From NCBI GenBank assembly GCA_002319075.1, contig NVQB01000001.1:3658001-3722000 (forward strand): a stretch of DNA of 64,000 nt, in the 5' to 3' direction. Below, piece by piece: positions 1 through 64,000 of this stretch. The position numbers and the translations under genes are program-made. Origin of the DNA: Sphingobacteriaceae bacterium. Lineage in GTDB: Bacteria; Bacteroidota; Bacteroidia; B-17B0; Aurantibacillaceae. Each line of letters opens with the position of its first letter. Within the stretch, counting starts at the first letter, position 1. The notes below the pieces were generated by a model. It did no database searches. It had not been told where the DNA came from and saw only the letters and a list, made by a program, of their open reading frames with translations.

Positions 1-178
1 GGAAGATGTTTTGCGAAAAGAAGAACTAAGTGAAGAAGAGTTACTGAATGCGGCCAAGGATGTTCTCGAAAATTTACCAACCTTAAAAAGAAAAATAGTT
101 TATTACGATCTTGATGAGTTAAATTTAAAAAATTACAATGAAAACATCTTCAAAAAAATCAGTGATATTGCTAATTAG
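1..178 (+). CDS. 3' end of an unidentified CDS (partial)
   Basis: An open frame enters from the left edge and ends at TAG 176-178, giving about 58 C-terminal residues rich in Glu, Lys and Leu (it starts EDVLRKEELSEEELL and ends KKISDIAN). There is no recognisable domain. It overlaps the next gene by 41 bp in another frame, which is long for a real overlap, so either this tail or the next start could be slightly misplaced. The charged helical composition looks coding rather than random. No function is assigned. Confidence 0.45.
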   Translation, partial: EDVLRKEELSEEELLNAAKDVLENLPTLKRKIVYYDLDELNLKNYNENIFKKISDIAN

Positions 179-2366
179 TGGTATACTACTTGCCACAATC
201 ACCGCCCTGGCCTGCGCAGGAGGTGATTGGGAAGGTACAGAGGGTTCGATGTTTGCCCCCGAAATAATAAATCAGCCTCAATTCAAACCTTTTTTCCGAA
301 CAACGTACACACCATTTTATGATGGGTATGATGATAAGAGCGCTGAGTTTTTCAAGAAAGAAAACTGTAAAGACTGGCTGAGTTATTTCGGAGCTGGAAA
401 TATGAGTGAAGAAGCCCTAAATTATTGGTTGTACACTGCTTCGATAAACCAGGTAGACTCTATGATCTTTGATCTTAAAAATAAACCTTCACATCTCACA
501 GAAGCGTCAAAACGGTATACACTCAAAGCTTTAAAAGCAGAGAAGGGTAATGCTTTTTTATACTTCCTGGGTTTTGCAAAACGCAATGAAGCATTTGCCG
601 TAAAAGAGTCCGAATATTCATGGGAACCAAAGCCTGCGAGGCCGGCCGGCGTGAGCCTAGAAAAGCAGATTGCGGGAGGTATAAATTTTTTGAAAAAGGC
701 GCAAGAGCCTTTTATGAAGGAACGTTATGCTTTTCAAGTCGAGCGACTGTATTTTTTCAACCAGGAGTACGAAAAGGCAATTGCTGTTTATGATGCAAAT
801 CAACACTATTTTACCACTGAAAATAACATCAAGTGGCGCGCTTTATCTTACAAAGCAGGTGCTCTTTATAAACTAAAGCAATTTGCCCAGTCAAACTATT
901 TATTTTCCAAAATCTATTCAGACTTTGATCCTTTAAAAAAATCAGCATTTCTATGTTTTCATCCGCAGAACGAGGCGGACTGGAAGAGTTGTTTAGATCT
1001 CGCAAAAACAACAAAAGAGAAAGAAGTGCTTTGGCAATTGTATGGATTGCACGCGGATGCCCTTACTGCTATGAAAGAAATTCTGAAATTAAATCCTGCA
1101 TCTGAGTTGGCTGATCTCTTGTTGGTGCGGACAGTTAATATGCAGGAAGAAAAATTTGGGGGTAATCTAACAACAGGCCACTCGAATGACAGCGAATCGA
1201 AAATTAAGGTGGATGAAAAATTCGTTGCTTTTTTTAACGAGGTATCCGCTTCGAATAAATTGATAAATGCAGGCGCCTGGCATCTATCGGCAGCTTATAT
1301 GAATTATATTTCCCGTAACTATGAAATAGCAGATAAACAATTGAAACGCGCAAAAGAAACCTTAAAAGGGAACGCTTTAATGACTGCACAGTATCACCTT
1401 ATTAGCCTGATTGGAAAAATTGCCCGCATTGGCTCAATGAATACTACTGTTGAATCTAACCTTGTAGCGGATTTGAGAGGCGTTTTAGATCATAAAAATG
1501 ATGTTAAAGATCTGCGTGTTGATTATGCATTAGCGTGGATGCGCCAAGTTCTCGCCAGTTATGCGAAGAGCCCTGGTGAGATTGAAAAAGCAGAATTAAT
1601 ATATCCTGGAAGCGCGAGCGTGGGTTTTAATAAAATTCAAACTATAGAGAAGATGATCGCTTATTTTGAAAAAACGAACACGTCGGAATATGAGAAACTA
1701 TTTTTTCAATATGCTCCTTTAAATAAATTCGACTATGTAGAGTTAAAAGCCATTCGCTTAGCGCAGCAAGATAAGCTTGAAGAGGCTTTATCGACCTTTA
1801 AAGCGTGTCAATCGTTAGGTAGTAATTTGCCGGGCAATCCATTTACAATTCATATTAAGGATTGTCATGATTGTGATCATGAAGCTATTCAGAAAATAAA
1901 GTATAACAGAATATCTTTTCTTGAGAAAATGATTGAAATGAAAAGCCTCGCGAATGCAAAGCCTGAAGAGGCGGCGCCGAACTATTTTCTTGTTGCTAAT
2001 GGATTTTATAACATTACTCACTTTGGAAACGCACGTGAATTCTATGGGTATAATAGAGTAGATGGAAGCTTTTATTATTATGGAGACAAATCTCTACCTG
2101 AGCAGCAAACAGATCTCGCTTTAAAATATTATCTCCTGGCGAAGCAAAATTCAAAGGATAAAGAGTTTCGTGCTAAATGTACTTTTATGGCTGCTAAATG
2201 TGAGCTCAACGCTTCCTATACAGAAATGGATCCGGAAAATGTGAAAGACGATTACATTGCAAACAAAAACTTCTCTATTCTCAAAAAAGAATTCAGTGAT
2301 ACAAAATATTATAAGGAAATAATCAAAGAGTGCGGTTATTTTAGAACTTACCTAGGGACGAAGTAA
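138..2366 (+). CDS. Secreted TPR-like protein of unknown function
   Basis: 742 aa. The N-terminus is a signal peptide (KKSVILLISGILLATITALA) followed directly by CAGGDW. Cleavage could be by signal peptidase I after ALA, or the Cys could be lipidated, although Ala at -3 is a weak lipobox. The body is alpha-helical with repeated pairs such as YEKAIAVYDAN, NYEIADKQLKRA and LALKYYLLAKQNS, typical of degenerate tetratricopeptide repeats. Secreted proteins starting CAGGDW with this build occur in Bacteroidota as conserved hypotheticals. The likely location is periplasm or outer-membrane periphery. The gene ends 1 nt before the convergent TauE gene. Exact role unknown. Confidence 0.8.
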   Translation: MKTSSKKSVILLISGILLATITALACAGGDWEGTEGSMFAPEIINQPQFKPFFRTTYTPFYDGYDDKSAEFFKKENCKDWLSYFGAGNMSEEALNYWLYTASINQVDSMIFDLKNKPSHLTEASKRYTLKALKAEKGNAFLYFLGFAKRNEAFAVKESEYSWEPKPARPAGVSLEKQIAGGINFLKKAQEPFMKERYAFQVERLYFFNQEYEKAIAVYDANQHYFTTENNIKWRALSYKAGALYKLKQFAQSNYLFSKIYSDFDPLKKSAFLCFHPQNEADWKSCLDLAKTTKEKEVLWQLYGLHADALTAMKEILKLNPASELADLLLVRTVNMQEEKFGGNLTTGHSNDSESKIKVDEKFVAFFNEVSASNKLINAGAWHLSAAYMNYISRNYEIADKQLKRAKETLKGNALMTAQYHLISLIGKIARIGSMNTTVESNLVADLRGVLDHKNDVKDLRVDYALAWMRQVLASYAKSPGEIEKAELIYPGSASVGFNKIQTIEKMIAYFEKTNTSEYEKLFFQYAPLNKFDYVELKAIRLAQQDKLEEALSTFKACQSLGSNLPGNPFTIHIKDCHDCDHEAIQKIKYNRISFLEKMIEMKSLANAKPEEAAPNYFLVANGFYNITHFGNAREFYGYNRVDGSFYYYGDKSLPEQQTDLALKYYLLAKQNSKDKEFRAKCTFMAAKCELNASYTEMDPENVKDDYIANKNFSILKKEFSDTKYYKEIIKECGYFRTYLGTK

Positions 2367-2367
2367 T

Positions 2368-3177
2368 TTATTTTATGAAGAGTTCTTTTGTAAGAATAGA
2401 AACTCCAACAACGAGTGTAAACCATCCAAAGGCAGGTTTCAGTTTTGTCGAGGAAATCTTTCCTGAAAGTGCGCTACCAATTAGAATTCCTGCTATAGCA
2501 ATCGCAGAAATGCTGATCAAAAATTGCCAATCCATTTTTTGATTACCGAGGTTGCCTGTAAAACCCACTAATGAATTTATTGCAATAATGCATAGGGAAG
2601 TGCCGATTGCTTTTTTGAAATTCAGGCGTAAAAAGAAAATTAAAACTGGTACAATAATAAAGCCACCACCAGCGCCTACAAATCCTGTTATAAATCCGAT
2701 AACGATGCCAAGTAAAATTACGAAAGGTAAACCCATGGGACTGCGTGCAAATTCATCCCATTTTACCTGGCTTTTGCTATTCGGTTTTCTTTTTTTTATC
2801 ATACTAACCGAAGAACTTAAGATCAGTATAGAAAATAAAATCATGATTAACACCTGCTTCGAGATTTCAAAATTTAAAAAATGAATCTCTTGTGGGATAG
2901 ATGGCATGAGATATTTTCTTACGCAAAAAACGGTGATCATAGAAGCTAACGCAAATTGATAGAGGGCTTCACCACTAATTTCTCCTTTTCTTAGATAGGC
3001 AATGGCACCAATAAGTGAGGTAAGTCCTACGATAAACAAAGAATATGCAGTTGCTTCTTCGGGAGGATAAAATAAAATATAGACCAATACTGGTACACCT
3101 AAAATTGATCCTCCACCCCCAATTAAGCCGAGGATTAATCCGATCAATAAAAAGGCTATGAACCCAGCAACAATCAC
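2368..3177 (-). CDS. TauE/SafE-family membrane transporter (sulfite exporter type)
   Basis: 269 aa, almost entirely hydrophobic. Two homologous halves carry the family's Gly-rich motif: [17 protein letters not shown] near residue 20 and [17 protein letters not shown] near residue 165. This internal repeat is characteristic of TauE/SafE (DUF81) permeases that move sulfite, sulfonates or other small anions across the inner membrane. The start ATG overlaps the stop of upstream aspS by 4 bp, so the two are probably co-transcribed, but no functional link to aspartylation is evident. The substrate cannot be told from sequence. Confidence 0.9.
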
Positions 3178-4952
3178 TTTGTCTTCATTATCGTATCAAT
3201 ACTCAGTTCCTTCAGTTGTTCTTCACTAATTTCAGAAGGGGCGTCGATCATAACGTCACGGCCCGAATTATTTTTAGGAAAGGCGATAAAATCGCGAATA
3301 CTTTCAGCCCCACCAAATAAAGAACAAAGCCTGTCAAATCCAAAGGCGATACCGCCGTGCGGGGGAGCTCCAAATTCAAAAGCATTCATTAAAAATCCAA
3401 ATTGTTTTTGAGCATCTTCTTTTGTGAAGCCCAGCACTTCAAACATTTTTGCCTGAAGATCTTTGTTGTGAATCCGGATGCTTCCGCCGCCTACTTCAAC
3501 GCCATTGATTACAATGTCGTAAGCGTTTGCCCGCACAGCTCCAGGATCAGTATTTAATAGGTCGATATCTTCTGGTTTTGGTGAAGTAAAAGGATGATGT
3601 TTTGCGTGCCAGCGTCCGGCAAGTGATGCCAGTAAGTTTGGATCGCCTTCGTTCCATTCCAGTAATGGAAAATCGATCACCCATAAACAAGAAAATTTAT
3701 TCTTATCGCGCAAACCTAAACGGTTACCCATTTCAAGGCGCAATTCACTCATGGCTTTGCGGGTTCTTTCTTCAGCACCTGCCAATAGCAAGATTAAATC
3801 ACCTTTCTCTGCACCGCAAGCTTCACCCCATTTTTTAAGATCTTCTTCGTTGTAGAATTTATCAACGCTCGATTTAATTGTTCCGTCATTATTGTAGCGA
3901 GCATAAACAAGTCCTGTTGCGCCTATTTGCGGACGTTTCACCCATTCAGTTAGCTCGTCGAGTTGTTTACGTGTGTATTCAGAGGCTCCTTTTGCGCAGA
4001 TAGCGACAACAAGTTCTGCATCGTCAAAAACTTTAAAAGCTTTTCCTTTTGTTACAGTATTAAAATCTACCAATTTCATTTCGAAGCGCGTGTCAGGCTT
4101 ATCGTTCCCATAATACTTCATTGCATCTGCATAGGTCATGCGTGCAATGGTTGGGATGTCAATATTTTTAACCGTTTTAAATAAATGTCTTGTCAGCCCT
4201 TCGAAGGTTTGTAAAATGTCTTCCTGTTCTACAAAACTCATTTCACAATCTATCTGTGTAAATTCAGGTTGCCTGTCAGCACGTAAATCCTCATCACGAA
4301 AACATTTTACAATTTGATAGTAACGGTCAAACCCGCTCACCATTAAAAGTTGTTTAAACGTCTGCGGACTTTGTGGTAAGGCATAAAACTGATTTTCGTT
4401 CATACGACTTGGAACCACGAAATCGCGCGCCCCTTCGGGTGTTGATTTTATAAGTACCGGAGTTTCAACTTCCAGAAATTTTTGTTTATCTAAATAATTG
4501 CGCGTTTCAATCGCTATACGGTGACGTAACTCCAGATTTTTACGAACAACAGAGCGACGTAAGTCCAGGTAACGGTATTTCATGCGTAATTCATCTCCGC
4601 CATCGGTTTCATCTTCGATGGTGAAAGGTGGAGTTTGTGAAGCATTTAGAATAGTGAGTAGACTTACTTTTATTTCTATGTCACCGGTAGGATTGGTTTT
4701 GTTTTTGCTTTCACGTTCAATCACTGTCCCTTTAACCTGGATAACGAATTCGCGTCCAAGTGTTTTAACCGTATTCTGTAAAGTTGTATCAGAATCTGAA
4801 TTTAATGCTAATTGAGTGATGCCATAACGATCGCGAAGATCAATAAATGTAAGACCGCCTAAATCTTTTACTCGCTGCACCCAGCCGCTGAGCGTTACTT
4901 CTTGTCCAACATGTTCAATTCTTAGTTCTCCGCAGGTATTCGTTCTTAACAT
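3174..4952 (-). CDS. aspS: Aspartyl-tRNA synthetase
   Basis: 592 aa, normal for a bacterial AspRS. An N-terminal OB-fold anticodon-binding domain ([21 protein letters not shown], about residues 18-38) is followed by the class II catalytic core. Motif 2 is visible as [19 protein letters not shown], and motif 3 as [24 protein letters not shown], split by the expected GAD insertion in the middle. It charges tRNA-Asp (or tRNA-Asp/Asn) in the cytoplasm. It is the first gene of a two-gene unit with the downstream TauE permease. Confidence 0.98.
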
Positions 4953-5012
4953 AGTGATTTAAAATATAGTCTAAAATTAGTAGTTTTTTGCTTAGTAAAT
5001 TGAATTCCGGTT

Positions 5013-5960
5013 CTAAAATTCGATACCTGGATCCAGTTTTTTAATAAGGTTTTTTTGCTTTTCTATAAATGCTTTGAGTTTTTCAGTTTCGGAAGAGTTT
5101 TCGTGCAACTGTTTATGGTTTAAAGCCGAATTTATCTTCCCAATTTCATGATTTAGTTCTTTCGTTGTGGCATCAAAGTAACATTCTGAAAATTTTTCCC
5201 AAACATAGTTTATTGCCTGCTGATTGGGATGTGCCAAATCTTCTTTATAAAAGCGGTAATCGCGTAAATCGTCATTTACAAGTTCAAATGCCGGAAAGTA
5301 CACACAACCAGGGTAAAGTTTAAGTAGTTTATTTACGCTTAAAAGAAGTGTCGCTTTGCTAAGATTATTTTCGATGATACCGTCTTTCAGGTGCTTCACA
5401 GGTGAGACCGTAAAAATTATTTTAAGTTTTGGATTGAAAATCTTCAACTCATTTATCAGAGAAGAATATAGGTTTACGACTTCATCGACCTCTGCCAATT
5501 TTTTTTCAAAAGCATGCCCAGGTTGCTTGTGGCAATTGGCAACTATTTGATGTAAGGTTAGGTGTTTATAAAAAAAGCCAGAACCAAAAGTGATTAGTAA
5601 AACATCTGCAGTTTTTAAAAAGTAATGCGTTTGGCTCGTAACCGCGTCAATTTTTTGTAAGAGTTCCTTTTTTGTTTGAGCGTAGAAGGAGCTATGATGA
5701 GAATAGCTATAAAACAGATTTTCTTTTTCTAAAATGCTGCTATCGTCGGCTTTTTTATTTTGGATGGCGTCCTGAATGCATTTGTAAATACTTAGAGGAT
5801 TAAAAAGAATTCCATTTGGATTTATGACGACTTTAAATTTAGCATCTTTTAAATAGGTGCCGATATTTTCAGAAAAACACGATCCTGCAAAGAGAAGCGA
5901 CTGCTTATGGTTGATTTTAAAATCAGAAGTGCCAGGCGTGAAATTCAAATGAAAGTTCAT
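5013..5960 (-). CDS. GSCFA-domain protein
   Basis: 315 aa. Close to the N-terminus is the family signature LFAGSCFSENIG (residues about 24-35, with Ser in place of the final Ala), followed by INPNGILFNP, both typical of the GSCFA family, an SGNH-hydrolase-like group. Later LLITFGSGFFY and IIFTVSPVKHLKDG fit further conserved blocks, and AHPNQQAINYVWE resembles the C-terminal catalytic His block. An esterase-like function is inferred only from the fold. It lies 6 nt downstream of the CCA-adding enzyme, so the two are likely one transcript. Confidence 0.88.
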   Translation of the reverse strand: MNFHLNFTPGTSDFKINHKQSLLFAGSCFSENIGTYLKDAKFKVVINPNGILFNPLSIYKCIQDAIQNKKADDSSILEKENLFYSYSHHSSFYAQTKKELLQKIDAVTSQTHYFLKTADVLLITFGSGFFYKHLTLHQIVANCHKQPGHAFEKKLAEVDEVVNLYSSLINELKIFNPKLKIIFTVSPVKHLKDGIIENNLSKATLLLSVNKLLKLYPGCVYFPAFELVNDDLRDYRFYKEDLAHPNQQAINYVWEKFSECYFDATTKELNHEIGKINSALNHKQLHENSSETEKLKAFIEKQKNLIKKLDPGIEF

Positions 5961-5966
5961 TTCAAA

Positions 5967-7370
5967 CTATTTTAGTGAATTTAATTCTTCGAATTTTTGA
6001 TCGAGAAATTTTTTAGCACTCTCAAAATTATTTTCTACCACGCCATCAAGGATAGCGTCTTTTAAAGCGTTTTTTAAAATTCCTATTTCTCTTCCCGGAG
6101 TAAGATTATAGAGTTGCATAATATCTTCGCCTTTAATAGGAGGTTGCCAGTTGCGGATCTTGTCTTTTTCTTCTAACTCGATTAATTTTGAACGTACTAT
6201 CTCAAAATTAAACATGTAGCGTTTTACTTTGTTCGGATTTTTTGTAGTGATATCACTTTCGCACAAAGTCATAAGATCGTCGATATCGTCACCTGCTTCA
6301 AACAAAAGACGTCGAACCGCACTGTCTGTGACTTCGGTTTTTGCCAATACTATGGGTCTTAAATGTAATTCGACCAGTTTTTGAACGTATTTCATCTTTT
6401 CGTTCAATGGCAATTTAAGATTGGTGAAAATTTTAGGAACCATGCGAGCACCTCTGTCTTCGTGGCCATGAAAAGTAAAACCGTGCCCCTCTTCAAAACG
6501 TTTTGTTGCAGGTTTTGCGATATCGTGTAGAATGGCAGACCAGCGTAACCAAAGATTGTCGCTTTTTTTAGCAACATTGTCAAGCACCTCTAAAGTATGG
6601 TAAAAATTATCTTTGTGCGACAGGCCATTTATTGTTTCTGTTCCATATAACTTAACCATTTCGGGAAAAATGAGATGAAGTAAACCCGTATTGAACAAAA
6701 GCTTAAATCCAACCGAAGGAACAGGTGAAAGAATAATTTTATTTAACTCGTCTGAAATACGTTCTTTAGAAACAATGGAAATACGCTCTTTGTTTTTAGT
6801 AATAGCGTTTAAAGATTTTTCTTCGATTGTAAAATTTAATTGCGATGCGAAACGAATTGCCCGCATCATGCGAAGTGGATCGTCGCTATAAGTGATATCG
6901 GGATCAAGAGGAGTACGTAAAATTTTATTTTCAAGATCCTGCAGCCCGTTGAATGGATCGAGGAGTTTACCGTAATTGTTCTTAGAAAGCCCAATAGCCA
7001 GGGCATTTATGGTAAAGTCACGACGATTCTGATCGTCTTCTAAAGTGCCGTCCTCTACAATAGGTTTTCGTGAATCGCGGCTGTAACTTTCTTTCCTGGC
7101 ACCTACAAATTCAATTTCAAGGTCATTAATTTTTACCTGGGCAGTTCCGAAATTTTTAAAGGTTGAGAGGTGCGCTTCGGGTCCTAATTGCGCATGTACT
7201 TTTGTAGCCAGATCAATGCCTTTGCCGATGGCCACTACATCGATATCCTTGCTGTTTCTTTTTAAAAATATATCACGCACGTACCCACCAATGGCGTACG
7301 CATCTACATTTAGTTCGTCGCAACAAAGGCGAACAGTCTTGAAAACAGGGTCTTGTAAGAAATTAAACAC
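5967..7370 (-). CDS. CCA-adding tRNA nucleotidyltransferase / poly(A) polymerase family with HD domain
   Basis: 467 aa. The N-terminal class II nucleotidyltransferase head contains GGYVRDIFLKRNSKDIDVVA (residues about 28-47), with the Gly-Gly and Asp-x-Asp metal-binding pattern. RRDFTINALAI and DDPLRMMRAIRFASQLNF follow as the neck and flexible-loop motifs. A C-terminal HD domain is indicated by LRWSAILHDIAKP. It repairs or builds the 3' CCA end of tRNAs, which fits with the tRNA-Ser in this window lacking an encoded CCA. Whether it adds all three nucleotides cannot be decided here. The GSCFA gene follows immediately. Confidence 0.93.
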   Translation of the reverse strand: MFNFLQDPVFKTVRLCCDELNVDAYAIGGYVRDIFLKRNSKDIDVVAIGKGIDLATKVHAQLGPEAHLSTFKNFGTAQVKINDLEIEFVGARKESYSRDSRKPIVEDGTLEDDQNRRDFTINALAIGLSKNNYGKLLDPFNGLQDLENKILRTPLDPDITYSDDPLRMMRAIRFASQLNFTIEEKSLNAITKNKERISIVSKERISDELNKIILSPVPSVGFKLLFNTGLLHLIFPEMVKLYGTETINGLSHKDNFYHTLEVLDNVAKKSDNLWLRWSAILHDIAKPATKRFEEGHGFTFHGHEDRGARMVPKIFTNLKLPLNEKMKYVQKLVELHLRPIVLAKTEVTDSAVRRLLFEAGDDIDDLMTLCESDITTKNPNKVKRYMFNFEIVRSKLIELEEKDKIRNWQPPIKGEDIMQLYNLTPGREIGILKNALKDAILDGVVENNFESAKKFLDQKFEELNSLK

Positions 7371-7440
7371 GGTTCAAAAGTAAGTAATTTACGCCGATTC
7401 TTTTTAGTATATTCATACACAAATCCAAAAAATCACTTTT

Positions 7441-7740
7441 ATGAAAAAACAATTAATTTTTGCTTTAACAACTTTGGTGCTTATTGGCACCTCCTGTAAA
7501 AAGGAAGTCACCTGCGAATGCACGACTACAGGAACATCTGTATACACCGACTCGCAAGGATACAGCTATTCATCAGTTAACGACCCAACTACAACCACCA
7601 AAACTTACGACAAGGTAAAAAAGTCTAAACTGAAGACTTTGTGTGGAGACAATAAATACAGTAGTACTTCTACTTCGAACAATGCCGGATCTACAAACAA
7701 CAGTACTTACACTTCTGAAACTAAGTGTGAAATTAAATAA
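7441..7740 (+). CDS. Small Cys-containing lipoprotein, paralogue 1
   Basis: 99 aa. The signal peptide MKKQLIFALTTLVLIGTSC ends in a clear lipobox, followed by KKEVTCECTTTG. The rest is a low-complexity Ser/Thr/Tyr-rich segment. It contains TYDKVKKSKLKTLCGD and ends TKCEIK. The Cys-x-Cys pair, the central Cys and the C-terminal Cys could form two disulfides. The next gene has the same layout and the two are 9 nt apart, so this is a tandem paralogous pair, probably co-expressed and anchored on the periplasmic or outer face. No known function. Confidence 0.8.
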   Translation: MKKQLIFALTTLVLIGTSCKKEVTCECTTTGTSVYTDSQGYSYSSVNDPTTTTKTYDKVKKSKLKTLCGDNKYSSTSTSNNAGSTNNSTYTSETKCEIK

Positions 7741-7749
7741 ATTTAAGCT

Positions 7750-8127
7750 ATGAAATTATTAATAGGCACCCTTGTTATAGCAGGTAATATTTTTTTTATT
7801 TCCTGCAAAAAAGAACGCAGCTGTAGTTGCAAGTACCAAAGTGTTAGCACATATACCTATGTAGCGAAGAATGGAGGAGCTACCTCTAACACAGTTACGA
7901 CAAACTCTGGAGAGTCGAATCAAACTTATGCTAAGGTTAAGAAGGATGATTTAACCAGACTGTATGATTGTAACAGTAGAAATGAAACGAGTGTGAATAC
8001 TTATACAACTCAGAGAAGCGTTGCTACACAAACTACTATTGGTGGTAATACATTTACTACATACGTAAGCGCAGATTATGATGTTACTCAGAAAAACAGC
8101 ACAGACTACACATGTGAAGTAAAATAA
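7750..8127 (+). CDS. Small Cys-containing lipoprotein, paralogue 2
   Basis: 125 aa. The lipobox FISC is followed by KKERSCSCKYQSVSTY. It shares with the upstream gene the CKKE-x-(T/S)-C-x-C start, the TYAKVKKDDL block, a central Cys and the ending TCEVK. It carries a longer Thr/Ser-rich middle, which accounts for the size difference. It ends just before a strong bidirectional terminator hairpin. Function unknown. The shared cysteines and the Tyr/Thr-rich body suggest a small disulfide-stapled surface protein, which is inference only. Confidence 0.8.
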   Translation: MKLLIGTLVIAGNIFFISCKKERSCSCKYQSVSTYTYVAKNGGATSNTVTTNSGESNQTYAKVKKDDLTRLYDCNSRNETSVNTYTTQRSVATQTTIGGNTFTTYVSADYDVTQKNSTDYTCEVK

Positions 8128-8144
8128 AATAGATTTTGAAAATT

Positions 8145-8183
8145 AAAGAAGGGTGCAGAAATGTTATTTCTGCGCCCTTCTTT
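8145..8183. terminator. Bidirectional intrinsic terminator
   Basis: A long hairpin AAAGAAGGGtGCAGAAA ... TTTCTGCgCCCTTCTTT with a short loop near 8161-8164, flanked by A-rich and T-rich runs on the two sides. It sits between the convergent lipoprotein pair and the proline dehydrogenase gene. Its right arm contains the last codons and stop of the latter. Confidence 0.8.
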
Positions 8184-9324
8184 GTTTCTCCTTAATGATC
8201 AGGTTCAATTCACGGCCGGTTTGGCCCTTTACAGAGGTGTTTTCCTGTGCACGGCGAATAAGGTAGGGCATTACGTCTTTTAGTGGTCCGTAAGGAACGT
8301 ATTTAGCAACATTGTAAGCATTTAAAGAAAGGTTGTAGGAGATGTGGTCGCTCATTCCTAAAAGCTGTGAAAAATAAATGCGTTTATCTGAGGGTGCGAT
8401 ATTTTTCTCATTCATTAGCTTAACGAGGTACAAACTGCTTTTTTCGTTGTGTGTACCGGCGCACAGGCCCATTACATCGATGTTGTCGACACAAAGTTTT
8501 AAGGCTGCGTTATAATCTTCGTCACTTTTTTCTTTGCTAGTTTGAATTGGTGAGGGATAATTCATTTCAGTAGCGCGTTTGCGTTCTTTTTCCATGTAAG
8601 CTCCACGTACTAATTTTGCTCCTACGTGGTAGCCTTTGGTTTTTCCGTTTTGAATTGAATCTTTAAGATATTGCAATCTATCACTTCTATAAAGCTGAAA
8701 TGTATTGTAGACAATTGCTTTTGACTTATTGAAAGCCTCCATGTTCTCGTTCGCGAGATCATCGATAGCTTGTTGGATCCAGCTTTCTTCAGCATCAATA
8801 AAAATGCATTGATCGTTTTGATGCGCTGACGTACAAATTTTATTTACACGGTTTTTAACTCTTTCCCATTCTGCTTGCTCTGTTGCAGCGAGACTTTGAT
8901 TAGCACTTACTTTTTGAAGAAGATCGAAGCGGGCTAATCCCGTAACTTTAAAAACACAAAAAGGAATGTTTTTATCGCCTTTTGCTTTTTCAATTGTTTC
9001 TAATGTTTCCTGCAAACAATGATCAAAGTCCTGCTCGCTTTCTTTTCCTTCTACGCTGTAATCGAGAATTGTACCAATATTATATTTTGCCAGCTGTTTA
9101 ATAGTTTCACTGCAATCGTGAATGTTTTCACCGCCTACAAATTGTTTAAAGATGGTGCTTTTAATTAATCCTTTGAAACCAATGTTAAGTGCAAGTGGTC
9201 CGAAAGTGGCGCCAGTCTTTACAAGTAGCGGGTTACTGATTAATTTAAACAACCAATAAGATTTGGTGAGTTCTGCGTTTGTTTTTGCCTTAAAGGCGTT
9301 TTCTGTATTGTCGAAGGAAATCAT
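8164..9324 (-). CDS. Proline dehydrogenase (monofunctional, eukaryote-like)
   Basis: 386 aa, the length of stand-alone Bacteroidota ProDH and not of bifunctional PutA. The family core is seen in GTILDYSVEGKE near residue 95, FIDAEESWIQQAIDDL near residue 170, GAKLVRGAYMEKERKRA near residue 235 and the C-terminal YVPYGPLKDVMPYLIRRAQEN that closes the FAD/proline pocket. It oxidises proline to pyrroline-5-carboxylate with FAD and feeds electrons to quinone at the membrane. The partner P5C dehydrogenase is not in this window. Confidence 0.95.
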   Translation of the reverse strand: MISFDNTENAFKAKTNAELTKSYWLFKLISNPLLVKTGATFGPLALNIGFKGLIKSTIFKQFVGGENIHDCSETIKQLAKYNIGTILDYSVEGKESEQDFDHCLQETLETIEKAKGDKNIPFCVFKVTGLARFDLLQKVSANQSLAATEQAEWERVKNRVNKICTSAHQNDQCIFIDAEESWIQQAIDDLANENMEAFNKSKAIVYNTFQLYRSDRLQYLKDSIQNGKTKGYHVGAKLVRGAYMEKERKRATEMNYPSPIQTSKEKSDEDYNAALKLCVDNIDVMGLCAGTHNEKSSLYLVKLMNEKNIAPSDKRIYFSQLLGMSDHISYNLSLNAYNVAKYVPYGPLKDVMPYLIRRAQENTSVKGQTGRELNLIIKEKQRRAQK

Positions 9325-9368
9325 GAAAAAGTCAATAGTTGAAAGTCAATAGTTTAGTTAAAAGCTTT

Positions 9369-12311
9369 TTAGTAACCGAAAACTTCCTGCAAAGTTAAAA
9401 ATTTCACGGTGCCATATTGTTCAAGCACTTTCATGTCGAGACCATCTTTTTTTCCAAGTACTAAAATGGTTTTTGGTTTATTTTTAATGTTCTGTTCCTG
9501 GAATTTTTTCACATCTTCGTAAGTGTAATTCTGAACTTTTTCAAAAATATCTTTACGAATATCTGTTTTGTTACCGAGATCTTCTGCTTCGAGGTAGTTG
9601 AAAATAATATCGGCTTTGGTAATACGTTGTGTGCGCATTTCCTGGAGAATCATGTCTTTGGCAGAGGAGAAAGAGCCTTCAGCTTTAGGCATTTCATTTA
9701 ATAAATCGTTCAGACCTTTCATAGCTTCGCCCAGTTTATCTGCCTGGGAGCCTATATACGAAAGATTATAATATTTTTTACTCAGTTTATTAGGTTGATT
9801 GTAACGCGAGTAAGTAGAATAGGCGAGGGCTTTAGACTCCCTGAGATCCTGGAATAATACGCTGCTCATACCTCCACCAAAATAGCCATTGTAAAGATAG
9901 ATTACAGGAGCGTCGTTACGGGAATAATCCATGCCATTTGAAAGCATTATAATTTCTGCCTGTTTCATATCGTAATCAACAACGTAAACCGTATTCTCAA
10001 GTTTTTTTTCAGTGAACACAATGGCTGCAGGCGCAGGCAACAATGCTGCCGGAGTTTTGTGATAAAGATTTAACTGGTCTTTTACACCGGTTGCTTCTTC
10101 TGGACCATAATAAAGCACTCTGTGCTGGTATTTTGTAAGGGATAGTATGGCAGATTTAATATCGGCGGTTGAGATTTTGTTTAATTCAGCATCTGTGTAG
10201 ACATTTGAAAAAGGATTCAAACTTCCATAGCGCGCGTAATTGGTCATTCCGCGATTCAGAATTAAACGTTTCTGAAGTTTATTGTCATTACGTTCTTTAA
10301 TAACGTCAGCTAAAAGGTTTTTTAAAACAGGTTCTTCAACAACTGGTTCAGAAAGAACTTTTTCAAAAAGTTGAACAGCTTTTTCAAAATTATCGCTAAG
10401 GCCGGAGAGGCTGATCCAGATATTTTCGTTATCGCAAAATACATTAAAAGAACAGCCGTACTTGTACAGTTCTTCTTTTATTTGCGCGGCGGTCATGCCA
10501 TTGGTAGAGAGATATGGGATATATTTGACAGCAATAGGAAATAGTTTATTACTGTTGCTGCCAAAATCAAATTTGTAATACAGTTCGAATAAATTATTTT
10601 CTACATTTTTATTGTAAAGCATTGGAATGTTAGACTTAAGCGAAAGCCTGGTAATGTCTTTTTCGTAGTCTATGAATTTAGGTTCAATTCCTTTAGGAAC
10701 AGTTTTCTCAAGATTTTTTACAAAGGGCGAGGCGTTATCGCGGTCTAATGTAACGGGAGTAATGATTGGTTTTTCAACTTTTACAATACTTTTGTCTTCG
10801 CCCGTTCTTTTGTAAGCTACGGCGTAATTGCTACCTGAAAAATTGTTTTTTACAAATTCAATAAGTTCTTGCTTCGTTATTTTTGAAATTCTGTCTAAGG
10901 CATTTACAGAGGTTTGCCATTTAAGATCATTCACAAAAGAATTCATCATAGCATCGGCGCGCGAATTATTATTTTCTAATGCTTTAGTTCTTTTAAGCCT
11001 GAGATCTGTAACCACAGCGCTAATCAGCCAATCAGGAAATTCGCCTTTTTTGATGAGTTCAAGTTGTTGAAGAATCAAAGATTCCACTTCTTCCAGACTT
11101 TGACCTTCCTTTGGTTCACCATTAAAATAAAAAAAACTGTAATCTTTTAATGGATAATAGAAGTTACTGCTGTTTAAAACCTTTTGAGCCTGGTTTAAAT
11201 TAAGATCCATTAATCCTGCTGTGCCGTTGAAAAGAACACCCGCCAGTAAAGTACACATATCAGCGTCTTTTGAGCCATCGCCTGCAAAGCGCCACGCCAT
11301 GTTCACGCTGGCCGGATTAGGGCCAAGAATTTCTTTCACGACTTTTTGAGTAATAGGTTTTTCCGGTTGAAAAGTATATACCGGAACTGCTCTCACAGGA
11401 AAAGAACCAAAATGTTTTTGAATGTCAAGAATTACTTTGTCGGGATCAAAATCACCACTCATAATGATGGCCATATTATTTGGCACATAGTATTTATTGT
11501 AATATTTGTTGATTTCAAGCATAGAAGGGTTTTTCAAATGCTCAATCGTGCCAATGGTGGTTTGCGTTCCGTAAGTATGATTCTCGAAAAGTCCGGCAAA
11601 TAAAGCTTCCCAGATTTTGTTATCATCGTTATCAATGCCGCGATTTTTTTCCTCGTAAACTGCTTCTAGCTCTGTATGAAATAAGCGTAAAACAGGTTTA
11701 CGAAAACGCTCTGCTTCAATCTTCAGCCAGTTGTCTATCTGATTGGAGGGAATGTCATTCACGTAAACAGTTTGATCAAACGAAGTAAAAGCATTTGTGC
11801 CGTCAGCGCCTATAGTTGCAAGCATTTTATCATATTCATTGGCAATGGAATATTTTGCAGCAACACCGCTTATACTGTCAATTTTATGATAGATACGCTT
11901 TCTTTGTTCTTCATCTTTGTTTTTACGATATACTTCATAGAGCATTTCTATTTTTTTTATCTCGGCATTTTCTTTCTTGAAATCTTTGGTACCATAAACA
12001 TCGGTGCCTTTAAAAACCATGTGTTCGAGATAGTGCGCGAGCCCTGTAGCGTTGGCCGGATCGTTTTTGCTACCGGCTTTCACGGCTATGTAAGTTTGAA
12101 TGCGTGGTGCATTCTTGTAAACCGAGAGATATACTTTCATTCCGTTTTGGAGCGTGTAAATTCTCGCGTTTAAAGGATCGTTAGCCGACGATTCATATTT
12201 CAGAGCTCCGGCTGAAACTGGAGCTTGTGAAACAGTGGTTTTTGTTTGAGCTACTGTATTAAGAGCGAATGCGCTAAGCGCGGCAAAAAGAATGCATCTA
12301 TTCTTCAACAT
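9369..12311 (-). CDS. M16 family zinc metallopeptidase, two-module
   Basis: 980 aa with a signal peptide ending AQ. The N-terminal M16 module has an intact inverted zinc motif HYLEH at residues 93-97 (GLAHYLEHMVFKGT) and the downstream Glu in AVYEEKNRGIDND. A second inactive-type M16 module fills the C-terminal half, as usual for pitrilysin/PqqL-like periplasmic proteases made as one chain. It probably degrades peptides in the periplasm. It lies 15 nt downstream of dnaX on the same strand, so it may be read through from dnaX, although the functions are unrelated. Confidence 0.94.
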   Translation of the reverse strand: MLKNRCILFAALSAFALNTVAQTKTTVSQAPVSAGALKYESSANDPLNARIYTLQNGMKVYLSVYKNAPRIQTYIAVKAGSKNDPANATGLAHYLEHMVFKGTDVYGTKDFKKENAEIKKIEMLYEVYRKNKDEEQRKRIYHKIDSISGVAAKYSIANEYDKMLATIGADGTNAFTSFDQTVYVNDIPSNQIDNWLKIEAERFRKPVLRLFHTELEAVYEEKNRGIDNDDNKIWEALFAGLFENHTYGTQTTIGTIEHLKNPSMLEINKYYNKYYVPNNMAIIMSGDFDPDKVILDIQKHFGSFPVRAVPVYTFQPEKPITQKVVKEILGPNPASVNMAWRFAGDGSKDADMCTLLAGVLFNGTAGLMDLNLNQAQKVLNSSNFYYPLKDYSFFYFNGEPKEGQSLEEVESLILQQLELIKKGEFPDWLISAVVTDLRLKRTKALENNNSRADAMMNSFVNDLKWQTSVNALDRISKITKQELIEFVKNNFSGSNYAVAYKRTGEDKSIVKVEKPIITPVTLDRDNASPFVKNLEKTVPKGIEPKFIDYEKDITRLSLKSNIPMLYNKNVENNLFELYYKFDFGSNSNKLFPIAVKYIPYLSTNGMTAAQIKEELYKYGCSFNVFCDNENIWISLSGLSDNFEKAVQLFEKVLSEPVVEEPVLKNLLADVIKERNDNKLQKRLILNRGMTNYARYGSLNPFSNVYTDAELNKISTADIKSAILSLTKYQHRVLYYGPEEATGVKDQLNLYHKTPAALLPAPAAIVFTEKKLENTVYVVDYDMKQAEIIMLSNGMDYSRNDAPVIYLYNGYFGGGMSSVLFQDLRESKALAYSTYSRYNQPNKLSKKYYNLSYIGSQADKLGEAMKGLNDLLNEMPKAEGSFSSAKDMILQEMRTQRITKADIIFNYLEAEDLGNKTDIRKDIFEKVQNYTYEDVKKFQEQNIKNKPKTILVLGKKDGLDMKVLEQYGTVKFLTLQEVFGY

Positions 12312-12326
12312 AATCGGGGATAAAAA

Positions 12327-14048
12327 TTAATAGTCTATTTCTAAATCAAAACGTTTTTTTAGTTCCAGCAGAGCTGGATTTTTCTCAGACATAGCTTTGA
12401 AGACATCTACAGGCTTATAAGCTTTTGTTTGAGCTTCTGCAGTAGAAAGTTGTATGTCGAGTTGTATTAAATTATTTTGTAAATGTTTGCGAATGGCATC
12501 TACAAAGTCTTGCTTCACTACGAGTAACTGTTCTTTTTGAGTTTCATTTCCTATTACCAGGTTAATTGTGTTATTGGCAAAGTTTACAGTAGCTGTGTTA
12601 AGAATTGTAGCAAGCTGACGAGAACCCTGTTTTTGTTTTTCGTCTGCGTAAAATTTTATCGCCGCTTTTACTTCGTCGGCACTTACTTCTTTGTTGGCAA
12701 ATTTTATTTCTGGAGCTTCTACGCCCGGAGAATTGCCTGCTTGATTAAGGCTCTGGTAATTTTTCACTTCCTGTAAACTAAAGGAAGCTTTCATTTTTAA
12801 TTGGTCAAAACTAACGCTGGGTTTGCTTGCGAATTTTATTTCAGGCTCTTGCAGCGCGGTAACTTTGGTGGTTGAAGTTGGTTGCGTTTTGGCCGGAGCG
12901 CTGTTGTTTTCTTCAAAGTCTTCTAATTCATCCTTTTTTTTTTCCGCATCAGGCGATGCGGTTAAAAAAGTGAGCTGCATAAGCGCCATTTCTACAAGCA
13001 GGCGCTGGTTTTTAGCGCTTTTATAGTTAACGTCTGTTTTGCTAATCAGGGCTAATGCCTTTAATAAAAAAGTCAGACTGCAGGATTGTGATTGGGTGGC
13101 ATAGCGTTGTTTCAAACTCTCGCTTATTTCCATTAAAGAGATAGTCTGAGGGTCCTTACTTACCATGAGATTACGTAAGTGTTCCCCAAGTCCTAATAAA
13201 AAGTTATGTCCATCAAATCCTTTTTTCAAAATATCGTCAAAGGTGAGCATAACTTCGGGCAAACCTTGTACTAAAAAGGCATCAGTAATTTTAAAATAAT
13301 AATCGTAATCGAGAACGTTTAAGTTTTCTACAACTTGTTTATAAGTGAGGTGATTGCCTGTAAAGGCCACCATCTGGTCAAATATAGAACAGGCATCCCG
13401 CAAACCGCCATCGGCTTTTTGTGCAATAACATGAAGTGCTTCTTCTTCAAAAGAGACATTTTCATTTTTTGCCATGAAGGCTAAATGCCCACTGATATCG
13501 TCTGTTTTGATCCTATTAAAATTAAAAACCTGGCAACGCGAAAGTATCGTTGGAATAATCTTGTGTTTTTCGGTAGTTGCTAAAATAAATTTCGCGTGTT
13601 TAGGCGGCTCTTCAAGTGTTTTTAGAAAAGCGTTGAAAGCCGCGGTACTTAACATGTGCACCTCGTCAATCACATAAACTTTATACTCCCCGAGTTGTGG
13701 CGCAAAACGTACCTGATCTACAAGGTTACGTATGTCATCCACGGAATTATTGCTGGCGGCGTCGAGCTCGTAAACATTTAAAGAAGCGCCCGAATTAAAT
13801 GAAACGCAGGATTCGCAAGTGTCGCAAGCCTCTCCGTCTTTTGAAATATTGGTGCAGTTAATTGTTTTTGCAAAAATACGCGCACAGGTTGTTTTCCCTA
13901 CACCTCTGGGCCCGCAGAACAGATAGGCCTGGGCAAGATGTTTGGTAATTATGGCATTTTTTAAAGTATTGGTAATGTGACTTTGCCCAACCACTGTATT
14001 AAAGTGTTGTGGCCTGTACTTACGCGCTGATACTATGAAATTGTCCAT
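12327..14048 (-). CDS. dnaX: DNA polymerase III subunit gamma/tau
   Basis: 573 aa. AAA+ clamp-loader motor with Walker A GPRGVGKTT at about residues 46-54, a four-Cys zinc module (CTN...CDTCESC), Walker B/DEVHML and the sensor SRCQVFNF. The C-terminal 200 residues are a low-complexity linker (APAKTQPTSTTKVTALQ) and a tau-type tail. It loads the beta clamp in the replisome. I see no obvious slippage heptamer that would make a separate gamma form, but I did not check this exhaustively. A divergent promoter region separates it from the gene at 14129. Confidence 0.97.
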   Translation of the reverse strand: MDNFIVSARKYRPQHFNTVVGQSHITNTLKNAIITKHLAQAYLFCGPRGVGKTTCARIFAKTINCTNISKDGEACDTCESCVSFNSGASLNVYELDAASNNSVDDIRNLVDQVRFAPQLGEYKVYVIDEVHMLSTAAFNAFLKTLEEPPKHAKFILATTEKHKIIPTILSRCQVFNFNRIKTDDISGHLAFMAKNENVSFEEEALHVIAQKADGGLRDACSIFDQMVAFTGNHLTYKQVVENLNVLDYDYYFKITDAFLVQGLPEVMLTFDDILKKGFDGHNFLLGLGEHLRNLMVSKDPQTISLMEISESLKQRYATQSQSCSLTFLLKALALISKTDVNYKSAKNQRLLVEMALMQLTFLTASPDAEKKKDELEDFEENNSAPAKTQPTSTTKVTALQEPEIKFASKPSVSFDQLKMKASFSLQEVKNYQSLNQAGNSPGVEAPEIKFANKEVSADEVKAAIKFYADEKQKQGSRQLATILNTATVNFANNTINLVIGNETQKEQLLVVKQDFVDAIRKHLQNNLIQLDIQLSTAEAQTKAYKPVDVFKAMSEKNPALLELKKRFDLEIDY

Positions 14049-14128
14049 TTTGTGAACTTTAAAAATACGTTTAATGCTTAGGTTTAAGAAAAATAGTTGT
14101 GCCTAAAAAAGGTTAAATTATTAACTGT

Positions 14129-14980
14129 ATGTTTATAAATTTATTGGAGAAACCTAATTTTAGAGAATTGAAAATTTCGGGGGTTATAGCGCTGTATTTA
14201 TGTCTTCTGGCAAATCTTGCGGATGCACAGCAAATAATAAGGGGAACTGTGTTTGAGGGAGATAGCTCCAGCATAATGCCTTTTGTTTATATCATCAATA
14301 AAAGCTCGGGAAATGGCACTATGAGTGATAATGATGGAAGGTTTACCCTGGCTACAAATCCGGGTGATACGCTGCTTTGTTCGTATGTTGGCTTTCTTAA
14401 ACTCTATATTCCTGTAAAAGATCTTCAAAAAAATGAGAAGGGTGAAGTGAAAATCTTCATGAGCCAGATGGCTATAAACCTGGGTATGGTAAATATCACA
14501 ACTTTCCGGTATCAGCCCTACGAGAGGGAATACATGAATGATATTATCGATAAAAGCCGGATCAAAGCTATTAATTATGCCAGCAGCCCTATTACAGCGC
14601 TTTATATGCGCTACAGCAAAGAGGGAAAACAGATTCAGAAATTAGCGCAGATTTTTGACAACCTTTTAATGGAGGAAGAAGTGCAGCGGAGATTAAGCAG
14701 AGAGATTCTTGTGAGATTGACGGGCGATAAAGATGTTGACTATTACGCTTTTAGAAAATATTGCTATTACGTGAGTGATTATTTTATTGTGACGCACGAG
14801 GGCTTCGATCTTTATTCAAAAGTAATGGATTGCTATAAACAGTTTAAAGCTGATCGCGGGGGCTATCGTTTGCGTGAAGAGGGTGTTTCGCCTGAGAAGA
14901 AAAAGGAAACTGCTCGTCCGAATGCTGCTAATCCCGATGGAAACTGGAAAAAGAGGGAAGAGGTTAAGCCTCAGGAGTAG
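14129..14980 (+). CDS. Carboxypeptidase-like regulatory domain protein
   Basis: 283 aa. A hydrophobic N-terminal segment ends LADAQQ, a likely signal peptide. Next comes a beta-sandwich of the CarboxypepD_reg type (IRGTVFEGDSSSIMPFVYI, then GNGTMSDNDGRFTLATNPGDT and SYVGFLK), about residues 36-115. The remaining part is helical and charged and ends in a Lys/Glu/Pro-rich tail. Members of this group are exported Bacteroidota proteins of unknown role, often related to outer-membrane assembly by domain only. It is followed by the ten-copy repeat array. Confidence 0.78.
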   Translation: MFINLLEKPNFRELKISGVIALYLCLLANLADAQQIIRGTVFEGDSSSIMPFVYIINKSSGNGTMSDNDGRFTLATNPGDTLLCSYVGFLKLYIPVKDLQKNEKGEVKIFMSQMAINLGMVNITTFRYQPYEREYMNDIIDKSRIKAINYASSPITALYMRYSKEGKQIQKLAQIFDNLLMEEEVQRRLSREILVRLTGDKDVDYYAFRKYCYYVSDYFIVTHEGFDLYSKVMDCYKQFKADRGGYRLREEGVSPEKKKETARPNAANPDGNWKKREEVKPQE

Positions 14981-15000
14981 TTTTTTGAGACAACAGATGG

Positions 15001-15551
15001 TTTTACCACTAAGGCACTGAGTTCACAAGAAGCACTGCGGGATAGATGATTTTTACCACCAAGACACGGAGTTCACAAGAAGCACTGAGGCAGTAGTCAA
15101 TAGATTATTTTTACCACTAAGACACTGAGTTCACAAGAGGCACTTAGGGTATAGTCAATAGATGATTTTTACCACCAAGACACGGAGTTCACAAGAGGCA
15201 CTGAGGCAATAGATGATTTTTACCACCAGGACACGGAGTTCACAAGAGGCACGGAGGGTGGAGTCAATAGATTATTTTTACCACTAAGACACTGAGTTAA
15301 CAAGAGGCACTGAGGGTAGAGTCAATAGATTATTTTTACCACTAAGCCACGGAGTTCACACGAGGCACTGTGGGTATAGTCAATAGGTGGTTTTACCACT
15401 AAGACACGGAGTTCACAAGAAGCACTGAGGCAGTAGTCAATAGATTATTTTTAGCACTAAGACACTGAGTTCACAAGAGGCACTGAGGCAATAGATGATT
15501 TTTACCATTAAGACACTGAGTTCACTAGAGGCACTTAGGGTATAGTGCATA
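15001..15551. repeat. Ten-copy intergenic repeat array, unit 50-59 bp
   Basis: Ten degenerate copies of a unit whose core reads TTTTACCACTAAGACACTGA, then GTTCACAAGAGGCACTGAGG. They start near 15001, 15051, 15109, 15167, 15218, 15276, 15335, 15391, 15449 and 15499. Spacings fall in two classes, about 50-51 and 56-59 bp, depending on whether the linker is a short AATAGATGAT or a longer AGTCAATAGATTAT form. Copies differ by a few substitutions. There is no coding potential and no constant spacer length, so it is not a CRISPR. It fills the gap between the genes at 14129 and 15604. Confidence 0.95.
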
Positions 15552-15603
15552 GTTGATTAGTATTAGTTTATAAGTTTAGGTAGTTTTAACTAACGTTTAT
15601 TCT

Positions 15604-16176
15604 ATGAATACAGAAATTTTAGAGGGCATTAAAAAGCAATTTGAATATTACAAATTACTTGGGGAAAAAACATTTGACCAGATCTCCGAAGAAAAATTAT
15701 TTTACAAATACAATGAAGACAGTAATAGTATTGCCGTTATTGTAAAACATCTTCATGGGAATATGCTCAGTCGCTGGACAGATTTTTTAACGAGTGATGG
15801 TGAAAAAGAATGGCGAGACAGAGATGGGGAATTTGAAGAGAGTATGAAAACAAAAAAAGAGCTTCTTAAACTCTGGAACGAAGGATGGGTTTGTTTATTT
15901 AAAGCTTTGGAGGACTTAAAAGAAGAAGATTTCTTAAAGACTATCTACATTCGCCACCAGGGACACTCCGTAATGGAAGCCATTATACGTCAATTGGCTC
16001 ACTATCCCTATCACGTAGGGCAAATTATTTTTATAGGTAAAATGCTTGCGGAAGATCAGTGGCAATCTTTATCGATTGCAAAGAATACTTCCAAAGACTA
16101 CAATGCCGAAAAATTTTCAAAAGAAAAACATACTGAGCATTTCACAGATGAAATTTTAAAAAAGGACAAAAAGTAA
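15604..16176 (+). CDS. DUF1572 / DinB-like four-helix protein
   Basis: 190 aa, all-helical. It has SIAVIVKHLHGNMLSRWTDF near residue 42 and LAHYPYHVGQIIFIGKMLA near residue 128. The His residues in these two helices match the metal-binding histidines of the DinB/YfiT-like superfamily, in the DUF1572 branch. Such proteins are thiol-dependent transferase-like or stress proteins, and the substrate is unknown. It starts about 50 bp after the repeat array and ends against the convergent SRPBCC gene. Confidence 0.85.
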   Translation: MNTEILEGIKKQFEYYKLLGEKTFDQISEEKLFYKYNEDSNSIAVIVKHLHGNMLSRWTDFLTSDGEKEWRDRDGEFEESMKTKKELLKLWNEGWVCLFKALEDLKEEDFLKTIYIRHQGHSVMEAIIRQLAHYPYHVGQIIFIGKMLAEDQWQSLSIAKNTSKDYNAEKFSKEKHTEHFTDEILKKDKK

Positions 16177-16177
16177 T

Positions 16178-16663
16178 TCAATAATTTTTCTCGTCGAGGA
16201 GTTCTTTCCATTTTCCTGATTCCGCAAATTCTTTGATCATTTGATTTCTTTCAGTAAGAAATTTTTTCAGGTAGTTTGTAAGAACTAGTTTATTGAAAAT
16301 CTTTCCGAAAATTCCTAAGGGTGATGCGTATTCAAAGCGGTCGGTCATAATCACAAAACCTTTTTTATCTTCAAAAAAATGATCGTGTGTAAATTTTTTA
16401 AATGCTCCTTTAACTTGCTCGTCCCTAAAATGGTGTGGCCTTTCGTATCTGCTTATGACGGATGTTAGCTTTTGGCGGATTCCGAAATGAGTCGCTTGCC
16501 AGGTAACTGTTTCGTTAAGTTGGATAATTCCTTTTGTTACGCCGGCAATGGCTTTTTCGTTTGTTCTACTTGTAGAGAGCTGATGCAACTCAATACTGGC
16601 AGAAAGATCAAAACAGATTTCAGCTGTTGAATGTATGTGGGTTACTATTTCGATGACTGGCAT
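16178..16663 (-). CDS. SRPBCC / START-like ligand-binding protein
   Basis: 161 aa. The helix-grip pattern begins with IVTHIHSTAEICFDLSASIE and continues with ETVTWQATHFGIRQKLTSVI. It ends with a long C-terminal helix, giving the polyketide-cyclase/START fold often annotated as a cell-division-inhibitor-like SRPBCC protein. It probably binds a hydrophobic ligand in the cytoplasm. It lies 2 nt downstream of the gene at 16666-17982, so they form one unit. No catalytic residues are obvious. Confidence 0.8.
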   Translation of the reverse strand: MPVIEIVTHIHSTAEICFDLSASIELHQLSTSRTNEKAIAGVTKGIIQLNETVTWQATHFGIRQKLTSVISRYERPHHFRDEQVKGAFKKFTHDHFFEDKKGFVIMTDRFEYASPLGIFGKIFNKLVLTNYLKKFLTERNQMIKEFAESGKWKELLDEKNY

Positions 16664-16665
16664 AA

Positions 16666-17982
16666 CTAATGAATTTTTTCACGATACAAAAATTTTTCCT
16701 GGGTACTTCCAAATGGCCTGTATACATAATAAACAAAGCCGTCTTTGATCTTTATTTTTTCCGCGCTGTGATGTTGAAGTTTATAGGTGAGTACTTCTTT
16801 TCCAGTTTGATGGTTTATTTGTTTCAAATAATGATGCCCGTCTTTACTAAAAAAAGCGTAAACTTTATTTTCAGGTTCATCAACAAAGAGTTGCTTTTTC
16901 CATTCGCGCCAGTTTTTTGGATGGTGATAATTTATTTTGACACTATCAATGAGTTTGTTTTGTTTATCGTAGTGGTATAAGAAATCATTGTGATGATTAA
17001 AAATACAAATGGTATCGCGTATTATAAAAAGTGGGGCATACAAAGGTTCGTAAAACATGCTATTGGTAAAACCGCTCATTAAAGCAGCCATAATGTGTTT
17101 GTCGGTCTTATAATAATCGGCCATTCGTCTCGCTTCCAGTCTGGCTGCGGTTGGCAGATAATAGTATTCGAAATTATAAAGTTTCATCAGATCCTCGTTC
17201 GTAATATTATTAAGAACATGACTTACTGTATCATTTGCTTTTAAGTAATAGTAATTGAAAGACGGGTATTTGTCCCATTGATTGCTGTAATACATGTTTT
17301 CCCGAAGTGTATCGGCAATTGGTTTTACATAGCGTTCAAACTCTGTGCGCGGCACGCCGCCAACGATCAGGTCATTGTTAAAAACATCGAGTCTGAAAAT
17401 TGAATCCTTGCACATCAGTTCAGTGTAGCCCTGATAATCGTGAAAAAAATTCTTTGCAATGCCTGAACCTTTGGGCAGTTTAAAATAGGAAAAAATCTTA
17501 CCCTGGTAATTTGATAATTGTAATTGCGCTTTATCGAGGGAAGTTTCGGAAGTCAATAAAATCAACTTGTCTTCATAAAAATCAAAATCATATACACTGT
17601 AGTTAGGCTTGCCTACCAAAGTTTCAGGAACTTGTTTAGCGAAGATGGGGACAGTATCGAGAGGAAACGCCTTTACCGCCAAATAGAAAACAAAATCAAC
17701 TGTGTCCTGGTTTTCTCGTTTAAGATCCTTCAGCAAAGTAGTATACCCGTAATGCGATATAGTTAGTTTGTAGATTTCTTTTGGAGGGAGGCGCAAGCTA
17801 AACTCGCCCCGTGTATTAGTTGGTGCGGTAAAGGGAGAGCCCGACAATCTCACCGTTGCACCTTGCAGGGCTTCTTTTGAGTTTTCGTCTTTTACACTTC
17901 CTCGCAAAAGAATATCTTGATTTTGAGAGTAGACCGTATTCAAAAGTAGAATCAGAAAAGCTATGTAAAAAAATTTACCCAT
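16666..17982 (-). CDS. Secreted carboxypeptidase-like regulatory domain protein
   Basis: 438 aa with a signal peptide (FYIAFLILLLNTVYSQ). Residues about 22-105 form a CarboxypepD_reg domain (LLRGSVKDENSKEALQGATV, then TNTRGEFSLRLPP and HYGYTTLLKDL). The rest looks like a beta-propeller-like or repeated beta-rich region (NYSVYDFDFYEDKLILLTS, VDEPENKVYAFFSKDGHHYL), with no known catalytic motif. It probably sits at the outer membrane or periplasm. It is followed 2 nt later by the SRPBCC gene. Confidence 0.78.
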   Translation of the reverse strand: MGKFFYIAFLILLLNTVYSQNQDILLRGSVKDENSKEALQGATVRLSGSPFTAPTNTRGEFSLRLPPKEIYKLTISHYGYTTLLKDLKRENQDTVDFVFYLAVKAFPLDTVPIFAKQVPETLVGKPNYSVYDFDFYEDKLILLTSETSLDKAQLQLSNYQGKIFSYFKLPKGSGIAKNFFHDYQGYTELMCKDSIFRLDVFNNDLIVGGVPRTEFERYVKPIADTLRENMYYSNQWDKYPSFNYYYLKANDTVSHVLNNITNEDLMKLYNFEYYYLPTAARLEARRMADYYKTDKHIMAALMSGFTNSMFYEPLYAPLFIIRDTICIFNHHNDFLYHYDKQNKLIDSVKINYHHPKNWREWKKQLFVDEPENKVYAFFSKDGHHYLKQINHQTGKEVLTYKLQHHSAEKIKIKDGFVYYVYRPFGSTQEKFLYREKIH

Positions 17983-18022
17983 TTCTTATAAGACACATAA
18001 AGACAAAAATTCCATAAACTCG

Positions 18023-18670
18023 TTAACGCAGTTTATTTAAATTGAATGAAAGTCCTGCCTGAACGATAGATCTTGTTAGCCCTGCCTCGAGGTACAAACC
18101 AAAAACCCCCTCCGCCAAATATCTAAGGCCGGCCGTGAGTTCTGTCTCTTTTACAAAACCACTCGAAAGTTCTTTCATATTAGTTTTACTCTTGTTCCCC
18201 ACTATTCTTAAACCTGCGCCGGCTCCAAGATAAAAATCAATTTTTTTCCCATAAAGGAAATGGTAATTAACTCTTATGTTAGTTGTGTAAACCTCATAAT
18301 CTATCGTTTTTTTTACCAGGACGGGTTGATTACCATTACTTGCATTGTAAGAATAATCATATCTCATGTTGTTGTAATTTAGAGCTGCACCTATGCCAAA
18401 ACGTTTTGAAACATGAAATTCAAGTTTTAGGTAAAGCGGATTAGAGGCTTTTATGGATGAAATTGTATAATCGCGAGCTGCTTTTAAATCGGCAAACCTT
18501 TCGATGTCTGTATTTTGCGTGCCCACTCCAATAGAGAGAATTCTTGAATTGTATCTCCAACCTGTTTTGATTTGTGGCAAAGAATCGGAGTTAGTGGCGG
18601 ACCGGGAATAGAGAAAAAATGATAAATAAAAATTAAAAATTAAAAAAAAAGTGACTCGGTTCAAATGCAT
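18023..18670 (-). CDS. Outer-membrane beta-barrel protein (small)
   Basis: 215 aa with a signal peptide in the first 25 residues. It has alternating amphipathic strands ending in aromatics (KLEFHVSKRFGIGAALNYN, NIRVNYHFLYGKKIDFYLGA, ELTAGLRYLAEGVFGLYLEA), typical of an 8-stranded porin-like barrel. It lies 6 nt downstream of aroE and is likely co-transcribed. No specific function is visible. Confidence 0.78.
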   Translation of the reverse strand: MHLNRVTFFLIFNFYLSFFLYSRSATNSDSLPQIKTGWRYNSRILSIGVGTQNTDIERFADLKAARDYTISSIKASNPLYLKLEFHVSKRFGIGAALNYNNMRYDYSYNASNGNQPVLVKKTIDYEVYTTNIRVNYHFLYGKKIDFYLGAGAGLRIVGNKSKTNMKELSSGFVKETELTAGLRYLAEGVFGLYLEAGLTRSIVQAGLSFNLNKLR

Positions 18671-18676
18671 AAGTCT

Positions 18677-19423
18677 CTAAAATTTTTGATTCCAGATATC
18701 CCAGTTTTTTTCTGCCTGTAGGTGTAACATACTTAAACCGTTTACAACAATAGAACCACGTTCTTTTGCCTGTTTTAAAAAAGAGGTCTGTTCTGGATTA
18801 TAAACCAGGTCATAAGCTAAATGCTGTGGAGTTAAAAACTGGTAAGGTATCGCGGGACTTTCATCTATATTTGGAAAAGTTCCAACCGGACTAGCGTTTA
18901 CCACAAGCTTAAATGCATTCATAACCAGTTCATTTATTTCGGAATAGAAAAAGGTATTAGCGGTTTTTTTTGTTGAAGCAGAAGTCACGAAATAAATTTC
19001 AACACCCACTTTCTTTAAGGCGTATGCCACAGCTTTACTCGCACCGCCCGTTCCCAAAATAAGAGCACGCTGATGATTGGTGTCGAGAAAGGGTTTTATA
19101 CTTTGCGAAAAACCATACACATCGGTGTTGTAACCAATAAATTTCCCGTTTACATGATGAATACAATTAACTGCGCCAATCTCTTTCGCTTCGGCACTGA
19201 GTTCATCTAAAAAAGGTATAATTGTCTCTTTGTAAGGGATGGTTACATTTAAACCTACCAGGTTTTTGTTATCCTCTAAAACTTTCTTAAGCCCCTCAAT
19301 AGTTGGTATTTCAAACGTATCATAAACATGATCAGTAAGATTTAATTCCTTAAATTTTTTTTCGAAATACGATTTGGAAAAAGAGTGCGAAAGTGATTTA
19401 CCTATAATGCCGAAATGACTCAT
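18677..19423 (-). CDS. aroE: Shikimate dehydrogenase
   Basis: 248 aa. The substrate-binding N-terminus is FGIIGKSLSHSFSKSYFEKK (residues 4-23, the S-x-S shikimate clamp). GLNVTIPYKETIIPFLDEL holds the catalytic Lys, and the nucleotide-binding motif is ALILGTGGASKAVAYAL near residue 125. NADPH-dependent reduction of 3-dehydroshikimate to shikimate in the aromatic amino-acid pathway. It stands between tex and a beta-barrel gene, and no other aro genes are nearby. Confidence 0.96.
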   Translation of the reverse strand: MSHFGIIGKSLSHSFSKSYFEKKFKELNLTDHVYDTFEIPTIEGLKKVLEDNKNLVGLNVTIPYKETIIPFLDELSAEAKEIGAVNCIHHVNGKFIGYNTDVYGFSQSIKPFLDTNHQRALILGTGGASKAVAYALKKVGVEIYFVTSASTKKTANTFFYSEINELVMNAFKLVVNASPVGTFPNIDESPAIPYQFLTPQHLAYDLVYNPEQTSFLKQAKERGSIVVNGLSMLHLQAEKNWDIWNQKF

Positions 19424-19455
19424 ATACTTTAATTAAATTCCGGCTTGCCGGTTTC

Positions 19456-21705
19456 TTACTTTTTAAACTTGCTTTTTAAGGCCGCCAGAGCACTATTCAT
19501 GTCATTCGGATCGTATTGTTCTTCTTTAACCATAACTTTTGGTTTAGATGCCTTTACATTTTGCGTTTCACCTTTCATGGTTAATGCAATACGTTTACGT
19601 TTAGCGTCTACCTCGGTTACATTTACCCAAACCTGCTGCCCAACTTTTACAATCTTATTTGGATCGTCTACAAATTCGTCAGCCAATTGAGAAATATGCA
19701 CTAGGCCATCCTGGTGAACGCCAATATCTACAAAGGCTCCAAAGTTAGTTACGTTCGTCACAATTCCAGGAAGACGCATGCCTTCGCGTAGATCTTTTAT
19801 TTCGTGAACGTTTTCATCGAAGCTAAAAATCTCAAAACCTTTACGCGGATCACGTCCAGGCTTTTCCAACTCATTAAAAATATCTTTTAAAGTCGGAAGT
19901 CCGATTGTATCCGTTACATAATCTGTTAATTTAATTTTTTTGCGAATGTCTTTGTCTCCGATTAAATCGTCGATGCTGCAGTTTTGATCTGCCGCCATTT
20001 TTTCAACGATATGGTAGCTTTCAGGATGTACAGAACTTTTATCTAAAGGATGAATGCCGTTACGAATTCTTAAAAATCCGGCACACTGTTCAAATACCTT
20101 TTCTCCCATACGTGGAACTTCCATCAAACTTTTGCGGGATTTAAAAGCTCCTTTTTCATTTCTGTATTCTACAATATTTTGTGCCAGTACGGGCCCAATT
20201 CCTGCTACATAAGACAGCAGTTGTTTTGAAGCCGTATTTAATTCCACACCTACCATATTCACACAACTTCCAACAACTTCGTCTAATTTATTTTTAAGAA
20301 GCGTTTGATCCACATCGTGTTGATACTGACCAACACCAATAGATTTAGGATCTACTTTTACCAGCTCTGCTAAGGGATCTGCAAGACGACGTCCGATTGA
20401 AACGGCGCCGCGAACAGTAACGTCTTTATCTGGAAACTCTTCACGCGCTACGTCTGAGGCAGAATATACCGACGCACCTGCTTCACTCACAACAATAACA
20501 GGAATAGATTTAGGAAGCACATCAATGTTGCGCACAAATTGTTCGGTTTCGCGGGAAGCCGTTCCATTGCCAATAGCAATGGCTTCCACATCATGACGCT
20601 GGCAAAAAGCAAGTAAGATCATTTCCGCTTCTGTAGTTCTGCGTTGGGGTTCGTGCGGATAAATTACCGTCTCTTCCAGGAGTTTTCCTTCTTTGTTTAA
20701 GGCTACGAGTTTACATCCTGATCTAAAACCAGGATCTAAAGCAAGAATGGTTTTTTCACCGAGTGGAGAAGCCAGCAATAATTCTCTTAAGTTATCTGCG
20801 AATACAACAATAGCTTTTACATCGGCCTGTTGTTTTGTAAGAAGTCGCATTTCCGCTTCAATGCTCGGTTGCAAGAGACGTTTGTATCCTTCTTCAATTG
20901 CCTCTTTTATCTGAGCTGCACTTTCTCCACGGGAAGTGATCATTTTGCGTTCGATCAATTCTTTAGCTTCATCGTTATCAACGGTGATATCAAGAATCAA
21001 AATGTCTTCCTTTTCGCCGCGGCGCATAGCCAGTAAACGATGAGAGGGGCAGTTCATTAATTTCTCTTCCCACTCAAAATAATCTTCAAATTTTTCACCT
21101 TCTTCTTCTTTGCCTTTAATGACACGGCTTTTAATAGTAGCTGATTTTTTGAAGAGCTCACGCATACTTTCACGTATCAAAGCATCTTCGCTCATAATTT
21201 CCGCTATGATGTCACGCGCGCCCTGCAGGGCATCCATAACAGAAGGCACTTCCCTGTCGACAGAAATAAATTTTTCAGCTTCGTCAAAAACAGAATTATT
21301 TGTTTGCTCTAAAATGAAGTGAGCAAGCGGTTCTAGTCCTTTTTCTTTAGCAATGGTGGCTTTGGTGCGACGTCTGGGTTTATAAGGTAAATAAAGATCT
21401 TCCAGCTTGCTAAGCGTTTCAGCAGCCATGATCTTCTCTTTTAATTCTTCTGTTAATTTATTTTGAGAATCGATTGATTTTAAAATGGAATCGCGGCGTT
21501 GTTCGAGCTGACGAAGGCGTTCGATTTCATCGCGAATTTGGGCGATCTGAACTTCGTCTAAGCTGCCGGTAACCTCTTTGCGATAACGCGAGATAAAAGG
21601 AACAGTAGCTCCTTCATCTAAAAGATTTACGGTGGCCGTTACGTCGCGGGAATTTAAATTTAATAAGTCTGCAATTTTAAAATGGAGGCGTGCTTCGTTT
21701 ATCAT
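19456..21705 (-). CDS. tex: Tex-family RNA-binding transcriptional accessory protein
   Basis: 749 aa, standard for Tex. The N-terminal helical region has VPFISRYRKEVTGSLDEVQI. A YqgF/RuvX-like nuclease-fold domain follows (ILALDPGFRSGCKLVALNK), then a helix-hairpin-helix region (YVAGIGPVLAQNIVEYRNEK). The C-terminal S1 RNA-binding domain is PGIVTNVTNFGAFVDIGVHQ. Cytoplasmic; it binds single-stranded nucleic acid and influences transcription. It is followed by aroE 32 nt later. Confidence 0.96.
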   Translation of the reverse strand: MINEARLHFKIADLLNLNSRDVTATVNLLDEGATVPFISRYRKEVTGSLDEVQIAQIRDEIERLRQLEQRRDSILKSIDSQNKLTEELKEKIMAAETLSKLEDLYLPYKPRRRTKATIAKEKGLEPLAHFILEQTNNSVFDEAEKFISVDREVPSVMDALQGARDIIAEIMSEDALIRESMRELFKKSATIKSRVIKGKEEEGEKFEDYFEWEEKLMNCPSHRLLAMRRGEKEDILILDITVDNDEAKELIERKMITSRGESAAQIKEAIEEGYKRLLQPSIEAEMRLLTKQQADVKAIVVFADNLRELLLASPLGEKTILALDPGFRSGCKLVALNKEGKLLEETVIYPHEPQRRTTEAEMILLAFCQRHDVEAIAIGNGTASRETEQFVRNIDVLPKSIPVIVVSEAGASVYSASDVAREEFPDKDVTVRGAVSIGRRLADPLAELVKVDPKSIGVGQYQHDVDQTLLKNKLDEVVGSCVNMVGVELNTASKQLLSYVAGIGPVLAQNIVEYRNEKGAFKSRKSLMEVPRMGEKVFEQCAGFLRIRNGIHPLDKSSVHPESYHIVEKMAADQNCSIDDLIGDKDIRKKIKLTDYVTDTIGLPTLKDIFNELEKPGRDPRKGFEIFSFDENVHEIKDLREGMRLPGIVTNVTNFGAFVDIGVHQDGLVHISQLADEFVDDPNKIVKVGQQVWVNVTEVDAKRKRIALTMKGETQNVKASKPKVMVKEEQYDPNDMNSALAALKSKFKK

Positions 21706-21876
21706 TTGGTAGTAGTAGTGATTTTTCTTAAAAATAACCGGATTTAGCGGTTCTCAAAAGTTGTTTTTTCAACAAAATGAAAAAACTATTGAACGTTGAA
21801 AGGTAGTAGTAGCAAGTGATTGCATCCTAGGCGATTACAGGGATGCATAGAATTTGTTGTCAATGTAGAAAAGAAA

Positions 21877-21907
21877 AAAACTGAAGAAGTTTGCATTCTT
21901 CAGTTTT
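21877..21907 (-). terminator. Intrinsic terminator of the DUF3467 gene
   Basis: A perfect 12-bp stem AAAACTGAAGAA / TTCTTCAGTTTT with a 7-nt loop. On the minus strand it is followed by a T-run (A-run 21874-21880 on the plus strand). It lies 16 nt past the end of the DUF3467 gene. Confidence 0.85.
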
Positions 21908-21922
21908 AATACGATTAAGCGT

Positions 21923-22234
21923 TTAAGCTTGTGCAGTGGGTCCGCCGAAATTCATTGGAAATCCACCGTCAAGATCTTTGATTTTTCCGTTGATCTGTTC
22001 GAATTTTTGTAAGTTCTCAGCAAGGGCTTTTACTAAACGTTTGGCGTGCTGAGGTGTTAAAAGAATGCGTGATTTTACGCGTGCCTTAGGAACTCCTGGC
22101 ATTATTTTAATAAAGTCTACTACAAACTCACTTTGAGAGTGTGTAATAATGGCCAGGTTGGAATAAATTCCTTCTGCAATTTCTTCGCTTAATTCAATGT
22201 CTAAATGTGGTTGTGTTTGTTGATTGTCTTCCAT
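21923..22234 (-). CDS. DUF3467 family protein
   Basis: 103 aa. It matches the conserved DUF3467 pattern: SEEIAEGIYSNLAIITHSQS, then FVVDFIKIMPGVPKARVKSR and LLTPQHAKRLVKALAENLQK. A small cytoplasmic protein conserved across Bacteroidota, of unknown role. It has its own terminator downstream, and upstream the gap to pyrF is 79 bp. Confidence 0.92.
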   Translation of the reverse strand: MEDNQQTQPHLDIELSEEIAEGIYSNLAIITHSQSEFVVDFIKIMPGVPKARVKSRILLTPQHAKRLVKALAENLQKFEQINGKIKDLDGGFPMNFGGPTAQA

Positions 22235-22313
22235 TTCAATTTCTTGTTACGAGTTATTTATTTCGTCTACCGGTTTCGCCCCAGATAACCTGTATTAGTT
22301 AATTTAATTAGTA

Positions 22314-23126
22314 CTATAAAAATGCCGCCATTTCTTTGGCTATTTTTTCCGCTTCTTCTCCTGCTTTTTCAGCAAAGTTTTTTCCGGTTGAAGCGTAGAT
22401 GATTCCGCGGCTTGAGTTTACCAGCAAGCCTACATCTGAATTTAAACCGTATTTGCAAACATCCTGCAAACTTCCACCCTGCGCACCAACGCCGGGAATT
22501 AATAGAAAGTGTTTCGGAACTATTTTGCGGATATCCTCCAATAATTTTGCTTTGGTAGCTCCTATTACAAACATCATATTATTTTCATTTCCCCATTGCG
22601 CTGAGGTTTCGATCACGTGCATGTAAAAATCTTTTCCTTCCACTTTTATTTGCTGGAAATCTGCTGAGCCTTCGTTACTTGTAAGTCCTAATACAATTGT
22701 CCATTTGCCTTCGAATTGTAAAAAAGGTTTCACTGAATCACTGCCCATATATGGCGCAACTGTTATTGCATCTGCATTTAAACGTTTAAAAAATGCGCGG
22801 GCATACATGGCGCTTGTATTTCCAATGTCACCTCGCTTTGCGTCGGCAATTAAAAAATGATCCGGATAATTTGTTTTAATGTAGCGAATTGTTTTTTCGA
22901 GACTCCCGATTCCACTTAATCCATAAGCTTCGTAAAATGCTGAATTCGGTTTAAAAGAAACACAATAAGGTGCTGTAGCATCGATTATGGCTTTATTAAA
23001 TTCGTAAATGGGATCACCTTCTTCTTCTAATAAATGTTTTGGTAATTTTTCCGTATCTGGATCCAAACCGACACATAAAAAATTTTTCTTAGTTCTTATC
23101 TGATTTATTAATTCGTCTCTTGTCAT
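22314..23126 (-). CDS. pyrF: Orotidine-5'-phosphate decarboxylase (type 2)
   Basis: 270 aa. LCVGLDPD opens the barrel and [12 protein letters not shown] follows. The catalytic DxKxxD-type site is [20 protein letters not shown] at about residue 90, and [16 protein letters not shown] is the phosphate loop. It converts OMP to UMP in pyrimidine synthesis. It begins 3 nt downstream of the nucleoside phosphorylase, so de novo synthesis and salvage enzymes share a transcript. Confidence 0.96.
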
Positions 23127-23129
23127 TTT

Positions 23130-24017
23130 TTATCCCGCAATTTTATATAAACAATTTTCAATTAAATATTCTATGCTCTTAGTGTAATCTTTAGTAAATT
23201 CTTTGCGTACTCGGTTTGCTATGATCACACAAATGGTCAGGCATTCATGTCCAAGTAATTTTCCCAAGCCATAGAGCGCTGATGTTTCCATTTCAAAGTT
23301 AGTAATTTGCAGGTTTTGATAGGTAAAAGTATTCAGCAAATTATTAAGGTCGGGCTTAGAAGTTTTTAATCGGATCTCTCTGCCTTGTGGACCATAGAAT
23401 CCAGGAGCAGTAGCCGTGATGCCTTTAAAAATGTCGTTTTCGCTAAACTTGTGCATTAACTTTTCACTTGCTGCCACGCAGTAGGGGTAAGGAAGATTTT
23501 GCGGCCACGATGTATGTTCTATAAATGCTTTTGAGATTTTAGTTTCATTTATTTTATGCCAGTCAGCATAAAAAGTCAAAAGTCCGTCCAAACCAATGCC
23601 ATGAGTACTCGCTACCAAATTATTTACAGGAATGTTTTCCTGCAAAGCGCCGCAGGTTCCCAACCTGTACAAATTCAGATGTCGTAAGGTTGGATTCAGT
23701 TCTCTGGTTTCGAGATTAATATTTACTGCTGCATCGAGTTCATTTAAAACAATGTCGATATTATCTGTGCCAATGCCGGTGCTTATTACGGTGATGCGTT
23801 TGCCGTTAAAAAAACCCGTATGAGTAATAAATTCTCTGTTAGCTGTTTTAAGATCCAGGCGTTGGAAATATTTCGAAATTTCCCCGACACGGTTTTGATC
23901 GCCTACCAGTATCACATCATCTGCGATATCCTCATTCTTTAAATTAAGATGATAGACCCGGTTTTGGTCAGTGAGAATTAACTCTGTTTCGGCGAAGGGT
24001 GACATGCTATTTTGCAC
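23130..24017 (-). CDS. Nucleoside phosphorylase (uridine phosphorylase-like)
   Basis: 295 aa. PNP/UDP phosphorylase family: VILVGDQNRVGEISKYF binds phosphate, VISTGIGTDNIDIVLNEL and LYRLGTCGALQENIPV are core motifs, and NFEMETSALYGLGKLLGH carries the ribose-contacting Met-Glu. It reversibly cleaves nucleosides to base and ribose-1-phosphate. Its coupling with pyrF, 3 nt downstream, suggests pyrimidine nucleosides as substrate. The exact specificity is inferred. Confidence 0.92.
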   Translation of the reverse strand: MQNSMSPFAETELILTDQNRVYHLNLKNEDIADDVILVGDQNRVGEISKYFQRLDLKTANREFITHTGFFNGKRITVISTGIGTDNIDIVLNELDAAVNINLETRELNPTLRHLNLYRLGTCGALQENIPVNNLVASTHGIGLDGLLTFYADWHKINETKISKAFIEHTSWPQNLPYPYCVAASEKLMHKFSENDIFKGITATAPGFYGPQGREIRLKTSKPDLNNLLNTFTYQNLQITNFEMETSALYGLGKLLGHECLTICVIIANRVRKEFTKDYTKSIEYLIENCLYKIAG

Positions 24018-24043
24018 TAAATTATTGAAAATCCATAAACTAA

Positions 24044-24076
24044 AAAACCCTTCTTCCGGTGAGGAAGAAGGGTTTT
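24044..24076 (-). terminator. Intrinsic terminator of the TPR lipoprotein gene
   Basis: A perfect 14-bp stem AAAACCCTTCTTCC / GGAAGAAGGGTTTT with a 5-nt loop, and a T-run on the minus strand. It insulates the abundant-looking lipoprotein gene from the phosphorylase-pyrF unit. Confidence 0.85.
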
Positions 24077-24097
24077 CGAAATTTATAGTGAGAATTC

Positions 24098-25834
24098 TTA
24101 GTTTACTAAACCAGTAAATCCTGAATCTGCACGTAATTTAATGAACTCAACATCGTCTTTAGCATAAGCTTTTAACGCATTGTCTTTTTCGATAGCTGAT
24201 TTTAAATTACTGATCACTTCAGCAGTGTTAGCTTGACGAGCAGCAGCCACAGCTTTTAAATAATAGCTGTAAGCAGTTTCTTTTTCGTTGCTTGCGTCAA
24301 TTGTTTCTTTCACAGAACCAGCACTACCGCTTAATAATTGCGCTAAAGCTTTGTTGTGACCATTGTAGCTTCCAAAATCAGAAACAGCATCAGAATATTT
24401 TCCGTCGCGAACTTCGATAATACCCATGTTGTATTTTGTTTCTGCAGCAGAACCTGCTTTTTTGTAAAGTTCCATTGCAGCAACACGATTACCGTTTTTA
24501 GATTCAATAATACCTAAGTTGTTTATTACAGCTGGTTGAGAAGCACTTGCTTTTTCAGCACGTTTAAATGCTTCACCTGCTTCAGCAACTTTGTTTTGCA
24601 TTAAAAGAATCGCACCATAGTTGTTTGAAGTTCTCCAGTCAGTACCGTATTTTGTTTCAGCAGCTTTGTAAATCTGAGCTTGTGTGTTGATGTCGGTAGT
24701 TAAAGTAGCAGCATATAAAAGCTCTTCTACAGATAAACTATCAGGAGCAGAAACAGCAAGGGAAGAAATTTGAGCATCTGTACGTGAATTTTTATCAACG
24801 TTAACTGTCAATTCAGCACGACGTAATTTTGGTAAAATCTTATCAGCTAATTCCGTGTAGGTTTTAGAAAGATTTTTAATTTCTTTACGACGTTGATCAG
24901 GATCAGAATACATAGAAAGAACACGTAAAACTAAGTCTTTATCAGCCATTGAAGATTGTTCAACTTCGCTTTTGAAACCTGGCCAGTCTTCCATTGTAGT
25001 ACCAACTTTGTATTGTTCTTTTGATTTACCAAAAGTTACAGTTTTGTCTTTGTTTTTTTGAAATTCTTTCATCACTGCTGCAGAACCTGAGTTAGCACGG
25101 TCTTTAGCTAAATTTTCGTTTTTATCTGTTTCACCATCCGGAGAAGCATAAGCAGAAACGCTGATACCTTTGAATGCGTAAAAAGGATTACTTAAATTGT
25201 TTTTAATGAAAGCGTTAATGTTTTTCATTTCTTCTGTATTCATTTCAGAAGGACGAACAACCGACTGGTTGATTACATAATAAATATGTGTAGTTTGATT
25301 TACGGGATACACTTTTACAAAAGCGTCTTTTGCCATAATCGGTTTCTCGTCGTTACGAACTAATAAAGAAGTAGCCATAGTTCCGTCTGCCAGTTCTACA
25401 CCGTTAAACTTTTTGGTTTTTTTCTTTACCGAACCTTCGCCGCGTAATTCTACTTTAGCATTGCGCATACCTGGCTCAAAAGCAAACTTCTCAGAAGTAT
25501 AGCTGAAAGAACCACCTGTTTTATAAGCTATTTTTTGCCCCGCTGCTGTTGCTTTTTCTCCAACAAGAACAACTGGTTTAAGTGCTTTTTCTCCGCCTGC
25601 ATATTTTACCACAGGAGTAAGAGTTAATGTTACCTTTTTCTGGAATAATTTTGGGCTAAATTTCCCGCTAACACTAAACTGCACGCTATCTGCATGCATT
25701 TCAATAGGGTTAGGCGTAACCGTATATTGAATGTCCTTTTGTTTTTTAATCATTTTTCCAAGTCCATCGCAACTTGTTAAAATTACTGCGACCGATAACC
25801 CGGCACTAAGTGTTCTTAGGATATTTTTATTCAT
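24098..25834 (-). CDS. TPR lipoprotein with an OmpA-like segment
   Basis: 578 aa. The lipobox is ILTSC at residues 18-22. An N-terminal beta-rich domain includes YTVTPNPIEMHADSVQFSVS and KVTLTLTPVVKYAGG. A middle segment, near GISVSAYASPDGETDKNENL and AKDRANSGSAAVMKEF, resembles the OmpA C-terminal peptidoglycan-binding pattern. The C-terminal third is TPR (TSNNYGAILLMQNKVAEAGE, INNLGIIESKNGNRVAAMEL). It probably links the outer membrane to the cell wall. It has its own promoter-like element and a strong terminator. Confidence 0.82.
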   Translation of the reverse strand: MNKNILRTLSAGLSVAVILTSCDGLGKMIKKQKDIQYTVTPNPIEMHADSVQFSVSGKFSPKLFQKKVTLTLTPVVKYAGGEKALKPVVLVGEKATAAGQKIAYKTGGSFSYTSEKFAFEPGMRNAKVELRGEGSVKKKTKKFNGVELADGTMATSLLVRNDEKPIMAKDAFVKVYPVNQTTHIYYVINQSVVRPSEMNTEEMKNINAFIKNNLSNPFYAFKGISVSAYASPDGETDKNENLAKDRANSGSAAVMKEFQKNKDKTVTFGKSKEQYKVGTTMEDWPGFKSEVEQSSMADKDLVLRVLSMYSDPDQRRKEIKNLSKTYTELADKILPKLRRAELTVNVDKNSRTDAQISSLAVSAPDSLSVEELLYAATLTTDINTQAQIYKAAETKYGTDWRTSNNYGAILLMQNKVAEAGEAFKRAEKASASQPAVINNLGIIESKNGNRVAAMELYKKAGSAAETKYNMGIIEVRDGKYSDAVSDFGSYNGHNKALAQLLSGSAGSVKETIDASNEKETAYSYYLKAVAAARQANTAEVISNLKSAIEKDNALKAYAKDDVEFIKLRADSGFTGLVN

Positions 25835-25851
25835 AATTTTGAGATTATCGA

Positions 25852-25859
25852 CAAAAGTA
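25852..25859 (-). promoter_or_regulatory. Bacteroidota -7 element for the TPR lipoprotein gene
   Basis: On the minus strand the octamer TACTTTTG fits TAnnTTTG, 18 nt before the ATG at 25834. A matching TTG at the -33 position is not clear, so the call rests on one box and on spacing to the start. Confidence 0.45.
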
Positions 25860-26036
25860 AAAAAATATTTAACATAAAAGAATCTTGGATTTTTAAAATG
25901 TTAAAATTTATAGCTATTATAAGTCTAATTTTAACAAGTTAGGGTAGATTTTAGACTAAAGTTAAAAATCGTCGACGAAGCGTAATTAAAAATTTTGTAA
26001 GTAAGATTGTCAAATATATGCTAAATTCGCAGTTTT

Positions 26037-26936
26037 TTGGGGACTACAGCGAGTAATATTTTGGCCAATTCAGACACGTATTCGAAATTTTCGGGTTTTT
26101 TAAAGCTTACAAAATTTGGTTTGGGTGGTTTAGTCGTTTTTTCGGCAGTTATCACATATTTTACAATTGCTGAAACTATTCAGTGGATGCAGATTTTGGC
26201 CTTGGGTTTGGGAGGATTTTTAGTGACTTCAGCCGCCAACGGATTTAATCAAATCATTGAAAAAGACCTTGACAAGCTAATGGATAGAACCAAGGCACGT
26301 CCTATGCCTACTGAAGTTCTTACGGTAAACGAAGCTTTTATATTTTGCAGTATTTCAGGAATTATCGGAACTATTTTATTATGGGTGTTCACCAATCCAC
26401 TTTGCGGGATACTTGGTTTTGTAAGCATTCTTTTATATGCAGTAGTTTACACGCCATTAAAACGTAAAACACCCTTTGCGGTTTTTGTCGGTGCATTTCC
26501 AGGAGCCTTACCAACACTGATAGGCGGCGTTGCTTCCAGCAGCGGTTTTGGAGAAATAAGTTTTTTCGCGATGTTGCTGTTTCTGATCCAGTTTGTGTGG
26601 CAGTTCCCTCATTTTTGGGCATTAGCGTGGGTATACAACGACGACTATGCAAAAGCAGATTTTCATTTATTGCCATCCACCGGGGGGAAAGATGAGTTTA
26701 CAAAATTCCAGATCTTACTTTATTCCGTATTTTTATTAATGATGAGTATTTTACCTTTCGTATTTCATTTTGTTGGCCTGATAAGTACTCTTGCCTGCGT
26801 GATTTGTGGGTTTGCGCTGTTGTTGCAGGCTTACAATTTTTATAGAGTTCCCACAACCGAACACGCCAGAAAATTATTTTTTGTTACACTTATATATTTA
26901 CCATTGGTGCAAATTGCATTAATGACCAAAGCTTAA
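26037..26936 (+). CDS. ctaB: Protoheme IX farnesyltransferase (heme O synthase)
   Basis: 299 aa with about eight or nine membrane segments. The UbiA-type prenyltransferase motif NGFNQIIEKDLDKLMDRTKA (residues about 66-85) holds the Asp-rich Mg-prenyl-diphosphate site. VWQFPHFWALAWVYNDDYAK is the second Asp region. It makes heme O for the terminal oxidases encoded just downstream. An in-frame TAA at 26022 lies just upstream and no ATG is available, so translation most likely begins at TTG 26037. It heads the cox cluster; the next start is 11 nt after its stop. Confidence 0.95.
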   Translation: MGTTASNILANSDTYSKFSGFLKLTKFGLGGLVVFSAVITYFTIAETIQWMQILALGLGGFLVTSAANGFNQIIEKDLDKLMDRTKARPMPTEVLTVNEAFIFCSISGIIGTILLWVFTNPLCGILGFVSILLYAVVYTPLKRKTPFAVFVGAFPGALPTLIGGVASSSGFGEISFFAMLLFLIQFVWQFPHFWALAWVYNDDYAKADFHLLPSTGGKDEFTKFQILLYSVFLLMMSILPFVFHFVGLISTLACVICGFALLLQAYNFYRVPTTEHARKLFFVTLIYLPLVQIALMTKA

Positions 26937-26947
26937 TACTTAAAACC

Positions 26948-27562
26948 TTGGAAGCAATTAAAACAGATAAAATTTCAGCAAAAGTTAATCCGCACAAAGC
27001 GGAACTTAAGTCGGCACAGCGCAAAGCCGCTAAACCCCTATTGTATATTGGAATTGTAAGTATAGTCATGCTTTTTGCGGGCTTAACGAGTGCTTATGTA
27101 GTTAGGGCCGATAACGGCAACTGGCTTGTTTTTCATTTGCCAGCGATCTCTATTATCAGTACCGTTATTATAGTCACGAGTAGTTTAACCATGTATCTTG
27201 CTCAGAGGGCGATCAAACAAGACAAGCATACACTGACAAGTCTTTTTTTATTTCTAACTTTAGGATTGGGGATCGCATTCTTTTTCACTCAAATTGAGGC
27301 TTGGAAACAGTTAACAGCCCAGGGAATTTATTTTGTAGGAAAATACGCAAACGCTTCCGGGTCATTTCTTTATTTGATAGCGTTGGTGCATCTTGCGCAC
27401 ATGGTAGGCGGACTTATCGCGCTGGCAGTATCACTAACAAAATCATTGTTGAAAAAATATTCTTCGGCTAACAGCCTTGGAATAGAGCTCACCGCAATCT
27501 ATTGGCATTTTCTTGATCTGTTATGGATATATTTGTTTTTGTTTTTATATAATTATCGCTAA
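26948..27562 (+). CDS. Cytochrome c oxidase subunit III-like protein, copy 1
   Basis: 204 aa with five predicted membrane helices. It shows the heme-copper oxidase subunit III features LFAGLTSAYVVRADNGNWLV, FFFTQIEAWKQLTAQGIYF, and ALVHLAHMVGGLIALAVSL followed by IYWHFLDLLWIYLFLFLY. The reading frame starts with TTG at 26948. It is the shorter of two adjacent subunit III genes, an arrangement common in Bacteroidota caa3/aa3 clusters. It forms part of the inner-membrane cytochrome c oxidase. Confidence 0.9.
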   Translation: MEAIKTDKISAKVNPHKAELKSAQRKAAKPLLYIGIVSIVMLFAGLTSAYVVRADNGNWLVFHLPAISIISTVIIVTSSLTMYLAQRAIKQDKHTLTSLFLFLTLGLGIAFFFTQIEAWKQLTAQGIYFVGKYANASGSFLYLIALVHLAHMVGGLIALAVSLTKSLLKKYSSANSLGIELTAIYWHFLDLLWIYLFLFLYNYR

Positions 27563-27588
27563 TATTGCATCTGAAAATTTAACTTTTT

Positions 27589-28320
27589 ATGGCTCATTCA
27601 GTAGAAATTGATTCAAAGGCAGCATGGGACGGAGGCAGATCGCCTTTTAACCTTAGTTACGGAAAAATATTCATGTGGTTTTTCCTTGTATCCGATGCTT
27701 TAACTTTTGGAGGTTTATTAATATCTTATGGTTTTATCCGTCACAAGTATGCTGACATTTGGCCAAAAGCAGAACATGTATTTACTCACTTTCCGTTTGT
27801 GGAAGCGCATATTCCTTTGGCTTATGTGGGGTTAATGACTTTTATTCTCATTATGTCTTCTGTTACCATGGTACTAGCTGTTGAAGCTGGTCACCGTATG
27901 GACAGGAAAGGTGTTATTACCTGGATGTTCTGGACCATTGTTGGTGGTGCGGCTTTCGTTGGCTCACAGGCATGGGAGTGGTATCACTTCATTATCGGTA
28001 CAGATACTGGTGCTTTACGCAGCGTGTTTAATACAGATCCTGCAGTTTATTCTTATGTGAAGGAAACAGTTCATGGAGCTAACATGACGGTGAACGAATA
28101 TGGTGTTCCGCAATTTGCAAATTACTTCTTCTTTATTACTGGTTTTCACGGAACTCACGTATTTAGTGGGGTAGTATTAAATTTCATTATTTTCTTAAAC
28201 GTTATTAAAGGAACTTACGAACGCAGAGGTCATTACGAAATGGTTGAAAAGGTTGGTCTTTACTGGCACTTTGTAGATCTTGTATGGGTATTTGTATTTA
28301 CTTTCTTTTACCTGTTATAG
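27589..28320 (+). CDS. Cytochrome c oxidase subunit III, copy 2
   Basis: 243 aa. Five helices with the subunit III hallmarks KIFMWFFLVSDALTFGGLLI, VGSQAWEWYHFI, TGFHGTHVFSGVVLNFIIFL and the terminal GLYWHFVDLVWVFVFTFFYL. It starts with ATG 26 nt after copy 1. It is a membrane core subunit of the oxidase. Subunits I and II are not in this window and must lie elsewhere. Confidence 0.95.
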   Translation: MAHSVEIDSKAAWDGGRSPFNLSYGKIFMWFFLVSDALTFGGLLISYGFIRHKYADIWPKAEHVFTHFPFVEAHIPLAYVGLMTFILIMSSVTMVLAVEAGHRMDRKGVITWMFWTIVGGAAFVGSQAWEWYHFIIGTDTGALRSVFNTDPAVYSYVKETVHGANMTVNEYGVPQFANYFFFITGFHGTHVFSGVVLNFIIFLNVIKGTYERRGHYEMVEKVGLYWHFVDLVWVFVFTFFYLL

Positions 28321-28381
28321 GTTAAGATACACGTTAAACGTTTTAAGCAAAAGAATTGTTCAATAAAAAAAATTAAAAAGT

Positions 28382-28876
28382 ATGTCAGAGTTTCACGATC
28401 ATTATTCAAATTACGAAGTGATGGCCAATCACGGCGAGGAAGAAGGAAAAGCAACCCGTAAAATTTTATGGAGAGTTTTCTGGGTGATGTTAGCTATTAC
28501 TATTTTCGAATTAGTTGTTGGGTTTCTTGCTCCTGAAAAAGGCTGGAGTGGCACCTGGTGGTTAAAAACTTTATTTATAGGTTTAACTATTGCTAAAGCT
28601 GCAGCCATCGTTTTATGGTTTATGCACTTAAAACATGAAGTGAAATTTTTTAAATGGGCTATCCTTTCTCCGTATATCGTATTTATGTTTTACACGATTT
28701 TTATCGTGTTAACAGAAGGTACCTATTCAGGATCATCAGGACACCATACACGCGTTGACAAAATTTTTGTAGAGCAGCAAGCTGCATTAAACAGCGGACA
28801 TCATGCTGGTGGAGCTGCTCATGATGCAGGTGCTGAACACGGATCAGAAGGTCATGGCGCTGAAGAGCATCACTAG
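28382..28876 (+). CDS. Cytochrome c oxidase subunit IV family protein, His-rich tail
   Basis: 164 aa. Three membrane helices (ILWRVFWVMLAITIFELVVG, LFIGLTIAKAAAIVLWFMHL, YIVFMFYTIFIVLTEGTYSG) match the small caa3-type subunit IV. The last 35 residues are rich in His, Gly and Ala (HHAGGAAHDAGAEHGSEGHG), which could bind copper or another metal during assembly. It closes the ctaB-cox cluster and is followed by a terminator. Confidence 0.9.
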   Translation: MSEFHDHYSNYEVMANHGEEEGKATRKILWRVFWVMLAITIFELVVGFLAPEKGWSGTWWLKTLFIGLTIAKAAAIVLWFMHLKHEVKFFKWAILSPYIVFMFYTIFIVLTEGTYSGSSGHHTRVDKIFVEQQAALNSGHHAGGAAHDAGAEHGSEGHGAEEHH

Positions 28877-28899
28877 TCTTTAAAATATCTTTAAAAACG

Positions 28900-28927
28900 A
28901 AAGCCATCTGAAAAGGTGGCTTTTTTT
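28900..28927 (+). terminator. Terminator of the ctaB-cox cluster
   Basis: Stem AAAGCCATCT / AGGTGGCTTT (one T-G wobble), GAAA tetraloop and a run of seven T. It starts 24 nt after the subunit IV stop. Confidence 0.9.
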
Positions 28928-29250
28928 AGTTATGCTCGATTAAGATCTTTGGTGAAGGCCGTGTTTTCTTTTCCTTAAATTAATTGGATGCGTTTCCCTT
29001 TGTTTTCAGAAGTGCCGCATTAAATCGCTTACCAACCTATTGATTTTACTCAAATTTGAAGAATGGTGGTTAAGTAGTCGACTTTTTTCCAGCAGACGAT
29101 GCCCGAAATGTGTTTTAATGTCTCACAGGCATGAACTTTGTTCCCCCGGATAAAACAGGGTTACCTGATAAATAAAAGAACACAGAAGAGAAAAGATTAA
29201 CCGGGATTGAAAATTATTTGTGGTCTTTAAATTTATAAAAGACAGATTCA
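28928..29250. other. Intergenic region without a recognised gene
   Basis: About 320 bp between the cox terminator and the 3' end of the minus-strand histidine kinase. I see only very short open frames and no strong hairpin, repeat or conserved motif. Confidence 0.6.
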
Positions 29251-30351
29251 TTAAGTTTTTTGGTTGAATAGGATCGTAAAAACGCTTCCCTTATTTACTT
29301 CACTTTTAACAGAAATAGTTCCGCCCATAGCTTCTATTTGCGAACGTGTCATAAAAAGTCCCACACCTTTAGCATTTTCTACGCGATGAAAAATTTTATG
29401 GAGACCGAATATTTTGTCTTTGTATTTATTCAAATCTATGCCAAGTCCATTATCAGTGTGCACAAGTGCCAGACCCTGATTTGTAATTTTTGTTTCAAAG
29501 TGTATTTCAGGAGTTCGGTCTTGTGAAGCGTATTTTATAGAATTGGTTAACAAATTCAGAAAGATACTTTCAAGGTAAATTTTCGGATACTTAATTTCTG
29601 GAGCTTGTGAGAAGTCTGTAGTTATTTTTGATTTAGATTCGGTGATTTGTGCCGTTAGCATGTCGCTGACTTTCTGGAAAAGATCATTAAATTTCAGATT
29701 TTCACGCTCCTTATTAATATCTTCTTTTATTTTTAAACTTTCCAGGAGTAAGTTTAAGGTTTCAGAAAGATGTGCAGAGACAGATTCTAATTTGCTAAAG
29801 AGCAGATTTTTTTCATCCTGAGTTTTTGCTTCTTTGTAAAGAGTCAGTAAAACGCCTATATTTCCTACTGGCGATCTTAGGTTATGTGAAGTGATGTGGG
29901 CGAAATCGAGTAGTTGGGTGTTTTGGTAAGACAGCTTTTTTACAAGCAGATCGACCATTTCTTCTGATCTTTTTCTTTCAGTGAGATCGCGCGTAACTTT
30001 TATAAATCCGATTACACTATTTTCTTCATCGTGTGTTGCGGTTATAGTTATGCTTGCCCAAAAGAGATCTCCACCCTTACGAACGCGCCAACCTTCGTCC
30101 CTGGCGATACCATCCTGGATCGCCTGTTTGAAAAGTTTTGCCGGTTTACCATTTTCTACGTCAGTTTTTGTATAAAAGGTAGTGAAGTTTTTGCCGATGA
30201 TTTCTTCGGGTGCATACCCTTTAATCTTTTGAGCACCTTTATTCCAATCGATAATAGTTCCCTTGAAGTCCAAGAGTACAATGGCGTAGTCTTCTATTTC
30301 CTGAATGGCTTTTTGAAGATTTTGCGAGGCCGTTTTCTTAGTTGATTTCAT
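29251..30351 (-). CDS. PAS-domain sensor histidine kinase
   Basis: 366 aa, no membrane segment, so probably cytoplasmic. The N-terminal PAS domain (residues about 18-130) has DFKGTIIDWNKGAQKIKGYA. A dimerisation domain follows with the phospho-acceptor box AHITSHNLRSPVGNIGVLL near residue 155. The HATPase domain has the N box NLLTNSIKYA, G1 DNGLGID and G2 GVGLFMTRSQIEAMGG. No response regulator is adjacent, so it is an orphan kinase here. The signal is unknown. Confidence 0.93.
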   Translation of the reverse strand: MKSTKKTASQNLQKAIQEIEDYAIVLLDFKGTIIDWNKGAQKIKGYAPEEIIGKNFTTFYTKTDVENGKPAKLFKQAIQDGIARDEGWRVRKGGDLFWASITITATHDEENSVIGFIKVTRDLTERKRSEEMVDLLVKKLSYQNTQLLDFAHITSHNLRSPVGNIGVLLTLYKEAKTQDEKNLLFSKLESVSAHLSETLNLLLESLKIKEDINKERENLKFNDLFQKVSDMLTAQITESKSKITTDFSQAPEIKYPKIYLESIFLNLLTNSIKYASQDRTPEIHFETKITNQGLALVHTDNGLGIDLNKYKDKIFGLHKIFHRVENAKGVGLFMTRSQIEAMGGTISVKSEVNKGSVFTILFNQKT

Positions 30352-30448
30352 TTATGAATCCGGAGTGTATCATAAATGTATGTAAAACCACTTAGGATAA
30401 ACTGCCTAAGCAGTCAGAGTTAGACACAAATGACAGTTCAAAACCGCG

Positions 30449-31888
30449 TTAACATCTGTTTTTGCCCCAGAATCTCCCAAGCTTCCAGCAATTCCTGCAG
30501 AATAGGCGTGCATGCTCGCAATGAGGTTTCCAACGTTCTTTTGGTGGAATGCAGGTTTCGTCGCAGGTTTGGAAGTCTGTACTTTGATATTTTGTTATTT
30601 TTTTTTGCAAGGCCAAACGGTCAGTTTCAGGACCTTCTCTCCCTACGATCATTAATTTGTAAGCATCCGGGCTAAAATATTTTTGCTTGATCAGACGAAT
30701 GTTATCTGTTGTGATTACAGAAAAGGCCGAAACATAATTTTTGCGGGACTCAAAAGGATAAACTAAAGGATTATAAAAGCATAAAATAGATTCCGCAGTT
30801 TTGCTACTATCAGCGCCGTCTTTTAATTTTTTTGCGACTCTGTTTAAAAGACTATCCGAAGAATTATAGGCATGAAATTCGTGGAGGAGGGTGTCGAAGA
30901 AGGAGATTGTTTTAATCAGTTCAGTTGAACTTATCCACTTCATTTCGATAAAATTGTTGGAATAGGTTACAGGCCCAAAACTCAAACTCTTTTCCGTGTC
31001 CTGTTTCATTTTTGTTTTTACTGCAATAAAATCATCAAACAAAGCGCAGGCCAGCACAAAGCCATAGTAATCAGCAGACCTGAAGGAAGGCGCTGCCTGG
31101 AGCCATGTAAGCTGAAAATCTTTTTGATCACGTTTATTGATAAAGCAAATTGTTTTGCTTTTGATTTTCAATATTTTTAAATCTTCATCATTTACTTTTT
31201 GCTCTTTGCGTAAAGTTTTCCACCTGTTGAAATGCCTGTTCACGAGTTTTTTAATTTCTTCTTTATCAAAATTTCCGCAAATAAGCAGTGACGTATTTAC
31301 TGGATTATAGTGTTGGTAGTAAAACTCCCTGAGTTGCTCAGGAAGTACTTTTTGAATGGCATATTGACAATAGGTTCTTCCCAAAGGGTTTTTACTACCA
31401 TATAAAAACAAGCTTTCAAAAGCAGCAAATACAGTTTCTGTAGTGATTTTTTCAGGGCTATTAAAGTCCATAAGATTGGAGGTGATCTTGTCTATAAGAT
31501 TAGGTTTAAACGGTAATTTTAAAAGTGAAGAACTCAGTAAACTCATTTGCTTGCTAAAGTCTTTTACAGCGCAGTTTCCGCTTATGATAGTTTGTCCCTG
31601 ATTTAATTCGCATTTTATTTTTTTCTTTTTTTTGAAAAGCGATTTTTGTTTTTCCTTTAAAGTTTCAGCGATGAGATGTTGAATAAGCTTGCTGTATCCC
31701 ACCTGACAGGAGTTTTCGTTTTTTTGTCCGCCGTTAATAACTAACCTGACGTTTAAAACGGAGTCTCTGCCATAATTTACCATGCACACTTTTAGACCAT
31801 TTTTTAAGACAAGTGTATCCAGTTGCGGAACTTCCTGCGAAGCTAATTTCAGCGATAAGAGCAGGCATGCCGTGATAAGTGATCGCAT
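30449..31888 (-). CDS. Non-catalytic M16-like protein (degenerate zinc site)
   Basis: 479 aa from ATG 31886-31888. The frame stays open far upstream across the antisense of the tRNA gene, but MRSLITACLLLSLKLASQEV is a convincing signal peptide and sets the start. The fold follows M16 peptidases (DTLVLKNGLKVCMV, then YYQHYNPVNTSLLICGNFDK). The zinc motif HxxEH is replaced: aligned with GLAHFLEH, this protein reads GYSKLIQH (residues 64-71), so the first His and the Glu are lost. It is probably a periplasmic non-catalytic partner or binding protein. No catalytic M16 gene is adjacent. Confidence 0.82.
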   Translation of the reverse strand: MRSLITACLLLSLKLASQEVPQLDTLVLKNGLKVCMVNYGRDSVLNVRLVINGGQKNENSCQVGYSKLIQHLIAETLKEKQKSLFKKKKKIKCELNQGQTIISGNCAVKDFSKQMSLLSSSLLKLPFKPNLIDKITSNLMDFNSPEKITTETVFAAFESLFLYGSKNPLGRTYCQYAIQKVLPEQLREFYYQHYNPVNTSLLICGNFDKEEIKKLVNRHFNRWKTLRKEQKVNDEDLKILKIKSKTICFINKRDQKDFQLTWLQAAPSFRSADYYGFVLACALFDDFIAVKTKMKQDTEKSLSFGPVTYSNNFIEMKWISSTELIKTISFFDTLLHEFHAYNSSDSLLNRVAKKLKDGADSSKTAESILCFYNPLVYPFESRKNYVSAFSVITTDNIRLIKQKYFSPDAYKLMIVGREGPETDRLALQKKITKYQSTDFQTCDETCIPPKERWKPHCEHARLFCRNCWKLGRFWGKNRC

Positions 31889-32025
31889 AATTTTGTATTG
31901 AATCCTTGACAAACAAGAGAAGTCATTACTTACTGAAACACGCTTTGGTAACATATCAGAGCGAGACCGTATTAAATCACTTACCTCAGAAGTAGTTGAA
32001 AGTTTGCTGGATAAATTACGAGCAC

Positions 32026-32056
32026 TTGCATAAGTAGGCTTTAAAATGTACATTTG
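32026..32056 (+). promoter_or_regulatory. Promoter of the tRNA-Ser gene
   Basis: TTG at 32026-32028, 20-nt spacer, then TACATTTG at 32049-32056, matching the Bacteroidota TTG/TAnnTTTG pattern. It lies about 50 nt upstream of the mature tRNA 5' end. Confidence 0.65.
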
Positions 32057-32106
32057 CCTTCCAAATTTTACGCTGCTTAATAGAAGCGTACTTAATTGAA
32101 AAATCC

Positions 32107-32193
32107 GGAGACCTGTCAGAGTGGTCGAACGAGCCCGCTTGGAAAGCGTGTATACGGGTAACTGTATCGAGGGTTCGAATCCCTCGGTCTCCG
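32107..32193 (+). tRNA. tRNA-Ser (GGA anticodon)
   Basis: 87 nt. The acceptor stem is GGAGACC/GGTCTCC with discriminator G at 32193. The T arm GAGGG-TTCGAAT-CCCTC is perfect. A long variable arm with a TATAC/GTAT(A)-type stem marks a class II tRNA. The anticodon loop TTGGAAA gives anticodon GGA at 32141-32143, reading UCC/UCU. The anticodon stem has one C-T mismatch (32135/32149). CCA is not encoded. The last 14-17 nt are repeated twice downstream. Confidence 0.96.
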
Positions 32194-32205
32194 CGGATAA
32201 ATAGC

Positions 32206-32237
32206 AAAAGGGTTTAAGCGAAAGCTTAAACCCTTTT
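32206..32237. terminator. Perfect hairpin A of repeat unit 1 (also at 32393-32424)
   Basis: A 14-bp stem AAAAGGGTTTAAGC / GCTTAAACCCTTTT with a GAAA tetraloop followed by more T. It would terminate the tRNA transcript 13 nt after the mature 3' end. An identical copy lies 187 bp downstream. Confidence 0.85.
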
Positions 32238-32293
32238 TTGTTTGACATGAGCGCATAAAGCCCTTCAGCTTTAATGCGTGAAGTGGCGAACAA

Positions 32294-32326
32294 AAAAGAA
32301 GGCTCGTTTTTCACGAGGCTTCTTTT
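32294..32326. terminator. Hairpin B of repeat unit 1 (also at 32481-32513)
   Basis: Stem AAAAGAAGGCTCGT / ACGAGGCTTCTTTT with one G-G mismatch, a 5-nt loop and T/A runs on both sides, so it could act in both directions. It is repeated in unit 2. Confidence 0.6.
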
Positions 32327-32589
32327 GTATTCTGACTCCGGGAGGCATTAGGGATCATGTCAATAATCCCTCGGTCTCCGCGGATAAATAGCAAAAGGGT
32401 TTAAGCGAAAGCTTAAACCCTTTTTTGTTTGACATGAGCGCATAAAGCCCTTTAGCTTTAATGCGTGAAGTGGCGAACAAAAAAGAAGGCTCGTTTTTCA
32501 CGAGGCTTCTTTTGTATTCTGACTCCGGGAGGCATTAGGGATCATGTCAATAATCCCTCGGTCTCCGCAAAAGATCACCAAATCAAATC

Positions 32590-32621
32590 AAAGCCCGTCA
32601 ATCTTAGGATTAACGGGCTTT
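32590..32621 (+). terminator. Terminator downstream of the repeat array
   Basis: Stem AAAGCCCGTcAATC / GATTaACGGGCTTT with a TTAG loop and a T-run. It lies in the unique sequence after the last tRNA-tail copy and was probably the original terminator of the tRNA gene before the tandem duplication. Confidence 0.8.
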
Positions 32622-32641
32622 TTGATTTTTATTACTATTAA

Positions 32642-32812
32642 AATCATTCATTAAATCGCAAGGCTGAGGTGGAGAATTCGGTGTCACCAAATTCTTTGCT
32701 AAGGGTTGATGGCAGCAGCCCTTACATAGCAAAGGCAAATAACCCCACCATTGCTTTGGCAAGGTTAATTGGGTTTACAGTTGATGGTGATGATCAATTT
32801 ATCAGTTACTGA
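32642..32812 (+). other. Possible small gene or gene remnant
   Basis: A frame without stops runs from just after a TAA to TGA 32810-32812. It has GTG (32669) and TTG (32696) as possible starts but no ATG. The deduced end, SSPYIAKANNPTIALARLIG then FTVDGDDQFISY, looks protein-like. I recognise no family. It may be the tail of a decayed gene or a chance frame in the 350-bp gap before the TetR gene. Confidence 0.25.
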
Positions 32813-32927
32813 AATTAGCTGCGCTAATAACAGTGAAGTAGGTGGATCGGTTCTAAATTTAAAACTTTGAGTAACAATTGTTTATCTTTATCAGGTTCAC
32901 ATTCCCTAAAATATTTCTTTTCAATTG

Positions 32928-32957
32928 TTGGTATTATTATACAAATGACTAACTTTG
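32928..32957 (+). promoter_or_regulatory. Promoter of the TetR-efflux locus
   Basis: TTG at 32928-32930, exactly 19 nt, then TAACTTTG at 32950-32957, a full match to the Bacteroidota consensus. A TGACTAA motif (32946-32952), the same as a half-site found before the tolC gene, overlaps the -7 box, which suggests autorepression. Confidence 0.7.
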
Positions 32958-32967
32958 TGTCAGAATT

Positions 32968-33594
32968 ATGAAAGACGTGGATAAAAGAGAGCATATTTTA
33001 TTAAAAGCAGAAGAGCTTTTTTCAAAAAATGGTTTTAACGAAACATCTACTCGCATGCTGGCTGCTGCTGCTAAAGTAAACCTGGGGATGCTTACTTATT
33101 ACTTCGGCACAAAAGACAAAATATTGCAAGCGTTAATTGATCGTAAATTAGGTTTTTTTCGCGATAGTTTTGCCGTAATTGATAAGTTGGATTTGCCAAC
33201 CATAAAAAAGGTAGACGCAATCATTGACGTATATGTTGATCACATGTTTGAACACAGGCGTTTTCACCGCATCCTGCATAGCGAAGTGCTTTCAGAAAAG
33301 CATTCTGACCTGCTGGATTATGCATATGCTCTGATTAAAAAAAATCATGAGTTCCTGAGCGAGATAGTTGAAAAAGGGAAAAAAGAGAAAGAATTTAAGA
33401 ACATCGACAGTCGCTTGTTTATGGCTTCTATTACCGGCACGCTCACCCTTTTAATTAAAACAGAAACAGTGGGTATATTCTGGTTATCCTCCGATTCAAA
33501 AGCCAGCAGCTTAGATGATCCTGCATTTAAAAAACATGTTAAAACGTTTTTAAAAGAAATGGCGCATGGTTATTTAATTGCAAAAACAAATTAA
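32968..33594 (+). CDS. TetR/AcrR family transcriptional regulator
   Basis: 208 aa. The N-terminal HTH is EELFSKNGFNETSTRMLAAA, then AKVNLGMLTYYFGTKDKILQ, a textbook TetR DNA-binding domain (residues about 10-52). The C-terminal ligand domain is helical. It is followed 72 bp later by a TolC-EmrA-EmrB type efflux operon that it most probably represses. An operator-like palindrome lies in that gap. Confidence 0.93.
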   Translation: MKDVDKREHILLKAEELFSKNGFNETSTRMLAAAAKVNLGMLTYYFGTKDKILQALIDRKLGFFRDSFAVIDKLDLPTIKKVDAIIDVYVDHMFEHRRFHRILHSEVLSEKHSDLLDYAYALIKKNHEFLSEIVEKGKKEKEFKNIDSRLFMASITGTLTLLIKTETVGIFWLSSDSKASSLDDPAFKKHVKTFLKEMAHGYLIAKTN

Positions 33595-33612
33595 AAAAAT
33601 TTGCCTTAAAAA

Positions 33613-33632
33613 TTAGTCAGTCGTATGATTAA
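33613..33632 (+). promoter_or_regulatory. Putative TetR operator
   Basis: TTAGTCAGTCGTATGATTAA is a 20-bp imperfect palindrome (TTArTCA, 6-nt CG-centred spacer, TGAyTAA) located 35 nt before the tolC-like ATG. Its half-site TGACTAA recurs over the -7 box of the tetR promoter. The assignment to the TetR protein is inference from position and symmetry. Confidence 0.6.
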
Positions 33633-33666
33633 TATTGGAAATTACACGTAAAGTAAAAATTGAACA

Positions 33667-34959
33667 ATGAGAACAAAACTAAAAACAATGAGAATAATGA
33701 ATTACGCGGTATGCTTTTCTGCCCTGTTTGGTGCCTTGTCATTACAGGCACAACGAAAAGAAGAGTATACGTTAGAACAATTACAAACGTTGGCGAAGGA
33801 GAATTATCCCTTACTAAAACAAAAACAAATGTATAGAGATATTGGTGCTAATAAAGCCAAGCAGGCAGGCACTAATTTTTTACCCCAAATAAATGTAACC
33901 GGGCAAGCAACGTATCAAAGTGAGGTAACAGAGTTAGCATTGCCACTACCGGGTAGTACAGGTTTTAAACAAAAGCCTGATCAATACGCCTTTGGTTTAG
34001 AGTTGAGAGAAAATCTTTTTGATTACGGTGCTGTTAAAACTCAAAAGCAAATGGAAAAAGAAAACTCTGAAATTCAATCTCAGCAAATAGATGTAGACTT
34101 TATAAAATTGAAAGACAGAGTTAATCAATTGTACGGTAATGTATGTTTACAACAAGAGAATAAAAAAATAATGTATTTACGCATGAAGGAACTGGAAGCA
34201 AAACGGCGAAAAATGCAATCAGCCGTTACTAATGGAGCAGCTTTGTCAAGTAGTTTCTTAGTGTTGGAATCTGAATATTTAACCACTCAGCAAAAGCTGG
34301 AAGAGATCAATTCAAATTTGAGTGGTTGGTATAGAACTCTTTCCATCATTACTAATAAGCAAATGGATACGAATGTAGTATTCACCGACATTAAAAAAGA
34401 AATACAACTTCAATCTGCTAACATACGTCCTGAATATAGATTGTACGAATTGCAGAGTAGCAATCTAAAACTGAGAGAAAGTATGATCACGAAAAATAAC
34501 CTGCCAAAAGTTTTTGTGTTTGCAAAAGGTTATTATGGACGGCCAGGTTTGAATTTTCTGAACAATGATTTTAGGCCTTATGGTTTAGTTGGCGCGGGTT
34601 TATCATGGAACTTAACAGGTTTCTATACATCTGGTAAAGACAAAAATAATTTGCATATCACTAATGATATTTTAACTAATCAAAGAAAAATATTTGATTT
34701 AAATCTACAGGCAACTTTAGCACAGCAGCAGGAAGAGATTACGAAGCTGGAGAGAATGCTTGTGATGGATTATAAAATTGTGGAAGCAAAAACGTCTGTT
34801 CGCAAAGCGTCCTCCAGTCAATTAGATAATGGTGTAATTACATCGTCTGAATATATTGTTGACTTGAACGCGGAAAACCAGGCACAGTTTAATTTGAAAT
34901 TACACGAGCTACAACTATTCATGGCCAAACAAAACTATAACACAACTTTAGGATACTAA
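33667..34959 (+). CDS. TolC-family outer-membrane efflux protein
   Basis: 430 aa with a signal peptide ending SLQAQ. It has long heptad-like helices (LEQLQTLAKENYPLLKQKQM near residue 38, then GANKAKQAGTNFLPQINVTG), and the second half repeats the pattern with RKIFDLNLQATLAQQQEEIT. TolC-type outer-membrane channel, the exit duct for the EmrA/EmrB pair immediately downstream (spacing 5 nt). Met codons at residues 1, 8 and 11 are all possible starts; the first is used here. Confidence 0.93.
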   Translation: MRTKLKTMRIMNYAVCFSALFGALSLQAQRKEEYTLEQLQTLAKENYPLLKQKQMYRDIGANKAKQAGTNFLPQINVTGQATYQSEVTELALPLPGSTGFKQKPDQYAFGLELRENLFDYGAVKTQKQMEKENSEIQSQQIDVDFIKLKDRVNQLYGNVCLQQENKKIMYLRMKELEAKRRKMQSAVTNGAALSSSFLVLESEYLTTQQKLEEINSNLSGWYRTLSIITNKQMDTNVVFTDIKKEIQLQSANIRPEYRLYELQSSNLKLRESMITKNNLPKVFVFAKGYYGRPGLNFLNNDFRPYGLVGAGLSWNLTGFYTSGKDKNNLHITNDILTNQRKIFDLNLQATLAQQQEEITKLERMLVMDYKIVEAKTSVRKASSSQLDNGVITSSEYIVDLNAENQAQFNLKLHELQLFMAKQNYNTTLGY

Positions 34960-34964
34960 ACATC

Positions 34965-36110
34965 ATGGAAAATAAACAAGATCATCAGGAAACAATAACT
35001 ACAAATACAAATCAAATGGAAGAAAATAATTTAGAAAATAAAGCAGCAGGAAAAAAGAAAAAATTCAAAATAATAGGTGGTATTGCCGCCCTTGTTATTG
35101 CCCTTGTAGTGTATGTGTGGATAAGCGGCATAGGGCATCAAAAAACCGACAACGCACAAGTGGACGCAGTCATTATGCCCATACGGGCTACCGTTCAAGG
35201 CTTTGTAACAAAGGTAAATTTTTCAGATAATCAAATGGTAAAAAAGGGTGATGTGCTCATCGAAATCGATGGCAAAGATTATGTTACCAGGCTTAAACAG
35301 GCTCAAGCTGTTTTAGAAAGTGCAAAAGCACAATTGGAAATTGCGAAATCGGGAGCAAGTACCGCGGATATGAATGCAATGGCATCTAGTTTAAATAGCC
35401 AGGCGGCCAAAGATAATATTGCATCAGCGCGCGCAAAATTTTCAAAGAATGAAAAAGAAATGAATCGCATGGATAAAATGCTGAAAGATGGCGCAGTAAG
35501 TCAACAGCAATTTGAATCGGTAAAAGCTGAATTTGAAACATCTAAAGCGCAATGGGATATGTTAGAAAAACACTATCAGGCTTCTTCGTCTCAGGCTAGC
35601 GGCCTTCAATCGCAAGCCGATGGACAAAAATCTCAAATTGTGTTAGCTGAGGCAATTGTAAAACAACGTGAAGCGGAATTAGCTTTAGCACAAACACAAT
35701 TGGATAATACATTTCTCAAAGCACCGTTTGATGGGATTATTTCAAAAAAATCAATCGATGTTGGACAGTATTTACAAATAGGAACTCCTGTATGCTCAGC
35801 TGTTGATTATAATAATCTGTGGGTCAGTGCTAATTTCAAAGAAACGCAAATTAATGAAATGCGTCCTAACCAACCAGTAGATATTAAAATAGATGCTTTT
35901 CCAAAGGCTCATATACAAGGTAAACTACAAAGCTTTGGTGGTGCAACAGGTGCGAGATTTTCGTTATTGCCTCCTGACAATGCTACAGGAAATTTTGTGA
36001 AAATCACGCAACGTGTACCCGTGAAAATTTTAATTACAGAATATCCCAGAGAATTACTCGGCTTACTTTTACCGGGGCTTAGTGCAGAAGTAGATATTCA
36101 TACTAAATAA
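34965..36110 (+). CDS. HlyD/EmrA-type membrane fusion protein
   Basis: 381 aa. The cytoplasmic N-tail is Asn/Lys-rich, with one membrane helix (IIGGIAALVIALVVYVWISG near residue 37). The biotinyl-lipoyl half-motif is VQGFVTKVNFSDNQMVKKGD, followed by a long coiled-coil hairpin (residues about 105-235) and the second half-motif LKAPFDGIISKKSIDVGQYL. It bridges the MFS pump and TolC. It sits in the middle of the three-gene operon; its start is 5 nt after tolC and the pump follows 7 nt later. Confidence 0.95.
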   Translation: MENKQDHQETITTNTNQMEENNLENKAAGKKKKFKIIGGIAALVIALVVYVWISGIGHQKTDNAQVDAVIMPIRATVQGFVTKVNFSDNQMVKKGDVLIEIDGKDYVTRLKQAQAVLESAKAQLEIAKSGASTADMNAMASSLNSQAAKDNIASARAKFSKNEKEMNRMDKMLKDGAVSQQQFESVKAEFETSKAQWDMLEKHYQASSSQASGLQSQADGQKSQIVLAEAIVKQREAELALAQTQLDNTFLKAPFDGIISKKSIDVGQYLQIGTPVCSAVDYNNLWVSANFKETQINEMRPNQPVDIKIDAFPKAHIQGKLQSFGGATGARFSLLPPDNATGNFVKITQRVPVKILITEYPRELLGLLLPGLSAEVDIHTK

Positions 36111-36117
36111 TAAGACT

Positions 36118-37701
36118 GTGAGCAATACTCTTTTATCGCAAAATCAAATCGTCTATCCTACGGGTTTAACCAAATGGATCATCATTCTTACAGCAATTAG
36201 TTGTGCTATTTTAGAATTGATTGATAGTACTGTTGTAAACGTATCTCTGCGAGAAATAAGTGGAAGTATTGGTGCAACTACTACGGAGATTGCGTGGGTA
36301 ACAACCTCGTATGCAATTTCCAACGTCATCATTATACCCCTTACAAGTATGTTTTCTGATTGGTTTGGCCGTAAATTATATTTTACAGCTTCTGTAGTAA
36401 TATTTACTGCAGCTTCATTAATGTGCGGATTTTCAGAGAGTTTATGGACACTGGTGTTTTGGCGTTTTGTTCAGGGACTTGGTGGCGGCGGCTTATTATC
36501 AACTGCACAAACTATTGTTATTGAAACTTTTCCACCCGAGAAAATTAATACTGCAAACGCCATATTTGGAATGGGAATGATCCTTGGGCCAACTTTTGGT
36601 CCAACCCTGGGTGGTTATATTACGGATCATATTTCGTGGCAATGGATATTTTTTGTAAATATTCCTATTGGTGTTTTAGCAAGTTTTTTATCCTGGACAT
36701 ATATTACAGATAGAATAGGCGCTGTAAAACCCCGGAAAATGGACTGGTGGGGCATTTTGTTTTTAGTGCTCGCAATTGGCTCTTTACAGTTTGTTTTAGA
36801 AGAAGGCACTTCAAAAGATTGGTTTGAAAGTGATGAAATTAGTGTCGTTTCTATTGTTGCTTTATTTGGAATCATTGCTTTTATCTATAGGGAATTGAGT
36901 ATTGATTACCCGGCAGTAAACATAAGGCTTTACAAAAATTACAATTTAGTTATCGGCAGCTTCATGAATTTAATGTTGGGAATGTTATTATTCGGATCCA
37001 TATTCATCTTCCCTTTATTTGCACAAATATCATTGGGATGGACAGCGACCCAGACTGGTGTGTTTATGATACCTGGTGCATTATGTGCCATAGTAGGTAT
37101 GCTTATGGTTGGAAGATTATTAGGCAAGGGTGCTAATCCTAAAGTTATTATCACCCTGGGCATCATGTTCATTTTTGGCTTTTTAATGTTGCTTGGTTCA
37201 GCTTCGCCAGATTCTAATGAAAGCAATTTTTATATTCCGTTCTACATGCGTGGATTTGGTATGGCATTCATGATGTCGCCTATTCTAACCCTGGCAGTTG
37301 CAGGTTTAAAAGGAAAAGATATGGCGCAAGCAGTGGGTTTAGCTAATATGAACCGGCAACTGGGTGGAGCATTAGGGATTGCGATATTAAACTTGTATTT
37401 GATAAAGTCCGCCGCTCAAATTCGTGGCAATATGTTAGGCTATATTAATATTTACGATACGTTGAGCGCTGATAGAATTTCGACATTGACCCAAAATTAT
37501 CTTGCAGCGGGGCGTAGTTTAGAAGAAGCCCAAGCTTTAGCGTATAGATCTTTAGAGGGTGCTTTGTTCAAACAACAAGCTCTGGTAAATTATAATCAGG
37601 GATTTCTGATGGTGGGCTTTGCAGTGCTGGTTTGTATTCCTTTAGTATTACTGATTCGTCATAAGAAAGTGGAAAAGCCTGAGGCTATTTCAGAGCATTA
37701 G
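36118..37701 (+). CDS. DHA2-family MFS drug exporter (EmrB-like)
   Basis: 527 aa, 14 membrane helices expected for DHA2. Motif A is TSMFSDWFGRKLYF, motif B is LVFWRFVQGLGGGGLLSTAQ and motif C is GMGMILGPTFGPTLGGYITD. DSTVVNVSLREISG carries the Asp of helix 1. It starts with GTG at 36118. It is a proton-driven exporter of hydrophobic compounds working with the upstream EmrA and TolC proteins. The substrate is not deducible. Confidence 0.95.
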   Translation: MSNTLLSQNQIVYPTGLTKWIIILTAISCAILELIDSTVVNVSLREISGSIGATTTEIAWVTTSYAISNVIIIPLTSMFSDWFGRKLYFTASVVIFTAASLMCGFSESLWTLVFWRFVQGLGGGGLLSTAQTIVIETFPPEKINTANAIFGMGMILGPTFGPTLGGYITDHISWQWIFFVNIPIGVLASFLSWTYITDRIGAVKPRKMDWWGILFLVLAIGSLQFVLEEGTSKDWFESDEISVVSIVALFGIIAFIYRELSIDYPAVNIRLYKNYNLVIGSFMNLMLGMLLFGSIFIFPLFAQISLGWTATQTGVFMIPGALCAIVGMLMVGRLLGKGANPKVIITLGIMFIFGFLMLLGSASPDSNESNFYIPFYMRGFGMAFMMSPILTLAVAGLKGKDMAQAVGLANMNRQLGGALGIAILNLYLIKSAAQIRGNMLGYINIYDTLSADRISTLTQNYLAAGRSLEEAQALAYRSLEGALFKQQALVNYNQGFLMVGFAVLVCIPLVLLIRHKKVEKPEAISEH

Positions 37702-37735
37702 TTTTTTGAATCTGCAATACACTTTAGAATGAGAA

Positions 37736-38063
37736 TCATCGAATGTTCAAGACTATTTACAGGATAAAAAAATAAGTGCTTTCGTCGGAAAGATTATCAT
37801 CCTTTCCAACACAACCGGAGTTTCTGATCAAGCACCTATTAATTGCCTGTTTCTCACTATTGTCCCAGGATTTTAAATCATTGAAATTGGAGCGCATCTT
37901 CACTCAGCAAAAAAAAAGCTTAGAAAAAATAGCTGCCGCTTTCAAAAGTGGGTGCCAATGGTTTGATGAAGCTGTTTAGGGATTTGGTGGCTGTTCATCG
38001 GCAAGGTACTATTTATCAGGAAGCATCGCTGCCGAAGACTTAGCGGCTGATCTTTTAGTGTAA
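37736..38063 (+). pseudogene. Hydroxymethylglutaryl-CoA lyase remnant (frameshifted, internal stops)
   Basis: Three pieces match HMG-CoA lyase in order. In one frame, KIIILSNTTGVSDQAPI corresponds to the family's SLSDTxGVS region. After an in-frame TAA, IEIGAHLHS matches the GAHLHT metal-site block. Past a frameshift, LEKIAAAFKSGCQWFDEAV is followed by TAG (37977-37979), then GFGGCSSARYYLSGSIAAED matches the GxGGCPxAxxxxGNxATED catalytic-Cys loop. At least one frameshift and two stops make it non-functional. The N-terminal two thirds are missing, presumably lost when the flanking genes came together. Confidence 0.8.
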
Positions 38064-38159
38064 AATCGCTTTAACTAATAACACCCCATCGCTTAACTAA
38101 GCCTACATTAAAACTTGTGACCTGTTTAGTAATTACTATTAGAAGAAAACCTGCTAAAA

Positions 38160-39065
38160 ATGAAAGCCACTCAATTGCTAAAAACAAATCCCACAGGGCT
38201 TACCCGATTTGCCGACTTAACCACAAAAAACAAAAAACTTGAGTTGTATGTTACAACCGATATTCAGGCCACTGAATACTTTAGAATATTTAATGTAACA
38301 CGTTCAGATTTTTTCTCAGTATTATTTTTTTTGAACGGGGAACTGAATTTTGAAATAAATCAACAGAAACAAACGGCGGTAAAAAATTCCATTTTGTTTT
38401 TACGACCAAACACTTTTGTTAACACATCTTTTGAAAATAGTAATGCAAAGGTAAACGTTGTATTATTTACTTCTAAATTTTTGTTGCAAATAGGGATGAA
38501 AGATCACGAAGTGAATATGGTGGAATTTATCACTGGTAATAGTGGCTCCGTCCTTTTTTTTGATAAACAGGAAGCAAAATCACTTTTAAAACTTATAAAA
38601 GATTTAAAAGTTAAAAACGACCAGGTGGAGTTACATCCCTTTGGAGAAGATATCGTAAAATACGCATTTCGTATATTTCTTTACGAAATGACAGCAATGG
38701 GCAAAAATTATAGTAACTCTCTAAATCAAAAATCTTCAAGAAAACACTATGTTGTTATGGAGTTCATAAAATTTATGAACAGTACTTTTAAAGAACAAAG
38801 AGGCCTAAAATATTATGCAGATAAACTTTCCATTACTCCAAAATACCTTAGCGAAATAGTAAACGAGATAACCGGGAAATCGGCGAAGGGACTTATTGAT
38901 GAAAAAGTTATGTTTGAAGCGAAGCAATTACTCGATAACCCAAAATTCAGTATTAATCAGATTGCTGAGCTTCTTAATTTTGCTGACCAGTCTTTCATGG
39001 GTAAATATTTTAAACGTCATTTAGGAGTTTCTCCCTCGCAGTATAGAAATCACAGGGTGCAATAA
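38160..39065 (+). CDS. AraC-family transcriptional regulator
   Basis: 301 aa. The N-terminal cupin-like sensing half includes LYVTTDIQATEYFRIFNVTR. The C-terminal two-HTH AraC domain includes GLKYYADKLSITPKYLSEIV and INQIAELLNFADQSFMGKYF, ending KRHLGVSPSQYRNH. It is a cytoplasmic activator. Its target is unknown. It lies between the HMG-CoA lyase relic and the YceI gene, transcribed toward the latter's 3' end. Confidence 0.92.
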   Translation: MKATQLLKTNPTGLTRFADLTTKNKKLELYVTTDIQATEYFRIFNVTRSDFFSVLFFLNGELNFEINQQKQTAVKNSILFLRPNTFVNTSFENSNAKVNVVLFTSKFLLQIGMKDHEVNMVEFITGNSGSVLFFDKQEAKSLLKLIKDLKVKNDQVELHPFGEDIVKYAFRIFLYEMTAMGKNYSNSLNQKSSRKHYVVMEFIKFMNSTFKEQRGLKYYADKLSITPKYLSEIVNEITGKSAKGLIDEKVMFEAKQLLDNPKFSINQIAELLNFADQSFMGKYFKRHLGVSPSQYRNHRVQ

Positions 39066-39481
39066 AAATAGCTCTTAAATTTGGACGAAACGATCGGACT
39101 AACCCCACCCATTTAAGAGAGTGCGAATAAAAGTAGCGACGTTAGCTTTGACTAAAACCAGGATAGATTTGAAGCCGGTAACTTTTTTGAAGACTAAGGA
39201 CCTTTGTGTTATGAAAATAGCAGCAACAGAAACAATTAGCCACTTCGCTGATGCCAACTGATTTAAATGGGGTTTGACTATTTTGCTTCAGAAAAACATT
39301 ATTTTACACTATGACTGTGCCAAAGATCAACCTAATAAAACCATCGCTGAATATCATCGGGTTATAGAACTACCAAAACCTGTACTCCTTTTGTTGACAC
39401 TATTTTTAATTTTTATTCTGTTGCAGTGAAGAAAAATTTTCATGTTAACATGGAATAAGGGCAACAAGTTTCTTTTTCAAA
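39066..39481. other. Intergenic region, no supported gene
   Basis: About 415 bp. A frame beginning ATGAAAATAGCAGCAACAG near 39210 hits a TGA after 16 codons and then stays open to a TGA near 39430. The predicted peptide matches nothing I recognise, so it is at best a decayed gene. A CATGTTAACATG palindrome (39441-39452) lies close to the YceI stop. Confidence 0.5.
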
Positions 39482-40018
39482 TTAATCCTGTTTAAGGAAT
39501 TGTATTTCTGCCGCAATTTTGATTTCGTCACCAATTAAAAAGCCACCTGACTCTAAGCCAACATTGTAAGACAGTCCCCAGTCTTTTCTATTGATTTTCC
39601 CGTTTAACGAAAAGCCTGCTTTTTGGTTTCCCCAGGGATCTTTGTTCACACCTGCATATTCCACATCAAACGAAACCTTTTTTGCAATGCCTTTAATGGT
39701 AAGTCTCCCATTTAATTTATAATTTAGATTATCAAGTTTTATAAAAGAATCACTTTCAAATCTAATATTTTTGTGATTTTCAACATCAAAGAAATCGGCG
39801 CTTTTTAAGTGATTGTCACGCTCGATAAAATGGGTGCAAATAGAAGACGCTTCGATTATAGCACTTATATTCGCTTTACTCATGTCATCAATTGATGAAG
39901 TAAATTCTGAAGTGAATTTCTCGAATGCTCCTGTAACATTTGTCAGCATCAGGTGCCTGACTTTAAATACGATTTCGCTATGTGCCGGATCTAATATCCA
40001 TTTGGTTTTATTTTCCAT
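39482..40018 (-). CDS. YceI-family lipid-binding protein
   Basis: 178 aa without a signal peptide. The YceI lipocalin-like barrel is shown by WILDPAHSEIVFKVRHLMLT at the N-terminus, LKSADFFDVENHKNIRFESD near residue 75 and LTIKGIAKKVSFDVEYAGV near residue 107, ending NVGLESGGFLIGDEIKIAAE. It binds isoprenoid-type or other long-chain lipids. The lack of a signal peptide suggests a cytoplasmic form, as is common in Bacteroidota. Confidence 0.95.
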   Translation of the reverse strand: MENKTKWILDPAHSEIVFKVRHLMLTNVTGAFEKFTSEFTSSIDDMSKANISAIIEASSICTHFIERDNHLKSADFFDVENHKNIRFESDSFIKLDNLNYKLNGRLTIKGIAKKVSFDVEYAGVNKDPWGNQKAGFSLNGKINRKDWGLSYNVGLESGGFLIGDEIKIAAEIQFLKQD

Positions 40019-40072
40019 AAAACTTTTCTTGTAACTTTTAGTTTTAATAAAGAATTTTTATAAGTAAACTTT

Positions 40073-40100
40073 AATTCGGGCAGCACAAGCTGCCCGAATT
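40073..40100 (-). terminator. Terminator-like hairpin
   Basis: A perfect 12-bp stem AATTCGGGCAGC / GCTGCCCGAATT with an ACAA loop, 5 nt after the stop of the minus-strand SnoaL-like gene. The T-run on the minus strand is weak, so efficiency is uncertain. Confidence 0.65.
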
Positions 40101-40104
40101 AGAA

Positions 40105-40686
40105 TTATTGCATGACCCCTATTTCTTTCATAAAACTCAAGTTATCCCAGAACAAATACTCTTCGATCATCTTGCCGTTTTTCCAGTGCCCAACCGTACA
40201 CATCTCAAAACGGAATTTTTTACCTGTCGGAGGAATTGATTTACCATTTCCAATTGGCATAGGTTTAGTGAATGTGCCTTCAACAACTCCTATAACGGAG
40301 GTCCATTCTCCATGGCCAAACTTTACAGGATGTTCCGTCACTTTTACATCCGGTGCAAAAACAAAAGTTGGGGTTAACTCTTTGATATGATCCGGGAGAC
40401 CCGTGGTAGTGTGTCCATCTGGATAATGAACTAAAATATTATCAGCATGGCTGGCGTGTAAGTTCTCCCATTGTTGATTTGAATAAACTACGAAGTCAAG
40501 GCTGTCGAAACGCGTTAGTAGTGTGTTCATTTTTGCCGCTTCATCTTCGGCAGTTGATTTTGCCTCTATTTGTTTGCTATCTGCTTTTTGTTCAGTTTCT
40601 TTTTGCGAACAGCTGCTTAAAATTAAAATTACTGGAATAGCAACACTTATTAAGCTGAAGCTCATTTTATTCAAATTTTTTTTCAT
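40105..40686 (-). CDS. SnoaL-like / ester cyclase-type lipoprotein
   Basis: 193 aa. The lipobox ILILSSC ends at residue 26, followed by a Lys/Glu/Ala linker. Then comes a SnoaL/NTF2-like alpha-beta cone (NLHASHADNILVHYPDGHTT, TVGHWKNGKMIEEYLFWDNL). Periplasmic or outer-membrane anchored; catalytic activity not assured. A Crp-type palindrome lies 68 nt upstream of the ATG, and a GATTTTTG near -7 box lies between, so it may belong to the regulon of one of the nearby Crp/Fnr proteins. Confidence 0.8.
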   Translation of the reverse strand: MKKNLNKMSFSLISVAIPVILILSSCSQKETEQKADSKQIEAKSTAEDEAAKMNTLLTRFDSLDFVVYSNQQWENLHASHADNILVHYPDGHTTTGLPDHIKELTPTFVFAPDVKVTEHPVKFGHGEWTSVIGVVEGTFTKPMPIGNGKSIPPTGKKFRFEMCTVGHWKNGKMIEEYLFWDNLSFMKEIGVMQ

Positions 40687-40753
40687 TTTTTCCTGTTTTA
40701 GTTTTGTAGATAATTTAAGGAAGCAAAAATCGATTAATTAAAACCACTAATGA

Positions 40754-40767
40754 TTCACATATGTTAA
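40754..40767 (-). promoter_or_regulatory. Crp/Fnr-type palindrome upstream of the SnoaL-like lipoprotein
   Basis: TTCACATATGTTAA, one mismatch from the perfect palindrome TTAACATATGTTAA. It shares the core ACATATGTTA with the site at 41509-41524. On the minus strand its centre is about 33 nt upstream of a GATTTTTG (TAnnTTTG-like, 40724-40731), near the -41 position typical of activator sites. Confidence 0.5.
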
Positions 40768-40822
40768 TTAATAGAAAACGCGTAGAGTAGGCTAAGACTA
40801 TAGTAGTTGCAGTATACCGCGT

Positions 40823-41410
40823 TTACTTCTTTTGTGCTTTTGGTTTACGAGCGCGACTAAGAGATTGGGGTTTTACTCCTAAATAATAGGCAATTAAGTA
40901 TTGTGGGATTCTTTGCACGAATTCCGGATATTGTTGAGAAAAAGCAGAATACCTCTCGTCGGCTTCAGTGATGTTTGTTTTTGCTATCCTTAATTGTGCT
41001 GTAATATAAGCGTTCTGAACTATTATCCTGAAATATTTATTAAGACTTAAAATAGTATCGCAAACAGCTTCAAAATTTTCCCGGCTTATAGCTAGAACTT
41101 CAGTAGACTCCAATGCCACCACGTTATAAATCGCTTTTCCACTTGAAAAAAAACTACATAAATCAGAAATCCAATTTCCTTCCAGTGCGAACTGCACAAC
41201 ACTTTTAGCACCATTGTCTTTTTCGATGTAGGAGTAACAAGAGCCTTTCAGAATAAAATAAATATAATTATTGCTGCGTCCCTCTTCAACGAGAAAGTCT
41301 TTTTTATCATAGCTTTTTACAAAAGTTAATTTTAATAAAGCCTCGAATTGTTCCGAACTAAGACTTTGTTTTATTGTATTTTCAATCTGAAGTTTTAATA
41401 AGTTCGGCAT
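40823..41410 (-). CDS. Crp/Fnr-family transcriptional regulator (1)
   Basis: 195 aa. The N-terminal cyclic-nucleotide-binding-like barrel is shown by KKDFLVEEGRSNNYIYFILK, then GSCYSYIEKDNGAKSVVQFA. The C-terminal region includes LIAYYLGVKPQSLSRARKP, the usual shortened winged HTH of Bacteroidota Crp/Fnr members. There is no Cys cluster for an Fe-S centre, so it is not a classical FNR. It is divergent from the second Crp/Fnr gene, with a perfect palindrome in between. Confidence 0.92.
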   Translation of the reverse strand: MPNLLKLQIENTIKQSLSSEQFEALLKLTFVKSYDKKDFLVEEGRSNNYIYFILKGSCYSYIEKDNGAKSVVQFALEGNWISDLCSFFSSGKAIYNVVALESTEVLAISRENFEAVCDTILSLNKYFRIIVQNAYITAQLRIAKTNITEADERYSAFSQQYPEFVQRIPQYLIAYYLGVKPQSLSRARKPKAQKK

Positions 41411-41508
41411 ACTAAAATTAGAAAAGCGAAATATACGAAAATTTAAAAAATAGTATTTTTATATTTTGACAGAGTAAATTAATCTGAAAAAAAACAACTT
41501 CCGCATTT

Positions 41509-41524
41509 GATAACATATGTTATC
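41509..41524. promoter_or_regulatory. Perfect Crp/Fnr-type palindrome between divergent regulators
   Basis: GATAACATATGTTATC is a perfect 16-bp palindrome in the 409-bp gap between the two Crp/Fnr genes (41411-41819). Its core ATAACATwTGTTAT recurs at 42407. The rest of this gap shows no gene. TAGGTTTG at 41735-41742 could be a -7 box for the plus-strand regulator, though no TTG is correctly spaced. Confidence 0.65.
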
Positions 41525-41819
41525 GTCTTCCCGAATAACCGTTGTGTAATTTTGCCCTGCATTTTATTTATTTCTATTCATACTCTGAGAGGAGATGGGA
41601 TTAACAACATTCATTCCCAGGCCCCTGCTGTAAAGATACATGCCTCTGGTTAGCTTCCATCAACTGTTTTTATGGTTCAGGTTTTTGTAGTTTAATTTCC
41701 TGATTTACTAAACAGCTGTAGTTAGGTAGCGACTTAGGTTTGGACATCTTCCAGTGACTAGATCATATATCAGAATTAAAATACCCTATCTTTATATCTA
41801 CCTAAATAATTTTACTTGT

Positions 41820-42398
41820 ATGATCGAACGAATAAAACAAATGTATTCTTTGAGTGATAAAAAGTGGAAGATTTATAGTGAGTTTTTTAAACCCGTTCAG
41901 GTGCCTGCCAAAACAATACTATTGAAAGAAGGCGAAGTAGCTCAGAAAGTGTTTTATATAGAGAAAGGGTGTATCAGAGTATGGTTTGAAAAAAACGGAA
42001 AAGATGTTACTTTTCAATTTTTCTTTGAAGATCAGCGTATCTCTTCCTCCGAGAGTTTCAAAAATAGAATTCCAAGTTTAGTTAGTATTGAAACACTAGA
42101 GCATTGCTCATTGTGGGTAATTAGTAAAAAGCATATGGATATTATTATTTCTGATGCGATGAAATCAAAACTTACAAGAGATAAGGTTTTTGATGCTTTA
42201 CACGATAGAAATATACATTACATGAAGCACTCGCTTTCGTTCATAAAAGATAAACCCGAAGAACGTTACCATAATCTTATAAAGAATAACCCGCAAGTAA
42301 TTCAGCGTATCCCTCAGCATTATATTGCCTCCTATTTAGGAGTATCGAGCGTACATCTTAGTCGCATAAAATCCAAATTAGCAAAGATGAAGCACTAG
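41820..42398 (+). CDS. Crp/Fnr-family transcriptional regulator (2)
   Basis: 192 aa from ATG 41820. An in-frame codon at 41754 would add 22 hydrophobic residues not seen in the family, so the internal Met (MIERIKQMYSL) is preferred. The cNMP-binding barrel has AKTILLKEGEVAQKVFYIEK, then GCIRVWFEKNGKDVTFQFFF. The C-terminal HTH is PQHYIASYLGVSSVHLSRIK. There is no Fe-S Cys motif. A palindrome just after its stop may be the operator for the next gene, DoxX. Confidence 0.9.
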   Translation: MIERIKQMYSLSDKKWKIYSEFFKPVQVPAKTILLKEGEVAQKVFYIEKGCIRVWFEKNGKDVTFQFFFEDQRISSSESFKNRIPSLVSIETLEHCSLWVISKKHMDIIISDAMKSKLTRDKVFDALHDRNIHYMKHSLSFIKDKPEERYHNLIKNNPQVIQRIPQHYIASYLGVSSVHLSRIKSKLAKMKH

Positions 42399-42406
42399 GT
42401 ATTTTT

Positions 42407-42422
42407 AATAACATTTGTTATT
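42407..42422 (+). promoter_or_regulatory. Crp/Fnr-type palindrome upstream of the DoxX gene
   Basis: AATAACATTTGTTATT shares ATAACATwTGTTAT with the 41509 site. Its centre lies about 30 nt before the -7 box at 42445-42452. If transcription starts about 4 nt after that box, the centre falls near -41.5, the class II activator position. Confidence 0.6.
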
Positions 42423-42444
42423 GCATCGTGGCTTTCACCTCATG

Positions 42445-42452
42445 TAGCTTTG
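42445..42452 (+). promoter_or_regulatory. -7 element of the DoxX gene
   Basis: TAGCTTTG fits TAnnTTTG, 18 nt upstream of the chosen ATG at 42471. The only TTG near -33 (42421-42423) has a 21-nt spacer and overlaps the palindrome, which is consistent with an activator-dependent promoter. Confidence 0.55.
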
Positions 42453-42470
42453 TTTTATAAAGTAAAGGAC

Positions 42471-42824
42471 ATGAAGACACAAGAGATCATTTATTGGATA
42501 ACAACAGTGTTCTTCTCTTTATGGATGGTTAAGAATGCTTACGTTTATCTAGCAGCTGAACAAGCTAAAAAACTGTGCAAGCATTTCGGTTTGCCGAACT
42601 ATCTGAGAGTAGAGTTAGGTAGTGCAAAACTTCCTTGTGTAATTATCTTGTTATTACCTATCATAAAAGCAAGCCTGAAAGAGTGGGCTTACGCCGGATT
42701 TGGCATTACTATGCTTTCAGGTTTTATAGCGCATCTGGAATCTGGAGGTCCATTGGAGCAGTCAGGATCTGCCTTGTTTGCTGGCCCTATTGCTAACTGC
42801 TTATTTCTGCTATCCTCCAATTAA
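42471..42824 (+). CDS. DoxX-like membrane protein
   Basis: 117 aa from ATG 42471; an ATG 7 codons upstream would start inside the promoter-like sequence. Four membrane helices (IIYWITTVFFSLWMVKNAYV, CVIILLLPIIKASLKEWAYA, GFGITMLSGFIAHLESGG, LFAGPIANCLFLLSS) match the DoxX-like family of small quinone- or redox-associated membrane proteins. It lies 35 nt before a ferric-reductase-like flavocytochrome. Confidence 0.85.
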   Translation: MKTQEIIYWITTVFFSLWMVKNAYVYLAAEQAKKLCKHFGLPNYLRVELGSAKLPCVIILLLPIIKASLKEWAYAGFGITMLSGFIAHLESGGPLEQSGSALFAGPIANCLFLLSSN

Positions 42825-42858
42825 CAGCTCAACAGTTAATAATCTAAAATAGTTTAGA

Positions 42859-44187
42859 ATGAGAAAGACCACAAACTGGATAATAGGTTCTATTACACTA
42901 GCGGTATCAATTTATTTATTTTCTCCAGGTTTAAGTCACTTAATTGACAACCCTACAGCATGGGAAATGCAGGCGCAGTTTATGTATGTAACAGGTATTT
43001 GTAGTATGACCCTGATGGTCGCAGCTATGTTATTGTCACTTCGGATCCCAAAAATAAATTCAATTTTCGGCGGGTTGGATAAATCATATGAGGTGCATAA
43101 ATGGACAGGGATATTTACAACGGTGTTCGTTGTAATACATTGGCTTGGAGACAAAATACCGTTGCTAATGGTAAAACTGAATGTGGTACCAGATCCGGAG
43201 GCATTTATTGATATAAGGCAATACACGAAACCAGAAGTTCTACTTTATAAATCTGGTACACTTTTAGCTGAGGTACTTTTTTACGTTTTTATTTTTCTCA
43301 TAACGGTTTCGCTTTCTAAAAAGATCTCCTATAATTTTTTTAGAAAAATGCATAAACTCATTCCCGGAGTATTTTTAATTTATGCCTATCACGGTGCTAC
43401 TGCACCCCTAAAAGAACATTGGTACCGCGACCCAAAGATTTTTATTGTATTGGCAATTATTTCTGTTGGATGCGTTGCGGCTTTTATCTCGCTATTCAGA
43501 TTAATTAGTAAATCACGTAAAACAATGGCTATAATCACTTCTATTGATCAGCATGAAACTAAAATTATGGATATTCGTATGCGAACAAGCACTAAGCGAT
43601 TTAGTCACCAAGCGGGACAATATGCTTTTCTAAAATTCGAACATAGCGAGGAGCCACACCCTTTCTCTATTGCATCTTCTGCACATGCGAATGTGCTGCG
43701 CTTTGCCATTAAAGAGTTAGGGGATTTTACAAGCGATCTAAAAAATAAGATTGCCGTTGGTCAGTACGTGCAGCTTGAAGGTCCGTACGGTGAATTTAAA
43801 TTTGAAGACGATTCCGAAGGGCAAGTGTGGATAGCCGGAGGCATTGGTATCACTCCTTTCTTAGCACGGTTAGAATATTTAGCAGAGAGTGGAGGCGCTA
43901 AAAAACCTGTTTATTTTTGGTATTGCACAAAAGGAGATTTAGACCAACAATTTCCAGCTTCATTAAAAGAGCTGTGCAACAAAGCAGGGGTAACCCTTTA
44001 TCATCTGAATGAAAACAAGGGAGAGTTTTTTAAGACAGATATTTTAAAAATGAAATTTCAGCACCTGGAAAAGATGAGTGTTTGGTTCTGTGGCCCGGTT
44101 CGATTAAGATCAGTCATTGATAAAGGCTTAACGTTACTTGAATTTAATAGGCGAAATCTCCACTATGAGAGTTTTAGCATGCGTTAA
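42859..44187 (+). CDS. Ferric-reductase-like transmembrane flavocytochrome
   Basis: 442 aa. The N-terminal half has about six helices of the ferric-reductase/NOX type, with His pairs in SYEVHKWTGIFTTVFVVIHW and KMHKLIPGVFLIYAYHG as likely heme b ligands. The C-terminal half is an FAD domain (HPFSIASSAHANVLRFAIKE, HPFS being the flavin motif) and an NAD(P)H domain (GQVWIAGGIGITPFLARLEY, VWFCGPVRLRSVID). It passes electrons from NAD(P)H across the inner membrane. The acceptor is unknown. Probably co-transcribed with DoxX. Confidence 0.9.
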   Translation: MRKTTNWIIGSITLAVSIYLFSPGLSHLIDNPTAWEMQAQFMYVTGICSMTLMVAAMLLSLRIPKINSIFGGLDKSYEVHKWTGIFTTVFVVIHWLGDKIPLLMVKLNVVPDPEAFIDIRQYTKPEVLLYKSGTLLAEVLFYVFIFLITVSLSKKISYNFFRKMHKLIPGVFLIYAYHGATAPLKEHWYRDPKIFIVLAIISVGCVAAFISLFRLISKSRKTMAIITSIDQHETKIMDIRMRTSTKRFSHQAGQYAFLKFEHSEEPHPFSIASSAHANVLRFAIKELGDFTSDLKNKIAVGQYVQLEGPYGEFKFEDDSEGQVWIAGGIGITPFLARLEYLAESGGAKKPVYFWYCTKGDLDQQFPASLKELCNKAGVTLYHLNENKGEFFKTDILKMKFQHLEKMSVWFCGPVRLRSVIDKGLTLLEFNRRNLHYESFSMR

Positions 44188-44514
44188 CTTAATTAACAGA
44201 AAAAATAAAAGCTGCAGTTATATTTTACAGAAGCGATATGCCAAATACATCGGAAATTTTCCTGAACCTGGTGCTGAAAATAAACAGAAAGTTCTTCTGG
44301 CAGTCGGATAAAGGGTGAAATGAAACTTCTGTTTTCTGAAATACTTCCCGAACTATTGCAGTGGCTGAAGATGGAAACTTAAGTCAGGAGCCAAAAATAT
44401 TAGTTTGGGTAACATCGGAAAATTGTGGGTGGAAGGCTTTGATGCTAAAGGGGGGGTGTTACAAGGTAACTTTAAAGTTTAAATCCATCTTAAAATAAAA
44501 GTGTCTAAAATAGT
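44188..44514. other. Intergenic region, no supported gene
   Basis: About 330 bp between the flavocytochrome and the Rrf2 promoter. Short frames such as one ending KQKVLLAVG are interrupted, and no family is recognisable. There is a G-run near 44451. It may contain decayed coding sequence. Confidence 0.5.
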
Positions 44515-44534
44515 AAAGGATAATTTTGTCCTTT
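44515..44534 (+). promoter_or_regulatory. Putative Rrf2/NsrR-type operator
   Basis: AAAGGATAATTTTGTCCTTT is a 20-bp palindrome with 8-bp arms and one mismatch, covering the -33 TTG of the rrf2 promoter. The left half AAAGGATA reappears at 45025-45032 before the next gene. The assignment to the Rrf2 protein is inferred from position. Confidence 0.6.
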
Positions 44535-44555
44535 AATATAAAATAATTATTTTTG
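44526..44555 (+). promoter_or_regulatory. Promoter of the rrf2 gene
   Basis: TTG at 44526-44528, exactly 19 nt, then TATTTTTG at 44548-44555, a full Bacteroidota consensus match, 18 nt before the ATG at 44574. The operator palindrome overlaps its upstream box. Confidence 0.75.
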
Positions 44556-44573
44556 TGCCCTAATACACTTAGA

Positions 44574-45008
44574 ATGTTTTCAAAAGCTTGTGAATACGCC
44601 ATTAGGGCTACAATTTATATCGCAGTTCAATCTAATCAGGATAACAGGGTAGGCCTAAAGGATATTTCTAAAGAAATAGATTCCCCTGAAGCATATACCG
44701 CAAAAATTTTACAACAGCTTTCCAAAAATAGCATCATTGATTCTGTTAAAGGCCCGAATGGTGGTTTTCAAATAGACAAAAAAGAAATGGAAAAAATAAA
44801 ATTGAGTCAAATTGTTTCAGCAATTGATGGTGATGCAATTTACAGAGGCTGCGGATTGGGGTTTAAAAACTGTTCAGAAAAGAAGCCTTGCCCGGTACAT
44901 GATAAATTCAAGGTAGTTCGCGACGAATTAAAAAAGATGCTTGAAAACACTTCTGTTTTAGAATTGTCGGTAGGTCTGACCAAAGGTTTAACATTTTTAC
45001 ACCGATAA
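44574..45008 (+). CDS. Rrf2-family regulator (NsrR-like, Fe-S Cys triad)
   Basis: 144 aa from ATG 44574, chosen over a start 7 codons upstream because MFSKACEYAIRATIYIA is the canonical Rrf2 beginning and the earlier start falls on the -7 box. The winged HTH has VGLKDISKEIDSPEAYTAKI, then VKGPNGGFQ. Three Cys at 93, 100 and 106 match the [Fe-S]-ligating triad of NsrR/IscR-type members. It is probably an NO or Fe-S sensor repressing itself and the downstream respiratory/NO genes. Confidence 0.92.
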   Translation: MFSKACEYAIRATIYIAVQSNQDNRVGLKDISKEIDSPEAYTAKILQQLSKNSIIDSVKGPNGGFQIDKKEMEKIKLSQIVSAIDGDAIYRGCGLGFKNCSEKKPCPVHDKFKVVRDELKKMLENTSVLELSVGLTKGLTFLHR

Positions 45009-45024
45009 AAAAAATTAAATTAAT

Positions 45025-45032
45025 AAAGGATA
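45025..45032 (+). promoter_or_regulatory. Single Rrf2-operator half-site
   Basis: AAAGGATA, identical to the left arm of the palindrome at 44515-44534, located 46 nt before the next ATG. The partner arm is not conserved, so this may be a weak site or coincidence. Confidence 0.3.
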
Positions 45033-45077
45033 TAAAGATCTTAATATACTTAATTAAAAAATCATAAATTAAAAACC

Positions 45078-45416
45078 ATGGACACTTCAAAACCGTCGCA
45101 AACCCAGACTAGTCAGTTAATTCAAAACAACTCAAACAGAAGCACATCAAAGTGGCTGGATGTGCAAGCCACCAAATTTGAAAGGGCACGTTTTTTTTGG
45201 ATGCCTATATACATTACAGCGCAGAGCTGCCTGGCATCCATTGCTTGTGGTTTTATACTTCATAATTACGCCAATACCATTATGCTGTGCATCTGCGCAT
45301 CTGTAGCAATGATGAGCAATGCTGTATTTATCGCTTTAGGTCCGCCAAAAATTTGCCTCACCATTGTTTATCTGAGCTTTATGGTAAATACAATTTTTAT
45401 TCTCATTAATTTTTAA
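45078..45416 (+). CDS. Small membrane protein of unknown function
   Basis: 112 aa. A polar, Gln/Ser/Asn-rich N-terminal 40 residues precedes three membrane helices (WMPIYITAQSCLASIACGFI, TIMLCICASVAMMSNAVFIA, ICLTIVYLSFMVNTIFILIN). I do not recognise the family. Its place between the Rrf2 regulator and the cbb3 subunits suggests it belongs to the same regulon, possibly as a small accessory subunit or assembly factor. That role is inference. Confidence 0.75.
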   Translation: MDTSKPSQTQTSQLIQNNSNRSTSKWLDVQATKFERARFFWMPIYITAQSCLASIACGFILHNYANTIMLCICASVAMMSNAVFIALGPPKICLTIVYLSFMVNTIFILINF

Positions 45417-45489
45417 GAGCACTCGTGAATTCTACCGGTACCTTATAATCATTCATTGTAAGACAGCCACCCTTTAAGAAGTCAATAAA

Positions 45490-47622
45490 ATGCGATACAT
45501 GAAACGACATTTCACAATAATACTTATATGCTTATTTAATACTTCACTCTGCTTAAGCGCACAAGAGGTAAATACTATTCTTCATCCCGAAAAAACGCTC
45601 TTCTCATTTTATTTTATACTTATAGTATTACTAGTTGCGTTTTCCTTACCAGTTTGGTGTTTAGTGAAAAAATTCAATGCTTCATTTGCTCGGCATAGGG
45701 CATGGTCTAAACAAGATATACAAGGGAGATTTTCAAATTATCTCAGCGCCTTAAATTCCAAACAAATAGAGCAATTCCTAAAGATCAAGTACGCAAAAAA
45801 TAAAAACTCAAATAAAACTACTCTCTCAATTGTATTCTTGCTGTTTTCTTGTTGCGGGCTCTCAGCGCAAAACACGACCAATACGAAAGAAGATCTTTCT
45901 GGTCAAACAGGTATACTAATTACCCTCTTACTTATTCTCATTCCAATTATTTTAGGTGTACTATTTGCGATTAACAGGGCGATTAGTGCATTTAAACATT
46001 ACAGCAATGAGAATAAGCTGCAGGAAGCCAAACGATTTGCAGAACATCTCTCGCAACTAGAAGAGGATGAACTGGAAAATGTTCTTTTAAAACGCAAGGC
46101 CGCACTTGATTATGCGTTATCCAATGATGAACTATCCGGGAACCATGAAGCCGAAGACAGCATTGGAGTAATTCAAAATGCCAGCCCAGACCATGACGTG
46201 CATTTTACTGCTAAAAAAAAGAAGGCGATTCCGAGGCCAGGTCTCGACAAAGACATTACAGAATTAATTTTATGGTATTTAGGATGCGCTGCTTTCTGGT
46301 TAGCACTTGGAGGGACGATTGGTGAGTATGTAGGAATAAAATTTGTATCACCAGATGCCGATCACATCAGCTGGTTAAGTTTTGGAAGGTTAAGACCAGT
46401 TCATACCAACATGGTATTTTGGGGTTGGGCATCATTAGGTATTATTGGCCTCGGTTATTATGTAGTGCCAACTGTTAGCAATGCAAAAATACATAATATC
46501 AGATGGGGTTGGCATGCACTATGGCTAATTAATGCTATGGTAATTTTCGGAACCATCAGTTTAATGGCTGGGATTAACAATGGTGGCGGTGAGTTTAGAG
46601 AATATATCTGGCCAATAATGTTATTATTTGCGGTTGCTCTTATTCTCACGTTATTAAATTTTTTAAAAACGGTGGCCAACCGCACAACCAAAGAGATTTA
46701 TATATCAAATTGGTACATCCTTTCATCTATTATTTTCACACTTATAATCGCACTAACAGCCTATTTGCCTTTTTGGCAAAATGGCATTAGCGAAACAATT
46801 ATTCAGGGCTATTATATGCACTCGGGTGTTGGCATGTGGTTTACCTTATACACACTTGGATTGTTATATTATTTTATCCCCCAACAATTAAACCGTCCAA
46901 TCTACGCCTATAGCTTGGGGATATTGGCATTCTGGACACAAATTTTGTTCTATACAATTATAGGAACGCACCATTTTGTGTTTAGTGCCATTCCATGGTG
47001 GTTACAAACAGTTGCTATTGTGGGGAGCGGGGGCATGATCATTCCTGTTGTGGCGGCTACAATTAACTACTTTTTTACATTTAAGGGGCAGTGGAAAAAA
47101 GTATCAAACAGCTACACGCTTCCATTCTTTTTTATAGCGGTTATGTATTATTTCGTTGTTTCTATGCAGGGTACTGCGGAGGCCTTTAAGTTTACAAATC
47201 TCTTATGGCACTTCACCGATTTTACTGTGGGACATTCTCACCTTGGTTTTTATGGTATAATCACATTCGCCATTTGGGGTGGCACCTATACAATTGTACC
47301 TAGATTAACAGGCATTGAGCCACAACAGTATACTGTAGGCGCTCACTTTTGGCTGGCTTTTATTGGCTTATTGTTCTACGCGATTCCTCTATCAATTGGC
47401 GGTACCCTTAAAGGCATGATTTGGATGGAGGGCAAGCCGTTTATTGATAGTGTAATTATGATGTTTGACTATTGGCTATGGAGGGCCATTGGCGGTAGTT
47501 TAATGTTTTTATCTCACTTTGTGTTCGCTTATAATTTCTACAAAATGACCCGAAAACCACTTGTGGAAATTGATATTAAAGAAGAAGCCATCAGACACTT
47601 AACATCAAGTATTGGAAATTAA
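45490..47622 (+). CDS. ccoN: cbb3-type cytochrome oxidase subunit I (CcoN) with duplicated N-terminal extension
   Basis: 710 aa, well above the usual 470-540. The core from about residue 255 is CcoN-like: VHTNMVFWGW with His305 for low-spin heme, YYMHSGVGMWFTLYTLG with the CuB His444, FWTQILFYTIIGTHH with the cbb3-type Tyr488, and HFTDFTVGHSHLGFYG. The catalytic Tyr favours an O2 reductase over NorB. The first 210 residues hold two similar units, each with a signal-like segment ending LSAQ (22-25 and 124-127), one membrane helix and an amphipathic helix (LSALNSKQIEQFLKIK; LSQLEEDELENVLLKRK). The ccoO gene starts 9 nt after its stop. Confidence 0.92.
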   Translation: MRYMKRHFTIILICLFNTSLCLSAQEVNTILHPEKTLFSFYFILIVLLVAFSLPVWCLVKKFNASFARHRAWSKQDIQGRFSNYLSALNSKQIEQFLKIKYAKNKNSNKTTLSIVFLLFSCCGLSAQNTTNTKEDLSGQTGILITLLLILIPIILGVLFAINRAISAFKHYSNENKLQEAKRFAEHLSQLEEDELENVLLKRKAALDYALSNDELSGNHEAEDSIGVIQNASPDHDVHFTAKKKKAIPRPGLDKDITELILWYLGCAAFWLALGGTIGEYVGIKFVSPDADHISWLSFGRLRPVHTNMVFWGWASLGIIGLGYYVVPTVSNAKIHNIRWGWHALWLINAMVIFGTISLMAGINNGGGEFREYIWPIMLLFAVALILTLLNFLKTVANRTTKEIYISNWYILSSIIFTLIIALTAYLPFWQNGISETIIQGYYMHSGVGMWFTLYTLGLLYYFIPQQLNRPIYAYSLGILAFWTQILFYTIIGTHHFVFSAIPWWLQTVAIVGSGGMIIPVVAATINYFFTFKGQWKKVSNSYTLPFFFIAVMYYFVVSMQGTAEAFKFTNLLWHFTDFTVGHSHLGFYGIITFAIWGGTYTIVPRLTGIEPQQYTVGAHFWLAFIGLLFYAIPLSIGGTLKGMIWMEGKPFIDSVIMMFDYWLWRAIGGSLMFLSHFVFAYNFYKMTRKPLVEIDIKEEAIRHLTSSIGN

Positions 47623-47631
47623 CAAAGCAGC

Positions 47632-48642
47632 ATGAATATATTTAGCGATCATAAAAAATTATATACCACGGCTGGTGCTTTGTTTTTGGGACTAACCTTC
47701 TTTACCGCAATTATGCCTGCTCTGCAGAATCAAAAAAACACTGAACCGCTACCCGAATCAAAACCCTTGAGCGGAGATGCCCTGGCGGGTAAAATGATAT
47801 ACATATCTGAAGGTTGCGTTGCCTGTCATTCACAACAAGTGAGAAATGTAGAGATGGATAAAGTATTCGGTTCAAGACCCGGTATGGCTGCCGATTATGC
47901 AAATATTGAAAGAACAAGTTTTTGGCAAAACACTGCAACCCTTATGGGTACGGAAAGAACGGGACCTGATTTAACAGATGTTGGAAACAGGCAGCCAAGT
48001 ATGGATTGGAACTTAATGCACTTGTTTAATCCAAGAACAGTTGTTAAACAATCTATCATGCCTTCCTACGAATGGTTGTTCGAGTCTAAACGACACCCGG
48101 CTAAAACAGATGTTGTTGTGAATGTGCCTTCTGAATTTCTGAAGGGAATTAATGGTAAAGTGGTTGCAAAAAAAGAGGCCTTACAATTAGTCGCTTATAT
48201 ACAATCTTTAAAACAAATTCCCTTACCTGATGGTGCTAAAGCACCAGGTTTCTTATATAAAAGACAGGTTAAACAATCTATAACCCGTAATGCAAAAACC
48301 GATCTGGATGGACAAGCCCTTTATATTGCAAATTGCCAAAGTTGCCATCAGGCAAATGGTGAAGGTCTTAAGGGCGCATTCCCGTCCCTAAAGGGAAGCC
48401 CTATTGTAAACGGAGAAAATCTGGAGTTATATGTCGATATTATTATGAATGGCTATGATGCGCGGGCGGAGTATGGAGTGATGTCGGCAGTAGGTACAAA
48501 TATGGAATTTACCGAACAGGATGTTGCGGCAATTATTAATTATGAAAGAACCAGTTGGGGAAACACAGGTAAAAAGGTAAAGCCCGAAGAAATAAAAAAA
48601 ATAATGGATTTTATTAAAATTAAAGCAACAGCGGCAAAATGA
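47632..48642 (+). CDS. ccoO: CcoO fused to a C-terminal cytochrome c domain
   Basis: 336 aa. One N-terminal membrane anchor precedes a CcoO monoheme domain: CVACH at residues 62-66, TERTGPDLTDVGNR and SIMPSYEWLF with Met143 as likely axial ligand. A second class I cytochrome c domain follows after a linker, CQSCH at 235-239 (QALYIANCQSCHQANGEG) and FTEQDVAAIINYERTSWG. It therefore combines CcoO with a CcoP-like domain, and no separate ccoP is nearby. It delivers electrons to CcoN on the periplasmic side. Its stop overlaps the next start by 4 bp. Confidence 0.93.
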   Translation: MNIFSDHKKLYTTAGALFLGLTFFTAIMPALQNQKNTEPLPESKPLSGDALAGKMIYISEGCVACHSQQVRNVEMDKVFGSRPGMAADYANIERTSFWQNTATLMGTERTGPDLTDVGNRQPSMDWNLMHLFNPRTVVKQSIMPSYEWLFESKRHPAKTDVVVNVPSEFLKGINGKVVAKKEALQLVAYIQSLKQIPLPDGAKAPGFLYKRQVKQSITRNAKTDLDGQALYIANCQSCHQANGEGLKGAFPSLKGSPIVNGENLELYVDIIMNGYDARAEYGVMSAVGTNMEFTEQDVAAIINYERTSWGNTGKKVKPEEIKKIMDFIKIKATAAK

Positions 48643-48842
48643 AGAAAATAGGTGTACTACTAATTATATTTCTGCAAACAGTTGCCATGGCTTGTCCTGT
48701 ATGCGAAAGACAACAGCCGAAAGTTTTACGGGGCATTTTACATGGCACCGGGCCTGATACCAGCTGGGATTATGTTATCGTTTGGACAGTTGTTTTTATA
48801 GCAGTAGCAACACTTTTTTTTTTCTATAAAGTGGCTTATTAA
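48639..48842 (+). CDS. Small CPxC membrane protein in the cbb3 cluster
   Basis: 67 aa. The signal-like N-terminus ends QTVAMACPVCERQQP, so a CPVC pair is displayed just outside the membrane. One C-terminal helix is VIVWTVVFIAVATLFFFYKV. The CxxC motif next to a heme-copper oxidase suggests copper or heme delivery or thiol exchange, but this is inference. It overlaps ccoO by 4 bp (translational coupling). Confidence 0.85.
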   Translation: MKKIGVLLIIFLQTVAMACPVCERQQPKVLRGILHGTGPDTSWDYVIVWTVVFIAVATLFFFYKVAY

Positions 48843-48898
48843 ACCAGGCGAAAAAAACAAATCACACATTAAGTATTTTATTTTAAACAACGACTAAA

Positions 48899-49306
48899 AT
48901 GAACGCCAACAGCAAAGTCATCATATTCTTAGACGAAGAAATGATCCCATCTGGAGAGTTTGAAGCCCCTATTAATTTTGAACTTGACACCCGCAAGTTG
49001 GTTGATGGAGCGCATAAACTTAAAATTGTAAGTAAGGATCCACTGGGTAAAGAAGGCATCCGCCTCATTCCATTTGTTGTTCGCAACGGCCCTGCAATTG
49101 CCGTTGAAGGTATTTCAGAAAACGAAGTAGTAGATGGTGTTTTACCAATTATGATAAATGCTTATGGTAAAGGTGATCAAAAACGTTTTTTGATTGAAGG
49201 TAGTGAAACTCCCCAAAGCATCCCTGCCTGGCTTTGGGCTTTAGTGATTGGCTATGTTGGATGGGTAATTTATTACGTAGTAACCGCTTTAAATACATTT
49301 CTATAA
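48899..49306 (+). CDS. Membrane-anchored protein of the cbb3 cluster, unknown function
   Basis: 135 aa. An N-terminal beta-rich soluble domain of about 100 residues (VIIFLDEEMIPSGEFEAPIN, ELDTRKLVDGAHKLKIVSKD) resembles an immunoglobulin-like fold. It ends in a single C-terminal membrane helix (IPAWLWALVIGYVGWVIYYV). No heme or metal motif is visible. Its position between the CPxC protein and the haemoglobin suggests an accessory subunit of the oxidase. The TAA stop shares bases with the next ATG (TAATG). Confidence 0.8.
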   Translation: MNANSKVIIFLDEEMIPSGEFEAPINFELDTRKLVDGAHKLKIVSKDPLGKEGIRLIPFVVRNGPAIAVEGISENEVVDGVLPIMINAYGKGDQKRFLIEGSETPQSIPAWLWALVIGYVGWVIYYVVTALNTFL

Positions 49307-49692
49307 TGAAAGAAATAATAACCATTGAGGACATAAAATTATTGGTGGATGCGTTTTACACAAAAGTAAAAACCGACAGTTTATTGGCACCAGTTTTTAA
49401 TGATAAAATTCAAGACAGATGGCCTATTCATTTAGAGAAGATGTATCGCTTCTGGCAGACCGTTTTATTAAATCAACATACCTATAACGGCAGTCCGTTT
49501 GTTCCTCATGCTAAACTTCCTGTAACACACCATCATTTCGATAGGTGGCTATTATTGTTTTATGAAACAATTGATGAAAATTTTAGCGGAGAAAAAGCGG
49601 CAGAGGCAAAATGGAGAGCCGAAAAAATGGCCGAAATGTTTTATCATAAAATAGAGTACTATAAAAACAACACAGACAAATTAATTTTATGA
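49306..49692 (+). CDS. Group III truncated haemoglobin
   Basis: 128 aa from ATG 49306. An earlier in-frame start would overlap the previous gene by 73 bp and adds non-family residues, so the stop-start overlap TAATG is preferred. The 2-over-2 globin pattern is DIKLLVDAFYTKVKTDSLLA, then DRWPIHLEKMYRFWQTVLL, then the proximal region LPVTHHHFDRWLLLFYETID (His75-77). Such globins bind O2 and NO in micro-oxic and NO-exposed bacteria, fitting with ScdA and hemerythrin downstream. Confidence 0.92.
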   Translation: MKEIITIEDIKLLVDAFYTKVKTDSLLAPVFNDKIQDRWPIHLEKMYRFWQTVLLNQHTYNGSPFVPHAKLPVTHHHFDRWLLLFYETIDENFSGEKAAEAKWRAEKMAEMFYHKIEYYKNNTDKLIL

Positions 49693-50117
49693 CAAGCACT
49701 ACAAAAGATTTATTCGCGTTTGCCGTAATTTATTTATGGATTGGTTTTGTTTGCGCAATCAGTTTTATGGAAGCCTGGTTAAAATTCAGAGCACCAGGAG
49801 TAAATCTGTCGATAGGATTAGGCATTGGAAGGTTAGTTTTTAGTGCGTTAAACAAAGTGGAGTGGGTTTTTGCCATCGCATTAGTTAGTACTTTATTGTG
49901 TTCAAAAGGTTCTGTTTCTGCGCCATTTAATCTATTTCTTCTTCTTGCTGTAATCTTGCTTGTGATGCAAACATTTCTGTTGTTGCCTTACTTAGATGCG
50001 AGAGCTCAACTGCATATGGATGGCAAGTCAGTACCTGCGTCAAACGCACATTTGTATTATGTTGCATTTGAAGTTACGAAAACAATTTCACTTTTTATTT
50101 ACAGTATTAAATTTTAA
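49689..50117 (+). CDS. Four-helix membrane protein of unknown function
   Basis: 142 aa. Hydrophobic segments are FAFAVIYLWIGFVCAISFME, VEWVFAIALVSTLLCSKGSV, LFLLLAVILLVMQTFLLLPY and YYVAFEVTKTISLFIYSIKF. The start overlaps the globin stop by 4 bp (ATGA), so it is translated from the same mRNA. I do not recognise the family; the layout recalls small DUF4149-like membrane proteins. A role in the oxidase/NO module is inferred from coupling. Confidence 0.78.
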   Translation: MTSTTKDLFAFAVIYLWIGFVCAISFMEAWLKFRAPGVNLSIGLGIGRLVFSALNKVEWVFAIALVSTLLCSKGSVSAPFNLFLLLAVILLVMQTFLLLPYLDARAQLHMDGKSVPASNAHLYYVAFEVTKTISLFIYSIKF

Positions 50118-50129
50118 AAATAATCAACT

Positions 50130-51053
50130 ATGGAACAAACAATTATTCAACAAATTGAAGATAAGTATAAAGCATTGGGAGAAAATTCTGATACATACTT
50201 TAAAGGACTACTCCAATCAAAGCCCATTAACTACTGGGATTACGTTGAGGTGGATACGCTTTTATCATTGCAAAAAACACGAACAGATTTTAAAGATGAA
50301 GAAATCTTTATTATGTATCATCAAATAACGGAATTATTCCTTAAGCTGATGATACACGAAATAAAACAAATTGTTTATGCCACTTCCATTACGGAGGCCT
50401 TTTTAATTACAAAAGTGAGCCGCCTTAATCGTTATACTGTGATGTTAATCAACTCGTTTGATGTTATGAAAGATGGTATGGACTACCAAGATTATAATAC
50501 ATTCAGGGCAGCTTTAGCTCCCGCAAGTGGTTTTCAAAGCGCTCAATTCCGATTAATAGAAATTTATTGTACACGTATTGGGAATTTAATTAATCAGGAA
50601 GGAAAGAAGCGACTCTCAGACCATCCATCCATAGAGGAGTACTTTGAGCATATTTACTGGAAAGACGCCGGTATGAACAGGAATTCAGGGGAGAAAACGT
50701 TAACCCTAAAACAATTTGAAGAAAAGTATCTTGACCGTTTTATATCTCTTGCTAAAAAAGTAAAAGGAAAAACATTGGAGGAGCATGTATTAAAAATTAA
50801 GAACCCCTCTGCTGAACTTACACAAATATTGAAAGAGTTTGATTGCCTCTATAATATCAAGTGGCCGCAGGTTCATCTCAATACCGCAAAGCATTATTTA
50901 GATAAAAAAGGCGAAAATCAAGCGGCTACAGGTGGCTCTGAGTGGAAAAAATATTTGCACCCTCAGTTTCAGCAACGAAAATTTTTTCCTGAGTTGTGGA
51001 CTGAAAATGAACTGTCAGAATGGGGGAAGTCAAATGAAACTATGGCAAAATGA
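50130..51053 (+). CDS. Tryptophan 2,3-dioxygenase family heme protein
   Basis: 307 aa. TDO motifs appear in order: INYWDYVEVDTLLSLQK, FIMYHQITELFLKLMIHEIK (substrate-pocket His), LAPASGFQSAQFRLIEI, WPQVHLNTAKHYLDKKG with the proximal heme His, and ATGGSEWKKYL plus FFPELW (the GTGGS loop with Ala for Gly). In the known pathway it opens the indole ring to give N-formylkynurenine. No other kynurenine gene is nearby. It starts 12 nt after the membrane protein, inside an NO/O2 gene train, so a role tied to heme or O2 chemistry is possible. Confidence 0.9.
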   Translation: MEQTIIQQIEDKYKALGENSDTYFKGLLQSKPINYWDYVEVDTLLSLQKTRTDFKDEEIFIMYHQITELFLKLMIHEIKQIVYATSITEAFLITKVSRLNRYTVMLINSFDVMKDGMDYQDYNTFRAALAPASGFQSAQFRLIEIYCTRIGNLINQEGKKRLSDHPSIEEYFEHIYWKDAGMNRNSGEKTLTLKQFEEKYLDRFISLAKKVKGKTLEEHVLKIKNPSAELTQILKEFDCLYNIKWPQVHLNTAKHYLDKKGENQAATGGSEWKKYLHPQFQQRKFFPELWTENELSEWGKSNETMAK

Positions 51054-51127
51054 GTGATCTTAAGACAGTATAATTCTGCCTGTAGAACATGACCATGAGT
51101 ATATAAATAAATAAAAAATAAAACACT

Positions 51128-51853
51128 ATGAATACAACTAAAGAAAAAACAATTGGCGAAATCGTTGCAGACGATTACCGCACCGCGGCAGTTTTTGAAT
51201 CATTCGGTATCGATTTTTGTTGTAAGGGCAATAAAATGATGGACGAAGTTTGTGCAAGCAATAATATAAGCAGAAACGTTTTGGAGCTGGAGCTCAAAAA
51301 AGTAAAGGCAAATGAAGCGAACCAGGTGACGGACTACAAATCCTGGCCCTTAGATTTATTAACCGATTTCATCGAGAAAAAGCATCACAGGTATGTGGAA
51401 GATAAAACACCTGTATTGAAACAATACCTCGACAAAATCTGTACTGTACATGGTAAGAATCATCCGGAGTTATTTGAAATAAAAGAACTTTTTAACCAAT
51501 CGGCTGGTGAGTTGGCAGCACACATGAAAAAAGAAGAACTGATTCTGTTTCCATTCGTTAGAAAATTGGCGCATACAAGGCGTGAGAATCAGGCCTCACC
51601 TCAACCTTCCTTTGGAACAGTTCAAAACCCTATAACTATGATGATGCACGAGCATGATACCGAAGGTGAGATTTTCAGACAAATTGCCAAACTAAGCAAT
51701 AATTATACTCCTCCTTTAGATGCTTGTAACACTTACAAAGTAACCTTTGCATTACTAAAAGAATTTGAAGCCGATTTGCACCTGCACATCCACTTAGAGA
51801 ATAATATTTTGTTTCCTAAATCAATAGAAATGGAAAAATCTAATCCGCAATAA
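51128..51853 (+). CDS. scdA: Iron-sulfur cluster repair di-iron protein (ScdA/RIC/YtfE)
   Basis: 241 aa. The N-terminal ScdA_N (DUF542) domain has TIGEIVADDYRTAAVFESFG, then IDFCCKGN with the Cys pair. The hemerythrin-like domain has EKKHHRYVEDKTPVLKQYLD, AAHMKKEELILFPFVRKL, MMMHEHDTEGEIFRQIAKLS and HLHIHLENNILFPKSIEME, which provide the di-iron His/Glu ligands. It repairs Fe-S clusters damaged by NO or peroxide. It follows TDO by 74 bp. Confidence 0.96.
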   Translation: MNTTKEKTIGEIVADDYRTAAVFESFGIDFCCKGNKMMDEVCASNNISRNVLELELKKVKANEANQVTDYKSWPLDLLTDFIEKKHHRYVEDKTPVLKQYLDKICTVHGKNHPELFEIKELFNQSAGELAAHMKKEELILFPFVRKLAHTRRENQASPQPSFGTVQNPITMMMHEHDTEGEIFRQIAKLSNNYTPPLDACNTYKVTFALLKEFEADLHLHIHLENNILFPKSIEMEKSNPQ

Positions 51854-52179
51854 GCTAAAGTGTAAAGAAAGGCAACCGAAAAATTTAGCAAAGTCATGTA
51901 TTAAACTATTTGCACATGAATAATATGTCATAAATTAAGTTTAGGCCAAAAGATAAATGAGAAAAGGAATTTGTTATTGATCTTAAAAAAAAGGATGAGT
52001 AGTATTTAAAGAATACTAATGTATCCCCCAAAGCCAGTGCTATTAGGATAGTAAAGTCGTTTGTTGTAATCAGTTTATAAGTTATGCCTTTTGTGTGATG
52101 CTATTCGGCATTCTATAACAAACACTACGGCTGTTAAAATTTTTGTTATGACAGGTTTTATTAAAAACTTAAAAAAACG
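51854..52179. other. Intergenic region between scdA and the hemerythrin gene
   Basis: About 325 bp with no open frame of note. It contains a TAACA...TGTTA pair (near 52120-52140) with a 12-bp spacing, unlike the tight Crp-type palindromes, and no clear TAnnTTTG promoter. Confidence 0.5.
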
Positions 52180-52641
52180 ATGGAATCGTTACCAATTAAA
52201 AGAAGTAAGGCATTGCAACCATTAAGCCGTGAGCATCATTACGAGCTTTTGTTTTGCTGGAAAATAAGAACGGGCTTCAAAAAGAACATCGACGTAAGCA
52301 GGATAAAAAAATACGCGGACTGGTTCTTTAAAAACAGGCTAATACCCCACTTCAGCGAGGAAGAAGCGTTTGTGTTTCCTCTATTGGGTAAAGACCATGA
52401 ATTGGTGAAAAAGGCACTGGCAGATCACCGCCGGCTAACACGGCTTTTTGAAGACAGCCTGGATATCAAAAAATCTTTAAGTCTTCTTGAAGAGGAATTA
52501 GAAAAACACATTCGTTTTGAGGAACGGATTTTATTTACCGAGATCCAAAAAGCAGCATCTGAGCAGAATTTAGATTTGATTATGAAGGTTCTTTCTGAGG
52601 TCGGTACTGAAGAAGAGTGGGACGACGAATTCTGGAAATAA
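52180..52641 (+). CDS. Hemerythrin HHE-domain protein
   Basis: 153 aa. Four-helix bundle with the HHE pattern: LSREHHYELLFCWKIRTGFK, IPHFSEEEAFVFPLLGKD, ALADHRRLTRLFEDSLD and LEKHIRFEERILFTEIQKAA, supplying His and Glu ligands for a di-iron centre. It probably binds O2 or NO in the cytoplasm. It lies after scdA with a 326-bp gap and closes the NO/low-oxygen gene group. Confidence 0.93.
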   Translation: MESLPIKRSKALQPLSREHHYELLFCWKIRTGFKKNIDVSRIKKYADWFFKNRLIPHFSEEEAFVFPLLGKDHELVKKALADHRRLTRLFEDSLDIKKSLSLLEEELEKHIRFEERILFTEIQKAASEQNLDLIMKVLSEVGTEEEWDDEFWK

Positions 52642-52840
52642 ACGAAAACGTTGAAACTGCTTGGGAAGCGCACTATTTATTTCACTTACGATAAAACGGC
52701 ACACTACATTACCCTTTATTTCGAGGCAAGGTTAACGGGTATTTTATATCCAAACCAACGTGGGCTGTAGTTATATTTCTCTGCGCTAACCGGGCTATTT
52801 TCAATTTCAGGCAGTTAGTGGATTTTAGTATATTTAATCA

Positions 52841-53227
52841 ATGATTACCTGTTTGCTAATTGACGATGATCTGGATGATCATGATTTTTTTAGAATAGCT
52901 TTGGAGCAAATTAATCCGGAAATCTCCTCACACTTTGTTGAGAATGGTTTGAGTGGGTTGAAATTACTGCCTACGCTTAAACAGAGGTCTAAAGTAATTT
53001 TTCTTGATCTGAACATGCCTGTGATGGGAGGACTTGAATTTCTCTCAGAATTATTAAAAACAAACTACCAAGATATTCCCGTGACAGTGTATTCGACTTC
53101 AGACGAGCGTTTCTTTAAGCAGAAGGCTCTTGAGCATGGGGCCGTTGCTTATCTTACTAAAACGTCTACTATGAATGCGCTGGTAGAAGGAATTGGGAAT
53201 GAATTAAAAAACTTGTCTTTACTATAA
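52841..53227 (+). CDS. Single-domain response regulator
   Basis: 128 aa, receiver domain only. The acidic pocket is IDDDLDDHDFF (residues 7-17), the phospho-acceptor Asp56 lies in VIFLDLNMPVMGGLEF, and the switch Thr/Ser is in TVYSTSDE. Lys107 lies in AYLTKTST. There is no output domain, so it acts by protein contact or phosphotransfer, as in the Rcp1/CheY-like type. The multi-PAS kinase gene begins 14 nt downstream. Confidence 0.94.
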   Translation: MITCLLIDDDLDDHDFFRIALEQINPEISSHFVENGLSGLKLLPTLKQRSKVIFLDLNMPVMGGLEFLSELLKTNYQDIPVTVYSTSDERFFKQKALEHGAVAYLTKTSTMNALVEGIGNELKNLSLL

Positions 53228-53241
53228 ATTTTTAAAAGCTG

Positions 53242-55554
53242 ATGCAGGAAATCCCTACTAACACCGCTTCGCACAACGACCTTCGGAACCTTCTTGCCCA
53301 GGCACCTGTGGCCATGGCAATTTATCGCGGTAAAGATCATATAATCGAAATAGCTAACAAGGCCATGTGTGAGTTTTGGGATAAGCAGCAGGAAGCTATT
53401 GTGGGTAAGTCTTTGTTTGAAGTATTGCCAGAAGCTGAGCAGCAAGGATTCAGACAGGTACTTGATCAAGTTTTGGCTACGGGCGAAAGAGCCACGTTCA
53501 ATGAGATTCCGGTAGTATTAGCAAACCAGGGGCAAAATAAAACGTTGATCTACAACCTTTTGTTTGAGGCGTTGCGCGACACAAAGGGCTCTATTTATGG
53601 GCTTATGGGACTAGCCACAGACGTAACCGCTTCGGTAATGGCCAGAAAAAAGATTGAAGAAAGTGAACGTAAATACCGCACTCTTATTGAAAGTACCGAT
53701 GTTGCCACGGCTCTTTACGAAGGTTACGATATGACGATTAAGATGGCTAATGATGCAATGATTAATCTATGGGGAAAAGGTCCTTCTGTAATAGGAAAAA
53801 ATCTACACGATGCTTTACCGGAAATACAGAACCAGCATTTCCTTAGCCTGTTGCAAGCTGTTTACGAAACAGGCATTAGCTATAAAACGAATGAAGGTCG
53901 TGCAGACCTTTTGATTGATGGGAAATTAGAGACTTTCTACTTTAACTTTTCCTACCAGGCTTTGAAAGATGCGGATGGTAAAGTTTATGCCATTTTAAAC
54001 ATGGCGGTAGATGTCACACAAAGTGTAAACGATCGCAAAAAACTGGAAGAGGCCGAAGATAAAACCCGTCTTGCATTGGCGGCAGGTAATTTCGGCGTTT
54101 GGGATTCAGATTTTGAAAATAACTCTGTATACCTTGATTCACGCTGCAAAGAACTTTTTGGCATTACTGCATTTGATGATTTAACTCCCGAAGATTTTGC
54201 AAAATATGTGCATCCCGAAGATCAGAAGAAAATTGAGAGCGCAATTGCAGAAACTATAAAAAAGGGTCAGAGTGACTATCGGATTGAATTTCGGGTACTG
54301 TTACCTGATAACAAATTGAGATGGCTGAGAAGTTATGGGAAAGCTTACTTTAATGCGAACGGCTTGTCGCGTATTGTTGGAACAAGCCAGGATATAACCT
54401 CTGAGAGGGAATCGCAAAATGAACAAGCGAAATTGCTTGCGTTGGTTGATAATAGTGTGGAGCTCATGTCGCTTCTGGGTTTAGACGGAAAGAACTCCTA
54501 TGTGAATAAAGCCGGCCAGCAACTGCTGGGTTTTGATTCTATGGCACAAGTCATAGAGACGCCAATATCTGAGCTGCATGCACCTGAAGATTTTCAGAAG
54601 GTGAATGATGAGGTGCTCAAGGCGCTTGTGGAAAAAGGGCGTTGGTCGGGTGAAATGATAGTGAGAAATCTTAAAACAAAAGAACTCATTCCTGTTTATA
54701 ACAATACTGTTCGCATTCATGACCCCGAAACCGGAGAAGTGTTGGGATTCGGTGCTGTAATGCGCGATATGAGACCAGAACTTGAGGCGCGTCGTACGCA
54801 ACAACGCACAAATGATTTACAGGCAGCAAATACTAATTTAAAACGTTCCAACGAAGAACTAGAACAATTCGCCTATGTAGCGAGTCATGATTTGCAGGAA
54901 CCGTTGCGAAAAATTCAAATGTTTAGTGATCTGATCTTGTCAAGTCCGAACGACTCCGACTATTTAATAAAACAGGTGGTTAAAGTTGCTGCGGCCTCTA
55001 AGCGCATGAGTGCCTTGGTAAAAGATCTGCTGAATTATTCAAGACTGTCGTCTGTAACGCAGGATTTCGAGACTGTAGATTTAAATGAGGTCATGAGAAA
55101 TGTCATGACTGATCTCGATTTGACGATAAAATCTGCCTCTGCGCAAATACATTTTACCGGTCTTCCAAAGGTTTTAGGATTGCCTTTGCAGCTCTATCAG
55201 TTACTATTGAACCTAACTTCCAATTCGCTTAAATTCATAAAGGCAAATCCTATCATAAGCATCAGAGCTCAGTCCTGCATTGGCGGACAGGGTGGCGTTT
55301 ATGATCACCTCATAAAAGGAGTAAGCTATTGGTATTTAACTTTTGAAGACAATGGAATAGGCTTTGAGCAGGAGTATGCAGATAAAATTTTTACGATCTT
55401 CCAGCGTTTGCATAATAACCGCGATTACTCCGGAACGGGAATAGGTCTGGCTATCTGTAAAAAAGCGGTTGAAAATCATCACGGTTTTATTTATGCAAGT
55501 AGTAATCCCGGGGAGGGTGCTACCTTCCATATTTATTTGCCCAAAATGGAATAA
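53242..55554 (+). CDS. Multi-PAS sensor histidine kinase
   Basis: 770 aa without membrane segments. There are about four PAS modules: LRNLLAQAPVAMAIYRGKDH at the N-terminus; YRTLIESTDVATALYEGYD; a PAS-PAC with LALAAGNFGVWDSDFENNSV ending in a GTSQDITSERE linker; and VDNSVELMSLLGLDGKNSYV. HisKA has YVASHDLQEPLRKIQMFSDL near residue 545. HATPase has LNLTSNSLKFI, DNGIGFEQ and GTGIGLAICKKAVENHHG. It is paired with the upstream receiver protein. PAS4 folds suggest small-molecule or redox sensing. Its 3' end overlaps the antisense truncated phosphatase gene by 22 bp. Confidence 0.95.
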   Translation: MQEIPTNTASHNDLRNLLAQAPVAMAIYRGKDHIIEIANKAMCEFWDKQQEAIVGKSLFEVLPEAEQQGFRQVLDQVLATGERATFNEIPVVLANQGQNKTLIYNLLFEALRDTKGSIYGLMGLATDVTASVMARKKIEESERKYRTLIESTDVATALYEGYDMTIKMANDAMINLWGKGPSVIGKNLHDALPEIQNQHFLSLLQAVYETGISYKTNEGRADLLIDGKLETFYFNFSYQALKDADGKVYAILNMAVDVTQSVNDRKKLEEAEDKTRLALAAGNFGVWDSDFENNSVYLDSRCKELFGITAFDDLTPEDFAKYVHPEDQKKIESAIAETIKKGQSDYRIEFRVLLPDNKLRWLRSYGKAYFNANGLSRIVGTSQDITSERESQNEQAKLLALVDNSVELMSLLGLDGKNSYVNKAGQQLLGFDSMAQVIETPISELHAPEDFQKVNDEVLKALVEKGRWSGEMIVRNLKTKELIPVYNNTVRIHDPETGEVLGFGAVMRDMRPELEARRTQQRTNDLQAANTNLKRSNEELEQFAYVASHDLQEPLRKIQMFSDLILSSPNDSDYLIKQVVKVAAASKRMSALVKDLLNYSRLSSVTQDFETVDLNEVMRNVMTDLDLTIKSASAQIHFTGLPKVLGLPLQLYQLLLNLTSNSLKFIKANPIISIRAQSCIGGQGGVYDHLIKGVSYWYLTFEDNGIGFEQEYADKIFTIFQRLHNNRDYSGTGIGLAICKKAVENHHGFIYASSNPGEGATFHIYLPKME

Positions 55555-55880
55555 GACTTTATCTGCATGCCAACAAATAGTTTGTTTGACTGAAAATAAG
55601 CTTTCCAAAACGATTTTTTGCGATTGGCTTCTGTGCCACCTGAAAACGTGTTCACGTTCATAATGCCATAGTAGTCGCTGGTAACTTTTGACCAAATTTG
55701 TCCGAAATGACTGCGGCGGGAATTATGAGTGCAGATATAAACGAGATTTATTTGTTTATTTTCTTTTTGCTTTGAGATCACATACCTGGAAATTTGTTGC
55801 AAAAGTTTTTTTCTGTCTTGTGAAATTGTGCCGAACTTTTTTGTGAGTTCTTCGCAATAGTTTTGAATAGCTAAATACAT
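55533..55880 (-). pseudogene. Truncated ArsC-like low-molecular-weight protein phosphatase
   Basis: 115 aa from Met at 55880. After a helical N-terminus the P-loop reads VYICTHNSRRSHFGQIW, with Cys50 and the CX5R motif of LMW-PTP/arsenate-reductase-like proteins. The fold runs on to NVNTFSGGTEA and then changes abruptly to NRKKSFWKAYFQSNKLF and a stop. Family members continue about 90 residues further with the Asp-Pro loop. The end lies inside the antisense kinase gene, so the C-terminal half was probably lost by deletion. It starts 8 nt after the DUF6428 gene. Confidence 0.75.
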
Positions 55881-55888
55881 ACGCGAAA

Positions 55889-56362
55889 TTAGCAGCATCC
55901 TCCACCTGGCGTGCAGCAGCTTTGTTTGGTTTCTCCTAAATCCGACAGTTTCGCTTTTTGTTTTTGACCTCTTACCCCGCAGGCGTCACTGGCAAGGCAA
56001 GCCGTGTTCTTTAAGGTAAGCTGAAAGTTTTTTCCATCGTAATCTAATCCATATTTACCAATCGTATCCGATTGATACTCTACTTCAATGTCTAAGTTTT
56101 CCATGCCCAGTACCTTTTCTGAAAGAGCAATAATATTCTGGAGTTTGGCAGGTTTTAACCGGTGTTCGGTATCGTTCGCATTCCATAGCTGGAAGTTGGC
56201 AGCTTTTTCTCTTCTGACAGTGCCACCACAATCAATAAAGTGTTTATCTACAATCCCCACTTCTGTTACATGGAAATGCTCCGGTACAAAAGAACCGTCT
56301 GGCAACTGAAAGTTTACGGTTTCAACCGTGTTCAAATGATTTTTGATTTCTGATAGCTTCAT
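55889..56362 (-). CDS. DUF6428 family protein of the ars locus
   Basis: 157 aa. The N-terminus is EIKNHLNTVETVNFQLPDGS and the core FVPEHFHVTEVGIVDKHFID matches DUF6428 proteins found beside arsR in Bacteroidota. The C-terminus is Cys-rich (CLASDACGVRG, then KQSCCTPGGGCC), a plausible thiol binder for arsenite or other metalloids. An ArsR-type palindrome lies 24 nt upstream of its ATG. It is followed by the truncated ArsC-like gene. Confidence 0.85.
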   Translation of the reverse strand: MKLSEIKNHLNTVETVNFQLPDGSFVPEHFHVTEVGIVDKHFIDCGGTVRREKAANFQLWNANDTEHRLKPAKLQNIIALSEKVLGMENLDIEVEYQSDTIGKYGLDYDGKNFQLTLKNTACLASDACGVRGQKQKAKLSDLGETKQSCCTPGGGCC

Positions 56363-56385
56363 TGTTGTATTTTTTAAATAGTAAT

Positions 56386-56401
56386 ATCGTTAAATAACGA
56401 T
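56386..56401 (-). promoter_or_regulatory. Putative ArsR operator upstream of the DUF6428 gene
   Basis: ATCGTTAAATAACGAT, perfect 7-bp arms ATCGTTA/TAACGAT around AA. It differs from the arsR-proximal palindrome at 56863 only at two symmetrical positions. Confidence 0.75.
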
Positions 56402-56494
56402 TGATTTAGTTAAATTTTTTTTATCTTTTTACTTGAGTTCTGCAGTGTTTCCACAGAACAGTAGCGCGCCAAGTATCTTTCACTTTAACAATGC

Positions 56495-56827
56495 TCATGA
56501 GCAACACGTAGTTTTATTGGTATACGAAACAAACAGAGCATTCAAGTACGCCTTAGCTATTTCCCATTCTTTTTCGTCAATGCAATAGCAAATTTTTACA
56601 CCATCTATATCCCCTTTAATGAGGCCAGCTTCTTTTAACTCTTTTAAATGTTGAGACACTGTACTCTGTGATAAAGGCAATTCATCAACAATATCTCCGC
56701 AAATGCAGGCTTGCTTTTTGATCAGCAGCTGCACTATTGCTACACGCGCAGGATGCGCTAATGCTTTCGCGTATTTTGCTATTTTGTTATCCTTAATTGT
56801 AAATTCTTCCGTTTTAGTGCTTCCCAT
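56495..56827 (-). CDS. arsR: ArsR/SmtB-family metalloid-responsive repressor
   Basis: 110 aa from Met at 56827; a longer frame adds 27 residues that run over the operator, so the internal Met (MGSTKTEEF) is preferred. The winged HTH is LPLSQSTVSQHLKELKEAGL (residues 50-69). Cys41 and Cys43 in QACICGDIV, Cys80 and Cys82 in KICYCIDE and the terminal CC (108-109) are possible metal ligands. It represses its own gene and the DUF6428 unit through the two matching palindromes. Confidence 0.92.
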   Translation of the reverse strand: MGSTKTEEFTIKDNKIAKYAKALAHPARVAIVQLLIKKQACICGDIVDELPLSQSTVSQHLKELKEAGLIKGDIDGVKICYCIDEKEWEIAKAYLNALFVSYTNKTTCCS

Positions 56828-56862
56828 TTTTTGGTCCTTTATCGGCGTATTTTTTTTATTGT

Positions 56863-56878
56863 ATCGTAAAATTACGAT
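56863..56878 (-). promoter_or_regulatory. Putative ArsR operator upstream of arsR
   Basis: ATCGTAAAATTACGAT, perfect 7-bp arms ATCGTAA/TTACGAT around AA, 36 nt before the arsR start. It forms a pair with the site at 56386 and gives the consensus ATCGTwAAAwwACGAT. Confidence 0.75.
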
Positions 56879-57015
56879 TAATAAAACACGTTGGACAAAT
56901 AGAATCACTAAAATTTAAGCAAAGCGTTGGCTATGAGTAAATTATTTTGAGTAGAGAGTGTTTAAAATGAAGAATCGGTTGATGTTTTTTTAAAATGCAT
57001 CTAAGCATGTTTACC

Positions 57016-57929
57016 TTAAGGTTCTGTCACTTTTCCAGACACAGTAAATTTGTTGTCAAGGTATGTAAACGGAATGTTGCAAAAAACGGCGTTCACTTTT
57101 CCCTCCGAAAGCGCAATAAATACTTTTCCCGCGCCAATAGCTGTCTGTTGTAAATTTCCGCTGGGTACTATGTCCATATAAACCTGACCTTCCTGAATAT
57201 CAAAAAAATTCTGTGTAACCTCATACATTCCGGGGAAGGGAGCAGAGGCTGTGTTGAAACGTAGAGTAATGAAATTGGCATTATTTGTAATAGCCATTTC
57301 GTATTGATCTGAATTTACGTAGCTCGTTACGGTAGCTGTTCCACCGATAATGCCTCCCGTATAAGTACATTGATTGTTCGCAGGATTGCAGCCTGCGTTC
57401 AGGGGAGTAACATTTATGTTGACAGTGGAAGTAGCGGAACTTTTGCCATTTATACTAACAACAAGACTGTAAATACCTGCCGAACCTGCATTGGCATGGT
57501 GAATAGAAACGCTTCTTTGATCTGACGTGAAATTATTCGGTCCCTTCCAATCATACGAAGCGTAGCGGCCTGTTTTTGCTTCGAGGGTAATTGTTTGGTC
57601 GTAGCTGACAGGCGAATTTGTAACAATACCAGCTTTGTCGGAAACAAAAATGCTGTGTGAAACTTCGTCTGTTTTACCACCCTCTCTTCTTGAATAGGCG
57701 GTGAGAGTTACCACATATTCACCGGCTTCGTCTCCCGTAAACTCTTCCGAACCACCAATACTTTCTCCGTCCACCGAATATACCCACGATTCTGCGTCGC
57801 GGGTGCAGCCCGGATCTATGACAATTGTTTCGCCAAAAGATGGATTTTCCGGTGACAAGGTAAAGCAGGCGCTGGGTCTTTTGTCGCAGGATGCAATACT
57901 ACTAAAAACAAAAAGAAGAGTTTTTTCAT
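57016..57929 (-). pseudogene. PKD/Ig-like lipoprotein with out-of-frame signal peptide
   Basis: The main frame (57016 upward) encodes Ig/PKD-like modules: FGETIVIDPGCTRDAESWVY, AGEYVVTLTAYSRREGG, then NSPVSYDQTITLEAKTGRYA and AGIYSLVVSINGKSSATSTV. Upstream the same frame reads IASCDKRPSACFTLSPENP, a lipobox and mature start, but has no ATG. The ATG at 57929 begins MKKLFFLFLVV in another frame. Adding one T in the T-run (plus-strand A-runs about 57904-57914) joins them as MKKLFFLFFSSIASCDKRPS. It is either a real frameshift, a phase-variable tract or a sequence error. The restored protein would have about 304 residues. Confidence 0.75.
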
Positions 57930-58144
57930 GGAGAGTAAGATAAAAAAAAAATTTGGCGTAGACCTGTTCGTATTTTTATGTTAGTACGTTTTTAGATTTA
58001 TTTCCCCGCAACTCTCTTTAATGAAAAGAAACTAATAGTGTCGGTTTGAATAAAACTCTGTTTTTCGGTTACAACAATCTTAGATTCTGTTACACCCTTG
58101 TTGGCATTAATGTGGAGCTTTGTAGTGTAAAAAAAATATAACAT

Positions 58145-59038
58145 ATGAAAGTTTTTGTCACAGGAGCTACGGGCTTTGTTGGTTCAGCGGTTGTAAAGGA
58201 ATTATTAAGTGCAGGTCATGAAGTTCTGAGCCTTGCAAGGTCAGAAGAATCTGCGAAAGCGCTTCTGGAGATGGGAGCCAAAGTTCATCGTGGAAGTCTC
58301 GACGATTTAGAGAGTTTAAGAAAAGGTGCCGCATCAGCAGATGGTGTAATTCATACAGGCTTCAATCATAACTTTTCAAGATTTAAAGAAAGTTGCGAAG
58401 AAGACAGGGATATAATTGCTGCCCTGGGATCGGCACTTATAGGCTCTGAACGTCCTTTGATTGTCACATCCGGAACTGGAGTGCTCCCAGTATTGGGGCG
58501 TGTGGCCATAGAGGAAGATAGTGTAGCTGCAAGCGTCAATCCGCGTAAGGCTTCGGAAGAGGCCTCAGACGCCCTGGCTGAAAAAGGTGTCCGGGTTTCC
58601 ATCATGCGCCTTCCGCCCTCTGTGCATGGAAAAGGCGATCATGGTTTTGTTCCGATGCTTATAAACATTGCACGTGAGAAAGGTGTTTCGGTATATAAGG
58701 GAGAAGGGGGGAATCTGTGGCCCTCAGTGCATCGTTTCGATGCTGCCTGTTTATACAGACTTGCTTTGGAAAAATCACCTGCAGCAGGCACTCGTATTCA
58801 TGCTGTGGCAGAGGAGGGTATAGCGTTTCGCACAATTGCAACGGCTATAGCAAAGGGTTTGAATATTCCGGTAGCGTCGAAGTCACCTGAGGATGCTGCC
58901 ACACACTTTGGTGGGTTCGCGCATTTTGCAGCTATGGATTGTGCTGCCTCGGGCAAACACACACAGGAGTTCTTTAATTGGCACCCGATTCAAACAAGGC
59001 TTATTGAGGATGTTGAGAGTAATTACTTCCAGATGTGA
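58145..59038 (+). CDS. NAD(P)-dependent epimerase/dehydratase-like SDR
   Basis: 297 aa. The Rossmann start is MKVFVTGATGFVGSAVVKEL (GxTGxxG), followed by HEVLSLARSEESAKALLEMG. It continues with DGVIHTGFNHN and ends with TQEFFNWHP. The canonical YxxxK catalytic pair is not obvious, consistent with an atypical extended SDR (YwnB/NmrA-side group). Substrate unknown. It stands alone between the lipoprotein remnant and an AraC regulator. Confidence 0.9.
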   Translation: MKVFVTGATGFVGSAVVKELLSAGHEVLSLARSEESAKALLEMGAKVHRGSLDDLESLRKGAASADGVIHTGFNHNFSRFKESCEEDRDIIAALGSALIGSERPLIVTSGTGVLPVLGRVAIEEDSVAASVNPRKASEEASDALAEKGVRVSIMRLPPSVHGKGDHGFVPMLINIAREKGVSVYKGEGGNLWPSVHRFDAACLYRLALEKSPAAGTRIHAVAEEGIAFRTIATAIAKGLNIPVASKSPEDAATHFGGFAHFAAMDCAASGKHTQEFFNWHPIQTRLIEDVESNYFQM

Positions 59039-59311
59039 TTTTTTCGAAAACTATTAACTTTAAATTCTTTACGAAAATAAAAAGTGGCAGGCGTAAATTG
59101 CCCGGCAAGTCTATCCACTCATCACAGGTGTTTTTCTTATCTTCGGAAAAAGCTTTATACAGAGAGAACGCATACTGTTTGGACTTTGTTGATAGCAGTG
59201 CTGTGTTTTTATTCCGGTTTGTGTGTTGCTGCCGCCGATACAAAAATTACCGGAGAGTGGGTTAAAAAATGATCGGCAGCGGAGGCTTAGTATTTAGAAT
59301 TTTGGTGTAAC

Positions 59312-60232
59312 ATGTCGTATAAAAAAGTTGAGAGAGTTAAAACAATAACGGAATACCAACGTTCGCGGGGTTTGCCGAAGCCTGAGCATCCTTTAATTAG
59401 TTTGATAGATTATGAAACTATTAAACACGCGCCTGAAAACAACACTACCAACTGGGTTTTAGATTTTTATTCTATATCACTTAAAAGAAATTTTGATGCA
59501 AAAATAAAGTATGGTCAATCTGAATATGATTTTGATGAAGGTGTTATGTTTTTTATTTCGCCGGGACAAGTTTTTAGCATTGAAGTTCAAAAAAATCCCA
59601 ATCCTAAACGATCGGGCTGGACCTTATTAATACATCCCGATTTCCTATGGAATTCTTCTTTAAGCAAAACAATAAAGCACTATGACTATTTCGACTACTC
59701 CTCCAATGAAGCATTATTTCTGTCAGATAAAGAAGAGAAAACGGTCGTTGAAATTTTAAAAAATATTCGTCATGAATATCAATCCAATATTGACAGCTAT
59801 AGTCAGCACTTAATTATTGCCCAGCTCGAATTACTATTCACTTACGCTGAACGTTTTTATCACCGTCAGTTTATCACCAGAAAAATCCCGAATCATAAAA
59901 TCCTGAATCAGCTGGAAGATGCACTTGCAGACTATTTTGCAAGCGAGTCACTTTCAAAAGCAGGTATGCCCTCAGTACATTACATAGCCGAAAAATTAAA
60001 TATTTCACCAAATTATTTAAGTAATCTTCTTAAAGTGTTAACGGGACAAAGCACTCAACAACATATTCACGATAAATTGATAGAAAAGGCGAAGGAAAAG
60101 TTGTCTACCACAGATTTATCTGTAGGCGAGATAGCTTACTCACTGGGTTTTGAGCATACACAGTCTTTCAGTCGACTGTTTAAATTGAAGAGCAAGGTGT
60201 CTCCGCAGGAATTCAGATCAGGATTTAATTAA
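59312..60232 (+). CDS. AraC-family transcriptional regulator
   Basis: 306 aa. The N-terminal cupin-like domain has FISPGQVFSIEVQKNPNPKR. The C-terminal AraC HTH pair has VHYIAEKLNISPNYLSNLLK and VGEIAYSLGFEHTQSFSRLF, ending KSKVSPQEFRSG. Such regulators often sit beside SDR genes they control, and the SDR gene upstream is a candidate target. Its last 15 nt overlap the convergent SET-domain gene. Confidence 0.92.
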   Translation: MSYKKVERVKTITEYQRSRGLPKPEHPLISLIDYETIKHAPENNTTNWVLDFYSISLKRNFDAKIKYGQSEYDFDEGVMFFISPGQVFSIEVQKNPNPKRSGWTLLIHPDFLWNSSLSKTIKHYDYFDYSSNEALFLSDKEEKTVVEILKNIRHEYQSNIDSYSQHLIIAQLELLFTYAERFYHRQFITRKIPNHKILNQLEDALADYFASESLSKAGMPSVHYIAEKLNISPNYLSNLLKVLTGQSTQQHIHDKLIEKAKEKLSTTDLSVGEIAYSLGFEHTQSFSRLFKLKSKVSPQEFRSGFN

Positions 60233-60637
60233 CTTTTTTTTCTTTAGTCGTTTCTTCATATAACTCCAGTAAGAGCTGGTATAATTTACGAAGATTTCTT
60301 CTCCGGCTTTAATGTCACGAGAGGCAACAACAAAACACTTATCTCCAAAAATAACGTAGTCGCTGTTATTTCTAAGACCTTTTACGCGTGTAATTCCAGC
60401 GGCATCATTGGCATAACGCGCTTTAAATTTCGGTGTGTACAGTGAATCTATCGAAAGGTCCATACGTAGAAAAAACAAATAGTGATCTTCTTCTCTACGC
60501 GCCCGCCTGCGGTATTCGTTGTAGCCGATAATTTCGCCGCGGTATTCTATAATTTTACTATCCTTGCGAATAGCTTTAGTTGTAAACAAGCCTTTCCCGG
60601 CTCCAGGTAATTGTGATTTTTTGACAAGCAATGCCAT
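60218..60637 (-). CDS. SET-domain protein (putative lysine methyltransferase)
   Basis: 139 aa, essentially a bare SET domain. QLPGAGKGLFTTKAIRKDSK gives the cofactor loop, IIEYRGEIIGYNEYRR the next strand, and GLRNNSDYVIFGDKCFVVAS followed by DIKAGEEIFVNYTSSYW gives the conserved GEE(I/L)xxNY core. The usual NH(S/C) motif is replaced by YANDAAG. It resembles eukaryotic-type SET enzymes found sporadically in Bacteroidota. The substrate is unknown. It ends in a Lys-rich tail. Confidence 0.85.
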   Translation of the reverse strand: MALLVKKSQLPGAGKGLFTTKAIRKDSKIIEYRGEIIGYNEYRRRARREEDHYLFFLRMDLSIDSLYTPKFKARYANDAAGITRVKGLRNNSDYVIFGDKCFVVASRDIKAGEEIFVNYTSSYWSYMKKRLKKKKLIKS

Positions 60638-60651
60638 AATTATAAAGACCG

Positions 60652-60659
60652 CAAAAATA
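60652..60659 (-). promoter_or_regulatory. -7 element of the SET-domain gene
   Basis: On the minus strand TATTTTTG fits TAnnTTTG, 14 nt before the ATG. The nearest TTG (plus-strand CAA 60681-60683) has a 21-nt spacer, slightly longer than ideal. Confidence 0.45.
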
Positions 60660-60687
60660 CTAAAATAGAATTAGTGTATTCAACTAT

Positions 60688-61893
60688 TTAGTCTTCAGGG
60701 GGTGGTTTAATGAATTCATTTTCGCTTTTAGAAATGATAAGGGTGGCAACGCCGTTTCCGATTAAATTAGTAATGGCACGGGCTTCACTCATAAATTTAT
60801 CTACACCCAACAAAAAGGCAAGCCCCTCTACAGGAATTTTATGAATAGCGGTTAAAGTGGAAGCCAGGATGATAAAACCGCTTCCAGTAACTCCAGCGGC
60901 ACCTTTGGATGTCACCATTAAAATTCCAATGATACTTAAAATTTCAGGCATAGTTAAATGCACATTATAAAGTTGCGCTAAAAAGATGATAGACATGGAA
61001 AGATAAATAGAAGTGCCATCGAGGTTAAATGAATAACCTGTTGGAATCACCAAACCAACTATGGGTTTACTGCAACCCAGTTTTTCAAGTTTAACCATTA
61101 TCGAAGGCAACGCTGCCTCGGACGATGAGGTGCCAAGCACCAGTAATAGTTCTTCTTTTATATATTTTAAGAAGGTGAAAATATTTTCCTTGTAATAACG
61201 CATGATGCCGCCAAGGATAAAAAAAACAAATACGATCATAGTCAGGTAAACGCTTCCCATCAATTTGGCCAGTGGAACTAAAGTGTGCAAGCCGAATTTT
61301 CCAACAGTAAATGCCATGCCCCCGAAAGCTCCCAATGGCGCCAGATACATGACGTACTTTAAGCCTGTAAACACGATCCTGGAAAGTTTATTTAGAAAAT
61401 CAACAATAGTTTGGCGGTACCTGGAAGCATTTAAAAGAATGCCAATAATAATTGAAATAATTAAAATCTGTAGAGTGAGATTTGATGAAAAGAATTTTAA
61501 CCAATCAAAATCACTTGCTTTGGCATTTGCATATTTCGAGGCGTCCTGAATTTGTAAATTTCCTTTGTCAATTTTTCCGGGCTGCATGATGTATGCCACC
61601 GCAATGCCGATAACCAAAGCTATAGTGGTTACAATTTCAAAATACACAAGGGCTTTAACTCCTATACGACCCACTTTTTTTAAGTTGCCCATGCCGCTTA
61701 TGCCAAGTACGATGGTGAGGAATATGATCGGCGCTATAAACAGCTTAATGATCTCGATAAATGCTTTACCGATGACCTCCATTTTTACAGCCTCCGTTGG
61801 GTCGTAATGGCCCAGCAAGGCCCCACAGATAATAGCGATTAAAACCCAGAAGGTAAGATTGGTAAGTATGGTGCGAAACAGGTTTTGTTTCAT
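60688..61893 (-). CDS. Dicarboxylate/amino acid:cation symporter (DAACS)
   Basis: 401 aa. About eight helices with the family's re-entrant motifs: VLGTSSSEAALPSIMVKLEK (serine-rich hairpin 1, near residue 255), GLVIPTGYSFNLDGTSIYLS and TSKGAAGVTGSGFIILASTL. It carries C4-dicarboxylates or acidic amino acids into the cell with H+ or Na+. It is slightly shorter than E. coli DctA, having a short C-tail. It is separated from the SET gene by a 50-bp gap. Confidence 0.95.
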   Translation of the reverse strand: MKQNLFRTILTNLTFWVLIAIICGALLGHYDPTEAVKMEVIGKAFIEIIKLFIAPIIFLTIVLGISGMGNLKKVGRIGVKALVYFEIVTTIALVIGIAVAYIMQPGKIDKGNLQIQDASKYANAKASDFDWLKFFSSNLTLQILIISIIIGILLNASRYRQTIVDFLNKLSRIVFTGLKYVMYLAPLGAFGGMAFTVGKFGLHTLVPLAKLMGSVYLTMIVFVFFILGGIMRYYKENIFTFLKYIKEELLLVLGTSSSEAALPSIMVKLEKLGCSKPIVGLVIPTGYSFNLDGTSIYLSMSIIFLAQLYNVHLTMPEILSIIGILMVTSKGAAGVTGSGFIILASTLTAIHKIPVEGLAFLLGVDKFMSEARAITNLIGNGVATLIISKSENEFIKPPPED

Positions 61894-61968
61894 ATATCTT
61901 TTTAAAGTTTACAATTTACACTTATTTAAACTAATCCTTTCTTTACTTTTATAACATAAAATAAAAAG

Positions 61969-62526
61969 ATGTCCTACTGCAATGCCATAGACTATATGTC
62001 TGAAGAGAAAAAGGCGATTCACAAACCATATCACGATCTTCAATACGGATTTCCAATACACGATGATAATGAACTTTTTTGCCGGCTTGTTCTGGAAATT
62101 AACCAGGCGGGACTTAGTTGGGAGACCATTTTAAAAAAAGAAAAAACTTTCAGGCTTGCTTACGATAATTTTAATGTGAAAAAAGTAGCGGCTTACAAAG
62201 AGAAAGATTTTGAGCGACTCATGGCCGATCCCGGAATTATTCGTAACAAACTAAAAATAAATGCGGCCATCGAAAACGCGAAAACCCTTTTGTCTTTGCA
62301 AAAAGAATTCGGATCGTTCGAAAAATGGTTGGAGTTGCAGCATCCAAAAAAATTAGAAAACTGGGTGAAGCTTTTTAAAAAAACCTTTCGTTTTACAGGT
62401 GGAGAAATTGTAAATGAATTTTTAATGAGTACGGGTTATCTTCCGGGCGCGCACTCTGAGTCCTGCGGGGTCTACAAAAAAGTTACAAAGGCAAAGCCTT
62501 TGTGGATGAAACCCTCTAAAAAATAA
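61969..62526 (+). CDS. tag: DNA-3-methyladenine glycosylase I
   Basis: 185 aa. MSYCNAIDYMSEEKKAIHKP carries the N-terminal zinc Cys. YHDLQYGFPIHDDNELFCRL and NQAGLSWETILKKEKTFRLA provide the substrate pocket and HhH region. SESCGVYKKV contributes the second zinc Cys, with His nearby. It excises 3-methyladenine from DNA. It is the only DNA-repair gene in this part, and ends against the convergent barrel gene. Confidence 0.95.
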   Translation: MSYCNAIDYMSEEKKAIHKPYHDLQYGFPIHDDNELFCRLVLEINQAGLSWETILKKEKTFRLAYDNFNVKKVAAYKEKDFERLMADPGIIRNKLKINAAIENAKTLLSLQKEFGSFEKWLELQHPKKLENWVKLFKKTFRFTGGEIVNEFLMSTGYLPGAHSESCGVYKKVTKAKPLWMKPSKK

Positions 62527-64000
62527 CTATTTGTTTATTTTTCCCCGCGCATCCTGTTCCCCGATTTCTCTTTTCTCTGCTTTTACTTTTCCGAAATTAT
62601 AAGAGAGGCTAATATTTAATCTCCTTGTATCATTGGAGTTAAAACGTTGCCATTTTTGGTTTTGAAAGTCGGCTGTAGAACTAAAGGTTTCCGAAAAGAA
62701 AATATCGTTAACACCTATTGAGCAGGCCATAGCATTTTTAAAAAACGATTTTTTTATGGCGATGCTTGCTGCGCCTCTTGCTTTGTAGCGCGTGGCAATT
62801 CCCAACCATGGTCCCCAATAGTAAGTGGTAAGTTCTAATTTTAAATCGTGTGGTAAAATAAAAGTATTATTCAGCCATTCGTAATGCGGAATGGCAGATA
62901 GCGAATAGGCCTGGCCGTTTAACTTACCGGCGTACCCTACATAATAAGTGCCAAAATTAAAACTTAGGGTCCACCATTTTTTTAGCTCTTTCCGTATAAA
63001 AAATGAGTAGCGGAGTACCTGGAAATAATCAAGATTCGTGAGGTGTTCAGTACTGACTTTGGTTAGATCGTTTTGCGAAGTGAAACCGCTAATAGCGGTT
63101 TCATAGTGCGTGAATGTGAGGGAGTTAAAAACGCTGCCTTTGTATGAGTAGTTTAAATTAAAATTATGGGCGTAAGCTTGTTTTAAATAAGGATTTCCCT
63201 GGAAGTAATTTAGAACATCGAGAAAAAATATATAAGGATTGAGATTGTTATAATCGGGGCGCCCAATGCGTTTGTTATAACCCAGCGAAAAAATGTGATT
63301 CTTAGAGTGATTGTAATCCATGCTGATAGCAGGAAACAGGTTGAGGTAATTTCTCGTATAAAGCAAAGGCTGATTTTTGGTGCGGGTTTTAATAGCCGTT
63401 TGTTCTGCTCTGAGGCCCAACTGAAAATTAAATTTTTTAATTTCTTTGCTAAGATTAAAATAGGCTGCAGTGACCTTTTCAAGGTAGTTAAAAGTGTTTG
63501 TAAATGCTGTGTCCGTTCTGTATTCGCCTGATAGCAGATCTTTTCGCTGAAGTTTATAATCGCTTTTTATGTCCTGCAAATTATACTTAACGCCCATTTC
63601 AAGGTTTAGTGTTTTGGATAATTTTTTTTCAAAATCAAGTTTGGCAAAAAATAATTTTATATCAAGCCGGTTGTCGTTTAGAAATTCGTTAGGGGGCAGG
63701 GCAGGGGTATTCAGTGAGTCCAGAAAAATGTTTTGGAATTTTCCTTTGTAACTGTCATAGTTGGGAGTATAAAAATCGGTAGAAAATTTAAGTTTGGTGC
63801 CCGTTGTGTCAAATGTGTGTTCAGCATTTAAGTTGTAATTATACATCAGCCAGTCATTGGGAATTGTTTTTTCAAGTACTAATTGCCGGTATCCAAGACT
63901 ATTATCACTAATGGAAGTACTGGCTTTTTCAAAATTATTTCCATAGCCCTTCATTACCTGCACCTTTGCGCCAACTAGTGTATTTTGACCTGCATCCCAA
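62527..64000 (-). CDS. Outer-membrane beta-barrel (TonB-receptor-like) protein, 5' part outside the window
   Basis: At least 490 residues. The frame is open to the right edge (WDAGQNTLVGAKVQVMKGYG), so the beginning, with signal peptide and any plug domain, lies beyond 64000. The visible part is a large barrel with aromatic-rich strands (FNYLEKVTAAYFNLSKEIKK, FNFQLGLRAEQTAIKTRTKN, LSFNFGTYYVGYAGKLNGQA, LELTTYYWGPWLGIATRYKA), typical of the OMP_b-brl_3 group. It likely takes up a nutrient or siderophore. It ends directly after tag on the opposite strand. Confidence 0.88.
   Translation of the reverse strand, partial: WDAGQNTLVGAKVQVMKGYGNNFEKASTSISDNSLGYRQLVLEKTIPNDWLMYNYNLNAEHTFDTTGTKLKFSTDFYTPNYDSYKGKFQNIFLDSLNTPALPPNEFLNDNRLDIKLFFAKLDFEKKLSKTLNLEMGVKYNLQDIKSDYKLQRKDLLSGEYRTDTAFTNTFNYLEKVTAAYFNLSKEIKKFNFQLGLRAEQTAIKTRTKNQPLLYTRNYLNLFPAISMDYNHSKNHIFSLGYNKRIGRPDYNNLNPYIFFLDVLNYFQGNPYLKQAYAHNFNLNYSYKGSVFNSLTFTHYETAISGFTSQNDLTKVSTEHLTNLDYFQVLRYSFFIRKELKKWWTLSFNFGTYYVGYAGKLNGQAYSLSAIPHYEWLNNTFILPHDLKLELTTYYWGPWLGIATRYKARGAASIAIKKSFFKNAMACSIGVNDIFFSETFSSTADFQNQKWQRFNSNDTRRLNISLSYNFGKVKAEKREIGEQDARGKINK

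Follow-up and report, generated by a model that had tools for sequence, protein, structure and literature searches.

The window, i.e. the whole stretch of 64,000 nucleotides analysed here, carries a tRNA-Ser(GGA) gene followed with zero gap by two tandem units of 187 bp, the second of which ends in the third copy of the tRNA 3′ tail. Upstream lies a peptidase-like ORF on the opposite strand and downstream a TetR-like ORF (32968-33594), both named by reading of the ORF translations. The features of the locus are:

32107..32194, + strand: tRNA-Ser(GGA) gene (ARAGORN; Rfam tRNA, 43.8 bits)
32173-32181, + strand: T-loop motif GTTCGAATC of tRNA-Ser(GGA), by motif position
32178-32194, + strand: repeated tail, the last 17 nt of tRNA-Ser(GGA) (direct repeat)
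32195..32381, + strand: unit 1, ending in the tail copy 32365-32381 (direct repeat; match to covariance model R1, 159.9 bits, the unit being itself an input of R1)
32382..32568, + strand: unit 2, ending in the tail copy 32552-32568 (direct repeat; R1 match, 160.5 bits)
32206..32237 (unit 1) and 32393-32424 (unit 2), + strand: hairpin H1, terminator-like (14-bp arms, 100% complementary)
32238..32293 (unit 1) and 32425-32480 (unit 2), + strand: hairpin H2 (minimum-energy fold)
32294..32326 (unit 1) and 32481-32513 (unit 2), + strand: hairpin H3 (minimum-energy fold)
32341..32379 (unit 1) and 32528-32566 (unit 2), + strand: hairpin H4, a mimic of T-stem and acceptor strand with an enlarged loop replacing the T-loop (minimum-energy fold; pseudo T-arm list)
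32569..32690, + strand: post-tail stretch with a terminator-like hairpin at 32590-32621 (similarity to loci L041, L042 and L039 of congener G001)

A sequence-only reading of this DNA had reported the tRNA tail three times at 187-bp spacing and two nearly identical full units, and both observations hold. The 17-mer AATCCCTCGGTCTCCGC starts at 32178, 32365 and 32552; the stretches 32178-32364 and 32365-32551 are 99% identical (TRF score 775), and the sole base that differs between units 1 and 2 is C32266/T32453. Chance cannot account for 187 bp repeated with a single mismatch, and this repeat together with its relatives in other genomes rules out both coincidence and an isolated duplication event. 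Elsewhere in the window (15001-15540) we observed a tandem array of 58-bp or composite units with 80-84% matches.

Read 5′ to 3′, unit 1 is composed of GGATAAATAGC, H1, H2, H3, TATTCTGACTCC, H4 and the tail end, and in the minimum-energy fold the end of TATTCTGACTCC pairs with the first 3 nt of the unit. H1 is a perfect 14-bp stem with a GAAA loop (4 nt), followed by a T-run, and thus has the sequence features of a predicted intrinsic terminator. The 3′ side of H4 is the T-stem and acceptor strand of tRNA-Ser(GGA). The perfect GAAA-loop terminator-like hairpin had been recognized in the earlier reading; what was there called a ‘second hairpin’ corresponds to three further predicted hairpins.

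This architecture recalls the E. coli tyrT locus, where 178-bp repeats reportedly carry the tRNA tail and rtT RNA is said to have been observed as a stable RNA; we know of no other case of tail-carrying repeats behind a tRNA gene. Common to both are tandem units directly behind a tRNA gene, a tRNA tail in each unit and a structured sequence. The units described here differ in standing behind other tRNAs and tmRNA, in another phylum, and in carrying a T-stem hairpin with an enlarged loop. The likeness of architecture that had been proposed, with another tRNA in another phylum, is thus borne out, but it does not extend to the RtT family as modelled: RF00391 gave no match in this genome (0/1), whereas the same search finds E. 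coli among 14 controls (1/14), and RtT was absent among the unit matches at a permissive E-value too. Over the gathering cut-off, Rfam 15 returned tRNA only in the window, and 15 tRNA matches and one tmRNA match in 20 loci, with no family on the units. The best sub-threshold match on a unit, BjrC68 on H1 (27.7 bits against a threshold of 39), was taken as hairpin chance.

Relatives were searched for with R1, a covariance model made from 15 units and tuned to the genus of the window organism. Related genomes do carry tRNA-tail repeats: R1 matches 28 of the 40 genomes of the genus (E up to 0.001), and the family stands at 17 anticodons and tmRNA. At 1e-5, it matches 28 of 295 genomes in a sample of the class and 5 of 296 in a sample of the phylum. 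These two samples have some genomes in common and include the own genome; the counts are model matches, part of them inspected, and since R1 is tuned to the genus, true frequencies outside it may differ. Judged by sequence, the two units of the window belong to a family of tRNA-end cassettes that is widespread in Bacteroidota. As far as our search of the open-licence PMC literature reaches, the family is undescribed, no description being found there among the top-listed titles and abstract starts.

In the same genome, relatives of these units immediately follow the tRNA genes for Arg(CCG), Lys(TTT), Arg(TCT), His, Met and Gln, and a truncated one follows that for Pro. Together with Ser(GGA), 8 of the 45 ARAGORN-called tRNA genes in the own-genome stretches taken carry a unit (by eye). 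A second array (G000:C1:341329-341692, 182 bp, two copies 97% alike) lies ~4 kb from tRNA-Ser(TGA). An island was considered as the cause of this displacement and rejected, the intervening 4 kb reading as CorA-like, AraC-like and FAD-oxygenase-like with no integrase recognised when the ORFs were read. An isolated H2 fragment was also noticed (L035, ~800-870; G000:C1:392604) in a 1.6-kb stretch where ARAGORN-type calling gave no tRNA. Among congeners, a unit lies directly behind the gene in 6 of 20 tRNA-Ser(GGA) loci and is truncated or indirect in two more (by eye). The 66 loci inspected from the genus search were taken from its best matches, not as a random draw. In some arrays (L048, L101, L156, L159, L046) the repeated part is confined to the 3′ module between mid-H2 and H4, and both H1 and the tail are missing.

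Outside the genus, matches that directly follow a called tRNA or tmRNA gene, or belong to an array that does, were seen in G173, G283, G095, G148, G201, G171, G280, G428 and G448. The G280 unit stands behind tmRNA. By eye, 12 nt of the tail are copied exactly in G448; this genome is marked as belonging to the same phylum only, hence to another class. The match in G238 lies on the strand opposite to its tRNA-Arg and abuts the tRNA 3′ end, and G038 displays the same plan with a different sequence and an exact 15-nt tail. Those pattern-scan matches from unrelated phyla that were inspected were without the cassette.

For quantitative comparison, 156 matches gave 150 aligned ones and, after dropping those shorter than ~140 nt or overlapping a better one, 115 whole units; 106 were left after removal of near-identical ones. 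Of the 115, 56 have a tRNA or tmRNA gene on their own strand at most a few nucleotides before them, 14 come after a previous unit, and 9 follow a 3′ end that bears a T-loop but was not called as a gene. The remaining 36 stand elsewhere; by a pattern count, 32 of them are preceded by sequence whose end resembles an acceptor tail, as though something had been inserted there. In a typical cassette the first base lies no more than about one nucleotide from the tRNA or tmRNA gene, and in tandem arrays tail joins tail. The 17 anticodons represented correspond to 11 amino acids, and in a set of 16 loci 6 had a called tmRNA. Like tRNAs, tmRNA has a T-arm, an acceptor stem and 3′ processing, whereas no codon is shared. 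In L047, L110, L178 and L180, from four genomes and more than one genus, a near-identical GGTTCGAACAGGGTAAATTTGAGCCCGC, read as the end of an integrase gene, takes the place of the tRNA directly before the unit.

The boundary of the copied tail was located in 23 units with at most one mismatch in the 14-nt tail, 22 of which have a recognisable T-loop. Identity to the adjacent gene starts at A58 (15 units), T60 (4), C61 (2) or 2 nt further (1), and so lies between A58 and C61 in 21 of these 22 nearly intact tails. Among the 56 tRNA-adjacent units, 42 have the T-loop motif GTTCSAWTY at most 40 nt upstream and none has it inside (0/56); a looser T-loop pattern is found upstream in 55 and inside 3. 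For these ‘inside’ counts the initial 40 nt of a unit were skipped. When all 115 units are scanned whole, GTTCSAWTY matches once, and that match falls in a hit which includes a tRNA gene. The cassette ends in a hairpin made of the T-stem of its own gene with an enlarged loop, and a copy of the acceptor 3′ strand often follows; the loop that replaces the original one on the copied T-stem is typically ATC-AGCGNAGCT-AAT. Tail conservation was counted in 79 of the 115 units, 34 of which have a tail within 2 mismatches, compared to none with shuffled tails (0/115). Such tails are found in 8 of 9 units with a next unit behind and in 26 of 70 last or only units, some ‘last’ units having a partial unit behind. 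These proportions indicate that the tail is a real copy, best kept within arrays and not generally required.

Several results point to constraint at the RNA level. In the first 60 of the 106 units, the folding energy is far below that of shuffled sequences (mean z -7.0, range -13.0 to -2.0). Single mismatches in helices before H4, scored with G.T pairs disallowed in 102 of the 106 units, comprise 49 G.T and 8 A.C. Under a stricter definition of core helices the counts are 42 G.T vs 8 A.C, against 44 vs 44 in 400 random intervals (Fisher p 6e-5), with 28 vs 4 in H2 and H3, i.e. beyond H1. An excess of G.T over A.C implies that pairing is kept on the sense strand, beyond H1 too, so that selection on, or transcription of, this strand is supported by the mismatch counts. 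Deamination linked to transcription, rather than selection, could yield the same excess, and it too would imply transcription.

Since RNAalifold on a MAFFT alignment recovered H1 and H4 only, the long-range closing stem P1 was tested by swapping partners between units. The swap tests drew on the 65 of 106 units with H4 placed (42 for the acceptor, 61 for P1), a few of these placements being visibly wrong. For P1, own pairing scored 23.7 vs 17.4 for swapped pairing (sd 0.48), a value that none of 2000 permutations reaches. In the predicted structures, P1 is therefore a stem that closes the cassette in many relatives and covaries within units. Its G.T and A.C mismatches (1 vs 2) are too few for a strand test, and the window’s own units have a 3-bp closing stem in the minimum-energy fold, not P1. 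For the acceptor 5′ strand against the tail, own and swapped pairing scored 10.4 vs 9.7, reached by 73 of 2000 permutations, and this is marginal. A minihelix with a tail-matched acceptor 5′ strand looks good in the window fold, but in view of the marginal own-vs-swapped result it is not claimed.

Kinship between units was compared with H4 and the tail removed, in a set of 113 units of which 61 allow both comparisons, some tRNA labels being taken from the tail only and Ser isoacceptors being pooled. The closest unit belongs to the same tRNA type in another genome in 49 of the 61 cases and to another tRNA in the same genome in 12; the two Ser arrays of the window’s genome account for at least 2 of these 12. 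A nearest neighbour in another genome at the same tRNA was observed 30 times vs 11.1 by permutation (maximum 27), and one in the same genome at another tRNA 7 times vs 2.0 (maximum 8), which is not beyond chance. Units thus appear mostly faithful to their tRNA; occasional spread between tRNAs is possible, e.g. between Ser and tmRNA in G060. Kinship following tRNA type favours inheritance over active movement, and recent transposition as the main mode was rejected on this ground.

The terminator behind the last tail had been held to be probably the original one, and this is doubtful. By local alignment, 32569-32690 is similar to three places in congener G001, with scores of 92 (L041, directly behind tRNA-Ser(GCT)), 70 (L042, behind a copy of the tRNA-Ser(GCT) tail) and 47 (L039, directly behind tRNA-Ser(GGA)), where shuffled maxima are 25-26. 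In G001 the tRNA tail and this element-like end abut directly; the window’s two units sit exactly between them. The tRNA-Ser(GGA) gene of G001 and the unit with its tail are ~44 kb apart, which looks as if an island had come between. Element ends adjoin the last tail in the window and also in L224 (the latter by eye). From these similarities, 32569-32690 is probably the end of an integrative element and not an original trailer.

No endonuclease gene, as would mark a GIY-YIG homing element, lies within a unit; such genes do lie behind other tRNA genes. In the own genome, GIY-YIG ORFs follow tRNA Met, Arg(ACG), Ser(GCT) and Leu(CAA), and Pfam confirms the domain in the ORFs at Met, Ser(GCT) and Leu and in one ORF of G009. 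The GIY-YIG elements also end in tRNA copies, with tail mismatches of 2, 2, 0 and 0. In L155, L166, L173 and L174 (own genome) and in L052 and L053 (relatives), a GIY-YIG ORF directly behind the tRNA is followed by partial tRNA copies, some with hairpins or palindromes inserted in loops. The palindrome CCCGATAGCTATCGGG was seen in the T-loop of degenerate tRNA copies at L154 (tRNA-Val, two copies) and L169 (tRNA-Ala, 258-bp units x3); tRNA-like copies with the same T-loop palindrome occur in clusters L157 and L158.

A parallel is offered by SegB of phage T6. In PMC13096335, SegB is described as a phage GIY-YIG homing endonuclease that cuts inside tRNA genes; a motif RAWTSGAAC, present at 23 of 83 sites, aids cutting and is not strictly needed, and the nuclease activity is required for tandem amplification of the tRNA-segB segment. 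RAWTSGAAC is the complement of GTTCSAWTY, which suggests that the SegB motif corresponds to the T-loop, a link drawn in the present analysis; the text of PMC13096335 contains neither ‘T-loop’ nor ‘T-arm’. The two systems have in common a motif equal to the T-loop and tandem amplification beside a tRNA, and would share a GIY-YIG enzyme and breaks in tRNA genes. They differ in that the T6 unit is a whole tRNA plus segB (718 bp), whereas the cassettes are gene-free and carry the tRNA tail only, the break step being postulated.

The reading we favour, tentatively, is that the cassette may be a transcribed trailer/terminator module that duplicates with the T-loop as boundary. The tRNA transcript would run on into the cassette as a trailer, and the cassette would be preserved for the fold of its RNA, the simplest role being that of terminator plus trailer. 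A break or strand exchange at the T-loop motif followed by repair would duplicate everything from the T-loop onward. Likely break makers would be GIY-YIG endonucleases, as candidates, or tyrosine integrases, and islands crossing over at tRNA ends would put a similar boundary on offer. With no such motif in the enlarged loop of the copy, only the real tRNA would stay a target; T-loop breaks would explain that many tRNAs and tmRNA are hit, that the copy starts at the T-loop and that the motif-less copy persists. In favour of the trailer-module reading we count the position of the units, the T-loop boundary and loss of the motif, the sense-strand bias, P1 covariation, presence/absence between congeners, the GIY-YIG neighbours and the SegB parallel. 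Against it stand the terminator-like character of H1, which speaks against transcription past H1, as well as the marginal acceptor pairing, the limits of P1, kinship by tRNA type and the origin of the enlarged loop; the window’s tRNA-Ser(GGA) locus has no GIY-YIG gene, which counts against the break model there.

Part of this evidence can be read otherwise. The strong folding (mean z -7.0 over 60 units), the sense-strand constraint and the tails within 2 mismatches (34/79 vs shuffled 0/115) would equally suit an rtT-like stable small RNA, in which cuts after the tRNA and after each pseudo-tail release an RNA of ~187 nt with a tRNA-like 3′ end that acts in trans. We regard this as possible though doubtful: a good tail in just 26 of 70 last or only units implies that keeping a processed tRNA-like end is not the rule, the acceptor strands pair marginally and there is no RtT match. 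Ordinary stacked terminators, duplicated by chance behind a tRNA gene and of no further meaning, would agree with H1 as a good terminator-like hairpin and with last tails that are little or not conserved in many units; the same plan at 17 tRNA species and tmRNA, the fixed T-loop boundary and P1 covariation make such an origin quite improbable. Still further down comes an assembly artefact, which we judge very improbable. Near-identical tandem repeats can misassemble and the copy number here is read from the assembly, but diverged relatives occur in many separate assemblies, including a single-contig congener, and the same genome carries a diverged two-copy array.

Integrative elements require a separate word. 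Known elements with att sites in tRNA 3′ ends show direct repeats of the tRNA end, and the units, too, are bordered on either side by such a repeat. They might accordingly be tiny non-autonomous elements or att remnants, moved or left by tyrosine integrases at tRNA ends, with the tail as attachment core. Element ends lie beside tails in the window, and 32 of the 36 displaced units follow an acceptor-like end, several with TTCGAA and a presumed integrase-gene end. The units, however, are shorter than 200 bp and contain no integrase, for which 187 bp leaves no room, nor any ORF of at least 60 aa confined to them, although integrative elements without an integrase exist. The T-loop is lost at the far end: as a crossover sequence at both unit ends it was not found, the motif being absent from the inside of all 56 units adjacent to a tRNA; the crossover may lie further 3′. 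RNA-like, sense-strand constraint is not expected of such elements; moreover, one integrase usually needs one core, and the tails differ between tRNAs, against use of a single core. We consider this origin unlikely, slightly less so than plain stacked terminators.

A bolder version of the trailer-module reading, which we hold to be rather doubtful, would make these cassettes phylum-wide RNA elements on tRNA and tmRNA genes. They would carry the 3′ T-arm half and acceptor of their own gene, multiply via GIY-YIG breaks at the T-loop and shield their own copy by the capped hairpin that replaces it, so that the essential host tRNA stays a lasting target and template.

Taken as a whole, the cassette family is real; to judge from sequence comparison it looks transcribed, and it is rtT-like in plan, not RtT by model. 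Across several families of a single phylum, a tyrT-like plan recurs at tmRNA and 17 tRNA species; its boundary is fixed at the T-loop, and the sense-strand fold shows signs of constraint. If the proposed reading is true, the role of structured tRNA trailers would become directly testable, as would the possibility that breaks at a near-universal tRNA-gene sequence reshape tRNA genes, and the annotation of tRNA 3′ ends, attachment sites and small RNAs in Bacteroidota would be affected.
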